From Rossellomorea orangium (GTDB lineage Bacteria > Bacillota > Bacilli > Bacillales > Bacillaceae_B): a DNA stretch of 64,000 bases. The stretch lies in contig NZ_JAHWGH010000018.1 of the NCBI RefSeq assembly GCF_019334305.1, positions 320,009 to 384,008 of the forward strand, in the 5' to 3' direction. The position numbers were made by a program, and so were the translations under genes. Positions 1 to 64,000 of this stretch are shown piece after piece (positions within the stretch are counted from its first letter, which is position 1; the number at the start of each line of letters is the position of its first letter). The notes under the pieces were generated by a model, which saw only the letters and a program-made list of their open reading frames with translations, had not been told where the DNA came from and did not search any database.

Positions 1-991
1 TTGCCGGAGCTTTGACCGGTTTAGACTCCCCTACAATACTGCTATGCTGCTGTCTCATGTTTTCAATCTTGATATTGATGAGACTTCCATATCGATGACC
101 ATATGTTAATACATCACCAGGTTGTTCAGAATGGATATGTACTTTAGCCAACTCTTCATCACTTATTACGAGCAGCGAATCACCGAATTCACTCAAATCC
201 TGACGAAAGTCTTCTTCTACAAAGGATTGTTTATCCTCTTCGAATCGGACCATGAATTCCGTGCAATAACCAAACTCAATATCTTCAGTGCTCATGAAAT
301 CCTGGGCAGCTTTGTGATGCTCAGCGCTGACAAGGTCATTCATGGACGGAAGTGATGACTGATTGGATACTTTTTCACCTTTGAGCTCTGCTAGGAAACC
401 TTCGTAAACAAATAGAAGCCCCTGTCCACCACTATCGACTACTCCCACTTCCTTTAATACAGGAAGTAAATCAGGTGTACGATTCAATGAAGCCTGTGCT
501 TCATCGACGATTGCCTGCATCAACTTAACGAAATCAGTTTCTGTTTCAGCTGCCGTCACACCTTTTCGTGCAGCATCTTTCGCAACCGTTAGAATCGTTC
601 CTTCTACAGGTTTCATCACAGCTTTATAAGCCGTTTCTACACCTGTTTGAAGTGCGTTGGCAAACTCTGCACTCGATAAGGATTCTTTCCCTTCAATCGC
701 TTTACCAAAGCCTCTGAACAATTGGGATAAGATAACACCTGAGTTACCTCTTGCCCCCATTAATAACCCTTTCGAAAGGGCAGTAGCCACATTTCCGATA
801 TGATCTTGAATATGGTTCTGGACTTCCTTCGCTCCAGAAGTCATTGATAAATTCATATTTGTTCCAGTATCACCATCAGGAACAGGAAAAACGTTAAGCG
901 CGTCAACCAGCTGCGCGTTAGCAGATAATTGAGTGGCACCTTGTATCACCATTTGGGCAAAACGTTTTCCTTCCAAAGATGTAATCGACAC
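1..991 (-). CDS. fakA: Fatty acid kinase ATP-binding subunit FakA (YloV, DAK2 family), 3' end cut by window
   Basis: About 330 N-terminal codons are visible; the rest runs off the left edge. The start is a GTG after the ribosome site AGGAGGAAG. The N-terminal half carries the DAK2/DhaL signature [12 protein letters not shown] followed by [17 protein letters not shown], which binds nucleotide and metal in dihydroxyacetone-kinase-like proteins. In Firmicutes FakA phosphorylates a fatty acid held by FakB, feeding exogenous fatty acids into phospholipid synthesis. It follows the Asp23-family gene yloU by 15 bases, as in B. subtilis, so the two are probably co-transcribed. The usual length is about 550 residues, so roughly 40 percent of the protein is outside the window. 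Confidence 0.93.
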
Positions 992-1006
992 GAATCTTCC
1001 TCCTCA

Positions 1007-1369
1007 CTACGGGTTCGTGACACGAACCCCCTGCACAAAAATATTTACTGAATCTACCGCCAAGCCGACGGTCTTATCAAGAGTATATTTAACCTTGGAT
1101 TGTACATTATGGGCAATCTCAGAAATTTTTGTACCATAACTCACAATAATATACATATCAATATGTACTTCCTCTTCATCTTGACGAACAATCACTCCGC
1201 GAGTGAAATTTTCTTTACGTAAGATATCTGTGAAACCGTCTTTAATTTGGTTCTTTGAAGCCATTCCAACAATTCCGTAGCAATCCACCGCTGCACCTCC
1301 AGCAATCATTGCAATGACATCATTCGTAATATCAATTTGTCCGTACTGCGTTTTTAATTCGATGGACAT
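1007..1369 (-). CDS. yloU: Asp23/Gls24 family envelope stress protein YloU
   Basis: This 120-residue protein starts MSIELKTQYGQIDITNDV and contains the Asp23/Gls24 core with the phrase GIVGMASKNQIKDG. The start is chosen inside a longer open frame because a GGGGGA ribosome site sits just upstream of this ATG and the length then equals that of the B. subtilis protein. Family members are small cytoplasmic or membrane-associated proteins linked to cell-envelope homeostasis; the molecular role is not settled. The gene directly precedes fakA, and this pairing is widely conserved in Firmicutes. Confidence 0.9.
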   Translation of the reverse strand: MSIELKTQYGQIDITNDVIAMIAGGAAVDCYGIVGMASKNQIKDGFTDILRKENFTRGVIVRQDEEEVHIDMYIIVSYGTKISEIAHNVQSKVKYTLDKTVGLAVDSVNIFVQGVRVTNP

Positions 1370-1565
1370 GGAATGTTTTCCCCCTTTAATTACATGCTTG
1401 GCTAAAAACATTTTACTATAAGTATGCTGTTTTTGAAAGCTAAACTATTATCTCAAGCTTCATTTGTTGGGTTTACCCTCTATTTTTTCCTTATTATTCA
1501 AAGATTAATCATTCTCATTCCAAGAGTATATGTCTTCCGTATGACTGATTTGATCATGGGAGAAT

Positions 1566-1592
1566 GAAAAAAGACGCCTGAATCAGGCGCCT
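1566..1592 (-). terminator. Rho-independent terminator after rpmB
   Basis: On the minus strand a palindromic stem GGCGCCTGATTCAGGCGTC is followed by six T residues, 15 bases beyond the rpmB stop codon. It separates rpmB from yloU-fakA. Confidence 0.88.
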
Positions 1593-1606
1593 TTCCATTT
1601 TAAGTA

Positions 1607-1795
1607 TTATACGCGTTCTACTTTACCAGATTTCAACGCTCTTGCAGAAACCCATACTTTCTTAGGCTTTCCGTCTACAAGAATTCGAACTTTTTGCAGG
1701 TTTGCACCCCAAGTACGCTTGTTCGCATTCATTGCGTGAGAGCGAGCGTTACCTGAGCTTGCTTTACGGCCTGTTACTACGCATTGTTTTGCCAT
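1607..1795 (-). CDS. rpmB: 50S ribosomal protein bL28
   Basis: The 62-residue protein begins [20 protein letters not shown] and ends with the basic KSGKVERV, a full-length bL28. It is a structural protein of the large ribosomal subunit. The ATG is preceded by GGAGGGAATATATT, which decides this start over an upstream in-frame codon. It is a single-gene unit with its own terminator, separated from spoVM by a 770-base repeat-rich region; in B. subtilis rpmB is likewise next to spoVM. The CxxTG near the N-terminus is seen, but the second zinc cysteine pair of some L28 forms is not. Confidence 0.97.
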
Positions 1796-1948
1796 AATAT
1801 ATTCCCTCCTCACTAACAAGAAGCTGAAGTTAATTTCAGTTCCACATTTCGCTTATTATCATAAAGATACTTTAATAATTTATCACACAACTTTCTATAA
1901 TGCAATACTACAATTTAAACCTTTCAAGAAAAAATACTTTACAGACAT

Positions 1949-2070
1949 AAAAGCGGAGGCGGCTTGGTCAGACCCGACAAGCTTAAGGTGAATCAACCGG
2001 AATGGCGTTCTTTGCCATTTTGGTTGATTTGACTTATGACCTCGAGGGTCTAGCCGCCGGAGCTGGACAT
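1949..2070 (+). repeat. Foldback intergenic repeat, family R1, copy A
   Basis: It starts AAAAGCGGAGGCGGCT and ends AGCCGCCGGAGCTGG, so the two ends can pair (GGCGGCT with AGCCGCC). An inner inverted repeat is built from AATCAACC and GGTTGATT. The same outer architecture recurs at 2076-2195 and, inverted, at 42822-42940. No coding content is convincing. Confidence 0.75.
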
Positions 2071-2075
2071 CGCAG

Positions 2076-2195
2076 AAAAGCGGAAGGGGCTCGCCCTGAG
2101 GTGACAAGCATTTCTGGAAAATCCCTGAAGGCGCTTTTTGCCTTTGGGGATTTTTCAGAAATGACCTCGAGCCTCAAGCTCCTGGAGCTGGACAT
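2076..2195 (+). repeat. Foldback intergenic repeat, family R1, copy B
   Basis: This copy lies directly after copy A in the same orientation. It shares GAAAAGCGGA at its start, TGACCTCGAGCCTC and GAGCTGGACAT at its end, and an inner stem built from AAAATCCC / GGGGATTTTT around GGCGCTTTTTGCC. It is closest to the copy beside sigG. A truncated third start (AAAGCGGAGGCGCCCG) follows at about 2200-2235. Confidence 0.75.
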
Positions 2196-2276
2196 ATCGA
2201 AAAGCGGAGGCGCCCGCATTTTCAAGAGGGGCACTACTTCTCGATTGGGAGATCATGTTAATCATCAGAGCTAATA

Positions 2277-2461
2277 AATAGCCGGAAAAATTCCGGTTAT
2301 TTTGAAATTACTGTTTAAAAAAGATGAAATAGAAGGAAAAATTCCGCCTATTAATTCAAATAAGCACAAAAATGAATGATCTTCCTATTATAAGCGGAAA
2401 AACTCCGCTTAATATCCCTAATTCAAGGTTTACTCTGTATATAACCGGAAAAACTCCGCTT
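2277..2461. repeat. Array of four short palindromic hairpin units
   Basis: Four imperfect palindromes of about 25 bases share the core GGAAAAA(T/C)TCC flanked by complementary arms such as ATAAGC / GCTTAT. Core centres are near 2288, 2340, 2401 and 2452, giving spacings of about 52, 61 and 51 bases. The spacer sequences are AT-rich and unrelated. The array lies between the R1 repeats and the spoVM terminator and could be copied into RNA from either side. It lacks the exact direct repeats and uniform spacers of a CRISPR. Confidence 0.7.
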
Positions 2462-2526
2462 ATTTTTTGCTGGATCTTCTGGGCGGGACATCTTATTGAA
2501 AGATAAACATGAACAGTATCAAAAGT

Positions 2527-2557
2527 CAAAAAAAGAAGATGGCATCAAGCCATCTCC
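2527..2557 (-). terminator. Rho-independent terminator after spoVM
   Basis: On the minus strand the stem AGATGGC-TTGA-TGCCATCT is followed by a T-rich tract TTCTTTTTTT, 10 bases past the spoVM stop codon. Confidence 0.88.
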
Positions 2558-2567
2558 AACAAACCAT

Positions 2568-2648
2568 TTATTCTTTTTTAAACGTTCCCAACATCGCCCT
2601 CACAAGTCCACCCAGGAATTTCGGTAATTTAATTGTATAAAAGCGCAT
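2568..2648 (-). CDS. spoVM: Stage V sporulation protein M (SpoVM), 26 residues
   Basis: The reading frame encodes a 26-residue amphipathic peptide beginning MRFYTIKLPKFLGG and ending GTFKKE, matching the family over its whole length. SpoVM recognises the convex outer forespore membrane and anchors the SpoIVA ATPase, starting spore-coat and cortex assembly. The conserved Pro at residue 9, which keeps the helix shallow in the membrane, is present. A strong GGAGGGACTAAAA ribosome site precedes the ATG. The B. subtilis peptide has Lys2 and ends in Asn; here these are Arg2 and Glu26, mild changes. A mother-cell sigma-E promoter is expected upstream, but I could not identify one with confidence. 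Confidence 0.96.
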   Translation of the reverse strand: MRFYTIKLPKFLGGLVRAMLGTFKKE

Positions 2649-2761
2649 TTTTAGTCCCTCCCCACAATCTAAAGAACGTAATGTTTCGCTTGACAACAGT
2701 TCAGTCTATTCAAGCAGTTTCAGTTAAGTACATCTTCTTTTCTGTCTGGTCGATAGAAGCA

Positions 2762-3409
2762 TTAATCACTGCTTCTTATAACCATTAATATGCCATTTGA
2801 AAAGGAAAAAGTACCAGATGATTGTATAAGTTCATTACTAATACATAGTGTGGATCCTCTTGAAATATTCCGATTTTTTAATGGATATTTAAAGCCTGAG
2901 AGGGTGATTCCTTCAACGTTTTCGGTAACAGGAACAAAGGAAATGTATTGGTATTCCGGGATTTCCAGGACGGAATATTCCCCAGATTTCGCAAGGTATA
3001 ATCGATTCTGGACGTCTATGATTTCCACAGGGATGCCCGTTTCTAAAAGGCTTGGCATCATCAATAATTGAAGGTTACCCATAAAGTGGTCCAGGCGTCC
3101 GCCAGTAGCACCAAAAATGTTGATTTTCTCAGGCCGTTGTTCAATTGTCCAGTTGAGTGCAAGTTCCAGATCCGTTTCGTCCTTCTCAGGCTGGAATCGA
3201 TTGACCTCCTGCACTGTTTCCCTGATTTCCTCCAATTCCGTAGAGCTTACGGAATCAAAATCCCCAAATGCGACCCATGGATTGATATGTTGTTCCATTA
3301 AATAGTAAACGCCCCGATCCACACCAATCCATTTAGTATTTTCACTTGAATAGGCACTCAAATCAGGTATATATCTCCCGGGTCCGCCTGCAACAAGATT
3401 GATTTCCAT
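2762..3409 (-). CDS. thiN: Thiamine pyrophosphokinase
   Basis: The 215-residue protein matches ThiN/YloS, which transfers pyrophosphate from ATP to thiamine to make the cofactor thiamine diphosphate. The N-terminal catalytic domain shows WVAFGDFDSVS, the acidic metal site, then KDETDLELAL and GATGGRLDHFMGNLQLL. The C-terminal beta domain binds thiamine. The ATG follows GGGGAGTG. It comes after rpe, beyond a terminator hairpin, and before spoVM, the B. subtilis order. Confidence 0.95.
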   Translation of the reverse strand: MEINLVAGGPGRYIPDLSAYSSENTKWIGVDRGVYYLMEQHINPWVAFGDFDSVSSTELEEIRETVQEVNRFQPEKDETDLELALNWTIEQRPEKINIFGATGGRLDHFMGNLQLLMMPSLLETGIPVEIIDVQNRLYLAKSGEYSVLEIPEYQYISFVPVTENVEGITLSGFKYPLKNRNISRGSTLCISNELIQSSGTFSFSNGILMVIRSSD

Positions 3410-3431
3410 ATCCTACACTCCCCTTTTTTAT

Positions 3432-3461
3432 AAAAATAGACTGACCCCATTAGGGTCAGCC
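3432..3461 (-). terminator. Terminator between rpe and thiN
   Basis: On the minus strand a stem GGCTGACCC-TAAT-GGGGTCAGTC is followed by TATTTTTAT, 10 bases after the rpe stop. It would end the upstream operon, at least partly. Confidence 0.8.
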
Positions 3462-3470
3462 TGATGCCAT

Positions 3471-4121
3471 TTAAACGAGTGCTTTCTTCAATTCTTCAAT
3501 TGCTGCCCTGCGATCGGGCTTATTATAGATGGCAGATCCCGCAACAAACACATCTGCACCCGCCTCTGCACAAATAGCTGCCGTTTCAGGGTTGATGCCC
3601 CCGTCCACTTCAATTTCAAGAGACGGATTTACTTCTTTCGCCCACTCGCGGATTTGCTTAATCTTTGGTACAACGGATGGAATGAACGATTGCCCGCCAA
3701 ATCCAGGGTTCACGGTCATCAAGAGGACCATATCGACATCCTGTAGGATCGGTTTAATCAATTCTGCAGAGGTTCCGGGATTCAGGACGACACCCGCTTT
3801 AACGCCCTTGCTTTTGATCATTTGGATCGTCCTGTGCAGATGGGGATCTGCTTCTACATGGACGGTGATATAATCAGCCCCCGCATCGGCAAACGCTTCA
3901 ATGTACTGACTTGGGTTTTCGATCATCAAATGAACATCCAGAGGTAAAGTCGTCAGCGGTCTGATTGCACTCACGATCATCGGTCCAAGTGTAATGTTCG
4001 GAACGAAGTGACCATCCATGACGTCTACATGAATATAGTCCGCTCCCCCTTTTTCCACATCTTTAATTTCATTGCCCAGCTCTGCAAAATTGGCAGAAAG
4101 AATGGATGGTGCGATTTTCAT
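3471..4121 (-). CDS. rpe: Ribulose-phosphate 3-epimerase
   Basis: The 216-residue TIM-barrel enzyme interconverts ribulose 5-phosphate and xylulose 5-phosphate in the pentose phosphate pathway. Seen are the N-terminal PSILSANF, HVDVMDGHFVPN and LDVHLMIENP metal-site histidines and aspartate, MTVNPGFGGQ, and EVDGGINPE with the second catalytic aspartate. The stop of rsgA is two bases upstream, so the genes are translationally close; this rsgA-rpe-thiN order is the same in B. subtilis. Confidence 0.97.
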   Translation of the reverse strand: MKIAPSILSANFAELGNEIKDVEKGGADYIHVDVMDGHFVPNITLGPMIVSAIRPLTTLPLDVHLMIENPSQYIEAFADAGADYITVHVEADPHLHRTIQMIKSKGVKAGVVLNPGTSAELIKPILQDVDMVLLMTVNPGFGGQSFIPSVVPKIKQIREWAKEVNPSLEIEVDGGINPETAAICAEAGADVFVAGSAIYNKPDRRAAIEELKKALV

Positions 4122-4123
4122 AT

Positions 4124-5005
4124 TTAGTACCTCGGCTTTCTTTCTTTGATTTCTTTATGAAAAGTTAAATAGTGATCGTAACGATATGTTGGAATTTCTT
4201 CCGCTTCAACAGCCGCTTTCACAGCACATTTAGGCTCATTGATGTGAAGGCATCCCCTGAATTTACACTCTTCGGATACTTCCACCATTTCCGGGAAGCA
4301 CCTTGGCAGTTCTTCTATTTCAAGCTCTGAAAACTCCAATGAACTGAAACCGGGCGTATCCGCCACTAATCCATCTTCGATATCGATGAGTTCCACGTGT
4401 CGTGTTGTATGTTTCCCCCGCCCGAGATGCGAAGAAATCATTGCCGTCTTCAGTTCCAATTCAGGTTTTAACGCGTTCAAAAGAGACGATTTCCCCACTC
4501 CGGACTGACCGGCAAACACCGAAATTTTATCTTTTAAATACGGAGTCAGCTCCTCAAGACCATGCTCTGTTTTGGAAGACGTCATCAAAACTTCATATCC
4601 AAAAGAGCGGTACTCGCTCACATATTGTTCAATTTTTTCAGCTTCTGCAGATGTCACCAAGTCCATTTTGGTCACGCAGATAAGCGGTTCGATTTCCTTG
4701 CTCTCCACCAGCACAAGGAAACGGTCCAGGAGCGCCGGACTGAAATCCGGTTCACTTGCTGAAAAGACTAATATAGCTTGATCGACGTTGGCAATCGGAG
4801 GGCGTACCAATTCATTCTTTCGATCATGTACTTTCAAGATATACCCATCGGTTTTATTTTCGGCTTGAAATTCAACATAATCACCCACAAGCGGAGTGAT
4901 TTTATTTTTGCGGAAATTGCCTCTTCCCCGACATTGCGTAACGCTGCCTTCTGAAAGGACATAGTAAAATCCACTCAATGCTTTAACAATTTTTCCTTCA
5001 GGCAT
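4124..5005 (-). CDS. rsgA: Ribosome small-subunit-dependent GTPase A
   Basis: This 293-residue circularly permuted GTPase (CpgA/YloQ) checks late 30S ribosome assembly and in B. subtilis also affects wall synthesis and is a PrkC substrate. An OB-fold occupies the first 65 residues. The G motifs are in permuted order: TKMD (about 112), GQSGVGKSS (about 168) and DTPGF (about 216). A C-terminal zinc knuckle holds Cys and His residues (EECKFRGCLHINEPKC). The start is MPEGKIVKAL, preceded by AGGAGGTTTCGA. It follows prkC with 139 bases between, containing a hairpin. Confidence 0.96.
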   Translation of the reverse strand: MPEGKIVKALSGFYYVLSEGSVTQCRGRGNFRKNKITPLVGDYVEFQAENKTDGYILKVHDRKNELVRPPIANVDQAILVFSASEPDFSPALLDRFLVLVESKEIEPLICVTKMDLVTSAEAEKIEQYVSEYRSFGYEVLMTSSKTEHGLEELTPYLKDKISVFAGQSGVGKSSLLNALKPELELKTAMISSHLGRGKHTTRHVELIDIEDGLVADTPGFSSLEFSELEIEELPRCFPEMVEVSEECKFRGCLHINEPKCAVKAAVEAEEIPTYRYDHYLTFHKEIKERKPRY

Positions 5006-5082
5006 TCGAAACCTCCTATTCAAAAGCGTTTATCTGAATTATTTAGCTATCTCCATTATGTATCATAACCATTATAAATGAA

Positions 5083-5130
5083 ATTAAGAAGACTGTCCCG
5101 TAGGTTCATGAAAAACCCGGGTACAGCCCT
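5083..5130 (-). terminator. Possible terminator or attenuator after prkC
   Basis: On the minus strand GGCTGTACCCGGGTT can pair with AACCTACGGGACAGTC, followed by only a weak T-rich stretch (TTCTTAATTTC). It lies between the prkC stop and the rsgA start and may allow partial readthrough. Confidence 0.5.
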
Positions 5131-5144
5131 TTGGAAAGTGAAAA

Positions 5145-7169
5145 TTATTCTTCTTTAGGATATTTGGCAGTCCCAGAGTCAATTTCCTGACCATCTCTCA
5201 ATATTTTATACTTACCGTCCTTACCATCTTCTAACTGAAATGAGAGAGTAAACTCGGTGTCTTTAGTAATGCCATCAAGTTGATCAGGTTCCTCATAGGT
5301 ACTATCTTTGTCTTCAATATAAATTTCAACTGGCTGCGGAGTTCCGTCTTCTTTTGTATATGGAACCATAATTTTTAATGTGACTTCTTTAGGAGGTAAT
5401 TCCTCTTCCTTTGGTGGTTCCGGGCCTTTTGACATTGTTACATAAACTGTTTCCCCTTGGAAAGTTGGGGTACCTGGTGATGGATCATGAGATTTTACTT
5501 TCCCAGCTTCAATAGTATCGGAGAATTCCTCCGGTCTTTGTTCAATCTTTAAACCTTTTAGGTCTGCATATTGATTAAGCTCTGCTTTTGAATATCCCTC
5601 TAAATTCTCCATATCAAACGGCTTGGAGCCCTTACTCACTGTAAAGGTTATTGTCGTCTCTTCAGGTACGACTTCATCTCCAGGGGAAGGATCTTGATCG
5701 GTAATGGTTCCAGATGGTTCATCATCGTTAAATTCCTCTTCCTTTTCTATCGTAAAACCTTTATCCTCAAGTTCTGATGCAATTTCATCAAAATTCTTGC
5801 CGACATAATCCTCTACTTCCACCTTTTCTTTTCCTGTACTGACATAGATATCAATTTCCGACCCTTCATTCGCCATTCTGCCGGCTTTAGGATTTGTCTT
5901 GATTACTTTACCTTCGTCTACAGTGTCGCTTGACTGCTCCTTAGTTTCACCGACAACAAACCCTTCTGAAACAATCATTGAAACGGCTTCAGTTGTGTTT
6001 TTACCCGCCACATCGGGAACCTCAATCTCTTTCGGCCCCAATAATCCAGGCACCAACGTAAATGCGGCAACACCCAACACAATCAGTAAAAAGAACAAGC
6101 TGATGATGATGATCGGCCATTTTCTTTTACGTTTGTCCTTCTTTGCTTTTTTGCCTTTATCTTTCTTCTTTGCTTTTTTCTTATCTTCCTTTACCGGGAC
6201 CGTTGGCTTGGTTTGCACGATATCGGTATTGGTTTGATGGACGATCGTATCATCCAGATTAGAATATGCCTTTTGATCCGTGATGACCGGAATCGCTTTT
6301 GTCGCTTCATCATCAAGCGGCACTGCGAATTTGGGTTCATCCATTCGATCGGGATCGAGTGCTGATGTCAGGTCCTCGTCCATTTCCTCCAGGCTTTCAT
6401 ATCGTCTGAACGGGTCCTTGGCAGTGGCTTTCAACACAATATTCTCTACACTTTGAGGGATATCGGGATTCCATCTTTTTAAAGATGGTGTTTCAGATTG
6501 CAAATGCTTTAAGGCAATCGAGACGGCCGATTCACCAGAGAATGGCAGCCTGCCCGTCAACAATTCAAACATGACGATACCTAGTGAATAGATATCCGAT
6601 TTTTTTGTCGCCATTCCCCCCCTTGCCTGCTCGGGAGAAAGATAATGGACGGATCCAAGAACCGAATTGGTTTGAGTGATACTCGTTGCACTGAGGGCCA
6701 TTGCAATCCCAAAGTCCGTGATCTTCACATTTCCATCTTCATCTAACAGGATATTATGTGGCTTGATATCCCGGTGAACAATATGGTTAAGATGTGCATG
6801 GGACATGGCTAATGTCAGCTGCTTCATGATATCGATCGCCTTGTCGACATGAACCGGTGAATACTGCTGTATGTATTGCTTTAACGTCATGCCATGAACA
6901 TATTCCATGACGATATAATAAAGGTCGTCCTCTTCGCCTACATCATAGATGCTCACAATATTCGGGTGAGCAAGGCTGGTAGCAGATTGGGCCTCCCGTT
7001 GGAAACGTTTAATGAATTCCTCTTCATTGGCAAAGTCGATCCGGAGCATTTTGATGGCCACTTCACGATCTAGAATCACATCGTGTGCTAAATAGACGTT
7101 GGCCATCCCACCGCCACCGATCAGTTTAATAATTCTGTAACGCCCACTGATGCGCTTACCTTCCATCAT
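5145..7169 (-). CDS. prkC: Serine/threonine protein kinase PrkC with PASTA repeats
   Basis: The 674-residue membrane kinase has an N-terminal Hanks-type kinase domain (glycine loop GGGGMANVYLA, VAIKML lysine, catalytic HRDIKPHN, TDFGIA, APE-equivalent SPEQARGG), a basic juxtamembrane stretch rich in Lys, one transmembrane helix at about 350-374, and three extracellular PASTA repeats starting near residues 380, 448 and 520, then an Ig-like tail. PASTA domains bind muropeptides; the kinase signals growth and, in spores, germination. The start chosen is the ATG just after the prpC stop codon; an adjacent in-frame ATG is equally possible. It pairs with phosphatase prpC. Confidence 0.96.
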   Translation of the reverse strand: MMEGKRISGRYRIIKLIGGGGMANVYLAHDVILDREVAIKMLRIDFANEEEFIKRFQREAQSATSLAHPNIVSIYDVGEEDDLYYIVMEYVHGMTLKQYIQQYSPVHVDKAIDIMKQLTLAMSHAHLNHIVHRDIKPHNILLDEDGNVKITDFGIAMALSATSITQTNSVLGSVHYLSPEQARGGMATKKSDIYSLGIVMFELLTGRLPFSGESAVSIALKHLQSETPSLKRWNPDIPQSVENIVLKATAKDPFRRYESLEEMDEDLTSALDPDRMDEPKFAVPLDDEATKAIPVITDQKAYSNLDDTIVHQTNTDIVQTKPTVPVKEDKKKAKKKDKGKKAKKDKRKRKWPIIIISLFFLLIVLGVAAFTLVPGLLGPKEIEVPDVAGKNTTEAVSMIVSEGFVVGETKEQSSDTVDEGKVIKTNPKAGRMANEGSEIDIYVSTGKEKVEVEDYVGKNFDEIASELEDKGFTIEKEEEFNDDEPSGTITDQDPSPGDEVVPEETTITFTVSKGSKPFDMENLEGYSKAELNQYADLKGLKIEQRPEEFSDTIEAGKVKSHDPSPGTPTFQGETVYVTMSKGPEPPKEEELPPKEVTLKIMVPYTKEDGTPQPVEIYIEDKDSTYEEPDQLDGITKDTEFTLSFQLEDGKDGKYKILRDGQEIDSGTAKYPKEE

Positions 7170-7173
7170 GTTA

Positions 7174-7923
7174 TCACCCGCTTTCCGTTTCAGCGGCAAA
7201 CTCGACAATTACTACGGTAATATTATCTTCACCGCCATATTCATTGGCTAAATGAACGAGCGACTCCCCTTTATTTTGAAGAGAGCGATCCTGCTCTAAT
7301 ACTTCTTTCATTTCTTTTTCAGAGACTTTATTAGATAGACCATCCGAGCATAGAAGAATGACATCTTCCTCTTCAAACATAATCGTTTTAATATCCATCG
7401 TAATCGAAGCTTCCGTTCCGATCGCTCTAAGTATCACATTTTTTCTTGGATGATGCTCTGCATCTTCCTTCGAGATTTCTCCACTTCTGACTAATTCATT
7501 CACCAGGGTATGATCTTCTGTCAGTTGGTGAAATCCATTTTCGTTCAGGATATAGCCTCTGCTGTCACCAATATTCACGATTGACGCGAATAAAGAGGTG
7601 CAAATGGCTCCGACGAGTGTCGTCCCCATCCCCTCGCACTCAGAATTGGATTGTGAATAAGTATATACTTCTTTGTTTACTTCGTTAATAGTTGATTTTA
7701 ACCAATTTTCAGCTTCATCAGCGGTGTGAAATTTCTCAGTTTTCTCCCATAAGTCCTTCAGGATGGATATGGTCAGCTCGCTTGCAACGTCACCCGCTCT
7801 GTGGCCGCCCATCCCATCTGCTACAACAGCTAAATGATCTCCATGATGATTCACGAATACGCCGGCACTATCTTCATTTAACTGGCGCACTTTCCCTTTG
7901 TCCGTAAAATAAACCGTCTTCAC
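7174..7923 (-). CDS. prpC: PPM-family protein serine/threonine phosphatase PrpC
   Basis: The 249-residue PP2C-type phosphatase reverses PrkC phosphorylation. Metal-binding acidic motifs are seen: RQLNEDSAG, VVADGMGGHRAGD, NIGDSRGY, LLCSDGLSNKV and EDNITVV. The start is a GTG preceded by GAAGAGGTG. The stop lies 4 bases before the proposed prkC start, so the pair is translated together. In B. subtilis rlmN precedes prpC; here that position holds a small unrecognised reading frame. Confidence 0.96.
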   Translation of the reverse strand: MKTVYFTDKGKVRQLNEDSAGVFVNHHGDHLAVVADGMGGHRAGDVASELTISILKDLWEKTEKFHTADEAENWLKSTINEVNKEVYTYSQSNSECEGMGTTLVGAICTSLFASIVNIGDSRGYILNENGFHQLTEDHTLVNELVRSGEISKEDAEHHPRKNVILRAIGTEASITMDIKTIMFEEEDVILLCSDGLSNKVSEKEMKEVLEQDRSLQNKGESLVHLANEYGGEDNITVVIVEFAAETESG

Positions 7924-7943
7924 TTAGGTCACCTCTTCTCTTC

Positions 7944-8117
7944 TTATGCCCTTCTGTTTATTACAGATGGAGCATCCTTCACATAAGAACGACTTGATCC
8001 CCGTAATAGTGGTAACGGGAATTCAAGGATTCGATTCTTTAAGGTCTGTTGTACTTTTACGACTTTAATAGTGGATTTTCCTGCTTTACTTTCAATCTTT
8101 GATGTAATCCGACTCAA
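7944..8117 (-). CDS. Small ORF of 57 codons, unknown, in the place of rlmN
   Basis: A TTG codon overlapping the rsmB stop (ATTGA) opens a 57-codon frame with GGAAAAAGGA just upstream as a possible ribosome site. It closes with TAA 20 bases before prpC. The product would be basic, beginning [20 protein letters not shown] and ending SYVKDAPSVINRRA. I see no transmembrane segment, signal peptide or known motif, and no similarity to RlmN, whose radical-SAM CxxxCxxC is absent. The placement suggests translational coupling within the rsmB-prpC-prkC operon. It may be a real small protein or a chance open frame left after loss of rlmN. Confidence 0.4.
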   Translation of the reverse strand: MSRITSKIESKAGKSTIKVVKVQQTLKNRILEFPLPLLRGSSRSYVKDAPSVINRRA

Positions 8118-9451
8118 TCCTTTTTCCTGAAACAGGAAATAAAAAATCCGTCCCCGCCGAAATCTTGAGGGAAAACCTGGAGCTGGTTCCCTTCAATGAA
8201 TGGTGTTATCGGCTCTGGGAGCTGATCCAAGGGATGTGGCTCAAACTCAGGATGATCGCTAAGGAATGACGACACAGTGCCTTCATTCTCATTTCGATCC
8301 ACGGTACATGTGCTATAAACTAATAACCCATCTTTTTTCAGTAATGGGGCTACTGCAGAAAGGATGTCCAGTTGAATCTTTTGTAGAGAGTGGAGGTCCG
8401 ATTCTCTTTTGACGTATTTGATATCTGGTTTTCTTCTAAGCACACCAAGTCCCGAGCATGGTGCATCGACTAAAATCCGGTCGAAGCTATCATGATCAAA
8501 CTTCTCTCCAGCTTTCCGACTATCAAGGGCTGCCGTTATCACGTTGGTTAATCCAAGCCTCGATGCATTGTCGTCGATCAATTTCACTTTATGCTTATGC
8601 AGATCAAGTGCGTGCACTTCACCCGTCCCTGAAAGCTTCTCTGCAATATGAGTTGTTTTCCCGCCTGGGGCTGCGCATGCATCTAATACCTTCATCCCTT
8701 TTTCAAGCTTTAATGCATATGAAACGAGCATCGAACTTTCATCCTGTATACTGCATTGACCATTGAGATAGCTTTCTGTTTTTGCAAGATTCCCTCTGAT
8801 TGATTGAATCCCTTCAGGTACGATCGGACTTTCTTTCACTTCAGTCCCGTTTTCCAACAGCTGCTGTACGAGCTCTTCACGACTGATTTTAGTCGTATTC
8901 ACACGTGCCGTTTGGTTTGGTGCGATTAAATTGGTTTCGCACATTTCTTTCGTTTTCTCCAAACCGAATTGTTCTTCCCATCTCTTCACAAGCCAATATG
9001 GATGACTCGTCTCGATTGCCACTCGTTCAACTGGATCCTTTATGGAATCAAGAGAGGGTAGACCTTTTCGCTGCACGGATCTCAGCACCCCATTTACTAA
9101 TCCTGAGATTCCTTTATGCCCTCTCTTTTTGGCGATTTCCACCGCTTCATAGAAGACGGCACGATCCGGTATTCTGTCAAGATACACAAGTTGGTAGAGG
9201 GATAATCGTAACAATTGACGCACCCAATCATCGAGCTTCCCTTTAATGAATGGGGCCAAATAGAAATCAAGGGTCATTTTTCGTTGAATGGTTCCATATG
9301 TCAGCTCCGTCAATAAACCAATATCCTTCTGTGGCAGTTCATTTTTTTCAATGACGGAATGAAGCAGCAAATTACTATACGATTGATTTTTATCAACCGC
9401 TATGATAACATCTAGCGCTGCTTCGCGAACGGTTTTATTTCGTTTACTCAT
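8114..9451 (-). CDS. rsmB: 16S rRNA (cytosine-967-C5)-methyltransferase RsmB
   Basis: The 445-residue enzyme has an N-terminal NusB-like RNA-binding domain (about 1-140) and a C-terminal Rossmann methyltransferase. Seen are the SAM loop [15 protein letters not shown], the PCSG cysteine ([15 protein letters not shown], about 331) and the catalytic TC cysteine ([10 protein letters not shown], about 382), the two-cysteine arrangement of m5C methyltransferases. The start overlaps the end of fmt by 8 bases. It belongs to the priA-def-fmt-rsmB-prpC-prkC run. Confidence 0.96.
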
Positions 9452-10394
9452 CGTTATCTCCTAACATCATGCCGGTTTTTAAATGAGCTCCTGCTCCTCG
9501 GAGGTAGTCCTTTGCACTCATTCTTTTCTTACCTGAAGGCTGTAAATCGGTAATTTTGATGCCCGTTGAATTCCCGGTTGAAATGATGAAACCATCCTCT
9601 TCCACCCTGATGATTTCGCCAGGTGAAGAAGTGACCCCGCTTACTTTCTCTCCCCACCATATTTTCATGACCGATCCTTCCAAAGTGGTGTAAGCAACCG
9701 GCCAAGGGTGAAGACCCCTGATATGGTTGTAGATTTGCTCTCCGTCATTCTTCCAATCTATTTTCTCTTGTTCGCGTTTGATATTGCGTGCAAAAGTGGC
9801 TTTAGAATCATCTTGTTTCACTGGGGATATTTTCCCTTCCAACAATTGCGGAATCGTATCAATCAACAGTTTGGCACCCGCAACGCTTAATTTGTCATGC
9901 AAGGTCCCCACATGATCCCGTTCATCAATATCTACTTCCACTTGACTGATGATGTCTCCTGCATCCAGTTTTTCCACCATATACATGATGGTGATTCCCG
10001 TCTTCTCTTTACCTTGTAGGATTGAATAATGAATAGGCGCACCGCCTCTCAATTCCGGAAGAAGTGAGGCATGTACATTGATGCAACCATATTTCGGTGC
10101 CTCAAGGAGAGCATTGGGAAGGATTTGCCCGAACGCAGCGGTCACAATAAGATCAGGCTTTAAAGCAAGCACCTGGTTTAACTCATCTTCATTCTTAATC
10201 TTTTCGGGCTGATAAACCGGGATACCATGCTTTTCAGCTGCCACTTTAACAGGCGGCGGGGTGAGGATCCTCTTTCTTCCCACAGGGCGGTCGGGTTGAG
10301 TCACAACCGCGATCACGTCATATTTTTCATCTATTAATGATTGAAGAACAGGAACCGAGAAATCCGGTGTTCCCATAAAAATCACTTTTGTCAT
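9444..10394 (-). CDS. fmt: Methionyl-tRNA formyltransferase
   Basis: The 316-residue enzyme formylates Met-tRNAfMet from 10-formyltetrahydrofolate. The formyltransferase domain carries [29 protein letters not shown] (catalytic Asn-His, about 107-120) and [10 protein letters not shown]; the C-terminal domain binds tRNA. Its ATG shares one base with the def stop codon (TAATG), so def and fmt, acting at opposite ends of N-terminal formylation, are translationally coupled. Confidence 0.97.
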
Positions 10395-10876
10395 TAAGCT
10401 TCATACCCTTCTAATTCTTCTTCTGTGATATATTTCTCTACTTTGGATGTAAATAAAATGCCGTGAAGGTGATCGATTTCATGTTGAATCGCCCTTGCCA
10501 TAAAGTCTTCGGCTTGAAATTCAACCGTTCTTCCTTTTCGATCTTGTGTACGCACCTTGATGGAGTATGGACGGGTCACTTCACCATATAGACCAGGGAA
10601 ACTGAGACATCCTTCCAGGTCCGTTTGAGATCCGTTCGACTCTATGATTTCCGGGTTGATCAATTCGATTGTTCCTGAATCATCCCCGATGTCGACGACG
10701 GCTACTTGCAGGTCGATTCCCACCTGGGGGGCAGCAAGTCCCACTCCATCAGCCTCAAGCATTGTGTCATACATATTTGCAAGTAATTTCTTTAGTTTTT
10801 TATCAAAATCCGTTACCTTCTCACACTCTTTTTCGAGAATGGCATTTGGGTGCATTACAATTGGAAGTATTGCCAT
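10394..10876 (-). CDS. def: Peptide deformylase
   Basis: The 160-residue metallohydrolase removes the formyl group from nascent proteins. All three active-site motifs are seen: [10 protein letters not shown] (about 44), EGCLSFP with the metal cysteine (about 88) and QHEIDHL with two metal histidines (about 130). It resembles the short type-1-like enzyme encoded beside fmt rather than the longer second Bacillus deformylase. It is 25 bases downstream of priA. Confidence 0.97.
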
Positions 10877-10901
10877 AACTGTCCTCCATTTTTCTAATTG
10901 A

Positions 10902-13325
10902 TTACATCATCACATAAGGATTCACATCAATGGAGATGGTTAGCCCCTGTGATGTATATTGTTTTTGGAACTGATCAAGTACTGTTTTCAATGTGATGCC
11001 AAGATTTGGTTCCCGTTTGTATTTTATCAAACATTGGTATCGATATCTATTCTTGATCCTGGGAATCGGTGACGCCACAGGCCCGAGAATGATTGTCGTA
11101 TCAGATAGCTTAGAACGGACGTAAGATGTCATCTTTTCCGAAATATCCACTACCTTCATGACATCCTCATGACTTAATGTGATCAGTGTTATGTAGTAAA
11201 AAGGTGGGTATGAGCCCATTTTCCTCATCATCATTTCCTGCTGATAAAACCGATTATAATCATGATCAGACGCCAACTCGATCGAGTAGTGCTCAGGTGT
11301 GTAGGTTTGAATGACGACTTCACCTGGTAATGTGTGCCTGCCAGCCCGCCCGCTCACTTGTGTCAATAACTGAAACGTTTTCTCAGCAGCACGGAAATCC
11401 GGCAGATGCAGCATGGTGTCTGCACTAAGAACTCCGACTAACGTGATATTCGGAAAATCGAGACCTTTGGCGATCATTTGGGTACCAAGAAGGATATCCG
11501 CCTTTCCTTCCCCGAAAGCCGTTAATAGCTTTTCATGGGATCCTTTTCGGGATGTGGTATCGACATCCATGCGAATGATCCTTGCATCCGGTAGGAGCTT
11601 CGTCAATTCTTCCTCCACCTTCTGAGTGCCCGTTCCAAAGTAACGGATATGCTCACTCATGCATTCCGGACAAGTGGTAGGTACACTTTCTTCATGACCG
11701 CAGTAATGACATTTCATCCCGTTGGAAAATCGATGATACGTCAAGGAAATGTCGCAGTTAGGACATTGCAGGACAAAGCCGCAATCCCTGCACATGATGA
11801 AGGAGGAGTGTCCTCTGCGATTAAGGAATAGCACGGTTTGCTCTCCTTTTTCGATCCGGGATTGAAGCTTTTCAAACAGGGTGGTTGAAAACATGGAACG
11901 GTTACCATTCCTTAATTCCTCCCGCATGTCCACGATATCGACAGATGGGAGCGGGCCGTCATTCATACGTTTATCCAGTGTCAAGAGCTCATATACACCT
12001 TTAGAAGCCCGGGCGAATGTTTCCAAAGATGGGGTCGCACTGCCTAAAATCACTGGACAACCATGGATTTCGCCTCGATAGATCGCCACTTCCCTCGCAT
12101 GATAACGAGGATTTTCTTCTTGCTTGTAACTCGTTTCATGCTCCTCGTCGATGATGATGATCCCTAAATTTTCGAAGGGGGCAAAAACGGCAGAGCGTGC
12201 ACCTACCACCACTTTCACTTCTTTGCGTTGGATCTTTCTCCATTCATCATATTTTTCACCTACTGACAATCCGCTGTGAAGGACGGCAACATCGTCGCCG
12301 AAGCGTCCTTTAAAACGGTGGACCATTTGTGGTGTAAGGGATATTTCAGGAACCAGTACGATGGCTTCCTTCCCTTCCTGTAAGACACGCTGGATCGATT
12401 GTAAATAAATTTCTGTTTTCCCACTACCCGTTACACCATACAAGAGAAATGTGTGATGCTCTTCTTGATCGATGGTACTCAGTATCGGACGAATCGCCTG
12501 ATCTTGCTGTGGGGTCAACGGAAGAGGTGAAGTATTCTCAAATACTCTATTTTGAAATGGATCCCGGTACATTTCAACGTTCTTCTCAATGAGGATCCCC
12601 TTATTAACCAACGATTTGATTGTACTTGAAGTCGTAGACATGTCATCCAAGAGTGTGGACTGGAGGATACCATCTCCACCAGGCGTAGAATCGATCATAT
12701 ATTCAATAATTTGTTTTTGTTTACTTGCCTGGGGAGGCAGACTGTTTTTCACTTCATCCGCTTTATCAGCCGGTACATTAAGATAAAGCTTACGAACGGT
12801 TTTCTTACTGCCTTTTGCTTTCACTCTGTAAAGGACTTCAAGGTTACCTCGTTTTACCTCTTTATGTACAAGCGGGAGAAGGCCGCTTTCTTCGATCACT
12901 TTCCAGGCGACGTCTTTTCCATTCTGAAAGAACCGCTGCAGGGAGAGATGAAGTTCGCTTTTACTCCTGTTTTCTTCCAGCCGAAAGTATTTTTCATATT
13001 TTGCTTTCATCGCAGCCGGCAGCATCGCTTGAAATGCTGATATTTTAAAGCAGAGCGTCTTCTCTGTAAGCCAGTTCCCCAGTGTGAGTAGCTCCTTATT
13101 CAAAACCGGTACAAGGTCCATCGGCTCGATGATCGATTTCAGCTTCGAGACTTCCCCTTTTTCCTTTAATTCAATGACAAAGCCCTGAATCTTCCTTGGA
13201 CCAAATGGAACGATGACTCTCATGCCGGGAACGATGCTGTCCATCCACTCATCTGGGATGATATAATCATACGTCCGATCCGTCTGCATGGCAGGAACAT
13301 CTACTATGACACTAGCTACGTTCAT
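10902..13325 (-). CDS. priA: Primosomal protein N' (replication restart helicase PriA)
   Basis: The 807-residue 3'-5' helicase reloads the replisome at stalled forks. It has an N-terminal DNA-binding domain, the Walker A motif GVTGSGKTE (about 295), IIIDEEHE, and a zinc-binding insert with eight cysteines (from about 510, CRDCGFVLQCPNC to CPEC). The motifs VGARSAVFAPF and VSGRAGR follow helicase order. The start MNVASVIVDVPAMQTDRTYD is preceded by GGAGAAGGG and overlaps the coaBC end by 14 bases. Confidence 0.97.
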   Translation of the reverse strand: MNVASVIVDVPAMQTDRTYDYIIPDEWMDSIVPGMRVIVPFGPRKIQGFVIELKEKGEVSKLKSIIEPMDLVPVLNKELLTLGNWLTEKTLCFKISAFQAMLPAAMKAKYEKYFRLEENRSKSELHLSLQRFFQNGKDVAWKVIEESGLLPLVHKEVKRGNLEVLYRVKAKGSKKTVRKLYLNVPADKADEVKNSLPPQASKQKQIIEYMIDSTPGGDGILQSTLLDDMSTTSSTIKSLVNKGILIEKNVEMYRDPFQNRVFENTSPLPLTPQQDQAIRPILSTIDQEEHHTFLLYGVTGSGKTEIYLQSIQRVLQEGKEAIVLVPEISLTPQMVHRFKGRFGDDVAVLHSGLSVGEKYDEWRKIQRKEVKVVVGARSAVFAPFENLGIIIIDEEHETSYKQEENPRYHAREVAIYRGEIHGCPVILGSATPSLETFARASKGVYELLTLDKRMNDGPLPSVDIVDMREELRNGNRSMFSTTLFEKLQSRIEKGEQTVLFLNRRGHSSFIMCRDCGFVLQCPNCDISLTYHRFSNGMKCHYCGHEESVPTTCPECMSEHIRYFGTGTQKVEEELTKLLPDARIIRMDVDTTSRKGSHEKLLTAFGEGKADILLGTQMIAKGLDFPNITLVGVLSADTMLHLPDFRAAEKTFQLLTQVSGRAGRHTLPGEVVIQTYTPEHYSIELASDHDYNRFYQQEMMMRKMGSYPPFYYITLITLSHEDVMKVVDISEKMTSYVRSKLSDTTIILGPVASPIPRIKNRYRYQCLIKYKREPNLGITLKTVLDQFQKQYTSQGLTISIDVNPYVMM

Positions 13326-14541
13326 GTGCGGTACCCTTCTCCATTTGAGCAATCGCTTCTTTGAAGATTTCTTTAGCTACCTCTACTTTTGGTAGTAATG
13401 GTAACTCACGATCGTTACCTCGATTTGTCACAATGATTACTTTGTTCGTATCTGTTCCGAATCCGGATCCCGACTCCTTCACATTATTCGCGACAATCAT
13501 ATCCGCCCTTTTTTTCTCAAGCTTAGCTCTGGCATACTCTATGACATTTGTCGTCTCTGCTGCAAATCCGATCAGGTATTGATGGGTCTTTCTCTCACCA
13601 AGGCTCATTAAGATATCCTTTGTCCGCTGGAATTCAATCACGAGATTTCCATCTTTTTTCTTTAACTTGTCCCCCAGGATTTCTTTAGGGCGATAATCAG
13701 CAACCGCAGCGCTTTTCACAACGATATCAGCAGACGGGAAAGCTTCGTGGACGGCATTGTACATGTCTTCTGCACTCGTGACGGAAACATATTCAACACC
13801 CTTTGGAACGGGTAATTCAGAAGGACCGGAAATCAGCAACACCTCTGCCCCAAGGGAAACCGCCGCTTCTGCAAGGGAGAATCCCATTTTCCCGGTAGAG
13901 CGATTAGAGAAGAAACGTACAGGATCGACCATTTCCCTTGTAGGACCTGCTGTTATCACTACTTTCTTTCCTCGTAAAAGCATAGTTTCTTTGTCACCAT
14001 TTGAAAAATAATCACTGATCAATTCGACTACCTTCTCCGGTTCTTCGAGTCTTCCCTTCCCTACATATCCACATGCCAGATACCCTTCACTTGGTTCGAC
14101 AAATTGGTAGCCAAACTCAAATAGTATATCAATATTGCGTTTTACTGCCGGGTGATCATACATATGTACATTCATGGCCGGGGCGATCCACACTTTCGCC
14201 GTCGTCGCTAAGATGGTTGTGGTGATCATATCGTCCGCAATGCCGTTTGCAAGTTTTCCAATTATATTGGCCGTTGCAGGTGCCACCAGTACCAGATCGG
14301 CCCAATCCGCTAAATCAATATGAGCGATTTTAGATGAATCCTTTTCATCGAAAGTATCCCAGTATACATCTTGACGTGATAATGCCTGAAACGTGAGGGG
14401 GGCAACGAAATTTCGTGCTGACTCTGTCATGATCACTTTCACTTGTGCACCCTCTTGAACAAGCTTGCTCGTCAATGCCGCTGCTTTATATACAGCGATT
14501 CCACCAGAAACACATAATAGTATTTTTTTCCCCTGCATCAT
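13312..14541 (-). CDS. coaBC: Bifunctional phosphopantothenoylcysteine decarboxylase / phosphopantothenate-cysteine ligase
   Basis: The roughly 409-residue fusion makes 4'-phosphopantetheine for coenzyme A. The N-terminal FMN decarboxylase half (about 1-185) shows LCVSGGIAVYKA, the FMN-site VLVAPATANIIGKLANGIADD and APAMNVHMY. The C-terminal CTP-dependent synthetase shows TAGPTREMVDPVRFFSNRSTGKMG and KSAAVADYRP. Two adjacent ATG codons follow GGGGGAAAGTAGA; the first is used here. Confidence 0.96.
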   Translation of the reverse strand: MMQGKKILLCVSGGIAVYKAAALTSKLVQEGAQVKVIMTESARNFVAPLTFQALSRQDVYWDTFDEKDSSKIAHIDLADWADLVLVAPATANIIGKLANGIADDMITTTILATTAKVWIAPAMNVHMYDHPAVKRNIDILFEFGYQFVEPSEGYLACGYVGKGRLEEPEKVVELISDYFSNGDKETMLLRGKKVVITAGPTREMVDPVRFFSNRSTGKMGFSLAEAAVSLGAEVLLISGPSELPVPKGVEYVSVTSAEDMYNAVHEAFPSADIVVKSAAVADYRPKEILGDKLKKKDGNLVIEFQRTKDILMSLGERKTHQYLIGFAAETTNVIEYARAKLEKKRADMIVANNVKESGSGFGTDTNKVIIVTNRGNDRELPLLPKVEVAKEIFKEAIAQMEKGTAHERS

Positions 14542-14596
14542 TCTACTTTCCCCCATTACTCTTTATCCTCTTTATATTATGAAGGATATTAATAGA

Positions 14597-14648
14597 AAAA
14601 GAAAATAGGGTTGTCCCGAAAGATGATGAAATCTTTCGAGTCAACCCC
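14597..14648 (-). terminator. Terminator after rpoZ
   Basis: On the minus strand GGGTTGACTCGAAAGAT pairs with ATCTTTCGGGACAACCC and is followed by TATTTTCTTTTTC. It lies between rpoZ and coaBC. Confidence 0.85.
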
Positions 14649-14676
14649 TGGAGTTATTCAATAAGCACACTGCCGT

Positions 14677-14898
14677 TTATTCATCAGAATAGACTGCTTT
14701 GGCATCTCTTTCTTTCATAGACAATTGACCTGCATGGATTTCTTCAAGAGCTTTCCCTACGAACTTATGAGAATCATAACGGTTCAAACGATAATCACCC
14801 GTGTCTTGAAGGTTCCTTGCACGCTTAGCAGCAATACTTACCAGCGAATATTTAGAATCGATCTTTTTCATTAATGAATCAATGGATGGGTTTAACAT
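14677..14898 (-). CDS. rpoZ: DNA-directed RNA polymerase omega subunit
   Basis: The 73-residue omega subunit begins [20 protein letters not shown] and has the conserved AAKRARNL segment that latches the beta' C-terminus. It starts directly at the base after the gmk stop codon, so it is translationally coupled. Omega helps assemble and stabilise RNA polymerase. Confidence 0.95.
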
Positions 14899-15513
<615 letters not shown>

Positions 15514-15786
15514 TTATTTACCCTGCCCTTCTTCTACTAAATCCTCTTTATCTGTCAAACGATGAGCAACGGTTTCGGGTTGAACAGCTGAAAGAATGAC
15601 GTGATCGCTGTCCGTAATAATGACCGCTCTTGTTCTTCTTCCGTATGTAGCATCAACGAGTGTTCCACGATCCCTTGCATCTTGTATCAGGCGCTTGATC
15701 GGGGCTGATTCCGGACTTACAATTGAAATGATCCGGTTAGCTGAAACGATATTTCCAAATCCTATATTGATGAGCTTGATCGACAT
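15514..15786 (-). CDS. remA: Extracellular matrix regulator RemA
   Basis: The 90-residue protein (YlzA, DUF370) starts [19 protein letters not shown] and contains the conserved [19 protein letters not shown] and [18 protein letters not shown]. RemA is a ring-forming DNA-binding activator of biofilm matrix genes and osmoprotection genes in B. subtilis. AGGAGGAGCATT before the ATG fixes the start. It sits between yloC and gmk, as usual. Confidence 0.94.
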
Positions 15787-15842
15787 AATGCTCCTCCTAA
15801 TCAATAGTTTAGTTTCGCCGGAATGCCGGAAAACTAAACTTC

Positions 15843-16718
15843 TTATTCTACATTTTGCACTTGTTCTCTCAGCTTCTCAAGTGTTGATTTCAGTTCTACC
15901 ACAATGGTGGCAATGAAGGAATCATTTGCTTTTGAACCAATTGTATTGACTTCCCTGTTCATTTCCTGGATCATGAAATCCAATTTCCTGCCTACAGGGC
16001 CTTCATTCATCAATGTGGAATGAAAATACTGAATGTGACTTTTAAGCCTTGTCAATTCCTCTGTGATATCTGATTTATCCGCAAAGATGGCCACTTCCGT
16101 AAGGATACGACTTTCGTCAAAAGAATTTTCATTGTATTCTACTATTCTTTTTCTTAATCGTTCCCTATATAGATTGACCACTTCAGGGGCATGCTGGGTC
16201 AGCTCCCCTACGCTCAGCTCAAATTTTTGGAGATGTGTGAGAAAGTCATTCTTAAGGAGCTCACCTTCTTTCTCCCGCATCCTTCTGAGATCCAACACGG
16301 CTTCATCAACAGCTTTTAATACCAAGTGCTCAAGCTCTTCATTTTCTTCTTCCATTTCTTCAACCATCACAAATTCTTCTCTGTCTAACAGATGGGATAG
16401 TTGCACTTCATCATGTAATGAGAAGGTTTTTTTCACCTTATTTACTAACTGATAATAATCTTGAATGAGCTTCCAGTCAATATGCAGGTTTTTATGTACG
16501 AGGCCTTCACCGCTGATCGTGATGAAAATATCCACTTTCCCTCTTTTGACGCTTTGGGAAACTTGTTTCTTTATTTTATCCTCGAGCTTCAATAATTGAC
16601 GCGGCATCCTTATATAACACTCACTGAATCTGTGATTAACGGATTTCATTTCTACCGTTACAGAATGTTGTTCAGACTCTACTTTGCTTCTGCCAAAGCC
16701 TGTCATACTGACAACCAT
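15843..16718 (-). CDS. yloC: YicC/YloC family endoribonuclease
   Basis: The 291-residue protein starts [17 protein letters not shown] and ends with the conserved segment [18 protein letters not shown]. Family members (YicC in E. coli, YloC in Bacillus) are recently recognised endoribonucleases involved in RNA turnover. Two upstream in-frame Met-type codons lack a clear ribosome site; the chosen start matches the family N-terminus. It heads the remA-gmk-rpoZ group after the yloB terminator. Confidence 0.9.
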
Positions 16719-16837
16719 TACGATCACATCCAATCCTTTGACGGTTTACGTATGTAGAACAACGCTGATCTCCCTATCTTGTACTGTTCATTCAGCGAAG
16801 GGAACAATCCCTTATAATCGATACATCACTATTTATA

Positions 16838-16874
16838 TAAAAAAGGTAATAGAGGATTTTCTCTATTACCTTTT
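16838..16874 (-). terminator. Terminator after yloB
   Basis: On the minus strand AAGGTAATAGAG-aaaatc-CTCTATTACCTT is followed by TTTT, 15 bases past the yloB stop. Confidence 0.92.
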
Positions 16875-16889
16875 GGATTATACCACATT

Positions 16890-19571
16890 TCACTGTTTTT
16901 TTCTTGCAAAAAATGACCCTGCAAGTAAAAACGTCGGAACTGAGCTTAAACCGATGATTAAGAGCCAGTCCTTTAACACGATCGGCACCGTATGGAAGAT
17001 TGGCTGCAATGATGGTACATAGATGACGATCAGCATTAAAATAAGCGAAGATAATACGGCCCAGACAAGATACATGTTCCCAAAAGGATTTCTTGAAAAC
17101 ACCGAAACTTCACTACGGCAATCAAACACATGGATCAGCTGTGCCATGACCAATGTAGCGAACGCGACGGTTTGGGCATAAGCCAGATGATCAGGGTGTG
17201 TCTTGTAGGATAACATGAACGCAAGTAAAGTCGCCCCTCCGATCAGGAATCCCCTTGACACGACTTTCCAGCCGAGTCCCCGTGCAAACACACCTTCTTT
17301 CGGATGCCTCGGTTTCCTCTTCATAACATCATCTTCCGGCTTATCCAGACCTAATGCCATGGCAGGAAGGCCATCTGTCACAAGATTCACCCATAAAATC
17401 TGAATCGGGACCAACGGCAGTGGAAGGGCAAGAATCATGGCAAATAGCATGACGAGTATTTCACCGACGTTCGACGCGAGAAGGTACCGAATAAATTTCC
17501 GGATATTTTCATAGATGTTCCTGCCTTCCTGGATCGCTGATTTGATCGTAGCAAAGTTATCATCCAAGAGAACCAAAGAGGAAGATTCCTTTGCAACGTC
17601 TGTACCGGTTATCCCCATAGCCACTCCAATATCAGAAGATTTAATGGCCGGGGCATCATTTACCCCGTCCCCGGTCATCGCTACTACATGCCCCCTATTT
17701 TGCAATGCTTTGACAATCTTCAATTTATGTTCTGGAGACACCCTTGCAAACACCGATACTTCATCCACAATTTCTTCCAGTTCATGTACTTCCATCTGAT
17801 TTAAAGCCTTACCGTCGAGTACGCGATCTTTATTTTTCAATATTCCCAGCTGTTTCGCAATGGCTTTGGCCGTCAGCACATGATCCCCGGTGATCATGAC
17901 CGTCTTGATGCCGGCTGCACGACACTCTTTTACCGCTTGCTTTACTTCCGGTCTTGGGGGATCAATCATTCCCTGCAAGCCGATGAAAGTGACACCTTCT
18001 TCTATGTCTGACTCCGTTAATGACTCCCAGGCCCTATCCTTGATCGGTTTATATGCAATGGCAATGTTTCTTAAAGCGTTAGAAGACATGTCATGGATGG
18101 CACCCTCTACTTCTCCCGTGATTTCTGAGGATTTCCTTTGGAGCCTTCCTTCCCAAAGGACCGACTCGCTCTTCCCGACCAAAACATCCGGGGCACCTTT
18201 GGTTACAGAGAAGTACTTTCCATTTTGATCAACTGCGATGATACTCATCATCTTCCTGGTGGAATCGAATGGGAACTCTTTCACAATCGTAAATTTTTTC
18301 TGTAATGACTCTCTTGAGAGTCCCGCTTTCAAACCTGCAACAAGCAGTGCTCCTTCAGTAGGATCTCCATCGACAATAAAGCTTCCTTCACGGGTTACGA
18401 GTTCTGCATGGTTACAGAGCATTCCAAACGTCAATAATTGCTGTAAGGCATTCTCACTATGAGGAGTCACACGTCGCTCCCCGTTATAGAATTGTCCGTC
18501 CGGCTCGTATCCTGTTCCAGTTACCGTCCACGTTTTCCCGCCGCTCCACAGATGGGTGACCGTCATTTTATTTTGAGTAAGGGTACCTGTCTTATCCGAA
18601 CAAATAACCGAAGCACAGCCTAACGTTTCAACAGCCGGAAGCTTTCGAACGATTGCCTTCTTTTTAATCATCCGCTGAACGCCCAGTGAAAGAGCCACAG
18701 TTACAATGGCCGGTAACCCTTCAGGAATGGCTGCAACAGCTAATGAAACCCCTGCCAAAAACATTGTATACATATCATGGCCCTGAATCACACCGATTCC
18801 CACCACCAGCGCCGTCAATACAAGTGCAACCGTAATGAGGATTTTCCCTAATTCTTCAAGTCTTCTCTGAAGAGGGGTCGTCATGGTTTCAGCCTTTTGA
18901 ATCATATCCGCAATCTGTCCCATGGCTGTCTTCATGCCAATCGAGGTCACGACACCAATCCCGTTTCCTCGTGTGACCATCGTTCCCATAAACGCCATGT
19001 TTTCCAAATCTCCAAGACTCATATTCTCACCATTGACAGGTTGAGTGGATTTTGCAACTGGAACTGATTCACCCGTAAGTGCAGATTCCTCTATCTCCAG
19101 GTTATTCGCTTCGATAAGGCGTACATCAGCACCGATTCTGTCTCCACTGCCAAATCGAATAACATCCCCGATGATAACCTCTTTTGAGACAATCTTCACC
19201 CACTTTCCATCTCTCAATACCGAGACTTGCGGTGCAGAAAGCTCCTTTAATGCCTGCAGGGATCTTTCCGCTTTTCGTTCTTGGAAAAACCCTAAAAAAC
19301 CGTTTATAAGTACAATGGCAATGATGGCAATCGCATCGATGTATTCCCCAAGCAATCCCGAAATGAGAGTGGCTGCCAATAACACGAGAACCATAAAATC
19401 CTTGAATTGACTGAAAAACAATAACAAAGCAGACTGCTTTTCAGCTTCTTCCAATTGATTGTATCCAAACTGTTTCCGTCTTTCTGCTACATGATCTGTT
19501 GATAGCCCCTCTTGATAATTAGTATTTAATGACTGCTCTATGTCCTCTTGTCTCATCTCATGAAATTTCAT
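16890..19571 (-). CDS. yloB: Calcium-translocating P-type ATPase (type IIA)
   Basis: The 893-residue cation pump is of the SERCA-like class. It shows LTGESVPV (actuator TGES), the phosphorylation motif CSDKTGTLTQNKM (Asp near 325), KGAPDVL and TGDGVNDAPAI. The transmembrane helix with PEGLPA and the later AxxxxWVNLVTDG segment provide the Ca site type seen in B. subtilis YloB, which exports or stores Ca2+ and is induced in sporulation. The strong GGAGGAGAG site upstream is better spaced for a three-codon mini-frame whose stop overlaps this ATG. Confidence 0.94.
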   Translation of the reverse strand: MKFHEMRQEDIEQSLNTNYQEGLSTDHVAERRKQFGYNQLEEAEKQSALLLFFSQFKDFMVLVLLAATLISGLLGEYIDAIAIIAIVLINGFLGFFQERKAERSLQALKELSAPQVSVLRDGKWVKIVSKEVIIGDVIRFGSGDRIGADVRLIEANNLEIEESALTGESVPVAKSTQPVNGENMSLGDLENMAFMGTMVTRGNGIGVVTSIGMKTAMGQIADMIQKAETMTTPLQRRLEELGKILITVALVLTALVVGIGVIQGHDMYTMFLAGVSLAVAAIPEGLPAIVTVALSLGVQRMIKKKAIVRKLPAVETLGCASVICSDKTGTLTQNKMTVTHLWSGGKTWTVTGTGYEPDGQFYNGERRVTPHSENALQQLLTFGMLCNHAELVTREGSFIVDGDPTEGALLVAGLKAGLSRESLQKKFTIVKEFPFDSTRKMMSIIAVDQNGKYFSVTKGAPDVLVGKSESVLWEGRLQRKSSEITGEVEGAIHDMSSNALRNIAIAYKPIKDRAWESLTESDIEEGVTFIGLQGMIDPPRPEVKQAVKECRAAGIKTVMITGDHVLTAKAIAKQLGILKNKDRVLDGKALNQMEVHELEEIVDEVSVFARVSPEHKLKIVKALQNRGHVVAMTGDGVNDAPAIKSSDIGVAMGITGTDVAKESSSLVLLDDNFATIKSAIQEGRNIYENIRKFIRYLLASNVGEILVMLFAMILALPLPLVPIQILWVNLVTDGLPAMALGLDKPEDDVMKRKPRHPKEGVFARGLGWKVVSRGFLIGGATLLAFMLSYKTHPDHLAYAQTVAFATLVMAQLIHVFDCRSEVSVFSRNPFGNMYLVWAVLSSLILMLIVIYVPSLQPIFHTVPIVLKDWLLIIGLSSVPTFLLAGSFFARKKQ

Positions 19572-19579
19572 GCAACCAT
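19568..19579 (-). CDS. Three-codon leader ORF overlapping the yloB start
   Basis: After AGGAGGAGAGTGAC comes ATG GTT GCA TGA; its stop overlaps the yloB start codon as ATGA. The ribosome site is optimally spaced for this mini-frame and too far for yloB alone, so yloB translation may depend on re-initiation. This is an inference from spacing only. Confidence 0.4.
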   Translation of the reverse strand: MVA

Positions 19580-19629
19580 GTCACTCTCCTCCTACGATAC
19601 GAAAAGTTATCCTTCTCATAGCATTCTTA

Positions 19630-19658
19630 TTCAGACTCGTCCTAAAAAATGATATGAT
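19630..19658 (+). promoter_or_regulatory. Candidate sigma-A promoter for rqcH
   Basis: A -35-like TTCAGA (19630-19635) and -10 TATGAT (19653-19658) are separated by 17 bases, about 120 bases upstream of the rqcH start. The -10 is 5/6 and the -35 4/6 to consensus. Confidence 0.5.
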
Positions 19659-19784
19659 TTATATAGGTTTTGCATTTTACCAAGGAAAGAGGAAAAATCG
19701 GTTACCTTCGTTACATTTTAGACAGCAGGTAAAACGGATAAAATGTAATTACACTGAAATTGATTAAAGCAGAGGATGTTATAT

Positions 19785-21488
19785 ATGTCATTTGATGGAT
19801 TATTTACAAGAAATATGACGAAAGAATTGAATGAAAGCTTATTGCATGGACGCATTAATAAAATACATCAACCATATAAAAACGAAATCATCATGATCAT
19901 CAGGGCGAACGGGAAAAACCACAAAGTGCTCTTGTCGGCTCACCCAAGTTATTCACGTGTCCAAATAACCAAAGAAAATTATGAAAATCCTTCTGTCCCA
20001 CCGATGTTCTGCATGCTGTTACGAAAACACCTTGAAGGATACATCATTGAAGGCATCAATCAGGTGGAATTGGATCGGATGATCATTTTCGAAGTTAAAG
20101 GAAGAAACGAAATTGGAGATATTTCTTACAAACAATTAATCATTGAAATCATGGGACGGCATAGTAATATCATCCTGGTGGATAAAGGAAGAAATATGAT
20201 CCTTGATAGCATCAAGCATATTTCACCTAGCATGAATACACATCGTACAGTATTACCAGGCCACACGTATGTACTGCCGCCCCAGCAGGACAAGAAAGAT
20301 CCGCTCGAAGCTACGAAGGATGATGTCCTGAGAGCCCTTGATTTCAATGCCGGAAAGCTCGATAAACAGATCGTTCAATCCTTCGCAGGAATATCTCCGC
20401 TTTATGCGAAAGAAGTCATTCACCGGGCAGGGATCGGAAACCAGTCAACCATCGCTGAATCATTCTTATCATTGATTCATCATGCAAAAACCTTTGACAA
20501 GAATCCGACCCTTATCACTGGTGAGAAAGAAACATTCTACTGGATGGATCTTGAGCATCTCAAGGGTGAAAAACATACCTTTTCTTCCTTAAGTGAATTG
20601 CTGGACCGATTCTTCTATCAAAAAGCTGCACGGGACCGCGTCAAGCAACAAGGGAACGACTTGGAGCGGTTCATCCGAAATGAACGGGATAAAAACATCA
20701 ATAAAATCGAGAAGTTAAAGAAGACTTTAGATGACGCCCAACAGGCTGACCGCTATCAATTACTCGGGGAACTCCTTACGTCGAATCTGTATGCCGTGGA
20801 ACGTGGCATGACGGAGGTCAGCGTGGTTAATTACTATGATGAAAATGGGGAAAGTATAACGATTCCGCTTAATCCTCAAAAATCTCCTTCTGATAACGCA
20901 CAGAATTATTTCTCCCGTTATCAAAAAGCGAAGAATGCCATTACGATCGTTCATGAACAAATCGAAAAAGCTCAGGAAGAGATTGTGTACCTAGAGCAAC
21001 TGCTGCAGCAATTAGAATCCGCTTCTACAAAAGATGTTGAAGAAATCAGGGAAGAGCTGGAGGAAGAAGGTTACCTTAGGGCTCGTAAGCAAACGAAAAA
21101 GAGAAAGCTCAATTCCAAGCCTGTACTTGAACAGTACACTTCAAGTGACGGTACTCAAATCCTGGTTGGGAAAAACAACAAGCAAAACGACTACTTAACC
21201 AGCAGGGTCGCTGGAAGAGAAGAGATTTGGCTTCATACGAAGGATATACCGGGCTCTCATGTTGTCATCAAGAATCCCAACCCTTCTGAACAAACCATCA
21301 AGGAAGCGGCCAATATCGCTGCCTACTTCAGTAAGGCACGTGAATCAAGTTCGGTTCCGGTAGATTTCACCGAAGTCAAACAGGTAAAGAAACCAAAAGG
21401 CGCAAAGCCGGGTTTTGTCATTTATGACGGACAACAAACCGTGTATGTAACACCAGATTTGGATCTGGTTCGAGCGCTGAGGGATTAA
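19785..21488 (+). CDS. rqcH: Ribosome quality control protein RqcH (NEMF/Rqc2 family; formerly FbpA/YloA)
   Basis: This 567-residue protein is the only clear plus-strand gene. It has NFACT-N at the start, a coiled-coil middle rich in Lys/Glu (about 290-430) and NFACT-R at the C-terminus. Residues known to be needed for tRNA-Ala recruitment are present: D97-R98 in VELDRM and E121-I122-M123. RqcH binds obstructed 50S subunits and adds alanine tails that mark stalled chains for degradation. AGAGGA is better spaced for the second ATG (MSFDGLF), which also matches the family N-terminus. Its partner RqcP (ylmH) is encoded at 39.2-40.0 kb. Confidence 0.95.
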
Positions 21489-21500
21489 TATTGAGAGGAA

Positions 21501-21550
21501 GCACTTTCACTCCGTCATATTTTGGACTGGAGTGGGAGTTTTTTTGTTTT
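21501..21550 (+). terminator. Terminator after rqcH
   Basis: CACTTTCACTCC pairs (with G-U pairs) with GGAGTGGGAGT and is followed by seven T residues, just after the rqcH stop. Confidence 0.85.
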
Positions 21551-21661
21551 GAGCTTTTTATGGGAATATTGAGGATTCTCTCGAACAGCAGACATATTGA
21601 ACTTTTTGCATGTCAAAAAAAGGCAGATAATAGATATGATGGTCCTTCCCCTCGAAATAAT

Positions 21662-21691
21662 AAAAAAAGCAACTCACATACGAGTTGCTTT
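21662..21691 (-). terminator. Terminator of the pyr operon, after pyrE
   Basis: On the minus strand AAAGCAACTC-gtatgt-GAGTTGCTTT is followed by a T run, five bases past the pyrE stop. It faces the rqcH terminator. Confidence 0.92.
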
Positions 21692-21696
21692 CCCAC

Positions 21697-22316
21697 TTAA
21701 CTTCCCCAATTCTCCGGGTCTTCTTTCCAACGCTTCAATTGTGCTAAATCATCTTCTCGGATGATTCCACTCTGGACCGCTACTTCCAATAAACTTGAAT
21801 AATCCGAGAGTGCAAATGATTTAATATCTTGTTCTTTAAGCATCCTTTTCCCTTTATCCAGTTCATATGTGAATATAGCGACTACCCCTAATACGTCACA
21901 TCCTGCTTCTCTTAAGGCGTCAACCGCTGTTATACAGCTTCCTCCCGTTGAAATTAGGTCTTCCACCACTACCACCTTTTGCCCAGCAGCCGCAATTCCT
22001 TCAATCTGCTTTCCTTTTCCGTGGGCTTTGGCCTTTGACCTGACATAACACATAGGGAGGTTTAACTTCTCGCTAACCCACGCAGCATGGGGAATTCCCG
22101 CCGTTGCCGTACCTGCAATGACCTCTGCATCAGGAAAGTGCTGCCGGATCATCTCTGACAGTCCCTCTGCGATGCTATTCCGTACAGAAGGATAAGATAG
22201 TGTCAGACGATTATCACAATAGATGGGTGACTTTATTCCCGATGACCACGTAAACGGCTCTTCCGGATTTAAATATACAGCTTCGATGTCTAATAATTTC
22301 TTTGCTATTTCTTGTT

Positions 22317-22320
<4 letters not shown>
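21697..22320 (-). CDS. pyrE: Orotate phosphoribosyltransferase
   Basis: The 207-residue enzyme joins orotate and PRPP to give OMP. The PRPP loop [21 protein letters not shown] is near the middle and the flexible-loop basic segment [15 protein letters not shown] precedes it. The start [11 protein letters not shown] overlaps the pyrF stop as ATGA with GGGAGGG upstream, which rules out the longer frame. It is the last gene of the pyr operon. Confidence 0.96.
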
Positions 22321-24706
<2,386 letters not shown>

Positions 24707-24710
<4 letters not shown>

Positions 24711-27700
24711 TGAAACACCGCCTCTTTCGCTTTCGAATGTGCTTGCAGTGCCTCGGCAGAGAATGTCATCGATTCAATCACTCTCAGGATGGCTTCGGCA
24801 GTATCCAGTGAAGTTAGGCAAGGGATGCCATTTTCCACTGATTCCCTTCGAATTCTGAACCCATCCCGGGCAGGTTGTTTCCCTTTGGTCAATGTATTGA
24901 TGACAAGCTGTGTTTCACCACTCTGGATGATATCTAATAATGTAGGGCCGCTTGACCCGATTTTATCTACTTCACGAACAGCAATACCTGCTTTTGTCAG
25001 ATGCTCTGCCGTACCCTTTGTTGCAAGGATTTGATAACCAATATCGATGAAGCGTTGAGCCAGAATCACGGCTTCGTCTTTGTCTTTATCTGCAACAGTC
25101 ATGAGAACCGATCCATATTCCTTCATCTGCATTCCCGCTGCAACCATTCCTTTGTAGAGAGCTTTTTCCAATGTGAAATCTTTCCCCATTACTTCACCTG
25201 TAGATTTCATTTCAGGCCCGAGAGTGATGTCCACCCGTCTTAATTTGGCAAAGGAGAAGACAGGCACTTTAACGTACACTCCATGCTTTTCAGGGATTAG
25301 CCCCGACTCATATCCTTGGTCCTTAAGGGAAATTCCAAGAATCGATTTGGTCGCAATATTGGCCATCGGTACATTTGTGATTTTACTGATGAATGGCACT
25401 GTGCGACTGGATCGCGGGTTCACTTCCAGGACAAAGACCTCACCTTTTGAGATGACATATTGAATATTCAAGAGGCCCACAATATTCAAGCCTTTAGCGA
25501 GTTTCGTCGTGTAATCGACAATGGTTTGCTTTTGTTCTGGCGTCAGCTGTTGTGGAGGATACACAGCAATGGAGTCACCTGAGTGGACCCCGGCCCGCTC
25601 GATATGCTCCATGATTCCAGGGATGACGACGTCTGTTCCATCCGAAATGGCATCCACTTCAATTTCTTTTCCGATCAGATAGCGGTCGATTAATACAGGG
25701 TGCTGAGGATTGACCTTTACGGCATTCTTCATGTACATAAGAAGCTCTTCTTCCCTGTAAACGATTTCCATTGCCCTTCCGCCGAGAACGTATGATGGTC
25801 TGACTAGGACCGGATAACCGATGTTTCCAGCTATAGACAGGGCACCTTCCACAGATACTGCCGTTTTCCCCTCCGGTTGTGGAATCCCCAGTTCATTCAG
25901 AGTATGTTCAAATTTATCCCGGTTCTCTGCCCGGTCGAGATCCTCAAGGGTGGTACCGAGAATCGTGACTCCCCTTCTGACCAACTCGTCTGCCAGATTG
26001 ATTGCCGTCTGTCCGCCAAACTGCACTACGACGCCCTTAGGCTTTTCAAGATCAATGATATGCATGACATCTTCTACCGTCAGTGGTTCGAAGTATAATT
26101 TATCCGAAATACTGAAGTCAGTCGAAACCGTTTCCGGGTTGTTATTCACAATGATCGCTTCATAACCTGCTTCTTTAATCGCCCATACTGAGTGAACCGT
26201 TGCATAATCAAACTCCACTCCCTGTCCGATCCTGATCGGACCCGAACCAAGGACGATGACGCTCTCACGTTCAGTGACCCTGGATTCATTCTCATCTTCA
26301 TAGGTGCCGTAGAAGTAAGGCGTCTCTGATTCAAACTCTGCTGCGCAAGTATCGACCATTTTATAGACAGGCGTCAGGTCATGTTCTTTTCTCCAGTTAT
26401 ACACTTCTGCTTCTGTACTATCCCATAGCTTGGCCACGGTGATATCTGAAAAGCCCATGCGCTTAGCTTTTTGACCGAGTTCAAAGTGGAAATGATTCTG
26501 AGATAATTCCTTTTCAAACTCTACGATTCTATTCATTTTATATAAGAAGAAGAGATCGATTTTACTCCATTCATGTATGGTTTCAATCGTTACCCCTCTT
26601 CTAAGGGCTTCGCCGATGTAGAATAGGCGTTCATCCCCGGCCTTTCGAATCCTTTTCTCGATCCACTCGTCCGTCAATTGCTGTGCATCACTCAGTTCCA
26701 TGTGATATGTGTTGCTTTCAAGGGAGCGGATCGCTTTCAGGAGTGACTCTTCGAAGGTTCTGCCGATCGCCATTACCTCTCCTGTTGCTTTCATTTGGGT
26801 ACCCAGGTTACGCTTTGCCGCTTCGAATTTATCAAATGGCCATCTTGGAATCTTGGTCACCACATAATCAAGTGCAGGTTCGAATGATGCATATGTTTTG
26901 CCAGTAACAGGATTCATCATTTCATCCAGGGTAAGACCGACTGCTATTTTGGCAGCAAGCTTCGCGATTGGATATCCAGTAGCTTTAGAAGCAAGTGCAG
27001 AAGACCTGCTCACCCTCGGATTCACCTCAATGATGTAGTACTGGAAGCTGTCCGGATCAAGGGCAAGCTGAACGTTACAGCCCCCTTCTATTCCCAACTC
27101 CCGGATGATATTCAAACTTGTATTCCTCAACATCTGATACTCACGGTCACTTAAGGTCTGACTAGGTGCTACTACAATCGAATCTCCCGTATGGATACCA
27201 ACCGGGTCGATGTTTTCCATATTACACACCACGATCGCATTATCTGCTGCATCTCTCATAACCTCATATTCTATTTCCTTGAAGCCAGCAATGCTCTTCT
27301 CCAAGAGACACTGGGTTACCGGGCTGTACTTCAATCCTGAGCTGACAATCTCGATCAATTCATCTTCGTTATGACAGATTCCACCGCCGGTTCCACCAAG
27401 AGTATAAGCAGGGCGGACGATGACTGGATATCCAATTTCGTTCACAAATTGATAGGCTTCATCCAATGAATGAATGATTTCACTTTCCGGTACGGGCTCA
27501 CCCATTTCATTCATCAAATTCCTGAATAAGTCACGGTCTTCCGCTTTCTCGATGGCAGAAAGCTTCGTCCCGAGAATTTCCACTCCGCACTCTTCCAGAA
27601 CCCCTGATTGAGCGAGCTCAACAGCCATGTTCAATCCTGTTTGACCACCTAATGTAGGCAGCAGGGCATCCGGTCGTTCTTTGCGGATAATCCTGCTGAC

Positions 27701-27919
27701 AAACTCCAATGTCAACGGTTCGATATACACTTTATCAGCCATTTCGGCATCCGTCATGATAGTTGCAGGATTCGAGTTCACCAGGATTACCCGGTAGCCT
27801 TCCTCTTTTAGGGCGATGCATGCTTGTGTTCCGGCATAGTCGAATTCTGCCGCCTGTCCAATGATGATAGGTCCACTTCCGATAACTAAGATGGTTTTGA
27901 TGTCTGTACGTTTAGGCAT
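24707..27919 (-). CDS. carB: Carbamoyl-phosphate synthase large subunit (pyrimidine-specific)
   Basis: The 1070-residue synthetase forms carbamoyl phosphate from bicarbonate, two ATP and ammonia delivered by CarA. Two homologous ATP-grasp halves are visible: [18 protein letters not shown] at the N-terminus and [18 protein letters not shown] near residue 560, with a C-terminal allosteric domain that in Bacillus senses UMP and PRPP. Full length. It corresponds to B. subtilis pyrAB and overlaps carA by 8 bases. Confidence 0.97.
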
Positions 27920-29003
27920 GTTGAAGCTCCTTTCTTTTCTCTTCTTTCATAAGTTGTAAGAAATCATCGAATAAGTAGTTTGAATCTTCAGGTCCCGGAG
28001 ATGCTTCAGGGTGATATTGAACCGTAAATGCCGGGAAGTCCAAGTGCTTCAATCCTTCTACTGATCCATCGTTTATTGCAGTATGTGTCACCTGTAATCT
28101 CGAACCTGCTAAGGATTTTTCATCTACTGCATATCCATGGTTCTGAGAGGTCAGCGCAACTTTACCTGTTTTCAAATCTTTAACCGGATGGTTGCCTCCA
28201 CGGTGGCCGAACTTCATCTTGAAAGAGTCGCCACCACAGGCGAGAGCGAATAATTGATGACCTAAGCAGATGCCGAAGAGTGGAATTTCACCCAGAAGTT
28301 CTTTGATTGTTTCTATCGCTTCCGGTACATCTTTCGGATCCCCCGGTCCATTTGATAACATGATTCCGTCAGGCTGCAGGCGTCTGATTTCTTCCGCGGA
28401 AGTATCATAAGGCACCACTATTACGTCACAATCACGTTTATTCAATTCCCGTAAGATACCGTGCTTCATCCCAAAATCCATCAACACCACGCGATAACCT
28501 CTCCCGGGGCTAGCATAAGCTGTCTTCGTGGAAACCTGTTTTACCTGGTCAGTCCTAAGGGTAGTATCCTTCAATTTATTTAGCATGTCTTGTGGATTAT
28601 ATTCAGCAGAACAAATGATGCCTTTCATGGCTCCATGCTTTCTGATGATCCTTGTTAACTTTCTGGTGTCGATATCTGAAATTCCTGGAATACCTTTTAT
28701 TTTTAATAATTCGTCCAACGTTGATTCATTTCTCCAGTTTGAAGGAAAATCAGCCACTTCTCTGACAATGAACGCTTTTATGGCTGGAGAGATCGATTCA
28801 AAATCGTCCCGGTTGATTCCATAGTTCCCTATAAGCGGATAGGTCAGGGTTACAAGCTGTCCGCAGTAGGATGGATCGGATAGAATCTCCTGGTAGCCAG
28901 TCATACTCGTATTGAATACAACTTCACCAATACTATCTTCATTTGCTCCAAATCCTTCTCCCACGAAAACTGTTCCATCGTCTAAAATGAGTTGTCTTTT
29001 CAT
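27912..29003 (-). CDS. carA: Carbamoyl-phosphate synthase small subunit (glutaminase)
   Basis: The 363-residue subunit hydrolyses glutamine for CarB. The class-I amidotransferase triad is intact: nucleophile in [11 protein letters not shown] (Cys about 247), and His/Glu in [13 protein letters not shown]. The N-terminal half has [17 protein letters not shown], which contacts the large subunit. It equals B. subtilis pyrAA and overlaps pyrC by 4 bases. Confidence 0.97.
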
Positions 29004-30286
29004 TGTTCGTTTCCTCCTTCATTCCATACAAGAGATCCCTGATAAAAAGTTGCTTTCGGCCATCCTTTGCACTCCCACTCTTTAAATGGAGTGTTTTTAC
29101 CTTTTGATATAAATTCAGCCGGGTCGATCATTTTTTGTTCATTTAAATCTATAAGAGTAAAATCGGCTCCTCCTCCTACTTCAAGTAGTCCAAACGGAAG
29201 ATTGAACAGAGAGCTCGGTTTAATCGTCATCCAGTCAATCAATTGCTTCAGAGTAAAGATTTCTTTTTCCACAAAGTGTGTATAAAGCAACGGAAAGGCT
29301 GTTTCCAATCCCACGATACCGAATGGAGCGAGCTCTATCCCTTCTGACTTTTCTGTTTCTGTATGTGGTGCATGGTCGGTAGCGATAAAATCGATTGTTC
29401 CATCCAGTAAACCTTCTATGAGCGCTTGTTGATCCTCTTTACTTCGAAGAGGCGGATTCATCTTGAAGTTGGGGTCAAGTCCCGGGATATCATCTTCACA
29501 TAACAGAAGATGATGGGGAGTTACCTCAGCTGTCACATTGATGCCAGCTTTCTTCGCGTCCCGGACCACCCTTACTGATTCTTTTGTTGAGATATGACAT
29601 ACGTGATAATGCACTCCTGTTGCCTCTGCCAGAAGCACATCCCTTGCGATATGTACGGCTTCACATATGGAGGGGATCCCAGGCAGGTCATGCTTCTTTG
29701 AGAATTCACCTTCGTGAACCGCTCCACCATAAATCAATGTATTTTCTTCACAGTGGGCGACGATGGCGGCATTGATACTTGCTGCAGTTTTCATCGCTTC
29801 AAACATCATGCCGGCAGATTGTACCCCCACTCCATCATCGGTGAAGGCAAATGCCCCCATTTTCTTTAAGGCAGGTAAGTCATTCATGGTTTTTCCAATT
29901 TGACGTTCCGTAATGGCGGCATACGGTAAGACCCTGACAGTACCTGTTTCCATGATTTTATTGTTTAGAGCCTCGAGGTTTTCAACTGTATCTGGAACCG
30001 GTCTGGTATTCGGCATAGCGGCAATGGTTGTGAATCCACCCTTTGCAGCTGCTTTTGTACCTGTTTCAATCGTTTCTTTATGTTCGCCGCCCGGTTCTCT
30101 TAAATGGACATGCAAATCGACAAATCCCGGGGAAAGCAATAACCCTTCTGCTTGGAATTCCTGGTGATCTGTCCCCTTCAATCCTGGACCCATCTCGATG
30201 ATTTTCGTATTCTCCACCTTGACATCCACATTCTCTAAGTCACCGTTTTTTGTTAGAACACGTGCATTTCGGATTATCCATTTCAT
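29000..30286 (-). CDS. pyrC: Dihydroorotase
   Basis: The 428-residue zinc amidohydrolase cyclises carbamoyl aspartate to dihydroorotate. Metal ligands are seen in [27 protein letters not shown] and ATDHAPH. It starts [15 protein letters not shown] after AGGGGGAACTTGAG; the longer upstream frame would run back into pyrB. It belongs to the class-I type of Gram-positives. Confidence 0.97.
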
Positions 30287-30302
30287 CTCAAGTTCCCCCT
30301 GG

Positions 30303-31340
<1,038 letters not shown>

Positions 31341-32669
31341 CTATGCAACATCTTGCTTAGCATTTTCTTCTTGGAATAAGTTGTTTTCTCCTTCACTTTC
31401 CTTCCTTCCCGGTAATACCAGGTTCAGGAACACTCCTACGATCGCGGCAAGGGCCATACCCGACAAGGATACATTCTCATTGATTTTCACAAATGCTCCT
31501 CCCACCCCGATTACAAGGATGACACTTGAGATGACTAAATTCCGCTTGTTACCCAGGTCTACTTTATTATCGATCAGCATACGGAGTCCGCTTGAAGCGA
31601 TGATTCCGAACAGTAGGATCGATACACCACCCATGACAGCTGATGGAATCGAGCCGATCAATGCCGTTATTTTCCCGATGAATCCGAACATGATGGCTAA
31701 CACTGCTGCCCCACCGATGACGAAAACGCTGAACACCCGTGTAATGGCAAGGACCCCAATGTTCTCACCATACGTTGTATTCGGAGGTCCACCCAGGAAG
31801 GATGCAATCATCGTCGCTACCCCGTCACCGAGAATGGAGCGGTGAAGGCCAGGCTTTTCAATAAAATTCCGTCCTACGACCTTACTTAATACCATCTGAT
31901 CCCCCGTATGCTCTGCCAGGGTCACCAGTGCAACAGGGACCATGATGGATACGATTTCCCATGAGAAGCTCGGAGTGTAATCTATAAACGGGACAAAGAA
32001 GTCCGGCATCTGGAAGAAGGGTGCATCGATCACTTGTTGGAAGTCTACTAGCCCTGCGAAAACCGCGATGACATATCCGCCAATGATCCCTGCAAGGATC
32101 GGCACCATTCCAAGAAAACCTTTGAAGTAAATCGAGCAGATGACCGTGATGGCCAATGTCGCAAGTGCCACCATGAAGTGCGTGTTGCTGTAAACCAATT
32201 GCTCTGCTCCAGGATTTTCATACATGGCCATATTCACAGCCGTTCCGGCAAGACCCAACCCGATGACCATGATAACCGGCCCTACAACAACCGGAGGCAG
32301 GATTCTAATCAGCCATTTTAAGCCAAGTTTCGAGATGAGTAATGCTACGATTCCGTATACAATACCTGCGAGGAAGCTTCCCATCATGGCAGCCTCGGGA
32401 CCCCCAAGACTCTTAGCAGCAAGGATGGGCGCAATGAATGCGAATGATGATCCCAGATAAGCAGGTATTCGTCCTTTAGTAATCAGGAGGTAAGCAAGTG
32501 TTCCCAACCCACTTGATATCAAGGCGACTCCCGGACTTAAACCCACCAGGAATGGAACCAGTACTGTCGCTCCAAACATGGCGAATAAGTGTTGTATACT
32601 TAGTGTGACCCATTTCCCTATATTCGGTATTTCTTCTACATCTAATACGATATCTTGTTTTTGATTCAT
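31341..32669 (-). CDS. pyrP: Uracil permease
   Basis: The 442-residue nucleobase:cation symporter 2 family transporter (NCS2) imports uracil. It shows a signature near the start (LSIQHLFAMFGATVLVP), about 12-14 hydrophobic segments, LVTLAEHTGDQ and GGPPNTTYGENIGVLAITRV. The start MNQKQDIVLD follows AGAGGAGGAAACAGAT. It lies between two PyrR attenuators, so its expression falls when UMP is plentiful. Confidence 0.96.
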   Translation of the reverse strand: MNQKQDIVLDVEEIPNIGKWVTLSIQHLFAMFGATVLVPFLVGLSPGVALISSGLGTLAYLLITKGRIPAYLGSSFAFIAPILAAKSLGGPEAAMMGSFLAGIVYGIVALLISKLGLKWLIRILPPVVVGPVIMVIGLGLAGTAVNMAMYENPGAEQLVYSNTHFMVALATLAITVICSIYFKGFLGMVPILAGIIGGYVIAVFAGLVDFQQVIDAPFFQMPDFFVPFIDYTPSFSWEIVSIMVPVALVTLAEHTGDQMVLSKVVGRNFIEKPGLHRSILGDGVATMIASFLGGPPNTTYGENIGVLAITRVFSVFVIGGAAVLAIMFGFIGKITALIGSIPSAVMGGVSILLFGIIASSGLRMLIDNKVDLGNKRNLVISSVILVIGVGGAFVKINENVSLSGMALAAIVGVFLNLVLPGRKESEGENNLFQEENAKQDVA

Positions 32670-32704
32670 ATCTGTTTCCTCCTCTGATACCCATATTTCC
32701 CCAT

Positions 32705-32806
32705 TAAAAAACCCTCTTTGTCCTAAAGAGGGCACAAAGAGGGTACAAGAAGGCCTGTTTCCACCTTCAAATCCCATCCTTTGTCAGCCTCACTGGACCG
32801 CTCTTA
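32705..32806 (-). promoter_or_regulatory. PyrR-dependent attenuator between pyrR and pyrP
   Basis: On the minus strand the binding loop (GCGGTCCAGTGAGGCTGAC, near 32784-32803) precedes a terminator stem GCCCTCTTTAGG / AAAGAGGGT with a T run (32705-32732). Same layout as the other two pyr leaders. Confidence 0.9.
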
Positions 32807-32818
32807 AAAGGACTTCCG

Positions 32819-33364
<546 letters not shown>

Positions 33365-33395
33365 TTACAGCCACCTCGCTTTTTAATTATTCGCA

Positions 33396-33515
33396 TAAAA
33401 AATCCCTCTCACCGTTAAAGATGAGAGGGCAGACTTATCGTTATAATCGATTGCACGCCAATATAATTGGTCGTACATTGCTCCTTCTCAGCCTCACGGG
33501 ACCGTATTAAAGGTT
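33396..33515 (-). promoter_or_regulatory. PyrR-dependent attenuator upstream of pyrR
   Basis: On the minus strand the binding loop TACGGTCCCGTGAGGCTGAG (about 33487-33506) is followed by a terminator GCCCTCTCATC...GAGAGGGATTTTTT (33396-33430). It begins about 20 bases downstream of the pyr promoter. Confidence 0.9.
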
Positions 33516-33533
33516 ACGTATTCAATTAATTAC

Positions 33534-33562
33534 ATCATAAAGCTTACGTCGAAATTTGTCAA
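33534..33562 (-). promoter_or_regulatory. Promoter of the pyr operon
   Basis: On the minus strand TTGACA (33557-33562) and TATGAT (33534-33539) are separated by 17 bases, near-perfect sigma-A consensus. The -35 box overlaps the stop codon of the upstream pseudouridine synthase gene. Confidence 0.88.
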
Positions 33563-34470
33563 CGGTTATTTTCAAGATGGTTAATCAACTTTGTGAATTC
33601 TTCAGGTAACTTTGCATGGAACTCCATATATTCTTCCGTTCTTGGATGAACAAAGCCAAGCACTCCGGCATGAAGGGCCTGTCCTTCAATACTCAACGTT
33701 TTACGAGGACCATATTTCGGATCTCCCGCCAGAGGAAAGCCGATGTACTTCATATGCACCCGGATTTGATGGGTTCTTCCTGTTTCCAATTCACATTCTA
33801 CGAGAGTGAAATCTTTATATCGGTCCAATACCTTGAAATGGGTGACCGCTTGTTTTCCATTATCTACGACAGCCATACTCTGGCGATCTTTTGGGTCCCT
33901 TCCGATCGGAGCATCTATCGTCCCGTATTCGTGTGGGATCAAGCCATGTACAATGGCCGTATATTTCCTGGTTACAGACTTCTCTACTAACTGGTTTACA
34001 AGATGTTCATGGGCCATATCATTCTTGGCTACCATGAGTAAACCGGATGTATCCTTGTCAATTCTATGGACAATCCCCGGTCTTAGAACTCCGTTGATGC
34101 CTGAAAGATCTTTACAATGATACATCAATCCATTCACCATCGTTCCTGAATAATGTCCAGGAGCTGGATGGACGACCATCCCCTTTGGCTTATTCACGAC
34201 GATGACATCGCCATCTTCATAGGCGATATCCAGATGTAAGTTCTCCGGTTCCACATCCAATTCTTCCGGTTCAGGGATCGAAACCGTAATCACAGCGTTC
34301 AAAGGACATTTTAAGTTTGGTTTAACATTTTCATCATTGACTTTGATATGACCTTCTTTAATCCATTGCTGGACCTGGGAACGGGACCATTCTTTATTCA
34401 ATTGACTTACAACCTTGTCAATACGTTCTCCCTGTTCTTCTTCAAGTATGTTGTGCTGAATTACTTCCAT
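33559..34470 (-). CDS. ylyB: RluD-family 23S rRNA pseudouridine synthase (YlyB)
   Basis: The 303-residue enzyme has an N-terminal S4 RNA-binding domain ([21 protein letters not shown]) and the RluA-type catalytic motif [18 protein letters not shown] (catalytic Asp about 139), plus RTHQIRVH. By position it is the B. subtilis ylyB orthologue; the exact target uridines are inferred from the RluD class. It overlaps lspA by 29 bases and ends at the pyr promoter. Confidence 0.93.
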
Positions 34471-34936
34471 TTTTGTTCTCCTTCTTTGCTTTTCGTTCGT
34501 CTAAATACATGTAAATGAGTAACAATGCCACTCCAATGGTTAATGCTGCATCGGCAATATTAAAAATCGGAAAATCATAGGAAAAAATGTATGTATTTAA
34601 GAAATCGACCACTTCTTTTCTAAAGACACGATCAATAAAGTTTCCAATTGCTCCACCAAGCATAAAAGCGAGACTAAGACTAAACAAAGAATGCCCTTTT
34701 GCATGGACTTGCATATAATACACGATACCTACAATCACAACTAATGTAATAACATAAAAAAACCACATTTGTCCTTGGAGGATTCCCCATGCTGCACCTT
34801 GATTCCGATGAGAAGTAAGATAAAAGACATTATCGATAATCGAAATGCTTTCTCCCTCGGTCATTCGTCTCACAACCAACCATTTTGTTAATTGATCCAA
34901 TCCAATAACAATCAAAGCCAATAAATAATAATACAC
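34442..34936 (-). CDS. lspA: Lipoprotein signal peptidase II
   Basis: The 164-residue membrane aspartyl protease cleaves signal peptides of diacylglyceryl prolipoproteins. Four transmembrane helices and the catalytic aspartates in GNFIDR and FNIADAAL are seen, as well as NQGAAWG. The start is GTG (cell reads [19 protein letters not shown]) after GGAGGTTGCCTTT. The charged tail of about 20 residues extends past the last helix. Confidence 0.95.
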
Positions 34937-35042
34937 AAAGGCAACCTCCGAACATCGTTAATTGATTACCTTTGCATTTTAGCATAAAAGGGGAAATAAA
35001 GACACTGAAACTAGAGGAGATTGATGGAAACACAAGAGAAAT

Positions 35043-35324
35043 TCAGGAGTAGGATGAAATCTTCCCAAACCTTCTCCAGTCTAAGGCATTCTCAATCGAT
35101 GTACAGGTTGGATTCATCATCATGTAATCAAAAGGAATTTCTTCCCCGCTCATTTCACAGTATCCGAATTGATTATCCTGGATACGAACCAAAGCTTGTT
35201 TCACCTCGGTAATTTCTTCGTCAATATATTTCTGTATTAAAGGATGTTGAGATTGACTTGCCTCAAGCTCCTGTAAGGATGTCATCAGCTCTTCTACAAT
35301 AGATGTGTATCGGTCATATGTCAT
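35043..35324 (-). CDS. ylyA: TraR/DksA-family protein YlyA
   Basis: The 93-residue protein has a short helical N-terminus and a degenerate DksA-type zinc-finger region: CEMSGEEIPFDYMMMNPTC keeps two of the four usual cysteines (CxxS rather than CxxC). In B. subtilis YlyA is a forespore-expressed protein that acts on sigma-G RNA polymerase and spore germination genes. The start follows GGAGGGATCAAG. A CATACTA box (35342-35348) resembles a sigma-G -10 but lies very close to the ribosome site, so that is only a hint. It sits between lspA and ileS as in B. subtilis. Confidence 0.85.
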   Translation of the reverse strand: MTYDRYTSIVEELMTSLQELEASQSQHPLIQKYIDEEITEVKQALVRIQDNQFGYCEMSGEEIPFDYMMMNPTCTSIENALDWRRFGKISSYS

Positions 35325-35421
35325 CTTGATCCCTCCACTTATAGTATGGAGGAAATAGTCATGAATATTGTGTTGCAAGATATAGCAATTATGGAATTTG
35401 AATGCGGGCGTATAAAGACAG

Positions 35422-35457
35422 AAAAAAGGTGACCCGCCGATCGGCAGGTCACCTTTT
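35422..35457 (-). terminator. Terminator after ileS
   Basis: On the minus strand AAAAGGTGACCTGCC-GATC-GGCGGGTCACCTTTTTT forms a long stem with a T tract immediately after the ileS stop codon. Confidence 0.92.
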
Positions 35458-35459
35458 CA

Positions 35460-38231
35460 TTACGCCAGGTGAGAATAGCTTTCTTTCACAACAGACGCAC
35501 AGCGTGTGCATAGGGTTGGATGATCTTTATCCTCGCCAACTGTTGGAGTCACAATCCAGCAGCGATCACATGTTTCACCATCAGCTTTTTCGACAACGAT
35601 ATTGTTTTCACCAAGACTTAAGGCATGCTCAGGGGCTTCATTTACCGCTCCACCTATTTCAAAGGCAGATACGATAAATAATTGCTTTAAGTCTTCTTTG
35701 ATGGAATGTAGTAAGCCTTTCGTTTCATCATTCACGAAAAGAGTCACTTTAGCCGTCAACGATTTCCCGATAATCTTCTGGTTACGTGCTTCCTCAAGAG
35801 CCTTTAGTACATCATCTCTCAATTCAAGGAATGCATTCCATTTTTTCTTCAATTCATCAGCATTGGCGAATGTTTGCACTTCAGGCATATCCGTCAGTTG
35901 CACGCTTTCTCCCTCTGCTCCCGGTATATATGCCCAAATCTCATCTGCTGTATGAGAAAGGATTGGCGACATCAGTTTTGTCAGGGACACAAGACATTCA
36001 TATAAGACAGTCTGAATCGCACGACGCTCGTCATGATTTTCTGACTCGATATAAAGAACATCCTTGGCAAAATCCAAGTAGAATGAACTTAAATCCAATG
36101 TACAGAAATTATTCACTGCATGATAGATGCTCGCAAATTCATACTTATCGTATGAGTTTTTCACATTTTTCACGAGGTCATTCAGCTTTACAAGCATGAA
36201 TTGATCGACTTCTCTTAGCTGATCGAACGATACAGCATTGGATTTAGGATCAAAGTCAGAAAGATTCCCCAATAAGAAACGGAAGGTATTACGGATCTTT
36301 CGGTAAACTTCAGCTACCTGCTTTAGAATAGGATCTGATACGCGTACATCCGCTTGATAATCAACAGATGCGACCCAGAGGCGCAGAATGTCGGCACCGA
36401 GCTGTTTCATGACTTTCTCAGGAACCATGACATTGCCCAGTGACTTACTCATTTTCCTTCCGTCACCATCCAGGGCGAATCCATGACTCAATACGCCTTT
36501 ATATGGAGCTTTTCCAGAAACGGCTACACTCGTCGTTAAAGATGAGTTGAACCACCCGCGATATTGGTCAGAGCCTTCTAAATAAAGATCTGCCGGACGT
36601 TGTAGATCCTCTCGTTCCTCAAGGACTGCCTGATGCGAAGAACCTGAGTCAAACCAGACATCCATGATATCCTGTTCTTTTGTGAACGTCCCATTCGGGC
36701 TTCCTTCATGAGTGAATCCTTCAGGTAGAAGGTCTTTCGCTTCTTTCTCAAACCAAATATTCGACCCGTGTTCACGGAAGAGCTTAGACACATGATCAAT
36801 CGTTTCATCTGTAATGATTTCCTGACCATTTTCAGCATAGAATACCGGTATTGGCACACCCCATGCACGTTGACGGGAAATACACCAGTCCCCACGATCT
36901 CTGACCATATTGTAGAGGCGTGTTTCTCCCCATGCCGGAACCCATTTCGTTTCATTTACCGCTTCTAATAACTCTTTACGGAATTTATCGATAGATGCAA
37001 ACCACTGAGCGGTCGCTCTGAAAATAACCGGCTTCTTCGTACGCCAATCATGTGGATAGGAGTGAGTAATGAAGTTTAACTTGAGTAACGCACCCACTTC
37101 CTGAAGCTTATCAGTAATCGGCTTATTGGCTTTGTCATAGAATAACCCTTCAAAGCCAGGAGCTTCCGATGTCATAACCCCTTTATCGTCTACAGGACAT
37201 AACACTTCAAGGCCATATTTTTTCCCTACAAGGAAATCATCCTCACCATGCCCTGGAGCTGTATGAACACAACCTGTACCAGAATCAGTCGTAACATGCT
37301 CTCCAAGGACGACAAGTGACTCTCGCTCGTAAAGCGGGTGTTTTGCAACGATACGCTCAAGCTCAGCACCAATTACCTTCTTGGATACAGAATAGTCTTC
37401 CCACTCAAGATTCTTTGCTACTTCTTCAAGTAAATCTTCAGCTACTACATAGCTGTTTCCCTTCACATTGACAACGACATAGCTAAGATCAGCATGAACT
37501 GCGATTCCAAGATTGGCAGGAATCGTCCAAGGAGTTGTCGTCCAGATGACGAGCTGGGTTCCTTCCTCCAGGACACCCTTTCCATCTGTAACGGCAAATC
37601 CAACATAAATGGATGGGGAACGCTTATCCTGATATTCGATCTCTGCTTCAGCAAGTGCTGATTCACTTGATGGTGACCAATAGACTGGCTTTTTCCCTTT
37701 ATAGATGTATCCTTTTTTCGCCATATCACCGAACACTTTGATCTGCTGGGCTTCATATTCAGGCTTCAGTGTAATGTAAGGATTATCCCAATCGCCTCGT
37801 ACGCCTAATTGTTTGAATTGCTTACGTTGATTATCCACCTGCTCATATGCATATTCCTCACATAATTTACGGAATTCTGCGATCGTCATTTCTTTGCGTT
37901 TTACGCCTTTATTTGTTAAGGCCTGCTCGATCGGCAACCCATGGGTATCCCAACCCGGAACATACGGTGCGTGAAATCCACTCATGGATTTATATCGCAC
38001 GATGAAGTCCTTGAGGACCTTATTCAACGCATGACCCATATGAATATTACCATTCGCATATGGAGGTCCGTCATGAAGGATGAATAAAGGACGATCACTT
38101 GTTCTTTCCTGAACCTGTTGGTAAATGTTCATTTCTTCCCATTTCTTCTGTGTATCCGGCTCGCGTTTCGGTAAATTCCCTCTCATCGGGAATTCCGTTT
38201 TTGGCATTAATAAAGTATCTTTATATTCCAT
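35460..38231 (-). CDS. ileS: Isoleucyl-tRNA synthetase
   Basis: The 923-residue class-I synthetase charges tRNA-Ile. HMGH at residues 64-67 (HIGH motif) and KMSKS near 595 ([11 protein letters not shown]) form the active site, an editing domain lies between them, and the C-terminus ends in a zinc ribbon CDRCW ... CTRC. The length and zinc tail are of the bacterial type-1 enzyme (mupirocin-sensitive class by family, not tested). Expression is controlled by the T-box leader upstream. Confidence 0.98.
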
Positions 38232-38327
38232 GAAACTCTTCCTCCTAAATCGTTAATCTTTATTGCCATCATTTCTAAATCCTTCGCGTCTTAATCAGAA
38301 CAGGTGTACTTTACTCATTTATATTAA

Positions 38328-38603
38328 AATAAAAAAAGCTTTCTCATCCCTGATAAAGGGACGAGAAAGCTTTCCCGCGGTACCACCCTCATAAAGATCG
38401 TAAATGATCTTCACTTGTTAAGATTCGTAACGTGAATAAATCGCTAGTCATTACTCTTCTATCCGAATTTCATGAGTAGGGCTCGAGGGTGATATTCCGC
38501 TCTCTTTTCCTTGTCGGGCTCACACCGTCCCCGACTCGCTAGAAAGGATGTATTTAAAAGAACGTACTGTCCCTGTCTTAACCTATGACAATTAAGAATG
38601 TGT
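38328..38603 (-). promoter_or_regulatory. T-box riboswitch leader of ileS (isoleucine)
   Basis: On the minus strand the T-box sequence AGGGTGGTACCGCGGGAAAG (about 38370-38390) is followed by a terminator AAAGCTTTCTCGTCCC / GGGATGAGAAAGCTTTTTTT (38332-38369). Upstream, Stem I contains GGAATATCACCC with the AUC isoleucine specifier codon. Uncharged tRNA-Ile is known to stabilise the antiterminator in this class. This covers most of the 404 bases between divIVA and ileS. Confidence 0.95.
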
Positions 38604-38609
38604 TGTTCA

Positions 38610-38639
38610 ATTATATGAAAATATTGCGCTTTTCGTCAA
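38610..38639 (-). promoter_or_regulatory. Promoter of ileS
   Basis: On the minus strand TTGACG (38634-38639) and a perfect TATAAT (38610-38615) are 18 bases apart. The -35 overlaps the divIVA stop codon, and the T-box leader begins a few bases downstream. Confidence 0.85.
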
Positions 38640-39151
38640 GACAATGTCTCTTCTTCTTTTAATGTTTTTAAATCCGTAGCATCCAGATCAAATTCCATCA
38701 ATTGATCCCAATCATTTGTATCTAGGAGATCAAGCTGTGCTTCGATAAGCATTTTGAATCGGGTCCTGAACACTTTTGACTGTTTTTTGAGCTCCTCAAT
38801 CTCAATGGCAATCTTACGGGCCTTTGACAATGATTCGTTCACGATTCGATCAGCATTCTTCTCTGCTTCTTTAATGATGAGCTTTGACTCTTTCATTGCA
38901 TTTCTCTTGACTTCTTCCCCTGCTTCTTGAGCAATGACGATTGATTTGTTCAACGTTTCCTCAATGTTGGTAAAATGACCTAAACGTTCATTCAATGAGT
39001 TTAAACGTTCTTCCGTTTCTTTCTTCTCACGGATCAGAATTTCATAATCTTTAATAATTTGATCTAAAAATTCATTAACCTCATCCTCATCATAACCACG
39101 AAAGCCACGACTAAATTCTTTATTATGTATGTCTAATGGCGTTAAAGGCAT
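38636..39151 (-). CDS. divIVA: Cell division initiation protein DivIVA
   Basis: The 171-residue coiled-coil protein starts MPLTPLDIHNKEFSRGFRGYDEDEVNEFLDQ (first part shown), the conserved lipid-binding N-domain whose Phe17/Arg18-type loop is in SRGFRGY. Two coiled-coil stretches follow. DivIVA gathers at negatively curved membranes of the septum and poles, placing Min proteins and anchoring the chromosome in sporulation. GGAGGTGGCTCCC precedes this ATG. Confidence 0.96.
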   Translation of the reverse strand: MPLTPLDIHNKEFSRGFRGYDEDEVNEFLDQIIKDYEILIREKKETEERLNSLNERLGHFTNIEETLNKSIVIAQEAGEEVKRNAMKESKLIIKEAEKNADRIVNESLSKARKIAIEIEELKKQSKVFRTRFKMLIEAQLDLLDTNDWDQLMEFDLDATDLKTLKEEETLS

Positions 39152-39240
39152 GGGAGCCACCTCCAGTACTTGGTGAATTACATATTTATTATAACTAAAA
39201 TTTCGACAGTATGTGGGGGAATTCCTTTATTTTTCTGAAA

Positions 39241-40011
39241 TTATTTCAGTATTCCAACAGAAATTCGCCATTTATCCCGTTTTGTTCTTCCTTCTAAGGA
39301 CAGTAACTTACTTCTTCCGTATCCTCTTGCGGATAGTACATCTGAAGCTTCAACTTCGAAAGATGGATTTTCAACGGTTTTCCAATTCACTTTCACATGA
39401 CCGCTCTTAATCAATGTTTGAGCCTTTTGACGTGAATCATTGTAAATTGCAGCGAGTACGACATCAAGCCTTAATGAACTGACAGTCGTTGTTTTGTCCT
39501 GCCACTCTTGTTGACTCTCCATTTTTTCATGCAATGGTATTTCCTTTAAAGATGCCTTGGCTTTTCCAATTTGAGTGAGTTCCATGCGAACGTAATCTGA
39601 GATTTCATCTGCAAGCAACAAATGGATGGCCTCTTCACCGGTCACAATATCCCCGAATTTATCCCGTTTTAATCCAAGAGACATAAGGGTCCCTAATACC
39701 TGCCTATGTTCTATTGTAACAAACTTCGATGGATACTGTATTTCAAATACCTTTATACCAAAATCTTCTTCCTGCGGCTGAAAATAGGAGGGATATATTA
39801 ATGCTCGTTTCCGTTCCGTATCTTCCGGAAAGAAAGAAAGCCGGATTTCATCGTTGTTTCCTATAATCGACTCGACAATATGCTGCTGTCTTGGATCCAA
39901 AAAGTCCGTCCGTTTCGGTGCATATTGGTGTTCTACAGAATCCTTCCACTCTAAGACAGCATCTACAAACTCTTTCTCATCAGGTCTAAAGTGTTGATAA
40001 ATTGAAGACAT
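39241..40011 (-). CDS. ylmH: S4-domain RNA-binding protein YlmH (RqcP)
   Basis: The 256-residue protein has an N-terminal YlmH-specific domain and a C-terminal S4 domain (RLDVVLAAIYNDSRQKAQTLIKSGHVKVN). In B. subtilis RqcP/YlmH binds the 50S P-site region and works with RqcH to add alanine tails to stalled peptides. It stands between ylmG and divIVA in the usual order. Confidence 0.93.
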   Translation of the reverse strand: MSSIYQHFRPDEKEFVDAVLEWKDSVEHQYAPKRTDFLDPRQQHIVESIIGNNDEIRLSFFPEDTERKRALIYPSYFQPQEEDFGIKVFEIQYPSKFVTIEHRQVLGTLMSLGLKRDKFGDIVTGEEAIHLLLADEISDYVRMELTQIGKAKASLKEIPLHEKMESQQEWQDKTTTVSSLRLDVVLAAIYNDSRQKAQTLIKSGHVKVNWKTVENPSFEVEASDVLSARGYGRSKLLSLEGRTKRDKWRISVGILK

Positions 40012-40039
40012 GAGTTCATCCCCTCCTTGTTTTACCCAA

Positions 40040-40080
40040 AATAAAAGGACTGAAACGGATTGACCGGTTTCAGTCCTTTA
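40040..40080 (-). terminator. Terminator between ylmG and ylmH
   Basis: On the minus strand AAAGGACTGAAACCG-gtcaat-CCGTTTCAGTCCTTT is followed by TATTTT. It may limit readthrough from the sepF-ylmG group. Confidence 0.88.
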
Positions 40081-40096
40081 TGGGTTACAGCTCCAA

Positions 40097-40360
40097 TTAA
40101 ATAAGCCATCTAAATAATTGCGTTAAACCTGATTGCGCCAGGTTTAATACAATGAATGCCACAATTGGTGAAATATCAATCATCCCGATCGATGGAACAA
40201 TCCGTCTGAATGGTTCCAGGTACGGTTCACAGATTCTAGCAAGGAATTGCCCAATCGCTGTCTCTCTTGCATTCGGGAACCAGGACATTAAAATATATAT
40301 GATCAACGCCCATGAGTAAATTTGAATTAAATTAATTAAAATTTGATAAACCCACAACAT
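40097..40360 (-). CDS. ylmG: YggT family membrane protein YlmG
   Basis: The 87-residue protein has two transmembrane segments ([17 protein letters not shown] and [20 protein letters not shown]) separated by a conserved loop [16 protein letters not shown], the YggT signature. Its job is unclear; relatives are linked to division and to membrane protein placement, consistent with its location beside sepF. The start ATG is 8 bases after the sepF stop. Confidence 0.9.
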
Positions 40361-40368
40361 AATTTACA

Positions 40369-40812
40369 TTACCACCTCGAATCTGATAGGTCTTCCTCTT
40401 TCAAGAACTCAGAAATATTACCGCTTACTTCTACATTGTCTGGTGTGCACAGAAAAATATTATCGCCTACACGCTGAATGTCGCCTCCGATGGCATAAAC
40501 TGTGCCACTGAGAAAATCGACGATCCGCTTTGCCTGATCATGTTGTATCCGCTGAAGATTAACGAGTACAGACCTGCGATTCTTCAGATGGTCTGCTATT
40601 TCCTGGGCCTCCGCATAAACTCTTGGTTCAACAAGAATCATTTTTGAAGATTTCTGTACACTTTGAAGGCTCACAACATTTTGTTTTGAATTAGACAGCT
40701 GCGACTTCATAGGCTTTTTCTCCTCGTATTCTTCTTCGTACTTTTCTTCTTCATATTCATATTCATCTTCATCCAGCAAAAAGAATGTCTTGAACTTTGA
40801 CTTAATACCCAT
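40369..40812 (-). CDS. sepF: Cell division protein SepF
   Basis: The 147-residue protein has an N-terminal membrane-binding amphipathic helix ([13 protein letters not shown]), an acidic Glu/Tyr-rich linker and the C-terminal SepF domain ([37 protein letters not shown]). SepF forms rings that bundle FtsZ and anchor it to the membrane. The linker, with repeated [11 protein letters not shown], is unusually acidic. Confidence 0.95.
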
Positions 40813-40828
40813 TTTTATTCATCCCCTC

Positions 40829-41503
40829 TCAGTCATTTCCAACTAATGCAGTTCCAATACGAATAAACGTGGCACCTTCTTCGATTGCAATCCTGTAATC
40901 ATTGCTCATCCCCATGGATAATTCTGTACAAGGGGCGTAAGGAAGCTTCAGTGATTGCACGTCATCTTGAATTGTCTTCAGCTGCCTGAAACAAGAGCGC
41001 AAAAATGCTTCATCATCTGTATGTGGAGCCATCGTCATTAATCCTACCACTTTAATATTGGAATAGTTTTTTAAACTATCAATAAATCCCTTTACTTCAT
41101 GGGGTGGAATACCATGTTTGGAGCCTTCTCCGGATACATTCACTTGAACGAAACAAGAGACAGGCTTTTCAGCCCTTTTATGAATTTCTTTCGCCAATGA
41201 CAAACGATCCAGGGAATGTATGTATGACACTTTATCAATGATGTTTTTGACTTTCCTTGATTGCAGGGAACCGATGAAATGCCAATAGGGCTTGTCCGAA
41301 AGTGCTTCCCACTTGGAGCTCAGTCCATCATCGCGATTTTCCCCTAAGTGGAGGATACCTGCTTCGACCGCCTCTTCTGCCCGTTCAATCGATACGTATT
41401 TGGTGACTGCGACAATTGTTATGTCTTCTGAGGTTCTTCCGCTTCGTTCACAGGCACTTTGAATATGTCCCTTGATAGCCTTAAGATTTTCTGTTACCTT
41501 CAT
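40829..41503 (-). CDS. ylmE: YggS-family pyridoxal phosphate homeostasis protein YlmE
   Basis: The 224-residue PLP-binding barrel protein has the lysine site [22 protein letters not shown] and [20 protein letters not shown] at the phosphate-binding end. The YggS/PLPBP family maintains free pyridoxal phosphate and amino acid balance without known enzymatic turnover. AGGAGAAATAGA marks the start MKVTENLKA, two bases after the pgeF stop. Confidence 0.94.
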
Positions 41504-41504
41504 T

Positions 41505-42326
41505 CTATTTCTCCTTCCAGCCAATAAAACTCATTATTCTCCCCGTTTTACCACCATCTCTACGATAAGAGAAAAATTCTTCGTGACAGGACGAACAAAA
41601 ACTGGAAGTACGGATTTGATCAGGATTTAACCCGCCATGAATCAAGAGCTTTTGATTAAGCTTTTTAAGGTCGAGGTTATACTGTCCCTCTTCCTTTAAA
41701 TTATAGGGTAAGTTGTTTTCATCTTCTAGTGTTTTTTTCACTTTATCGATTACATAATCGTCCACTACGTAGCAATCACTGCATATCGAGGGACCAATCA
41801 CGACCTCCAATGAAGAAATGGAGGACCCTTTCTTGACGAATTCATTGACCATTTTCGGACCAATACCAAGAACCGTCCCTTTCCATCCTGCATGAGCCAA
41901 TCCGACCATCCCTGTTTCCCTGTCCAGGAAATAAAGGGGAACACAGTCTGCATAACACATGGTTAACAGAATATCCCTTTCCCCTGTCAAGAATCCGTCG
42001 GTATCTTTAATGCTGCTCTTATAATCTGTTGCACCTTGCCCCGCGTCCTTTAAGCATGGAGAATAAATGTTGTTCCCATGTGTTTGTTCCGCCACTACCC
42101 AGCTAAAGAGAGGCATATCAAGATCTGTTGCCAGCCGTTGGCGATTGTGAATGACAGATGTTTCCTCATCACCTACATGAAGCCCCATATTCAATGTATC
42201 GAATGGTTCGGAACTTACCCCGCCTCTTCTTGTGGTAATACCTGCAATTAGTTTTGGGTTTCCTTCCGTCCATTCACCGATGGAGTAATAAGCTTCTGAT
42301 TCATATACAAAAGGCTCTTTCAACAC
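41505..42326 (-). CDS. pgeF: Peptidoglycan editing factor PgeF (YlmD, multi-copper polyphenol oxidoreductase fold)
   Basis: The 273-residue protein has the YfiH/laccase-domain motifs [26 protein letters not shown] and [13 protein letters not shown] with the His/Cys metal site, and a final [19 protein letters not shown]. Homologues correct wrongly incorporated residues in muropeptides (E. coli YfiH) or act on purine nucleosides; the Bacillus role is inferred. It lies next to ylmE. Confidence 0.9.
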
Positions 42327-42377
42327 GTTGAATCTCCTTCTTTTTTAATTAAGTGTACCATAGTCTTTGAAGATTCG

Positions 42378-42665
42378 TCATGTTTCGGGGGATTGTTTCG
42401 GTTCCTGTAGTTGTCCTTGAATATAGTGGCTGTCTTTGTATCTGACCAGTATCACATCTTCGCCGATTTTCACAATACTGCTCCAGGGGATCACAATATC
42501 TTCATCCTTGCCAAAAAAGCCTAATAGTTTCCCACCGCTGCCAATTACAATAGCCTCGATCCTTCCTGTATCCAGGTTGATTTCAATATCTCCAATATTC
42601 CCTAACTTCCGCCCGTCTGAAATGCTCACCACATCTTTTACCTGAAACTCAGATATACGTACCAT
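42378..42665 (-). CDS. ylmC: PRC-barrel protein YlmC/YmxH
   Basis: The 95-residue protein is a PRC-barrel (DVVSISDGRKLGNIGDIEINLDTGRIEAI, first part) of the YlmC/YmxH sporulation-associated family, followed by a short C-terminal tail. Function is unknown. It lies after the sigG terminator and before the ylmD-ylmE-sepF run, as in B. subtilis. Confidence 0.88.
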   Translation of the reverse strand: MVRISEFQVKDVVSISDGRKLGNIGDIEINLDTGRIEAIVIGSGGKLLGFFGKDEDIVIPWSSIVKIGEDVILVRYKDSHYIQGQLQEPKQSPET

Positions 42666-42772
42666 CTTTCTTCACCCTCTTTTCAAGTTGATCCATATGG
42701 GTTGATAATGGTGAAAAGGCATTAAGACACCATTCCACCTATTTATATTAGTTATTTATAGTGTATGCAGCA

Positions 42773-42816
42773 AAAAGAAAGGCAGACCTTCCCGAAGGAT
42801 ATCTGCCTTTCTTTTC
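42773..42816 (-). terminator. Terminator after sigG
   Basis: On the minus strand AAGAAAGGCAGA and TCTGCCTTTCTT pair, followed by TTTT. It is about 130 bases past the sigG stop because an R1 repeat is inserted between; it is symmetrical enough to act both ways. Confidence 0.85.
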
Positions 42817-42821
42817 TATTC

Positions 42822-42940
42822 TCCAGCTCCAGGGATTAGAGGCTCGAGGTCACAATGAAAATTCCCCATAAGGCAAAGAGCGCCTTTTGGGGATTTTTCA
42901 TTGTGCTTGTCGGGGCTGAACGAGCCGCCTCCGCTTTTCT
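42822..42940 (-). repeat. Foldback intergenic repeat, family R1, copy C
   Basis: Read on the minus strand this starts GAAAAGCGGAGGCGGCTCG and ends CTCGAGCCTC...GGAGCTGG, closely matching the copy at 2076-2195, with inner stem AAAATCCCC / GGGGAATTTT. It ends 4 bases from the sigG stop codon and is inside the sigG 3' untranslated region. Confidence 0.75.
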
Positions 42941-42944
42941 TATT

Positions 42945-43721
42945 TCATTGAATATTTTTGTTCATTTGTTTGATTGCTGCTTTTTCGAGTCTTGATACTT
43001 GGGCTTGTGAGATGCCGATTTCGTCTGCGACTTCCATTTGGGTTTTTCCTTGGAAGAAGCGTTTGCTGATGATGAGTTTTTCACGATCATTTAAACGTCT
43101 CATCCCTTCTTGAAGGGCAATTTCTTCAATCCAGTGAAAATCACGGTTCTTTTCATCGCTTAATTGATCCATTACAAAGATAGGGTCTCCACCATCATTG
43201 TAGATCGGTTCGAACAGTGAAACAGGATCTTGAATGGCATCGAGTGCAAAGACGATCTCCTCGTGTGATACATCCAACACTTTTGCAATTTCTTCTGCAG
43301 TCGGTTCCCTGGATGTCTCCCCCATTAATTTCTCTCTTACTTGTAGAGCCTTGTACGCAATATCTCGTAGTGAACGGGACACTCTTATTGGATTATTGTC
43401 CCTCAAATACCGACGGATTTCACCAATAATCATTGGAACCGCGTATGTAGAGAATCGGACGTTTTGACCTAAATCAAAATTATCGATGGACTTCATCAAT
43501 CCAATGCACCCTACTTGAAATAAATCATCAACATATTCACCACGGTTATTAAAGCGTTGAATTACACTTAAGACGAGGCGCAGATTACCATTGACCAGTT
43601 TTTCACGTGCGGAGATGTCCCCCGCCTGCATTTCTTTAAAAAGTATTCTCATTTCATCATTTTTGAGTACTGGCAATTTGGATGTATCCACACCACAAAT
43701 CTCGACTTTATTACGTGTCAT
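42945..43721 (-). CDS. sigG: RNA polymerase sporulation sigma factor SigG
   Basis: The 258-residue forespore sigma factor has region 2 (DLFQVGCIGLMKSIDNFD, RFSTYAVPMIIGEIRRYLRD), region 3 and region 4 with the HTH EVADEIGISQAQVSRLEK. It directs late forespore genes after engulfment. The start MTRNKVEICGVDTSKLPVLK has GGAGGGGAAAGA before it; the longer frame lacks support. A sigma-F-like promoter stands just upstream. Confidence 0.96.
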   Translation of the reverse strand: MTRNKVEICGVDTSKLPVLKNDEMRILFKEMQAGDISAREKLVNGNLRLVLSVIQRFNNRGEYVDDLFQVGCIGLMKSIDNFDLGQNVRFSTYAVPMIIGEIRRYLRDNNPIRVSRSLRDIAYKALQVREKLMGETSREPTAEEIAKVLDVSHEEIVFALDAIQDPVSLFEPIYNDGGDPIFVMDQLSDEKNRDFHWIEEIALQEGMRRLNDREKLIISKRFFQGKTQMEVADEIGISQAQVSRLEKAAIKQMNKNIQ

Positions 43722-43758
43722 TCTTTCCCCTCCTTGTAGGAGCTGCTGTACAAAATTC

Positions 43759-43786
43759 AGTATTTCCTTGAAGAGGAAAAATATGC
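43759..43786 (-). promoter_or_regulatory. Candidate sigma-F promoter of sigG
   Basis: On the minus strand GCATA (43782-43786) and GGAAATACT (43759-43767, fitting GGnnAnAnT) are 14 bases apart by my count, about 40 bases upstream of the sigG ATG. In B. subtilis sigG is known to be transcribed by sigma-F. Confidence 0.5.
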
Positions 43787-43900
43787 ATTTCAATCTGACA
43801 AGCTGTGGTCGACATATTCCGAATCCCTTCTGCCATCTGGTTAAATGAGTGGTAAATTTTTTTGGCTGTTTTCGTAAACATTGTTGCTTTTGGATGTGGC

Positions 43901-44040
43901 GAGTGGCGGTTGATTTCCGCTACAGGTGCTCGCTTTCCGCGGGGCGTGAGTTGAGCCTCCTCGGGCTTTGCCCTGTGGGGTCTCAACTTTCACGCTATTC
44001 CCGCAGGAGTCGAGCACCTTCCGGAACAATCAACTATCCA
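43901..44040 (+). repeat. Large palindromic repeat, family R2, copy 1
   Basis: Ends form inverted repeats (GGTTGATTTCCG and AGGTGCTCG pairing with CGAGCACCT and CGGAACAATCAAC), with an inner stem GCGTGAGTTGAG / CTCAACTTTCACGC and a small loop hairpin GGGCTTTGCCC. The whole element can fold into one long stem. It has the GAGCCTCCTC ... GGGGTCTCA features of a repeat common in Bacillaceae genomes. Confidence 0.75.
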
Positions 44041-44117
44041 GAAGAAGTGTTTAACAAACACAAAGGAAATGTAGAGATTGCTCCGTTTAAAAAGAATAAA
44101 GGACTATAAAATAATAA

Positions 44118-44150
44118 AGCCACTGCAATGCATGAGATAGCAGTGGCATA
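44118..44150 (-). other. Hairpin between the two R2 repeats
   Basis: GCCACTGC and GCAGTGGC form a perfect 8-bp stem; on the minus strand it is followed by TTTATTATTTTA, so it could be a weak terminator. Nothing else is recognisable in 44041-44194. Confidence 0.5.
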
Positions 44151-44194
44151 ATGGTCACAAACCATTTTGCTCTGTCAGCAACTTACTACGTAAA

Positions 44195-44315
44195 AGGGTG
44201 AAGGCAACTTGCGTAGACTCCTACGGAAAACGGGCGTGCTGAGACCCCGGAAGCGGTTTTTGCTGAGGAGGCTCGGCCGAACGTCCGTGGAAAGCGGGAC
44301 TGTTCCCTTCACCCT
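44195..44315 (-). repeat. Large palindromic repeat, family R2, copy 2 (inverted)
   Basis: Ends AGGGTGAAGG and CCTTCACCCT are inverted repeats. Read on the minus strand it shares CGCTTTCC, GAGCCTCCTC, GGGGTCTCA and GTAGGAGTC with copy 1, so the two copies are in opposite orientation, 150 bases apart. Confidence 0.7.
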
Positions 44316-44403
44316 CCTGCACCAGATCTTAAATGGAAGAGCAACGTATGCGGTTAGCAACAATCTTTGCGAAAGCAGCCATTTTTTTAAGAATCAATGG
44401 AAC

Positions 44404-44441
44404 AAGAAAAGCCGAACTTTTCCATGGAAAAGTTCGGCTTT
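44404..44441 (-). terminator. Terminator after sigE
   Basis: On the minus strand a 13-bp stem AGCCGAACTTTTCC-ATGG-AAAAGTTCGGCT is followed by TTTCTTGTT, a few bases beyond the sigE stop. It separates sigE from sigG. Confidence 0.9.
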
Positions 44442-44446
44442 AAACG

Positions 44447-45166
44447 TTAAACCATTTTATTAAATTCTTTCTTTAAGCGCTTAATGATTCTTTTTTCTAA
44501 GCGGGATATATAGGATTGCGAAATACCGAGCATATCCGCAACGTCTTTCTGGGTTTTTTCTTCTTCTCCCATCAAGCCGAAACGAAGCTCCATGATTTGT
44601 TTTTCCCGTTCCGAAAGCTGATGAAGGGCATTGAAAAGCAACTTTTTATCAACGGTAGCTTCAAGGTCTTTGGTGATGATATCCTCATCCGTACCAAGTA
44701 CATCGGATAATAGTAATTCATTTCCATCCCAGTCGATATTAAGGGGTTCATCAAATGAAACTTCAGACCTTATCTTATTGTTCCGTCTTAAATACATCAG
44801 AATCTCATTCTCGATGCATCTTGATGCATAAGTCGCCAACTTGATTTTTTTCTCTGGATTAAAGGTATTCACCGCTTTTATGAGGCCGATAGTACCGATA
44901 CTGATCAGGTCCTCAATGTTTATCCCGGTATTCTCAAATTTCCGGGCAATATAAACGACTAATCTTAAGTTTCGTTCAATTAATAATGATCTTGCTGCCT
45001 TATCTCCATTGGGCAATTTATTGAGTAGTACCTCTTCCTCTTCTTTCGACAATGGAGGAGGAAGCGCTTCGCTACCACCTATGTAGTAAATTTCATCTGT
45101 TTTCAGTCCAAGTTTGATTAACAGTTTGTACCAGTAGTATAAAAATTTGAATTTGAATTTTTTCAT
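44447..45166 (-). CDS. sigE: RNA polymerase sporulation sigma factor SigE (pro-form)
   Basis: The 239-residue mother-cell sigma factor has an N-terminal pro-sequence ([20 protein letters not shown], basic amphipathic) of about 27 residues that is cut off by SpoIIGA, followed by region 2 ([35 protein letters not shown]) and region 4 HTH ([19 protein letters not shown]). The start follows GAAGGGGGAGC. It begins within 60 bases of the spoIIGA stop, in one operon. Confidence 0.97.
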
Positions 45167-45219
45167 TGTTGCTCCCCCTTCTATTTCTTTAAATTGTGAG
45201 TATAGTAGTAATAATTGAA

Positions 45220-46146
45220 TCAAGAAACATTGAGTACCGGTTTCCGTGAAGCCATTTTCGGATGGACGATCGCTTGAAAATTCCCGTCTGCTGAAAGAGG
45301 CTCTTCCCTAAAAGCAATCAATCCATTGGGTATGGCCCATTCAGATTCATGATCTTTCAATACTAATGAATCAGGCTTTATGGCAGCGAGAAGCTGACTT
45401 TTCCTTCCTACCGATTGTGCCGGTATTATACGCATCCTGTCAGACCAGCAGGCGCCGATTTCTTTCTCACCAGAAAAAATCTCTTCAACTTCATGGCAAA
45501 GTGCTCGCATATCATGAGGGATATCACCCTCGATTCCTGCAATGGATAAGATCATGACAGGGTTTTTGGAGATTGGGTCCTGAAGCTGGTTTCCGCTGTC
45601 TACAAGTCCTGAGACCGTACAATGAAAATCTTCAATCTTAATACTCACTTCCAGGAGCTGATCATATTGAAGCTTCACATGCTCAATGCTCTCCACCCTG
45701 CCTTTTGAAAAATACCAGGCAAGCGGCAGTGCGAGCATTACAAATACCCAGCTTATCGGGTCACCAAATCCGCGTATGCTTGCAAGCAGCATGGATGATT
45801 CCCTGCTTGGATCAAAGCTTATAAAATAATGAGTCCCTATTAAAATTCCACCGGTAAAGAAGGTGACGAAATAGAACATAAAAAGATTAGATAAGTAATA
45901 GCGCAATCTTCTATAACCAAAAGCTGAAAATACCATGACAACGGAAAATAATAATTTTACAAAAGGGTTCCCAGTAAAATGAGCAAATGGTGAAAAAGCC
46001 AGGAGAATAATGATAGAGCCTATCAAACTGCCGACCCCGATTCTCCAGAGGGCATATTGTCTCTTTAAGATGATCCCTGTTAACCATAGAAGGAAAAAGT
46101 CTACTAACAGATTCAACAACCAGATGACATCCAAATATAAAGTCAA
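45220..46146 (-). CDS. spoIIGA: Sigma-E processing peptidase SpoIIGA
   Basis: The 308-residue protein has five hydrophobic N-terminal segments and a cytoplasmic aspartyl-protease domain with LVDSGNQL (about residue 182), the DTG-like catalytic triplet written DSG here. It is activated across the septum by the forespore protein SpoIIR and cleaves pro-SigE. The start is TTG (TTG ACT TTA TAT) with GGAGGGTAGAGA upstream. Confidence 0.95.
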
Positions 46147-46210
46147 TCTCTACCCTCCTTTTCACATTTCACCCAGCAGCTAAAAGTCACCAGAGGAATG
46201 ACTTATCAGA

Positions 46211-46243
46211 AGTATATCGTACATACCTTTTAAAGGTTGTCAT
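46211..46243 (-). promoter_or_regulatory. spoIIG-type promoter with long spacer
   Basis: On the minus strand a -35-like ATGACA (46238-46243) and -10 TATACT (46211-46216) are 21 bases apart. B. subtilis spoIIG is known for a similarly over-long (22-base) spacer overcome by Spo0A bound at the -35. The sequence AATGACAAC resembles a Spo0A box (GACAA core) overlapping the -35. Confidence 0.6.
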
Positions 46244-46351
46244 TTTTTGTATGCTTAGAAGGAAAACTTTTCGGAGATATAAACGAAAAATGTCATTAAA
46301 TATAAGGGGATTCTCGCTATGATTTTAGAGGGGAATAATGAAAGCGAAAGC

Positions 46352-46387
46352 AAAAACCCCCAAGGTAAGATACCTTGGGGGTTTTTG
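46352..46387 (-). terminator. Terminator after ftsZ
   Basis: CCCCCAAGGTA-aga-TACCTTGGGGG forms an 11-bp perfect stem, flanked by A and T tracts so it can act in both directions. It lies 15 bases past the ftsZ stop. Confidence 0.93.
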
Positions 46388-46401
46388 TTTATAATCGGTA
46401 A

Positions 46402-47565
46402 TTATCTCCGACGGTTACGGTTGCGAAGGAATGTTGGGATGTCCAATGTTTCTTCAGCACCTTGATTGGAAGAAGTTCTCACAGGCTCTTGTTGTTGAGG
46501 CTGCTCTTCCCGTTTAGGCTGTTCCCTTTTAACCGATGGGCTTGGGTTTGGACTTTGATTTGGTTTCATTCCACCAAATGTTGGTCGTGTTTGTTTTGGA
46601 GGCTGGATGACCTCTTCATTGAAACCTGTTGCGATGACGGTAACGACAATATCATCTTTTAAATCTTCATTGATGACTGAACCGAAGATCATGTTTACTT
46701 CTTGATCTGAAGCAGATGCTACGATGTCAGCCGCCTCCTGAACTTCGTATAGGCTCAATGACGTTCCTCCTGTAATGTTCATCAGGACACCTTGAGCACC
46801 GTCGATGGATGTCTCAAGCAATGGACTTGAGACTGCTTTTTTCGCTGCTTCAGTGGCACGGTTTTCACCTGATGCTGCTCCGATACCCATTAGCGCTGAT
46901 CCTTTGTTAGACATGATCGTCTTAACATCTGCAAAATCCAGGTTGATCAGACCAGGTGTAGCGATGAGATCCGAGATACCTTGCACACCCTGACGTAAAA
47001 CATTATCAGCTTCACGGAAAGCTTCAAGCATTGGAGTGCTCTTGTCCACGATTTCTAGCAGGCGATCGTTTGGAATGACGATAAGGGTATCTACGCCTTC
47101 CTTCATGGCCGCGATACCACCGCTTGCTTGGTTTGAACGCTTTCTGCCTTCAAATGTAAATGGTCGTGTCACGACACCGACTGTTAACGCGCCAATTTCA
47201 CGGGCGATTTGAGCGATTACCGGTGCTGCACCAGTACCTGTTCCTCCGCCCATTCCGGCCGTAACAAAGACCATGTCCGCCCCTCTAAGGGCCTCTTCGA
47301 TCTGCTCTTTACTTTCTTCAGCAGCCTTTTTACCAACTTCAGGATTGGCACCTGCACCTAATCCCCTGGTTAATTTGCCACCGATTTGCATCTTTATTTC
47401 AGCTTTAGATAGATTCAAAGCCTGTGCATCCGTATTGACTGCGATAAATTCAACACCTTGAACACCATGTTCGATCATGCGGTTTACGGCGTTGTTTCCT
47501 CCGCCACCGACACCAATAACTTTTATTGTCGCTAATGAATCTAAATTTGTATCAAACTCCAACAT
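46402..47565 (-). CDS. ftsZ: Cell division GTPase FtsZ
   Basis: The 387-residue tubulin homologue forms the Z-ring. GTP-binding [13 protein letters not shown] (about residue 106), the T7 loop [11 protein letters not shown] and a Gln/Pro-rich linker before the C-terminal peptide [16 protein letters not shown], which binds FtsA and SepF, are present. It follows ftsA by 41 bases. Confidence 0.98.
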
Positions 47566-47606
47566 GACAAATCCTCCTAACTCGTCGAATCTATGGATTC
47601 CTTTAT

Positions 47607-48905
47607 TTATTCAAAGAAGTATCCAAAGAACTTTTTCACTTTTGACATGGCCTTTTCATCTTCATGTTCTTCTTCTTTTACCTTTGCAGGCTTTGGCTTT
47701 TTATTAGCGGGTTTTGATTGACGCTTCTCGGCGGCCTCTACGGGCACCGGTTCTGCGCTTACAGATCTTCCTTGCAATCTAGCATTCTTCTGAGCATATT
47801 TGATCAATCCAACTGCTGTCGTATACTGGGGTTCCCTTACTCCGATATAATCAGGAATTGCCACGCGTACACGATTTTGGAAAACGATTTGTGCTAATTC
47901 TAACACACCTGGAAGATTTGCTACACCACCAGTCAGTACATATCCACCTGGCAGATCCCTGATTCCCAATCGCTTCAACTCATGGCTTATGAGGTCCAGG
48001 ATCTCTTCCAGCCTTGCTTCTATGATATCAGAAATTTCTAATTGATTAAATTGCTGATGTTGATCACTGCCAATAATTGGCACACTGAACACTTCATCTT
48101 CTGACGCGTGGTCATAAAAAGCATGTCCATATTTCGTTTTGATTTTTTCCGCATCGTCCGTCGATGTCCGTAAACCGATCGACAAATCTTTTGTGATATG
48201 CTCTCCGCCAACGGGAAGCACAGTCGTAGCCTTCAGGTGCCCCTGTTCAAAAACAGCGATGGTTGTAGAACCGCCACCGATATCGATCAAGGCAGCCCCA
48301 AGGTTCTTTTCATCCTTGGATAAAGCAACCGTACCTGCAGCTAGTGGCTGAAGGACGATATCGACAATTTCAAGTCCAGCCTTCTCTACACACCTGAGAG
48401 TATTATGTAAAATCGTCTTAGATCCAGTAATGATGGTCCCTTCCATTTCCAGCCGAACACCGATCATTCCACGTGGATCTGTAATCTCATCCAACCCATC
48501 AACAATGAATTGTCTTGGGATCACATTGATGATTTCCCTTTCTGGAGGTATCGAAACAACCTGGGCTGCATCCATCACTCTCAGAACGTCTTCATCGCCA
48601 ATCTCCCTGTTGTCACTCGATACTGCCACAACTCCATGACAGGATTGAAGTGAAACATGATTTCCTGTAATGCCTACGATGACCTGACTTATTGATAAAC
48701 CGACCATCCTTTCAGCTTGTTCAACTGCCTTCTTGATTGTATGAACAGTTTCGTCTATATCTACGATGGAACCTTTTCTGATTCCTTCTGAGTTCACATT
48801 TCCTACACCGATTATGTTTAAGGAATCATTCGTCATTTCACCAATGATTACTTTCACTGTGGATGTACCGATGTCTAGGCTAACGTAAATTTCATTGCTG
48901 TTCAC
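47607..48905 (-). CDS. ftsA: Cell division protein FtsA
   Basis: The 432-residue actin-like protein tethers FtsZ to the membrane. ATPase motifs [27 protein letters not shown] and GGVANLPG are seen; the C-terminus [14 protein letters not shown] is the amphipathic membrane anchor, after a Lys/Glu/Pro-rich linker. The start is GTG after GGAGGTG. Confidence 0.97.
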
Positions 48906-48983
48906 TCTATGGCACCTCCTTAAAGAATGTTTATTTGGAACAACAATCCTAGAAAAACATGATTCTAAGTATATCTTAATATG

Positions 48984-49013
48984 ATATTCGTCGTAACAAA
49001 AACGATTCCCTTT
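48984..49013 (-). promoter_or_regulatory. Candidate sigma-H promoter upstream of ftsA
   Basis: On the minus strand AAAGGGAAT (49005-49013) and GACGAATAT (48984-48992) are 12 bases apart, one mismatch from the sigma-H pattern RNAGGAWWW-N11-12-RNNGAATWW. In B. subtilis ftsAZ is known to have a sigma-H promoter that raises division protein levels in early sporulation. Confidence 0.55.
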
Positions 49014-49020
49014 TAAAATT

Positions 49021-49383
49021 CTAATTTTTTTCTCTTTTTTCTTGATTATTTGACCAATTGCTAATCATTATTCGTCTAATCACTGCTATGTTCTGGAATA
49101 ATCTTACTCCAAAAGCAAAAACAGCCGCCAAATATAAGTCTACACCAAGATGTACCCCCAGAAAAGCTAAACTTGCTGCTAGTAAAATATTAAAAAAGAA
49201 TCCAGAAACAAAGACCTTATCATCATAAATATTTTGGAGGTGGGCACGAATACCGCCAAATAATGTATCCAAGGCTGCCAAAACCGCAATCGATAAATAA
49301 TTGGAATATTCTTCTGGAATCCTAATATCTGTGAGAAGCCCAAGGAAGACCCCTACTAGCAACCCTAAAACGGGAAGCCACAT
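49021..49383 (-). CDS. sbp: Small basic membrane protein Sbp (DUF1290)
   Basis: The 120-residue protein has three to four hydrophobic segments and the family core LAALDTLFGGIRAHL. Its role is unknown; it always lies between ylxX/ylxW and ftsA in Bacilli. Its stop is at the ftsA promoter region. Confidence 0.88.
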   Translation of the reverse strand: MWLPVLGLLVGVFLGLLTDIRIPEEYSNYLSIAVLAALDTLFGGIRAHLQNIYDDKVFVSGFFFNILLAASLAFLGVHLGVDLYLAAVFAFGVRLFQNIAVIRRIMISNWSNNQEKREKN

Positions 49384-49384
49384 A

Positions 49385-50113
49385 TTACTCGTTCCCTCCT
49401 CTTTCCTTAACCGGTTCCATGAAACGGACCCGGATTGTATCCTTATATTCCGGAAGCACCAGCTTTTCTAAAGGTTTTGAAATGTTCACCCGAAGGTTAT
49501 CGATAAAGAAATCTTCCACTGACCTGGAAACCTGCATGCGGTTATACAAATCCTTGGCTGCTTTTACATCTTTGGTCAGCACTCGTACCTCGAACGGGAT
49601 TTTTTTTATCGTATTGCCATCTACCTTCGTATCTCCGTTAATATCCCTTATGACTGAAGTGTTGATCAATCGATGACCATCAATCGCAATATCAACAGCA
49701 TCATACTGATTCAGTTCATTTACAAGCCTTTCCAAAAGTTCCGGGGAAACGTTCTGAACCTTTTCTCCGAGAAGGATTTCCTCCATTGAAGGCTCAATGG
49801 TCAGGATGAGTCCGGGGCCAGTCTTTTCAGTCAGTCCCATTTCAGTCTTTAATTCCTCCAGCGTCTGCTTCAGTGCCTGTTCGGGACTTGATTGTTGCTC
49901 TGTCTTGTATTGTTCAAGCTTTGCTTCTACGGAACGCGTTTCAGACAATAAATTGGAGTTAACTTCCTTCTCTTTCAAAAGAGCTTCCCTCAGCTCCCAA
50001 ATATCCCGTGTATCCCGGACCACCGGCTCTTTTACAGTCTGAAACTGAATGGCGACCATAAATCCGATTATCACCGTAATGACTGTAAAGCTGATTTTCA
50101 GTTTGTTATCCAT
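49385..50113 (-). CDS. ylxX: DUF881 family protein YlxX
   Basis: The 242-residue protein has one N-terminal transmembrane helix (FTVITVIIGFMVAIQF), a coiled-coil stretch (LREALLKEKEVNSNLL) and the DUF881 C-terminal domain (VNELNQYDAVDIAIDGHRLI). It is a paralogue of the next gene upstream, ylxW. Function unknown; it is probably extracytoplasmic and membrane-anchored. Stop and sbp start are one base apart. Confidence 0.9.
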   Translation of the reverse strand: MDNKLKISFTVITVIIGFMVAIQFQTVKEPVVRDTRDIWELREALLKEKEVNSNLLSETRSVEAKLEQYKTEQQSSPEQALKQTLEELKTEMGLTEKTGPGLILTIEPSMEEILLGEKVQNVSPELLERLVNELNQYDAVDIAIDGHRLINTSVIRDINGDTKVDGNTIKKIPFEVRVLTKDVKAAKDLYNRMQVSRSVEDFFIDNLRVNISKPLEKLVLPEYKDTIRVRFMEPVKERGGNE

Positions 50114-50185
50114 TTAGTGCACCTTACTTTCAAAACTGACCCTCATCCTGAATAAAGTCTATCATCCGCTTTTATGCAAGCAGGA

Positions 50186-50896
50186 TTACGATTCACCAAT
50201 CGTAGGTTCCAGGATGACCGTATTCTCTTTTTTCATTTCAAAGATGATATTATCATTCACTAGCTGATCTTTCACTCCGCCATTGATATTCATGGCAGAG
50301 GATAGTACGTCCGGATCACCGATTGCCGTGATTTTGAACGGAGCAGGGTAATCGATCCCATCAATCTGTATGACTGGACCATTACAAAGTATGTATGAAT
50401 CATGCTTCAGCCTTTGCCCATTAATGGCAACCACAGAAGCCCCTGCTATATATAATTCGTTAATGACCTTGAATACATGGTGTTCATGCACAATATAATT
50501 ATTGGCGTTCTCTTCTTCAGGATCATACTGGGCATCTGATAAAGTAACGGTTACACCCGGACCTTTCACTTTCGTCTTGCCCAGGTACATTCGATACTTC
50601 TCGGCATCTTCTGCCAAATTAAAATAAATTTGTTTCTCTTTAGAAAATTCTTTCTCCATATTCCCGATCTTCTCCTGTTTCTCATAAAGCTTTTCCTGCA
50701 GCTGATTGTTCTTCTGCTGATACTCCAGGATTTGATCTCTTAATGCTTCTTCCTGTTTCCATTGACCATTCGTCCGATTCCCAAGTTCTGCTTGTTCTGT
50801 GTTTGCCAGACTGAATGAAAAAGCAAGGATGAAACCCAAAACCAGACACACAAGAGAGAGGATCACGTGCTTACCTCTCACCCTCATCCTCTTCAT
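50186..50896 (-). CDS. ylxW: DUF881 family protein YlxW
   Basis: The protein of about 236 residues has an N-terminal transmembrane helix (VILSLVCLVLGFILAFSF), a Gln-rich coiled coil (LEYQQKNNQLQEKLYEKQEK) and the DUF881 domain (NELYIAGASVVAINGQRL). The start is uncertain: AAGGTGAACAAAGCA precedes the ATG used here, which lies 26 bases inside divIB; a GTG 30 bases downstream with AGAGGT is a possible alternative. A tandem paralogue pair with ylxX. Confidence 0.88.
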   Translation of the reverse strand: MKRMRVRGKHVILSLVCLVLGFILAFSFSLANTEQAELGNRTNGQWKQEEALRDQILEYQQKNNQLQEKLYEKQEKIGNMEKEFSKEKQIYFNLAEDAEKYRMYLGKTKVKGPGVTVTLSDAQYDPEEENANNYIVHEHHVFKVINELYIAGASVVAINGQRLKHDSYILCNGPVIQIDGIDYPAPFKITAIGDPDVLSSAMNINGGVKDQLVNDNIIFEMKKENTVILEPTIGES

Positions 50897-51656
50897 TGCT
50901 TTGTTCACCTTCCGTTTCGTATGCTCTGAAATAAGAACCAACCTCTAAATCAATGACCCCTTTAACTTCAGGATCTAATTGACTGACAATCGAAGGATAA
51001 TGCACCATTTTCTCAGAGAAACTTCGAATGGTTGCACTCACTTCGAACCCATCGTTCATAAATAGAGTCAAATGATATTGATCTGTTTTCTTAGGGACGA
51101 GATTGATCTCTGAAATGAGATGTTGAACTTCATCTGGTAGCTCGCCTAATTCCTTCACCATTTTGACCAGGACTTTATCTTCTTCGAATCCCCTTAATAG
51201 GGGAGCATCGACGGGTACCGCCCCGGTCCCTTTATCCAGGACCTTTCCATTCGATAATATGACAAAGAATTTGTTCCCCTTAGAGAGGTACGCTTTCTTA
51301 TCATATTCATGAATGGTTATTTCGTAAGAATTCGGGAATGTCAGTTCAACCTTCGCATCCTTCACTTCGGGCAGCTTCTTTAATTGTTCCACGGTCTTAT
51401 CTTTGTTTACACTCCAAACATTCATGCCACTGTCAATTCCACTTTCTTGAAGAACTTTCTTATTAGAAATCAGTTCATTCCCATTAACATCCACCGTCTT
51501 CACATGACTAAGGGGCGATTGAAAATAAACAACCGACAAAATCATCAGGAAGAATAAAGAAAGTAATAACATAAGTCTGCGATTTGCCTTCTTTTTTCGG
51601 TGTTGTTTTAATTTAGGAATTCGATCTTCAATGGAAACAACATTTTCTTTTTTCAT
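50871..51656 (-). CDS. divIB: Cell division protein DivIB (FtsQ)
   Basis: The 261-residue protein has a basic cytoplasmic tail, one transmembrane helix (about 28-46), a POTRA domain and a beta domain, ending in an acidic tail. It joins DivIC and FtsL to activate septal wall synthesis. GAGGAGAACGAA precedes the ATG. It does not follow murB as in B. subtilis but a long non-coding gap. Confidence 0.95.
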   Translation of the reverse strand: MKKENVVSIEDRIPKLKQHRKKKANRRLMLLLSLFFLMILSVVYFQSPLSHVKTVDVNGNELISNKKVLQESGIDSGMNVWSVNKDKTVEQLKKLPEVKDAKVELTFPNSYEITIHEYDKKAYLSKGNKFFVILSNGKVLDKGTGAVPVDAPLLRGFEEDKVLVKMVKELGELPDEVQHLISEINLVPKKTDQYHLTLFMNDGFEVSATIRSFSEKMVHYPSIVSQLDPEVKGVIDLEVGSYFRAYETEGEQSNEEDEGER

Positions 51657-52188
51657 TTCGTTCTCCTCAATTTCACTTTTGATTCATTATGTCATGGATA
51701 AGATATACTCATCTCGTCTTATAATGAAAGTACTCTTTATATTGGGATACCCCCTATTTTATACGAAGGCATCACTTGTTGAAAGAGGAACAGAACGTTT
51801 TCTGCCATAAACCTTTGTTTGAAACAGAATAATTGTTAATAAGTGTTACCCGGTGACAACAAGTCTTCTTATCCTCTGATGACAGGATTCGCTAAGATGG
51901 ATTGTTCATACCACTTTTAGCATATGTACGTTTATTCACTTTCTAAAAAGATGGCCACCTTATGTAATTCACTCTTGGACCCTATTTTAAACAACAATTG
52001 AAGCATTATGAATGCATGTCATTGAATTGTAAAAGTTTTGGTTAACAAAAGTAACAAACTCTCCTTTATTTTGAAAAGGTATGATTATTATGAATTACGT
52101 ATATGTAATTTATTGTAACATCCCTTCTTTGAATATCCTATCGTTATTTCTTTAAATACTTGGAATTTATTTGTTTTATTTCACAATC
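51657..52188 (-). other. Non-coding gap at the site of murG and murB
   Basis: These 530 bases, between the spoVE terminator and divIB, hold no reading frame I can support in either strand and are AT-rich. B. subtilis has murG and murB between spoVE and divIB. No fragments of the MurG GGSQGA or MurB FAD motifs were recognised. It must contain the divIB promoter; AT-rich -10-like TATAAA and TATAAG boxes occur at about 51715-51760 but I cannot choose one. Confidence 0.6.
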
Positions 52189-52287
52189 AGAAAAATAGAG
52201 ACCGACGAGTACAACGGGAGGAGCAAGAAAACGATCTTTATGGATCGCTCTCCACTTCTACCATTCTGTTTCTCTCGTCAATCTCTA
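52189..52287 (-). terminator. Long branched terminator after spoVE
   Basis: On the minus strand TAGAGATTGACGAG pairs with CTCGTCGGTCTCTA over a 14-bp outer stem, closed around an inner stem (GGAGAGC / GCTCCTCC with CGATC / GATCG), then ATTTTT follows. It begins 11 bases past the spoVE stop. Confidence 0.8.
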
Positions 52288-52297
52288 TTATGAAACG

Positions 52298-53398
52298 TTA
52301 ATTCCTCGTGTAGCGGCTGATATTTAACAGGACTCCAACAGCCATGAGCATAAGCGTCAAAGATGATCCCCCGTAGCTAAGGAATGGCAATGTGATTCCC
52401 GTCACGGGCATCAGCCCTGTTACTACCCCTACATTGATCATCACCTGTATGGCAATCATGGATACGATTCCTAAAGCGAGAAAGCTTCCAAACAAGTCGG
52501 GTGCACCCAACGCGATCCTGATACCCCTCCATAAGATTAATGAAAATAGGATCAGTACCAAAGTTCCCCCAATAAATCCGAGTTCCTCTGCCAGAATGGC
52601 AAATATAAAGTCATTTTGTGGTTCCGGTAAGTAGAAAAACTTCTGTCTGCTCTGACCCAGTCCTAAGCCGAATAAACCTCCCGGCCCTATTGCATATAAG
52701 GATTGAATAATTTGGAATCCACTGTTTAACGGGTCCTGCCAGGGGTCCAAGAAGGAGGTTATCCGTTTAATCCTGTAGGGTGCAGAAATGACGAGCCCCA
52801 CAAACCCCAACAAACCGATCATTCCAAGGCCTACGAAATGTTTTATCCTTGCCCCTGATATAAAAATCATTACAACGGAAGTCCCGACCATTACAGTACC
52901 TGTTCCTAAATCCGGCTGCAGCATAATCATTCCAAAAGCTGTAAAGACGAGCAACAGTGCAGGCAGGACTCCTTTTCTAAAAGAAGTAATGTACTTTTGA
53001 TTCTCAGATAAATACTTTGACAGGAAAGCAATCATGGCCAGTTTCATGAACTCGGAAGGCTGAATTGAAAAGGCACCGACCCCTATCCAGCTTCTTGAAC
53101 CATTCCTCAATACGCCTATACCGGGTATTAATACCAGGACAAGAAGAACGAAACAAACGATAATAATGACTTTTGACCATTTTCTCCATGTCCAGTACTC
53201 TACGTTCATGATGAAGAACATGGCAACTAATCCCACACCAGCAAAGAGCACCTGCCTTTTTGCAAAGAAAAAGGAATCATCGAATTTGTAATCGGCCCAA
53301 ACGGCGCTGGCACTGTACACCATGATCAAACCAATGGCAAGTAAAGTGAGTGTAACCATAATGAGAATAAAATCGGGAGTCGATTTTTTTAAAGGCAA
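52298..53398 (-). CDS. spoVE: SEDS glycosyltransferase SpoVE (spore cortex)
   Basis: The 366-residue protein has ten predicted membrane helices and SEDS motifs (VYSASAVWA, GIGVLRNGSRSWIGVG, GLFGLGLGQSRQKFFYLPEPQNDFIFAILAEELG partly shown, MPVTGITLPFLSYGGSS). It polymerises cortex glycan with SpoVD. It is nearer to SpoVE than FtsW by length (B. subtilis 366) and position between murD and divIB; the FtsW paralogue is expected elsewhere. No clear sigma-E promoter was found in the 105 bases upstream. Confidence 0.9.
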   Translation of the reverse strand: MPLKKSTPDFILIMVTLTLLAIGLIMVYSASAVWADYKFDDSFFFAKRQVLFAGVGLVAMFFIMNVEYWTWRKWSKVIIIVCFVLLVLVLIPGIGVLRNGSRSWIGVGAFSIQPSEFMKLAMIAFLSKYLSENQKYITSFRKGVLPALLLVFTAFGMIMLQPDLGTGTVMVGTSVVMIFISGARIKHFVGLGMIGLLGFVGLVISAPYRIKRITSFLDPWQDPLNSGFQIIQSLYAIGPGGLFGLGLGQSRQKFFYLPEPQNDFIFAILAEELGFIGGTLVLILFSLILWRGIRIALGAPDLFGSFLALGIVSMIAIQVMINVGVVTGLMPVTGITLPFLSYGGSSLTLMLMAVGVLLNISRYTRN

Positions 53399-53503
53399 GC
53401 GTAAACACCTCGAATTGACAAATTTAGAGCCGTTCGAGCAATGAAATCTAATCCTGATGTCTAAAATGGTTAAGTATCGATGCTCTATATAGACAAGCCC
53501 TCT

Positions 53504-54853
53504 TTAAAGCTTATGCACGGCCTCGATAAAAATGTCACCACGTTGTTCAAAAGTACGATATTGATCCCAACTCGCACATGCCGGGGATAACAATACGATA
53601 TCCCCTTCCTTTGCGTGCTCATAAGCAACCGGAACTGCCTTTTCAACATTATCGACAGGAATGATGGTTTGTATCCCTGCTGCTTCTCCTGTCTTCACGA
53701 GCTTAGCTGACGTTTCCCCAAAGGTGATCAACGTTTTAACATTGGACAGGTAAGGTATCAGGTCATCGAATTCATTCCCCCGGTCCAACCCTCCCGCCAG
53801 CAATATGGTAGGAGAGTTAAATGCATCAAGGGCGCTTTTCGTCGCCAGGCTGTTCGTTGCTTTAGAATCATTATAGAATTTAATCCCCTTTACTTCCTTG
53901 ACGAATTGGGTGCGGTGTTTCACTCCTCCAAACGTACTCAGTACCTTCTTGATACTGTCATTGGATACACCATAGATTTTACAAGCCACAACGGCACAAA
54001 GGATATTTTCAAGGTTATGAGCGCCAGGCAGGACGATTGAGTCCAGTTCAACGACACGTTCCTCCTTGAAATAAATCGCCCGATCTTTAATATAGGCTCC
54101 TCCTTGTACTACTTTTTGTGTTGAGAAGAGTATCACCTGAGCTTTTGTAAAGCTTATCGCTTTATGTACATGCTCCTGGTCCCCATTGATGATCAGATAA
54201 TCATTTTCGGTTTGATTTTTTGTAATATTGGATTTCGCTTTCCAATATTCTGTCAAGTCCCCATGATAATCAAGATGAGCATCATAGAGATTTGTAATAA
54301 TCGCAATATGAGGAGCGAATTCCTCTATCCCCATCAGTTGGAAGGAAGAAAGTTCAACTACCATTTTCTCGTCTTTTTTTGCTTTCTGTGCAACCTCAGA
54401 AGCGACGGTACCAATATTCCCTGCTATTAGTGGCTTTTGGTTATCCTCCCTCAACATTTCGAATAGGAGAGTGGTCGTTGTCGTTTTTCCATTTGTCCCC
54501 GTGATCCCGATCATTTCTGCTTCAGAAATCAAATAAGCGAGTTCCACCTCGGTTAAGATAGGAATATTCTTTTCCATTGCTTTTTTTATCAATGGATTAT
54601 GGTATGGGATTCCAGGATTCTTGATTACATATTGAAACCCCTCATCCATCAGCTCTATGGGGTGACTTCCACATATGACTTTGATCCCTTCCTGCAGGAG
54701 TCCCTGCGCCTCAGGGTTCTCTGACAAAGGCTTTTGGTCATTCACCGTTACAAATGCTTCTAACTTATGTAGGAGAGAGGCAGCACTTACCCCACTTTTT
54801 GCCAATCCTAATACCAATACTTTTTTATGTTTGAATTTCGTTGTATTTTTCAT
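53504..54853 (-). CDS. murD: UDP-N-acetylmuramoylalanine-D-glutamate ligase
   Basis: The 449-residue Mur ligase adds D-glutamate. N-terminal [17 protein letters not shown]-loop [15 protein letters not shown] (about 118), [11 protein letters not shown] and [11 protein letters not shown] are seen. It starts at the base before the mraY stop ends, so they are coupled. Confidence 0.97.
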
Positions 54854-55828
54854 TTATAACCACACCTCGATATAGATTCCCAATACGGCAAACAGCAATC
54901 CCACCGTCCAAAAAGTAACGACGACACGCCACTCACTCCATCCGACCAATTCATAATGATGATGCAAAGGGCTCATCTTGAAGATCCGCTTTCCTGTTGT
55001 TTTAAAGGATGCGACCTGTAAGATCACGGAAAGAGTTTCGATTACGAAAACCCCTCCAATAAGGATTAGAATGATTTCAAGCTTGGTCAGGATGGCAATC
55101 GCTGCGATCGCCCCACCCAGTGCAAGAGATCCAGTATCCCCCATGAATACTTTGGCAGGATGGGCATTAAATACGAGAAAGCCCAGGACCGCTCCCACAA
55201 CCGCCACACCGAAGATGGCAACATCATATTGCGATTGGCTCCATGCAAGCACGGCCAGTGCTCCAAAGGCAATCGCACTCGTTCCGGATACGAGTCCGTC
55301 CAGACCATCCGTCAAGTTGACAGCGTTTGAGAATCCGACCAGCCAAAAGATGATAAATACACAGTAAAACCATCCTAATTCAATGGAAAAATCCGTTAAT
55401 GGAATCGACACCGTGGTCGGAAAGTCATTCTGCTTAAAGATGAGATAAAAAATAACCGAAATAATAATTTGACCGAGCAGTTTCTGCTTGGAAGTCAATC
55501 CCAAATTCCGTTTCATCACGACTTTAATAAAGTCGTCCAAAAATCCCAATAATCCGAAACCTACGGTGACCATGATCATTAAATATGTCTCGGGGCCAGG
55601 ATCAGAGTATTTCCCAGTCATGACAAATGTTGTAATGACAATCGAAACCAGGAACGCGATCCCGCCCATCGTCGGTGTTCCGGTCTTTTTCTGGTGTGAC
55701 TGCGGACCTTCATCCCGGATGCTTTGTCCAAACTTCAATCTTCTGAGGAAAGGAATAAACACAGGGGCAAGCAGTACGGTTATTAAAAATGACATGATTA
55801 TCGTAAAAAGTATCACTTGTTCCATCAT
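54854..55828 (-). CDS. mraY: Phospho-N-acetylmuramoyl-pentapeptide transferase
   Basis: The 324-residue ten-helix enzyme transfers phospho-MurNAc-pentapeptide to undecaprenyl phosphate to make lipid I. Seen are [20 protein letters not shown] (the catalytic DD), [15 protein letters not shown] and the histidine motif [11 protein letters not shown]. It begins two bases after the MurF-like ORF ends. Confidence 0.97.
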
Positions 55829-55830
55829 GG

Positions 55831-56262
55831 CTATTCCCCTCCTTTTTCTTTTGTCGTATCCAGCTCATGAGAGGATTCGTTCAAGGATAAATCCACTGCT
55901 TGATAATTAGATTCATTAGTAAATATAAACTTCGTCATAATTTCCCACTTTTCTTGATTGTAATTTTGTTTGTAATTCTCTAGTAAGTGTACATAAGCCA
56001 GGTATACATCATCAACCATAAATAATGGAAAGTGATTCGGAACATAAGATGGAATGGGATCATCTTTCCGCCATAGGGAAGCGATCGCACCCATTTCAAT
56101 ACTCTTTAAAAGATCGATTTCATCACTAAAAGGGACATAAAGTCCCTTCTCCATCGTCATACTAGTTGAATTAGAAACTATTAAAAACGTAAATCCCGGC
56201 AAGTGAATTCCTTTGGTATCTGGAAACAATCTCTTCACTTCATCATAAAAAAGCATTTTCAC
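55831..56262 (-). CDS. Stand-alone MurF N-terminal-domain-like protein
   Basis: The 143-residue product resembles only the substrate-binding N-terminal domain of Mur[33 protein letters not shown], then [16 protein letters not shown], aligned with the FVPL...GAVAVLW...ILVDDTL region of MurF. There is no P-loop GTNGKTT and no central or C-terminal domain; after about residue 115 the sequence is unrelated and acidic. It overlaps the murE end by 4 bases and abuts mraY, at the position that murF holds in many bacteria. Catalysis by itself is unlikely; it may be a remnant domain with a new role or a decaying gene. Confidence 0.75.
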
Positions 56263-57719
56263 ATCCCCTTGATGAAGTTTCTCGCAACTTCCCGATCATC
56301 AAAATCGAACACATCGTTTCCTATGATCTGATACGTTTCATGACCCTTCCCGGCAATCAACACCACATCTCCAGGTTGTGCAAGATTCAACGCTTCCTTG
56401 ATCGCTTCTTTACGATCAATGATCAATTGGTATTGTTTACCGAACACTCCCGATTCCATATCTTTTAATATACTCACGGGATCCTCTGTCCTGGGATTAT
56501 CAGAGGTGAAAATCGCATAATCTCCGTAATCACACGCGATTTCCGCCATAATAGGCCTTTTGATCCTATCCCTGTCCCCTCCACAACCGACGACTACTAT
56601 CACTTTGCCGTTTGTGATCGTCCGGGTGGTTTCGAGTACGTTTTTCAATCCATCCGGGGTATGTGCATAATCAATGATGACTGAAAAAGGCTGACCCTCA
56701 GAAACCGTTTCAAATCGCCCCCTGACCCCTTTTGCCTTCTCAAGGCTCCTTATACTATCTTCGATCGGTATGCCCGCAGCGAACGCTGTAGCTAAGGCAG
56801 CAAGTGCATTGTAAACATTGAATTTCCCAGCATACTTTAAAACCATCTCCCATTCCCCGAATGGGGACACAAGTGTGAATACGGACTCGGTTGCCCCGAG
56901 CACCAAATCCTTAGCAAAAAAGTCAGCCGAAGAATGGAGACCATATGTAAGTACGTGGGCGGCTGTGGACCGGATAAAGTAATCTGCTGCTTCGTCATCC
57001 TTATTAATAATGGCGTATTTAGGGGATTTCTTAAAATAAGTATTCCCTAATTGGGAAAACAATAAGCCTTTCGCGTTCCGATAATCATCCATGGACTTGT
57101 GATAATCCAGGTGATCCTGGGAGAGGTTTGTAAACACTGCGATATCATAGTCGCAGCCGTGTACACGCCCTTGATCCAGTGCATGGGAAGAAACCTCCAT
57201 GATGGCGGATCGCACCCCTTTATCACAAAATCGCCTAAATGTCCGTTGAAGGGTTAAACTGTCAGGAGTCGTGTTATGGCTGACTTCCAACTCATCACCC
57301 ACTTTAATATGCATGGTTCCGATTAAACCGGTCTTCATCCCGCTCTGGGTGAAAACCTGATCAATTAGATGGGTGGTCGTGGTTTTTCCGTTTGTTCCTG
57401 TCACCCCGACCAAGAGAAGCTGGTGGGAGGGTTGTTTATAGAAATAGTCTGCTAATATGGCCATCGCTTTCTTCGTATCAGGAACAATAATGACGGGAAT
57501 GTCTGCATCAAGTGTCCTCTCTGCAAGGATGGCTGCTGCACCATTTTTTTCGGCCACCCCGGAAAGCGAGTGGCTATCAACCTCTAATCCATTGATACAG
57601 ATAAATAAATCACCATTCTTCACTTTTTTATGGTGGTTCGCGATGTTTGAAATAGCTGGATTCCCTTCACCCTGTACTGAGAAAAACGGTAGTACTTCCA
57701 GCAAAGTGTGCAATCTCAT
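56259..57719 (-). CDS. murE: UDP-N-acetylmuramoyl-L-alanyl-D-glutamate--2,6-diaminopimelate ligase
   Basis: The 486-residue ligase adds the third stem-peptide residue. [15 protein letters not shown] is near residue 107, then EVSSHAL, and DNPRTEDP (about 406) is the motif that selects meso-diaminopimelate, so the wall is meso-DAP type. The start is the first ATG after GTGAGGAG. Confidence 0.97.
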   Translation of the reverse strand: MRLHTLLEVLPFFSVQGEGNPAISNIANHHKKVKNGDLFICINGLEVDSHSLSGVAEKNGAAAILAERTLDADIPVIIVPDTKKAMAILADYFYKQPSHQLLLVGVTGTNGKTTTTHLIDQVFTQSGMKTGLIGTMHIKVGDELEVSHNTTPDSLTLQRTFRRFCDKGVRSAIMEVSSHALDQGRVHGCDYDIAVFTNLSQDHLDYHKSMDDYRNAKGLLFSQLGNTYFKKSPKYAIINKDDEAADYFIRSTAAHVLTYGLHSSADFFAKDLVLGATESVFTLVSPFGEWEMVLKYAGKFNVYNALAALATAFAAGIPIEDSIRSLEKAKGVRGRFETVSEGQPFSVIIDYAHTPDGLKNVLETTRTITNGKVIVVVGCGGDRDRIKRPIMAEIACDYGDYAIFTSDNPRTEDPVSILKDMESGVFGKQYQLIIDRKEAIKEALNLAQPGDVVLIAGKGHETYQIIGNDVFDFDDREVARNFIKGM

Positions 57720-57842
57720 CTTTTCAACTCCTCACAGGTAGAAAGCAACCTTTTTATATTTTACAAAAAAATACGTATGAAAGCTATCAACCTTTTAACT
57801 TAGTTCGATAACTTTATTGATTTACGTACTTGCCTTATAAGT

Positions 57843-57875
57843 TCCCGGGGACATTTTCAAATCAAATCCCCGGGA
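57843..57875. other. Perfect hairpin between spoVD and murE
   Basis: TCCCGGGGA and TCCCCGGGA form a nine-base-pair GC-rich stem with a 13-base AT-rich loop. No T run follows in either direction, so it may be a weak terminator, processing site or other regulatory structure between spoVD and murE. Confidence 0.5.
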
Positions 57876-57913
57876 TAGATGACAAGGGTAGCACATGTAG
57901 ATTTTCCGCATGA

Positions 57914-59830
57914 CTATTCTGAAAGATAAACCCTCACTTTGGATCCTTGTTTGATTTTCACCCCGGGATCGGGAGACTGACTTACCACTTTTTCCCCGTT
58001 TCCGCTTACATCCAGGTCAAGGTTAACGAGTTGCTCCTGAAGTTCATTTTTCGTCAACCCCACCAAATCAGGTGTTTCAATCAGAGGAGTGTCCGTCCAC
58101 GTCATTTCTTTTTCAATTTGACCTTTTCGTTTCGGTACTCCCATTGCTTCCAGACTATCACCAATGATACTTCCACCAATCGGGGCGGCGACGACACCAC
58201 CGAATTGAATCGTCCCCTTCGGATTATCCACTGCTACGTACACGACAATTTCTGGATCATCCATAGGTGCTACTCCCATAAAGGAAACGATGTGATTATT
58301 TTCAAGATATTTACCATCTTTGGCTTTCTGGGCTGTTCCTGTCTTTCCCCCTACCCGGTAACCATCTACATATGCTTTCTTACCGCTGCCTTTGGCAACG
58401 ACACTTTCCAGCGCTTCGCGGATCTGCTTGGAAGTCTCTTCTGAAATGACCCTATCCTTGATTTGCGGTGTCTTTCTCATCACAACTTCTCCCGTTGCAG
58501 GATCAATTAGCTCTTTTGCAATGTAAGGCTGATACAATACGCCTCCGTTTACAGCTGCAGATACCGCTGCTACTTGCTGAATCGGGGTAACAGCCACACC
58601 TTGACCAAATGCTGTCGTCGCTTGCTCTACTGGTCCCACCCGATCAAGATTGAACAGAATACCCTTTCCCTCTCCTTGAAGATCGATGCCCGTCTTTTCA
58701 CCAAATCCAAAATTATGGATATATTCGAAGAGTTTCTCTTTCCCTAGCCTCTGTCCCAGTTCGACAAATCCCGGGTTACATGAATTCTGTACGACTTCCA
58801 GAAATGTTTGCGTGCCGTGCCCACCGCGCTTCCAGCAGTGAAGGGTCGATCCAGCCACTTCAATGTGACCAGGATCATGGAACGTTTCTTTATAGAGGTC
58901 GACCTTCTTCTCTTCCAGCGCCGCTGCCAGAGTAATGATCTTGAACGTGGAGCCCGGCTCATAGGTACTCCAAATCGGCAGATTCCGGTTATAAATCTCT
59001 TGGGGGACATTTCGAAAGTTAGCCGGGTCAAACGTCGGCCTGCTCGACATGGCCAGTATTTCACCATTGTTTGGATTCATGGCGATGGCGATGATGCCAT
59101 CGGGATTATAAGTCGCCTCGGCGATGTCCAATTCCCGCTCCACGATGGTTTGCACTTTGGTATCAATCGTTAATTTCAGATCCAATCCATTTTCAGGTTT
59201 TTCAAAGTCATCCGCCATATCTGGCATTCTCTTTCCTTTTGCGTCTGAGAAAAATTTAACATACCCTTTATCTCCACTAAGCTCTTCATCGTATGAAAGT
59301 TCAAGTCCCATCAGTCCCTGATTATCAATCCCTGCGAATCCAAGGACATGGGATAAATAGCTTCCGTAAGGATAATAACGCTTAGAATCCTCTCCTAAAT
59401 AGACTCCCTTTAGATTGAGGTCCCTTACTTCTTTTGCTTTATCATATGAAATCTTTCTGGCTTCCTTAATCAACACCATATTGGCTTTCTGTGTTACATA
59501 TTTATATGCAGATTCTACTGAAATATTAAGGACGGCCGCCAGTTTATCTGCTGTCCCTTGTGGGTCTGTGATCTGCCGTGGAACGACAAAGATCGTCGGT
59601 GCACTTTGATTCCCGGCAAGCTCAACTCCATTACGGTCTACTATTTTTCCCCGTTCAGGTTGAAATGGGATATTTCGACTCCAAGAGTCTTTCGCTAAGC
59701 CGGTAAGCCAGTCCCCTTTAAAAAACTGAACATACCCAAGCCTTATATCTATGATGGAGAAAACAAGGACTCCTACTATAAGCGCTGCAGCCAACCTTTT
59801 CCTTACCGTTACATTGGATACTCTTTTCAC
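57914..59830 (-). CDS. spoVD: Stage V sporulation protein D (class B PBP, spore cortex)
   Basis: The 638-residue transpeptidase has an N-terminal transmembrane helix, PBP dimerisation domain, active-site STFK (about 294), SCN (about 349) and KTGTA (about 496) and one C-terminal PASTA domain. It works with SpoVE to build cortex. The start is GTG (MKRVSNVTVRKRLAAAL) after GGGGAGG; a longer frame is not supported. Confidence 0.96.
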   Translation of the reverse strand: MKRVSNVTVRKRLAAALIVGVLVFSIIDIRLGYVQFFKGDWLTGLAKDSWSRNIPFQPERGKIVDRNGVELAGNQSAPTIFVVPRQITDPQGTADKLAAVLNISVESAYKYVTQKANMVLIKEARKISYDKAKEVRDLNLKGVYLGEDSKRYYPYGSYLSHVLGFAGIDNQGLMGLELSYDEELSGDKGYVKFFSDAKGKRMPDMADDFEKPENGLDLKLTIDTKVQTIVERELDIAEATYNPDGIIAIAMNPNNGEILAMSSRPTFDPANFRNVPQEIYNRNLPIWSTYEPGSTFKIITLAAALEEKKVDLYKETFHDPGHIEVAGSTLHCWKRGGHGTQTFLEVVQNSCNPGFVELGQRLGKEKLFEYIHNFGFGEKTGIDLQGEGKGILFNLDRVGPVEQATTAFGQGVAVTPIQQVAAVSAAVNGGVLYQPYIAKELIDPATGEVVMRKTPQIKDRVISEETSKQIREALESVVAKGSGKKAYVDGYRVGGKTGTAQKAKDGKYLENNHIVSFMGVAPMDDPEIVVYVAVDNPKGTIQFGGVVAAPIGGSIIGDSLEAMGVPKRKGQIEKEMTWTDTPLIETPDLVGLTKNELQEQLVNLDLDVSGNGEKVVSQSPDPGVKIKQGSKVRVYLSE

Positions 59831-59861
59831 AAATGGAACCTCCCCTTCTATGGCTCGTTCC

Positions 59862-59891
59862 ATTATATGCTTGGACTTATTGGGGTATGTT
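59862..59891 (-). promoter_or_regulatory. Candidate sigma-E promoter of spoVD
   Basis: On the minus strand AACATACC (59884-59891) and CATATAAT (59862-59869) are 14 bases apart, fitting the mother-cell sigma-E pattern ATA...CATAnnAT, about 32 bases upstream of the GTG. spoVD is sigma-E dependent in B. subtilis. Confidence 0.55.
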
Positions 59892-60049
59892 TGAAATCAA
59901 TGAAAGACTCGTGATGGTGTAGGCAGTTCTACTTGCGGGGAGAGAAGAAAAAATAAAAGGGTGACTTTGATGAGCAACCCCCATATCCCTAGCCTCAATT
60001 ATGCACGCAGCTAAGGTGGGGGATGTCTCATGCATTAGTCATCCCTTCA

Positions 60050-62245
60050 TTATTCGTTTACTGGCTGTTCATCATCCGCTACCTGGGCAGATTCTTCTTC
60101 AGGAGTCTTGAAGTTGATGACAAGGGGCTCATTTTTCTTAACCTTTGCCCCAGGCTGAATGTTTTGACTGACAGCAAAACCATTTCCGACCATATTCATC
60201 TTTAAACCGGCGATATTGGCTACCTTGAAGACATCTCTCACAGACCACCCTTTCATATCCGGAATGGTCATGTCGCCGTCTGTTTTAATGACGACCCTTT
60301 CGCCTTCAAGGATGGCGTTTCCACCTTGAGGCAGCTGTTTGACCACCTGGGAACCATTCCCGACTACGATAGGAGTGACCCCTGCTTTTTCAAGATCTTT
60401 TTTCGCTTCTTCCAGGCTCATTTCCCTCGTATCAGGCAGTGACTGTTTTTTCAGGCTCACTTTTTCCTGAGGTTTGATATTCAGGTACTTTAAGCTGTTT
60501 TGCATGACAGGATTGAAAACCGCCGATACCGGATCAGAGCCGATTTCAGTCGGCTCCAACTCAGGCTGCTGTACCCCTACGTAAACAATTAACTGAGGAT
60601 CATCGATGGGAGCCATCCCCATAAAGGAGAAGAGATAATTTTCTTTACCCACCATATACCTGCCATTTGCGGGATCAGGGATTTGTCCTGATCCCGATTT
60701 TCCACCAACTCGATATCCTTCTATCGCAAACTTTTGCCCTGTACCATGTTCAGATGTGACAGTCGTCTCCAGGTATTCCCTCGTCTTGATCGCTGTTTCT
60801 TTCGAAATGGGACTTCCGGAAACTTCGGGCTTTGTTTCTTTGATCACTTTTTTCGTATTGGGATCCACGATTTTGGAAATGACATAAGGTTTCATCATTT
60901 TCCCATTATTCGCAATCGCTGACTCAGCCTGTACCATTTGAAGAGGTGTCACAGTTGTTCCCTGACCAAAGATGGTCGTGTATTTTTCAATCGGATAATG
61001 ATAAAGGATAGAACCTGAAGCTTCGTTTGGTAACCCTACATCCGTCGCCTCACCGAATCCAAAATCATGTAGGTAATCCTCATATTTTTTAAAGCCGATT
61101 TTATCAAGGAGATTCGCAAATGCAACATTGGAGGACCTTTGGACGCCTTCCAAGTACGAAATTGTCCCCCACCCTTCTCCGCCATTGTGATCCCGGATTG
61201 GATTTGGAACATTTTCCACATAGAACTTACCAGATTCATAGGTTTCATTGGGATTGAACTTTCCTTCATTCACCGCTGCAGCCAGAGAGAAGGATTTCAT
61301 CGTCGACCCGGGCTCATAGGTGTCTTCAACGATGATATTGGTCCAGTTATCCAAGAGTCCCTCTCTTGTGTCCGGGTGAAAAGTAGGTCTTTGTGACATA
61401 GCGAGAATCTTTCCCGTCTTCGGGTCGGATACGATCGCAAACATTTTCTTCGGCTTATATTTTTTTTGGACTTCATTCATTGCCTCTTCAAGAAATGTTT
61501 GAATCTTCTTATCGATGGTCAGATAAAGGTCATCCCCATCCTCGGGTGGAGTCACATGTTCATCTGCATTCGGCAGGAGATATCCCCATACATCACTCTT
61601 ATATGCAACAGAACCATCTTTCCCTTTTAACACATCATTGAAGCTTGCTTCGACTCCCATTTTCCCAATTGTTGTGGAATCACCGTCATCGTCCGTCGTT
61701 TTTTGTGCGAATCCGATCAGATGTGAAGCAAAAGAGCCGTTAGGATAAAATCGTTTCGCTTCCTTCCTGAACGTTACACCTGGAAGATCTTCTTCCTTGA
61801 TTTCAAGCATTTTCTGATGTGATAGGTCTCTCCCGGGAGCACCGAATTCTACTTGATAAGGTCCTTTTTTATTTAAACGGTCATAAATCTCGCTCTCCTT
61901 CATATCAAGATATTCAGCGAGAACTTTGGCCGTTTTTTCCGGGTCGGTCACGTGCTTCGGTTTTTTCGGATCACTCGTGATGCTTGGGTCAAGTATAGCA
62001 ACCAGGGTATACGCAGATGTATCCTCTGCAATGACCTCCCCTTTACCGTCAAAGATTGTTCCTCTATGCGCTTCTAGAATATGACTTTTAATATATTTTT
62101 TTGCCGCCTGTGATGCCAGGACTTTTCCTTCCGCTTCCCCAGTGACCTGAATGGTGACAAAGCGGACCATTAATACAAAAAAGAGCAAGCCGAAAATCCC
62201 GAAAAGGATGGCTGCCCCTATGTTCATACTTGGTCTCTTTTTCAT
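60050..62245 (-). CDS. pbpB: Penicillin-binding protein 2B (septal class B PBP)
   Basis: The 731-residue transpeptidase is the essential division PBP. One N-terminal helix (about 8-28), active-site STMK (about 314), SSN (about 371), KSGSG (about 512, in place of the usual KTG/KSG-T/S) and two C-terminal PASTA repeats. It overlaps ftsL by one base. The downstream 185 bases contain only a weak stem-loop and the spoVD promoter. Confidence 0.96.
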   Translation of the reverse strand: MKKRPSMNIGAAILFGIFGLLFFVLMVRFVTIQVTGEAEGKVLASQAAKKYIKSHILEAHRGTIFDGKGEVIAEDTSAYTLVAILDPSITSDPKKPKHVTDPEKTAKVLAEYLDMKESEIYDRLNKKGPYQVEFGAPGRDLSHQKMLEIKEEDLPGVTFRKEAKRFYPNGSFASHLIGFAQKTTDDDGDSTTIGKMGVEASFNDVLKGKDGSVAYKSDVWGYLLPNADEHVTPPEDGDDLYLTIDKKIQTFLEEAMNEVQKKYKPKKMFAIVSDPKTGKILAMSQRPTFHPDTREGLLDNWTNIIVEDTYEPGSTMKSFSLAAAVNEGKFNPNETYESGKFYVENVPNPIRDHNGGEGWGTISYLEGVQRSSNVAFANLLDKIGFKKYEDYLHDFGFGEATDVGLPNEASGSILYHYPIEKYTTIFGQGTTVTPLQMVQAESAIANNGKMMKPYVISKIVDPNTKKVIKETKPEVSGSPISKETAIKTREYLETTVTSEHGTGQKFAIEGYRVGGKSGSGQIPDPANGRYMVGKENYLFSFMGMAPIDDPQLIVYVGVQQPELEPTEIGSDPVSAVFNPVMQNSLKYLNIKPQEKVSLKKQSLPDTREMSLEEAKKDLEKAGVTPIVVGNGSQVVKQLPQGGNAILEGERVVIKTDGDMTIPDMKGWSVRDVFKVANIAGLKMNMVGNGFAVSQNIQPGAKVKKNEPLVINFKTPEEESAQVADDEQPVNE

Positions 62246-62613
62246 TATTGTTCAACAACCTTAACATTCTTTTCTTTCAAGTTAAGTCCAAGTTCCTTCG
62301 CCTTTTCAAGAATACGTTCATACGTACTCAATTCACTCACTTGAAGTTTCAGGTCATTGTTGGCCTTTTCCTGTTTTTCAATGGTGGTTTCAACGTGCTG
62401 AACCTCTTTGTTGACATCATAGATGGCGGCCTGTGTCGATACGATTTGAACGGCCAAGAAACAAAACACCATGGCGAATATGGCCACAAGGATTTTTTCA
62501 CCCGGTGTGACAACGGACCTTCTTCCCTCATTCAGTCTTTGTGGTTTGGCTTGAACGGACTGATAAGATTTCTCCACTTTTTGCTGCTCGTAATTTCTGG
62601 CTAAGTTACTCAA
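62245..62613 (-). CDS. ftsL: Cell division protein FtsL
   Basis: The 122-residue bitopic protein has a basic cytoplasmic tail, one transmembrane helix (ILVAIFAMVFCFLAVQIVST, about 41-60) and a coiled coil (VNKEVQHVETTIEKQEKANN and after). It is part of the DivIB-DivIC-FtsL complex and is unstable in B. subtilis, controlled by proteolysis. One base separates it from pbpB. Confidence 0.93.
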   Translation of the reverse strand: MSNLARNYEQQKVEKSYQSVQAKPQRLNEGRRSVVTPGEKILVAIFAMVFCFLAVQIVSTQAAIYDVNKEVQHVETTIEKQEKANNDLKLQVSELSTYERILEKAKELGLNLKEKNVKVVEQ

Positions 62614-62638
62614 AATTCTCCCTCCTGTTTCCTTCTTT

Positions 62639-63574
62639 TTATATATTTTTTTCTGCGATTCTCAATTTAGCTGACCTGGCACGATTATTTTCTTCTAATT
62701 CTTCTTCGCCAGGCAGGATCGGTTTTCTCGTAATCAGTTTAAGTTCCGCTTCATAACCCTCAGGAATAATAGGTAAACCTGGAGGCAGGTCAGGTCCTGA
62801 CGCTTTCTCCTTGAACATCGTCTTACAAATCCTGTCTTCCAGGGAATGGAACGTAATGACACTCACCCTTCCACCCTTATGCAGAAGCCCTATTGCCTGC
62901 TCCAAGGAATCTTCGAAAGCTCCAAGCTCATCATTCACGGCAATACGGATTGCTTGAAACACTCTCTTGGCTGGATGGCCACCCTTTCGCCTAGCGGGTG
63001 CCGGAATCCCATCCTTGATCAATTCCACAAGTTCCCCAGTGGTTTCAATCGCTTTCACTTCACGGGCCGCTTCGATCTTTCTGGCGATTTGCTTCGAGAA
63101 CTTTTCTTCTCCATATCGATAAAAGATCCGGACCAAATCCTCAAAGGACCAATGATTAACCACATCAAAGGCCGTTACTTCCCCTTGTAAATCCATCCTC
63201 ATGTCAAGAGGCGCATCATGGTGATAACTAAACCCTCTTTCTGGAGTATCCAGTTGAGGTGATGAAACACCAAGATCGTATAAAATCCCATCCACACTAT
63301 GTACTCCGAGTTGTTCAAGTTCTTCTTTGATATGCCTGAAATTTGATTGGACGAATGTCACTCTGTCCTGATAAGCAGAAAGTTTTTCTTTCGCATGGTT
63401 GATGGCTGTTTCATCCTGATCAAAGCAATACAGACGACCTTCTGGCGATAGCTGACTGACAAGATATTCACTGTGCCCTGCACCGCCTAGCGTACAATCT
63501 ACATATACTCCATCTTTTTTAATATCCAGACCGTCTACGGTCTCTTTCAATAATACAGTTGTATGTTTAAACAT
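62639..63574 (-). CDS. rsmH: 16S rRNA (cytosine-1402-N4)-methyltransferase RsmH
   Basis: The 311-residue SAM-dependent enzyme (MraW) methylates 16S rRNA C1402. [38 protein letters not shown] and [13 protein letters not shown] are the family signature. It lies 25 bases before ftsL and 38 after mraZ. Confidence 0.97.
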
Positions 63575-63612
63575 GTTGAATTCACCTTTCCAATCGAACG
63601 TTTTGTGGCGGG

Positions 63613-64000
63613 CTAAATATCGAACCCTACCATATTCTCTGCAAGTTCAGCGAATGAATCTTCAGATTGTGTGAAATAGTCTTCCCATAATGATTTACTC
63701 CAAATCTCAATTCGATTGGAAACTCCTAAAATAATGCATTCTTTATCCAAATGTGCATAATTCACAAGTGTAGCAGGAATATTCACCCTGCCCGTTTTAT
63801 CCAGTTCACTCTCTGTTGCTCCCGAGAAGAAAAATCTGGTGAAGGCACGGGCATCTTTCTTAGTCAGTGGCAGGGCTTTAAGCTTTTCCTCTAATGAACG
63901 CCATTCATCCATAGGGTAACCAAACAAGCACTGGTCAAGCCCCCTGGTGATGACAAATGAATCACCGAGGTGTTCACGGAACTTGGCAGGTACAATTAAA
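63613..64000 (-). CDS. mraZ: Transcriptional regulator MraZ, 5' end cut by window
   Basis: About 128 residues are visible out of the usual 143; the start is beyond the right edge. Two AbrB-like half-domains each carry a conserved segment: [12 protein letters not shown] (first half) and [17 protein letters not shown] (second). MraZ is a DNA-binding repressor of the dcw operon that starts with itself. It is the promoter-proximal gene here; the promoter and its TGGGA-type repeats are outside the window. Confidence 0.94.

Follow-up and report, generated by a model that had tools for sequence, protein, structure and literature searches.

A lone MurF-like N-terminal domain between murE and mraY in Rossellomorea orangium and its likely descent from a division-cluster MurF

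Gene structure and fold

The 64,000-nt stretch of Rossellomorea orangium DNA analysed here (the window) carries a division and cell-wall cluster of mraZ, mraW, a DivIC-type septum gene (presumably ftsL), two penicillin-binding protein genes, murE, a short lone gene, mraY, murD, an ftsW/spoVE gene and divIB. Features of the lone gene and its neighbours are listed in Table 1.

Table 1. Features of the murE–mraY region (positions within the window).
Feature	Position	Strand	Remarks
Lone MurF N-domain gene (most likely extent)	55831..56256	minus	141 aa + stop, ATG at 56256
N-domain proper	55942..56256	minus	residues 1-105; fold of the MurF/MurE N-terminal type; under purifying selection
Variable C-terminal tail	55834..55941	minus	residues 106-141, weakly constrained
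Ribosome-binding site AAGGGG of lone gene	56265..56270	minus	within murE 3' end, 8 nt before ATG
mraY ribosome site AAAAGGAGGGG	55836..55846	minus	inside end of lone gene
murE, upstream neighbour	56259..57719	minus	
mraY, downstream neighbour	54854..55828	minus	

The open reading frame as first listed spans 55831-56262 on the minus strand, and its GTG start at 56262 would overlap murE. AAGGGG lies only 2 nt before this GTG, compared with 8 nt before the ATG, and the ATG is the start conserved across the genus. Judged by this spacing and conservation, the gene most likely comprises 141 codons and begins 2 nt after murE. The sequence-only reading had reported an overlap with murE and good ribosome spacing; the overlap belongs to the GTG-started frame only, and the spacing is good for the ATG but not for the GTG noted there. 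Similar purine-rich stretches precede the start of the lone gene in named relatives.

Structure prediction, together with structure and profile comparison, assigned the first ~100 residues of the lone protein to the MurF/MurE N-terminal fold; pLDDT was below 50 at residues 117-137. Foldseek on its own gave no match passing E 0.001, so the fold claim rests on the VIA second look and the profile comparison. The structure comparison included 8f5d, a MurE-MurF complex structure. Neither Pfam nor NCBIfam yielded a family for the lone protein (up to E 10), 26 fragment members matched no Mur family, with PF01225 Mur_ligase absent from matches up to E 1, and a PDB sequence search gave matches only at E ≥0.11, none a Mur ligase. 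The protein lacks the P-loop G-S-N-G-K-T and both the middle (Mur_ligase_M) and C-terminal (Mur_ligase_C) domains. The gene is thus, as first read, a MurF-like N-terminal domain standing alone in the murE-mraY slot.

Occurrence, descent and other MurF genes

A protein search detected the lone gene in 35 of 36 genus genomes, with open frames in all 35 and with murE before and mraY after it at every one of these loci; the single genome without a match is an assembly 84% complete. A scan of named genomes, seeded with the motif PNHFP[LV]F, gave 63 loci, all ordered murE, lone gene, mraY, murD; 25 of them are genus genomes again, and the 38 outside the genus include Neobacillus, Cytobacillus, Heyndrickxia, Robertmurraya, Fredinandcohnia, Litchfieldia and Anoxybacillus. 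These loci are contained in profile A3. One record, titled Pseudomonas sp. ISL-84 (L105), carries the same Bacillus-type cluster and is probably a mislabelled assembly. In other genera (L112 2971-3417 and relatives), the tail often bears a conserved T-Y-D-I-A-V-M motif, mostly missing in this genus.

Across the class, a survey at E 1e-15 matched 14 of 398 genomes, all of them in this order; weaker relatives would escape this threshold. At E 0.001, 374 of 397 genomes of the order matched, fragments and full MurFs being mixed, so this figure is not a fragment count. We used 100 murE-mraY intervals hand-picked from 150 genomes (46 family codes, one to four per code). They comprised 39 full MurFs, 19 intact and two broken lone domains, three MurFs without a P-loop (one of them, L200, overlooked by the fragment profile), 35 intervals without a MurF-like frame, one contig break and one frameshifted murE. 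The contig break (L163), the broken fragments (L211, L242) and the frameshifted murE (L217) were assigned by hand. Intact fragments occurred across 13 family codes, and the dN/dS values given below for the genus likewise speak for a retained gene. The fragment is split in G256 and G137, and the tail alone remains in G081. In the murE-mraY stretch of the last (L242), no N-domain frame was found and tail-like residues precede mraY. At L217 (G067), murE is seemingly split by a frameshift in the assembly, possibly an assembly error. On the murE tree, the state "nothing" between murE and mraY needs 16 changes, which suggests that the gene was probably lost many times in the order.

Comparison with MurFs indicates where the fragment came from. 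A three-residue insertion before the F-P strand is present in 40/40 fragments, in 40/40 division-cluster MurFs (39 in full, one with a one-residue gap) and in 14/14 P-loop-less MurFs, and in 0/30 MurFs encoded elsewhere, defined as MurFs away from mraY (adjacency to the D-Ala-D-Ala ligase gene, ddl, was checked in the window's genome alone). In profile comparison, fragments scored a median of 69 bits against division-cluster MurFs, 38.5 against MurFs encoded elsewhere and 5.4 against MurE; the proposed likeness to the MurF N-domain is upheld by both fold and profile, with the division-cluster type favoured. In an N-domain tree of 119 columns, all 40 fragments fell on one side of a branch (support 100/99) and adjoined a division-cluster MurF, L162_F (97/83); this tree leaves out L163, L211, L217 and L242 and includes the first piece of one split fragment (L245). 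An AU test did not reject the tree joining fragments with MurFs encoded elsewhere (p = 0.30), so the descent claim is carried by the insertion and gene position. On these grounds, the lone gene is very likely a shrunken descendant of the murF that many families of the order have between murE and mraY.

The window's genome contains a full-length catalytic MurF gene away from the cluster, after ddl, as a search for such a gene revealed. Of the 150 genomes, 140 had a MurF over the curated cut-off, and no genome in the place table of these 150 had two. All 21 surveyed fragment genomes (19 intact, two broken) had an over-cut-off MurF away from mraY, the places being read by hand.

Further Mur-like genes were observed. 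The window's genome encodes a second murE-like gene (L002 964-2445, contig C10), 43% identical to the cluster murE and scoring 491 bits with TIGR01085. A genus relative, G010, has an additional 462-aa MurF-like protein with a P-loop, below the murF cut-off (L303 524-1909); G006 and G009 likewise show a second match. MurF homologues of 528-548 aa occur at L295 15-1601, L296 101-1705, L297, L298, L300, L301 and L302. By eye, a hydrophobic, seemingly membrane-spanning stretch replaces the soluble N-domain in all seven, and Pfam found Mur_ligase_M and _C only in the two submitted to it. In 13 of 14 genomes lacking an over-cut-off MurF, the top MurF-like match has this length; in the fourteenth, G416, the second-ranked match does.

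Other families keep larger MurF remnants. In family f26, 13 of 15 genomes have a 304-463-aa MurF homologue without a P-loop between murE and mraY; of the remaining two, G212 keeps the P-loop and G380 was assigned to neither class. An over-cut-off MurF is encoded elsewhere in seven of the 13; in the other six, the MurF-like genes are all more distant ones. Two f36 genomes (G241, G284) have a 313-aa homologue from which the P-loop and C-terminal part are missing, and two others (G070, G109) a full MurF enzyme. From the missing P-loop we infer that the f26 and f36 proteins are dead as enzymes. On the murE tree the P-loop-less MurFs need three changes and lie apart from the lone-domain rows, the third change arising from the pairing of G060 and G212 inside f26. 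Catalysis was thus probably lost in at least three lineages, an N-domain-bearing protein being left in place in some descendants each time. As a general explanation, supply of an N-domain by P-loop-less MurFs to the membrane-type MurF was rejected: in four f35 and two f14 genomes a membrane-type MurF occurs together with an empty murE-mraY interval.

The coexistence of an over-cut-off MurF in all 21 fragment genomes, and the N-domain fold common to both proteins, would suit a role in regulation, with the lone protein as a subunit that joins MurE or the MurF encoded elsewhere and adjusts how active that enzyme is. However, P-loop-less MurFs occur in eight genomes without an over-cut-off MurF (G060, G103, G162, G187, G361, G416, G241, G284), where they can do without such a partner, and we consider this role quite unlikely.

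Selection and conserved residues

Selection was measured within the genus. Counted from the ATG, N-domain dN/dS had a median of 0.19 (range 0.04-0.32) over 17 genus pairs; one of 18 pairs, with dS <0.05, was excluded from the dN/dS medians. Across 13 disjoint genus pairs, the N-domain accumulated 151.8 nonsynonymous changes per 3199.2 sites against 204.2 synonymous per 895.7 (pN/pS 0.21). The pooled pN/pS of the tail was 0.72 (16 of 18 pairs having a tail, last five codons omitted). Whole-frame dN/dS medians were 0.31 for the lone gene (stop-to-stop frames, including codons inside murE), 0.077 for murE and 0.032 for mraY. In the bin of 55-60% MurE identity, fragments were 34.1% identical, compared with 43.5% for the N-domain of full MurFs. 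The lone gene therefore evolves faster than murE, mraY and the full-MurF N-domain at equal MurE distance.

This fast evolution, the 35 of 100 intervals without a MurF-like frame and the split or tail-only copies in G256, G137 and G081 are what would be expected of a functionless relic that decays slowly, its N-terminal part surviving by chance and being lost lineage by lineage. However, the near-universal presence of intact copies in the genus, the low N-domain pN/pS and the fragment-specific conserved residues described below argue against such decay, and an unconstrained frame would not be expected to remain open across many families. No pseudogene signs (stops, frameshifts, neutral substitution) were found in the 35 matched genus genomes. 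The relic explanation thus appears unlikely; the suggestion of a decaying gene fails for this genus and applies to the relatives with damaged copies.

The two ends of the gene raise another alternative. In the window both junctions, with murE and with mraY, are 2 nt long, and the last codons of the lone gene (KGGE) also serve mraY as its ribosome site. The frame could act as a translational relay, handing ribosomes from murE to mraY and supplying the ribosome site of mraY with its end, the protein being incidental; the weakly constrained tail agrees with this. However, selection acts on the amino acids of the first 105 residues, and 13 of the 35 empty intervals have mraY ~2-26 nt behind murE with nothing between. 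A mere relay is accordingly improbable, and we think it likely that the lone gene functions at the protein level.

The conserved MurF N-domain motifs D-S/T-R and D-G-H are expected to contact the nucleotide. D-S/T-R was found in 0/40 fragments, 39/40 division-cluster MurFs, 25/30 MurFs encoded elsewhere and 0/14 P-loop-less MurFs, and D-G-H (with close variants) in 0/40, 40/40, 30/30 and 11/14, respectively. The loop around the D-G-H site is shortened in 39/40 fragments. These losses disfavour the binding of UDP-MurNAc substrate offered by the sequence-only reading, and a lone protein that binds UDP-MurNAc-peptide as a buffer, sensor or hand-over protein is very improbable. In favour of such binding, domain 1 of S. 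aureus MurE, the counterpart of the fragment, is reported to hold the uridine site; however, most of the MurE pocket is described in domain 2, absent from the fragment (PMC3829189). The P-loop-less MurFs that keep a D-G-H-type motif could still bind.

Residues G56, A57, W62, P69, P73 and F76 of the fold core are invariant or nearly so among fragments. K37, N74 and H75 (141-aa numbering; 44, 81 and 82 when seven residues before the start are counted) are 72-88% conserved in the 40 fragments and unlike the commonest MurF residue. This figure may be somewhat high, the loci having been found beside mraY or by the motif-seeded profile A3, and the MurF consensus opposite N74 is itself weak (T, 28%). 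Motif loss, a retained fold core and a new consensus fit a protein kept for its surface, for neither catalysis nor substrate binding.

Proposed role and comparison with known systems

Conservation of the fragment across many related families, with the enzyme work done by another gene, suggests a second, non-catalytic job. The idea of an ancient remnant put to a new use agrees with the insertion common with division-cluster MurFs, the monophyly of fragments (100/99), the purifying selection on the N-domain and the full-length murF elsewhere. Catalysis belongs to another MurF gene, beside ddl in this genome, and the cluster copy is no longer an enzyme. We propose that the lone N-domain would keep contacts once made by the MurF N-domain with its neighbours, MraY, MurE and perhaps MurG or MreB, and may help to join the Mur ligases with the MraY step as a docking piece or scaffold. 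As a whole, a shrunken murF descendant kept as a non-catalytic contact protein is our best explanation, held with slightly less than even confidence. Within it, scaffolding of MurE/MraY would be the best role; that it serves the hand-over of UDP-MurNAc-peptide to lipid I synthesis in this way is a tentative proposal.

The proposed contact draws on whole MurF in other bacteria. Published work reports a MurF-MraY two-hybrid interaction and MurF-MreB and MurF-MurG contacts (PMC6420597, PMC4929429), and assigns MurF to a shape complex in Helicobacter pylori (PMC9507126). These contacts come from experiments on the complete MurF of other phyla rather than on its N-domain. MurD, MurE and MurF reportedly failed to bind one another unless MreB or MurG was present (PMC4929429), which argues against a direct MurE contact of the fragment. 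The absence or breakage of the gene in many relatives, its fast evolution and the weakly constrained tail also count against our explanation.

More speculatively, the division-cluster murF slot may have a structural job apart from catalysis: after another MurF took over, the N-domain would have been retained to organise the coupling of MurE with MraY, and this on at least three occasions within one order (lone-domain clade, f26 and the two f36 genomes). If true, dead MurFs would be a recurrent pseudoenzyme class in cell-wall synthesis. A working assembly of cytoplasmic Mur enzymes with MraY has been proposed, its make-up being described as unsettled (PMC6420597). A natural single-domain remnant, perhaps kept only for a non-catalytic MurF N-domain job, would offer a clean handle on this assembly, and the partners of so small a protein should be its contacts.

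We found no description of a lone or dead MurF in titles and abstract openings of the open-access literature, subscription journals lying mostly outside this search. Mur ligase domains and pseudoenzymes are known as kinds; the single-domain, syntenic and repeatedly retained form is new. The lone protein resembles the MurF ligase (TIGR01143; UDP-MurNAc-tripeptide:D-Ala-D-Ala ligase) in its N-domain fold, its position between murE and mraY and the three-residue insertion of division-cluster type. It differs in having no middle or C-terminal domain, P-loop, D-S/T-R or D-G-H, and is not an enzyme. PF01225 Mur_ligase, the N-terminal domain of Mur ligases, is alike in fold by structure comparison, but its Pfam model is unmatched by the 26 fragments searched. 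Chain Q of 8r6s, a plastid-encoded RNA polymerase, which we take to be the MurE-like subunit PAP11, is unlike the lone protein: it is long, multi-domain, plastid and outside a division cluster. The Bordetella MurE-MurF fusion shows MurE and MurF acting as one MurG-binding molecule (PMC6420597); in contrast to the lone protein, both of its halves are catalytic and fused.
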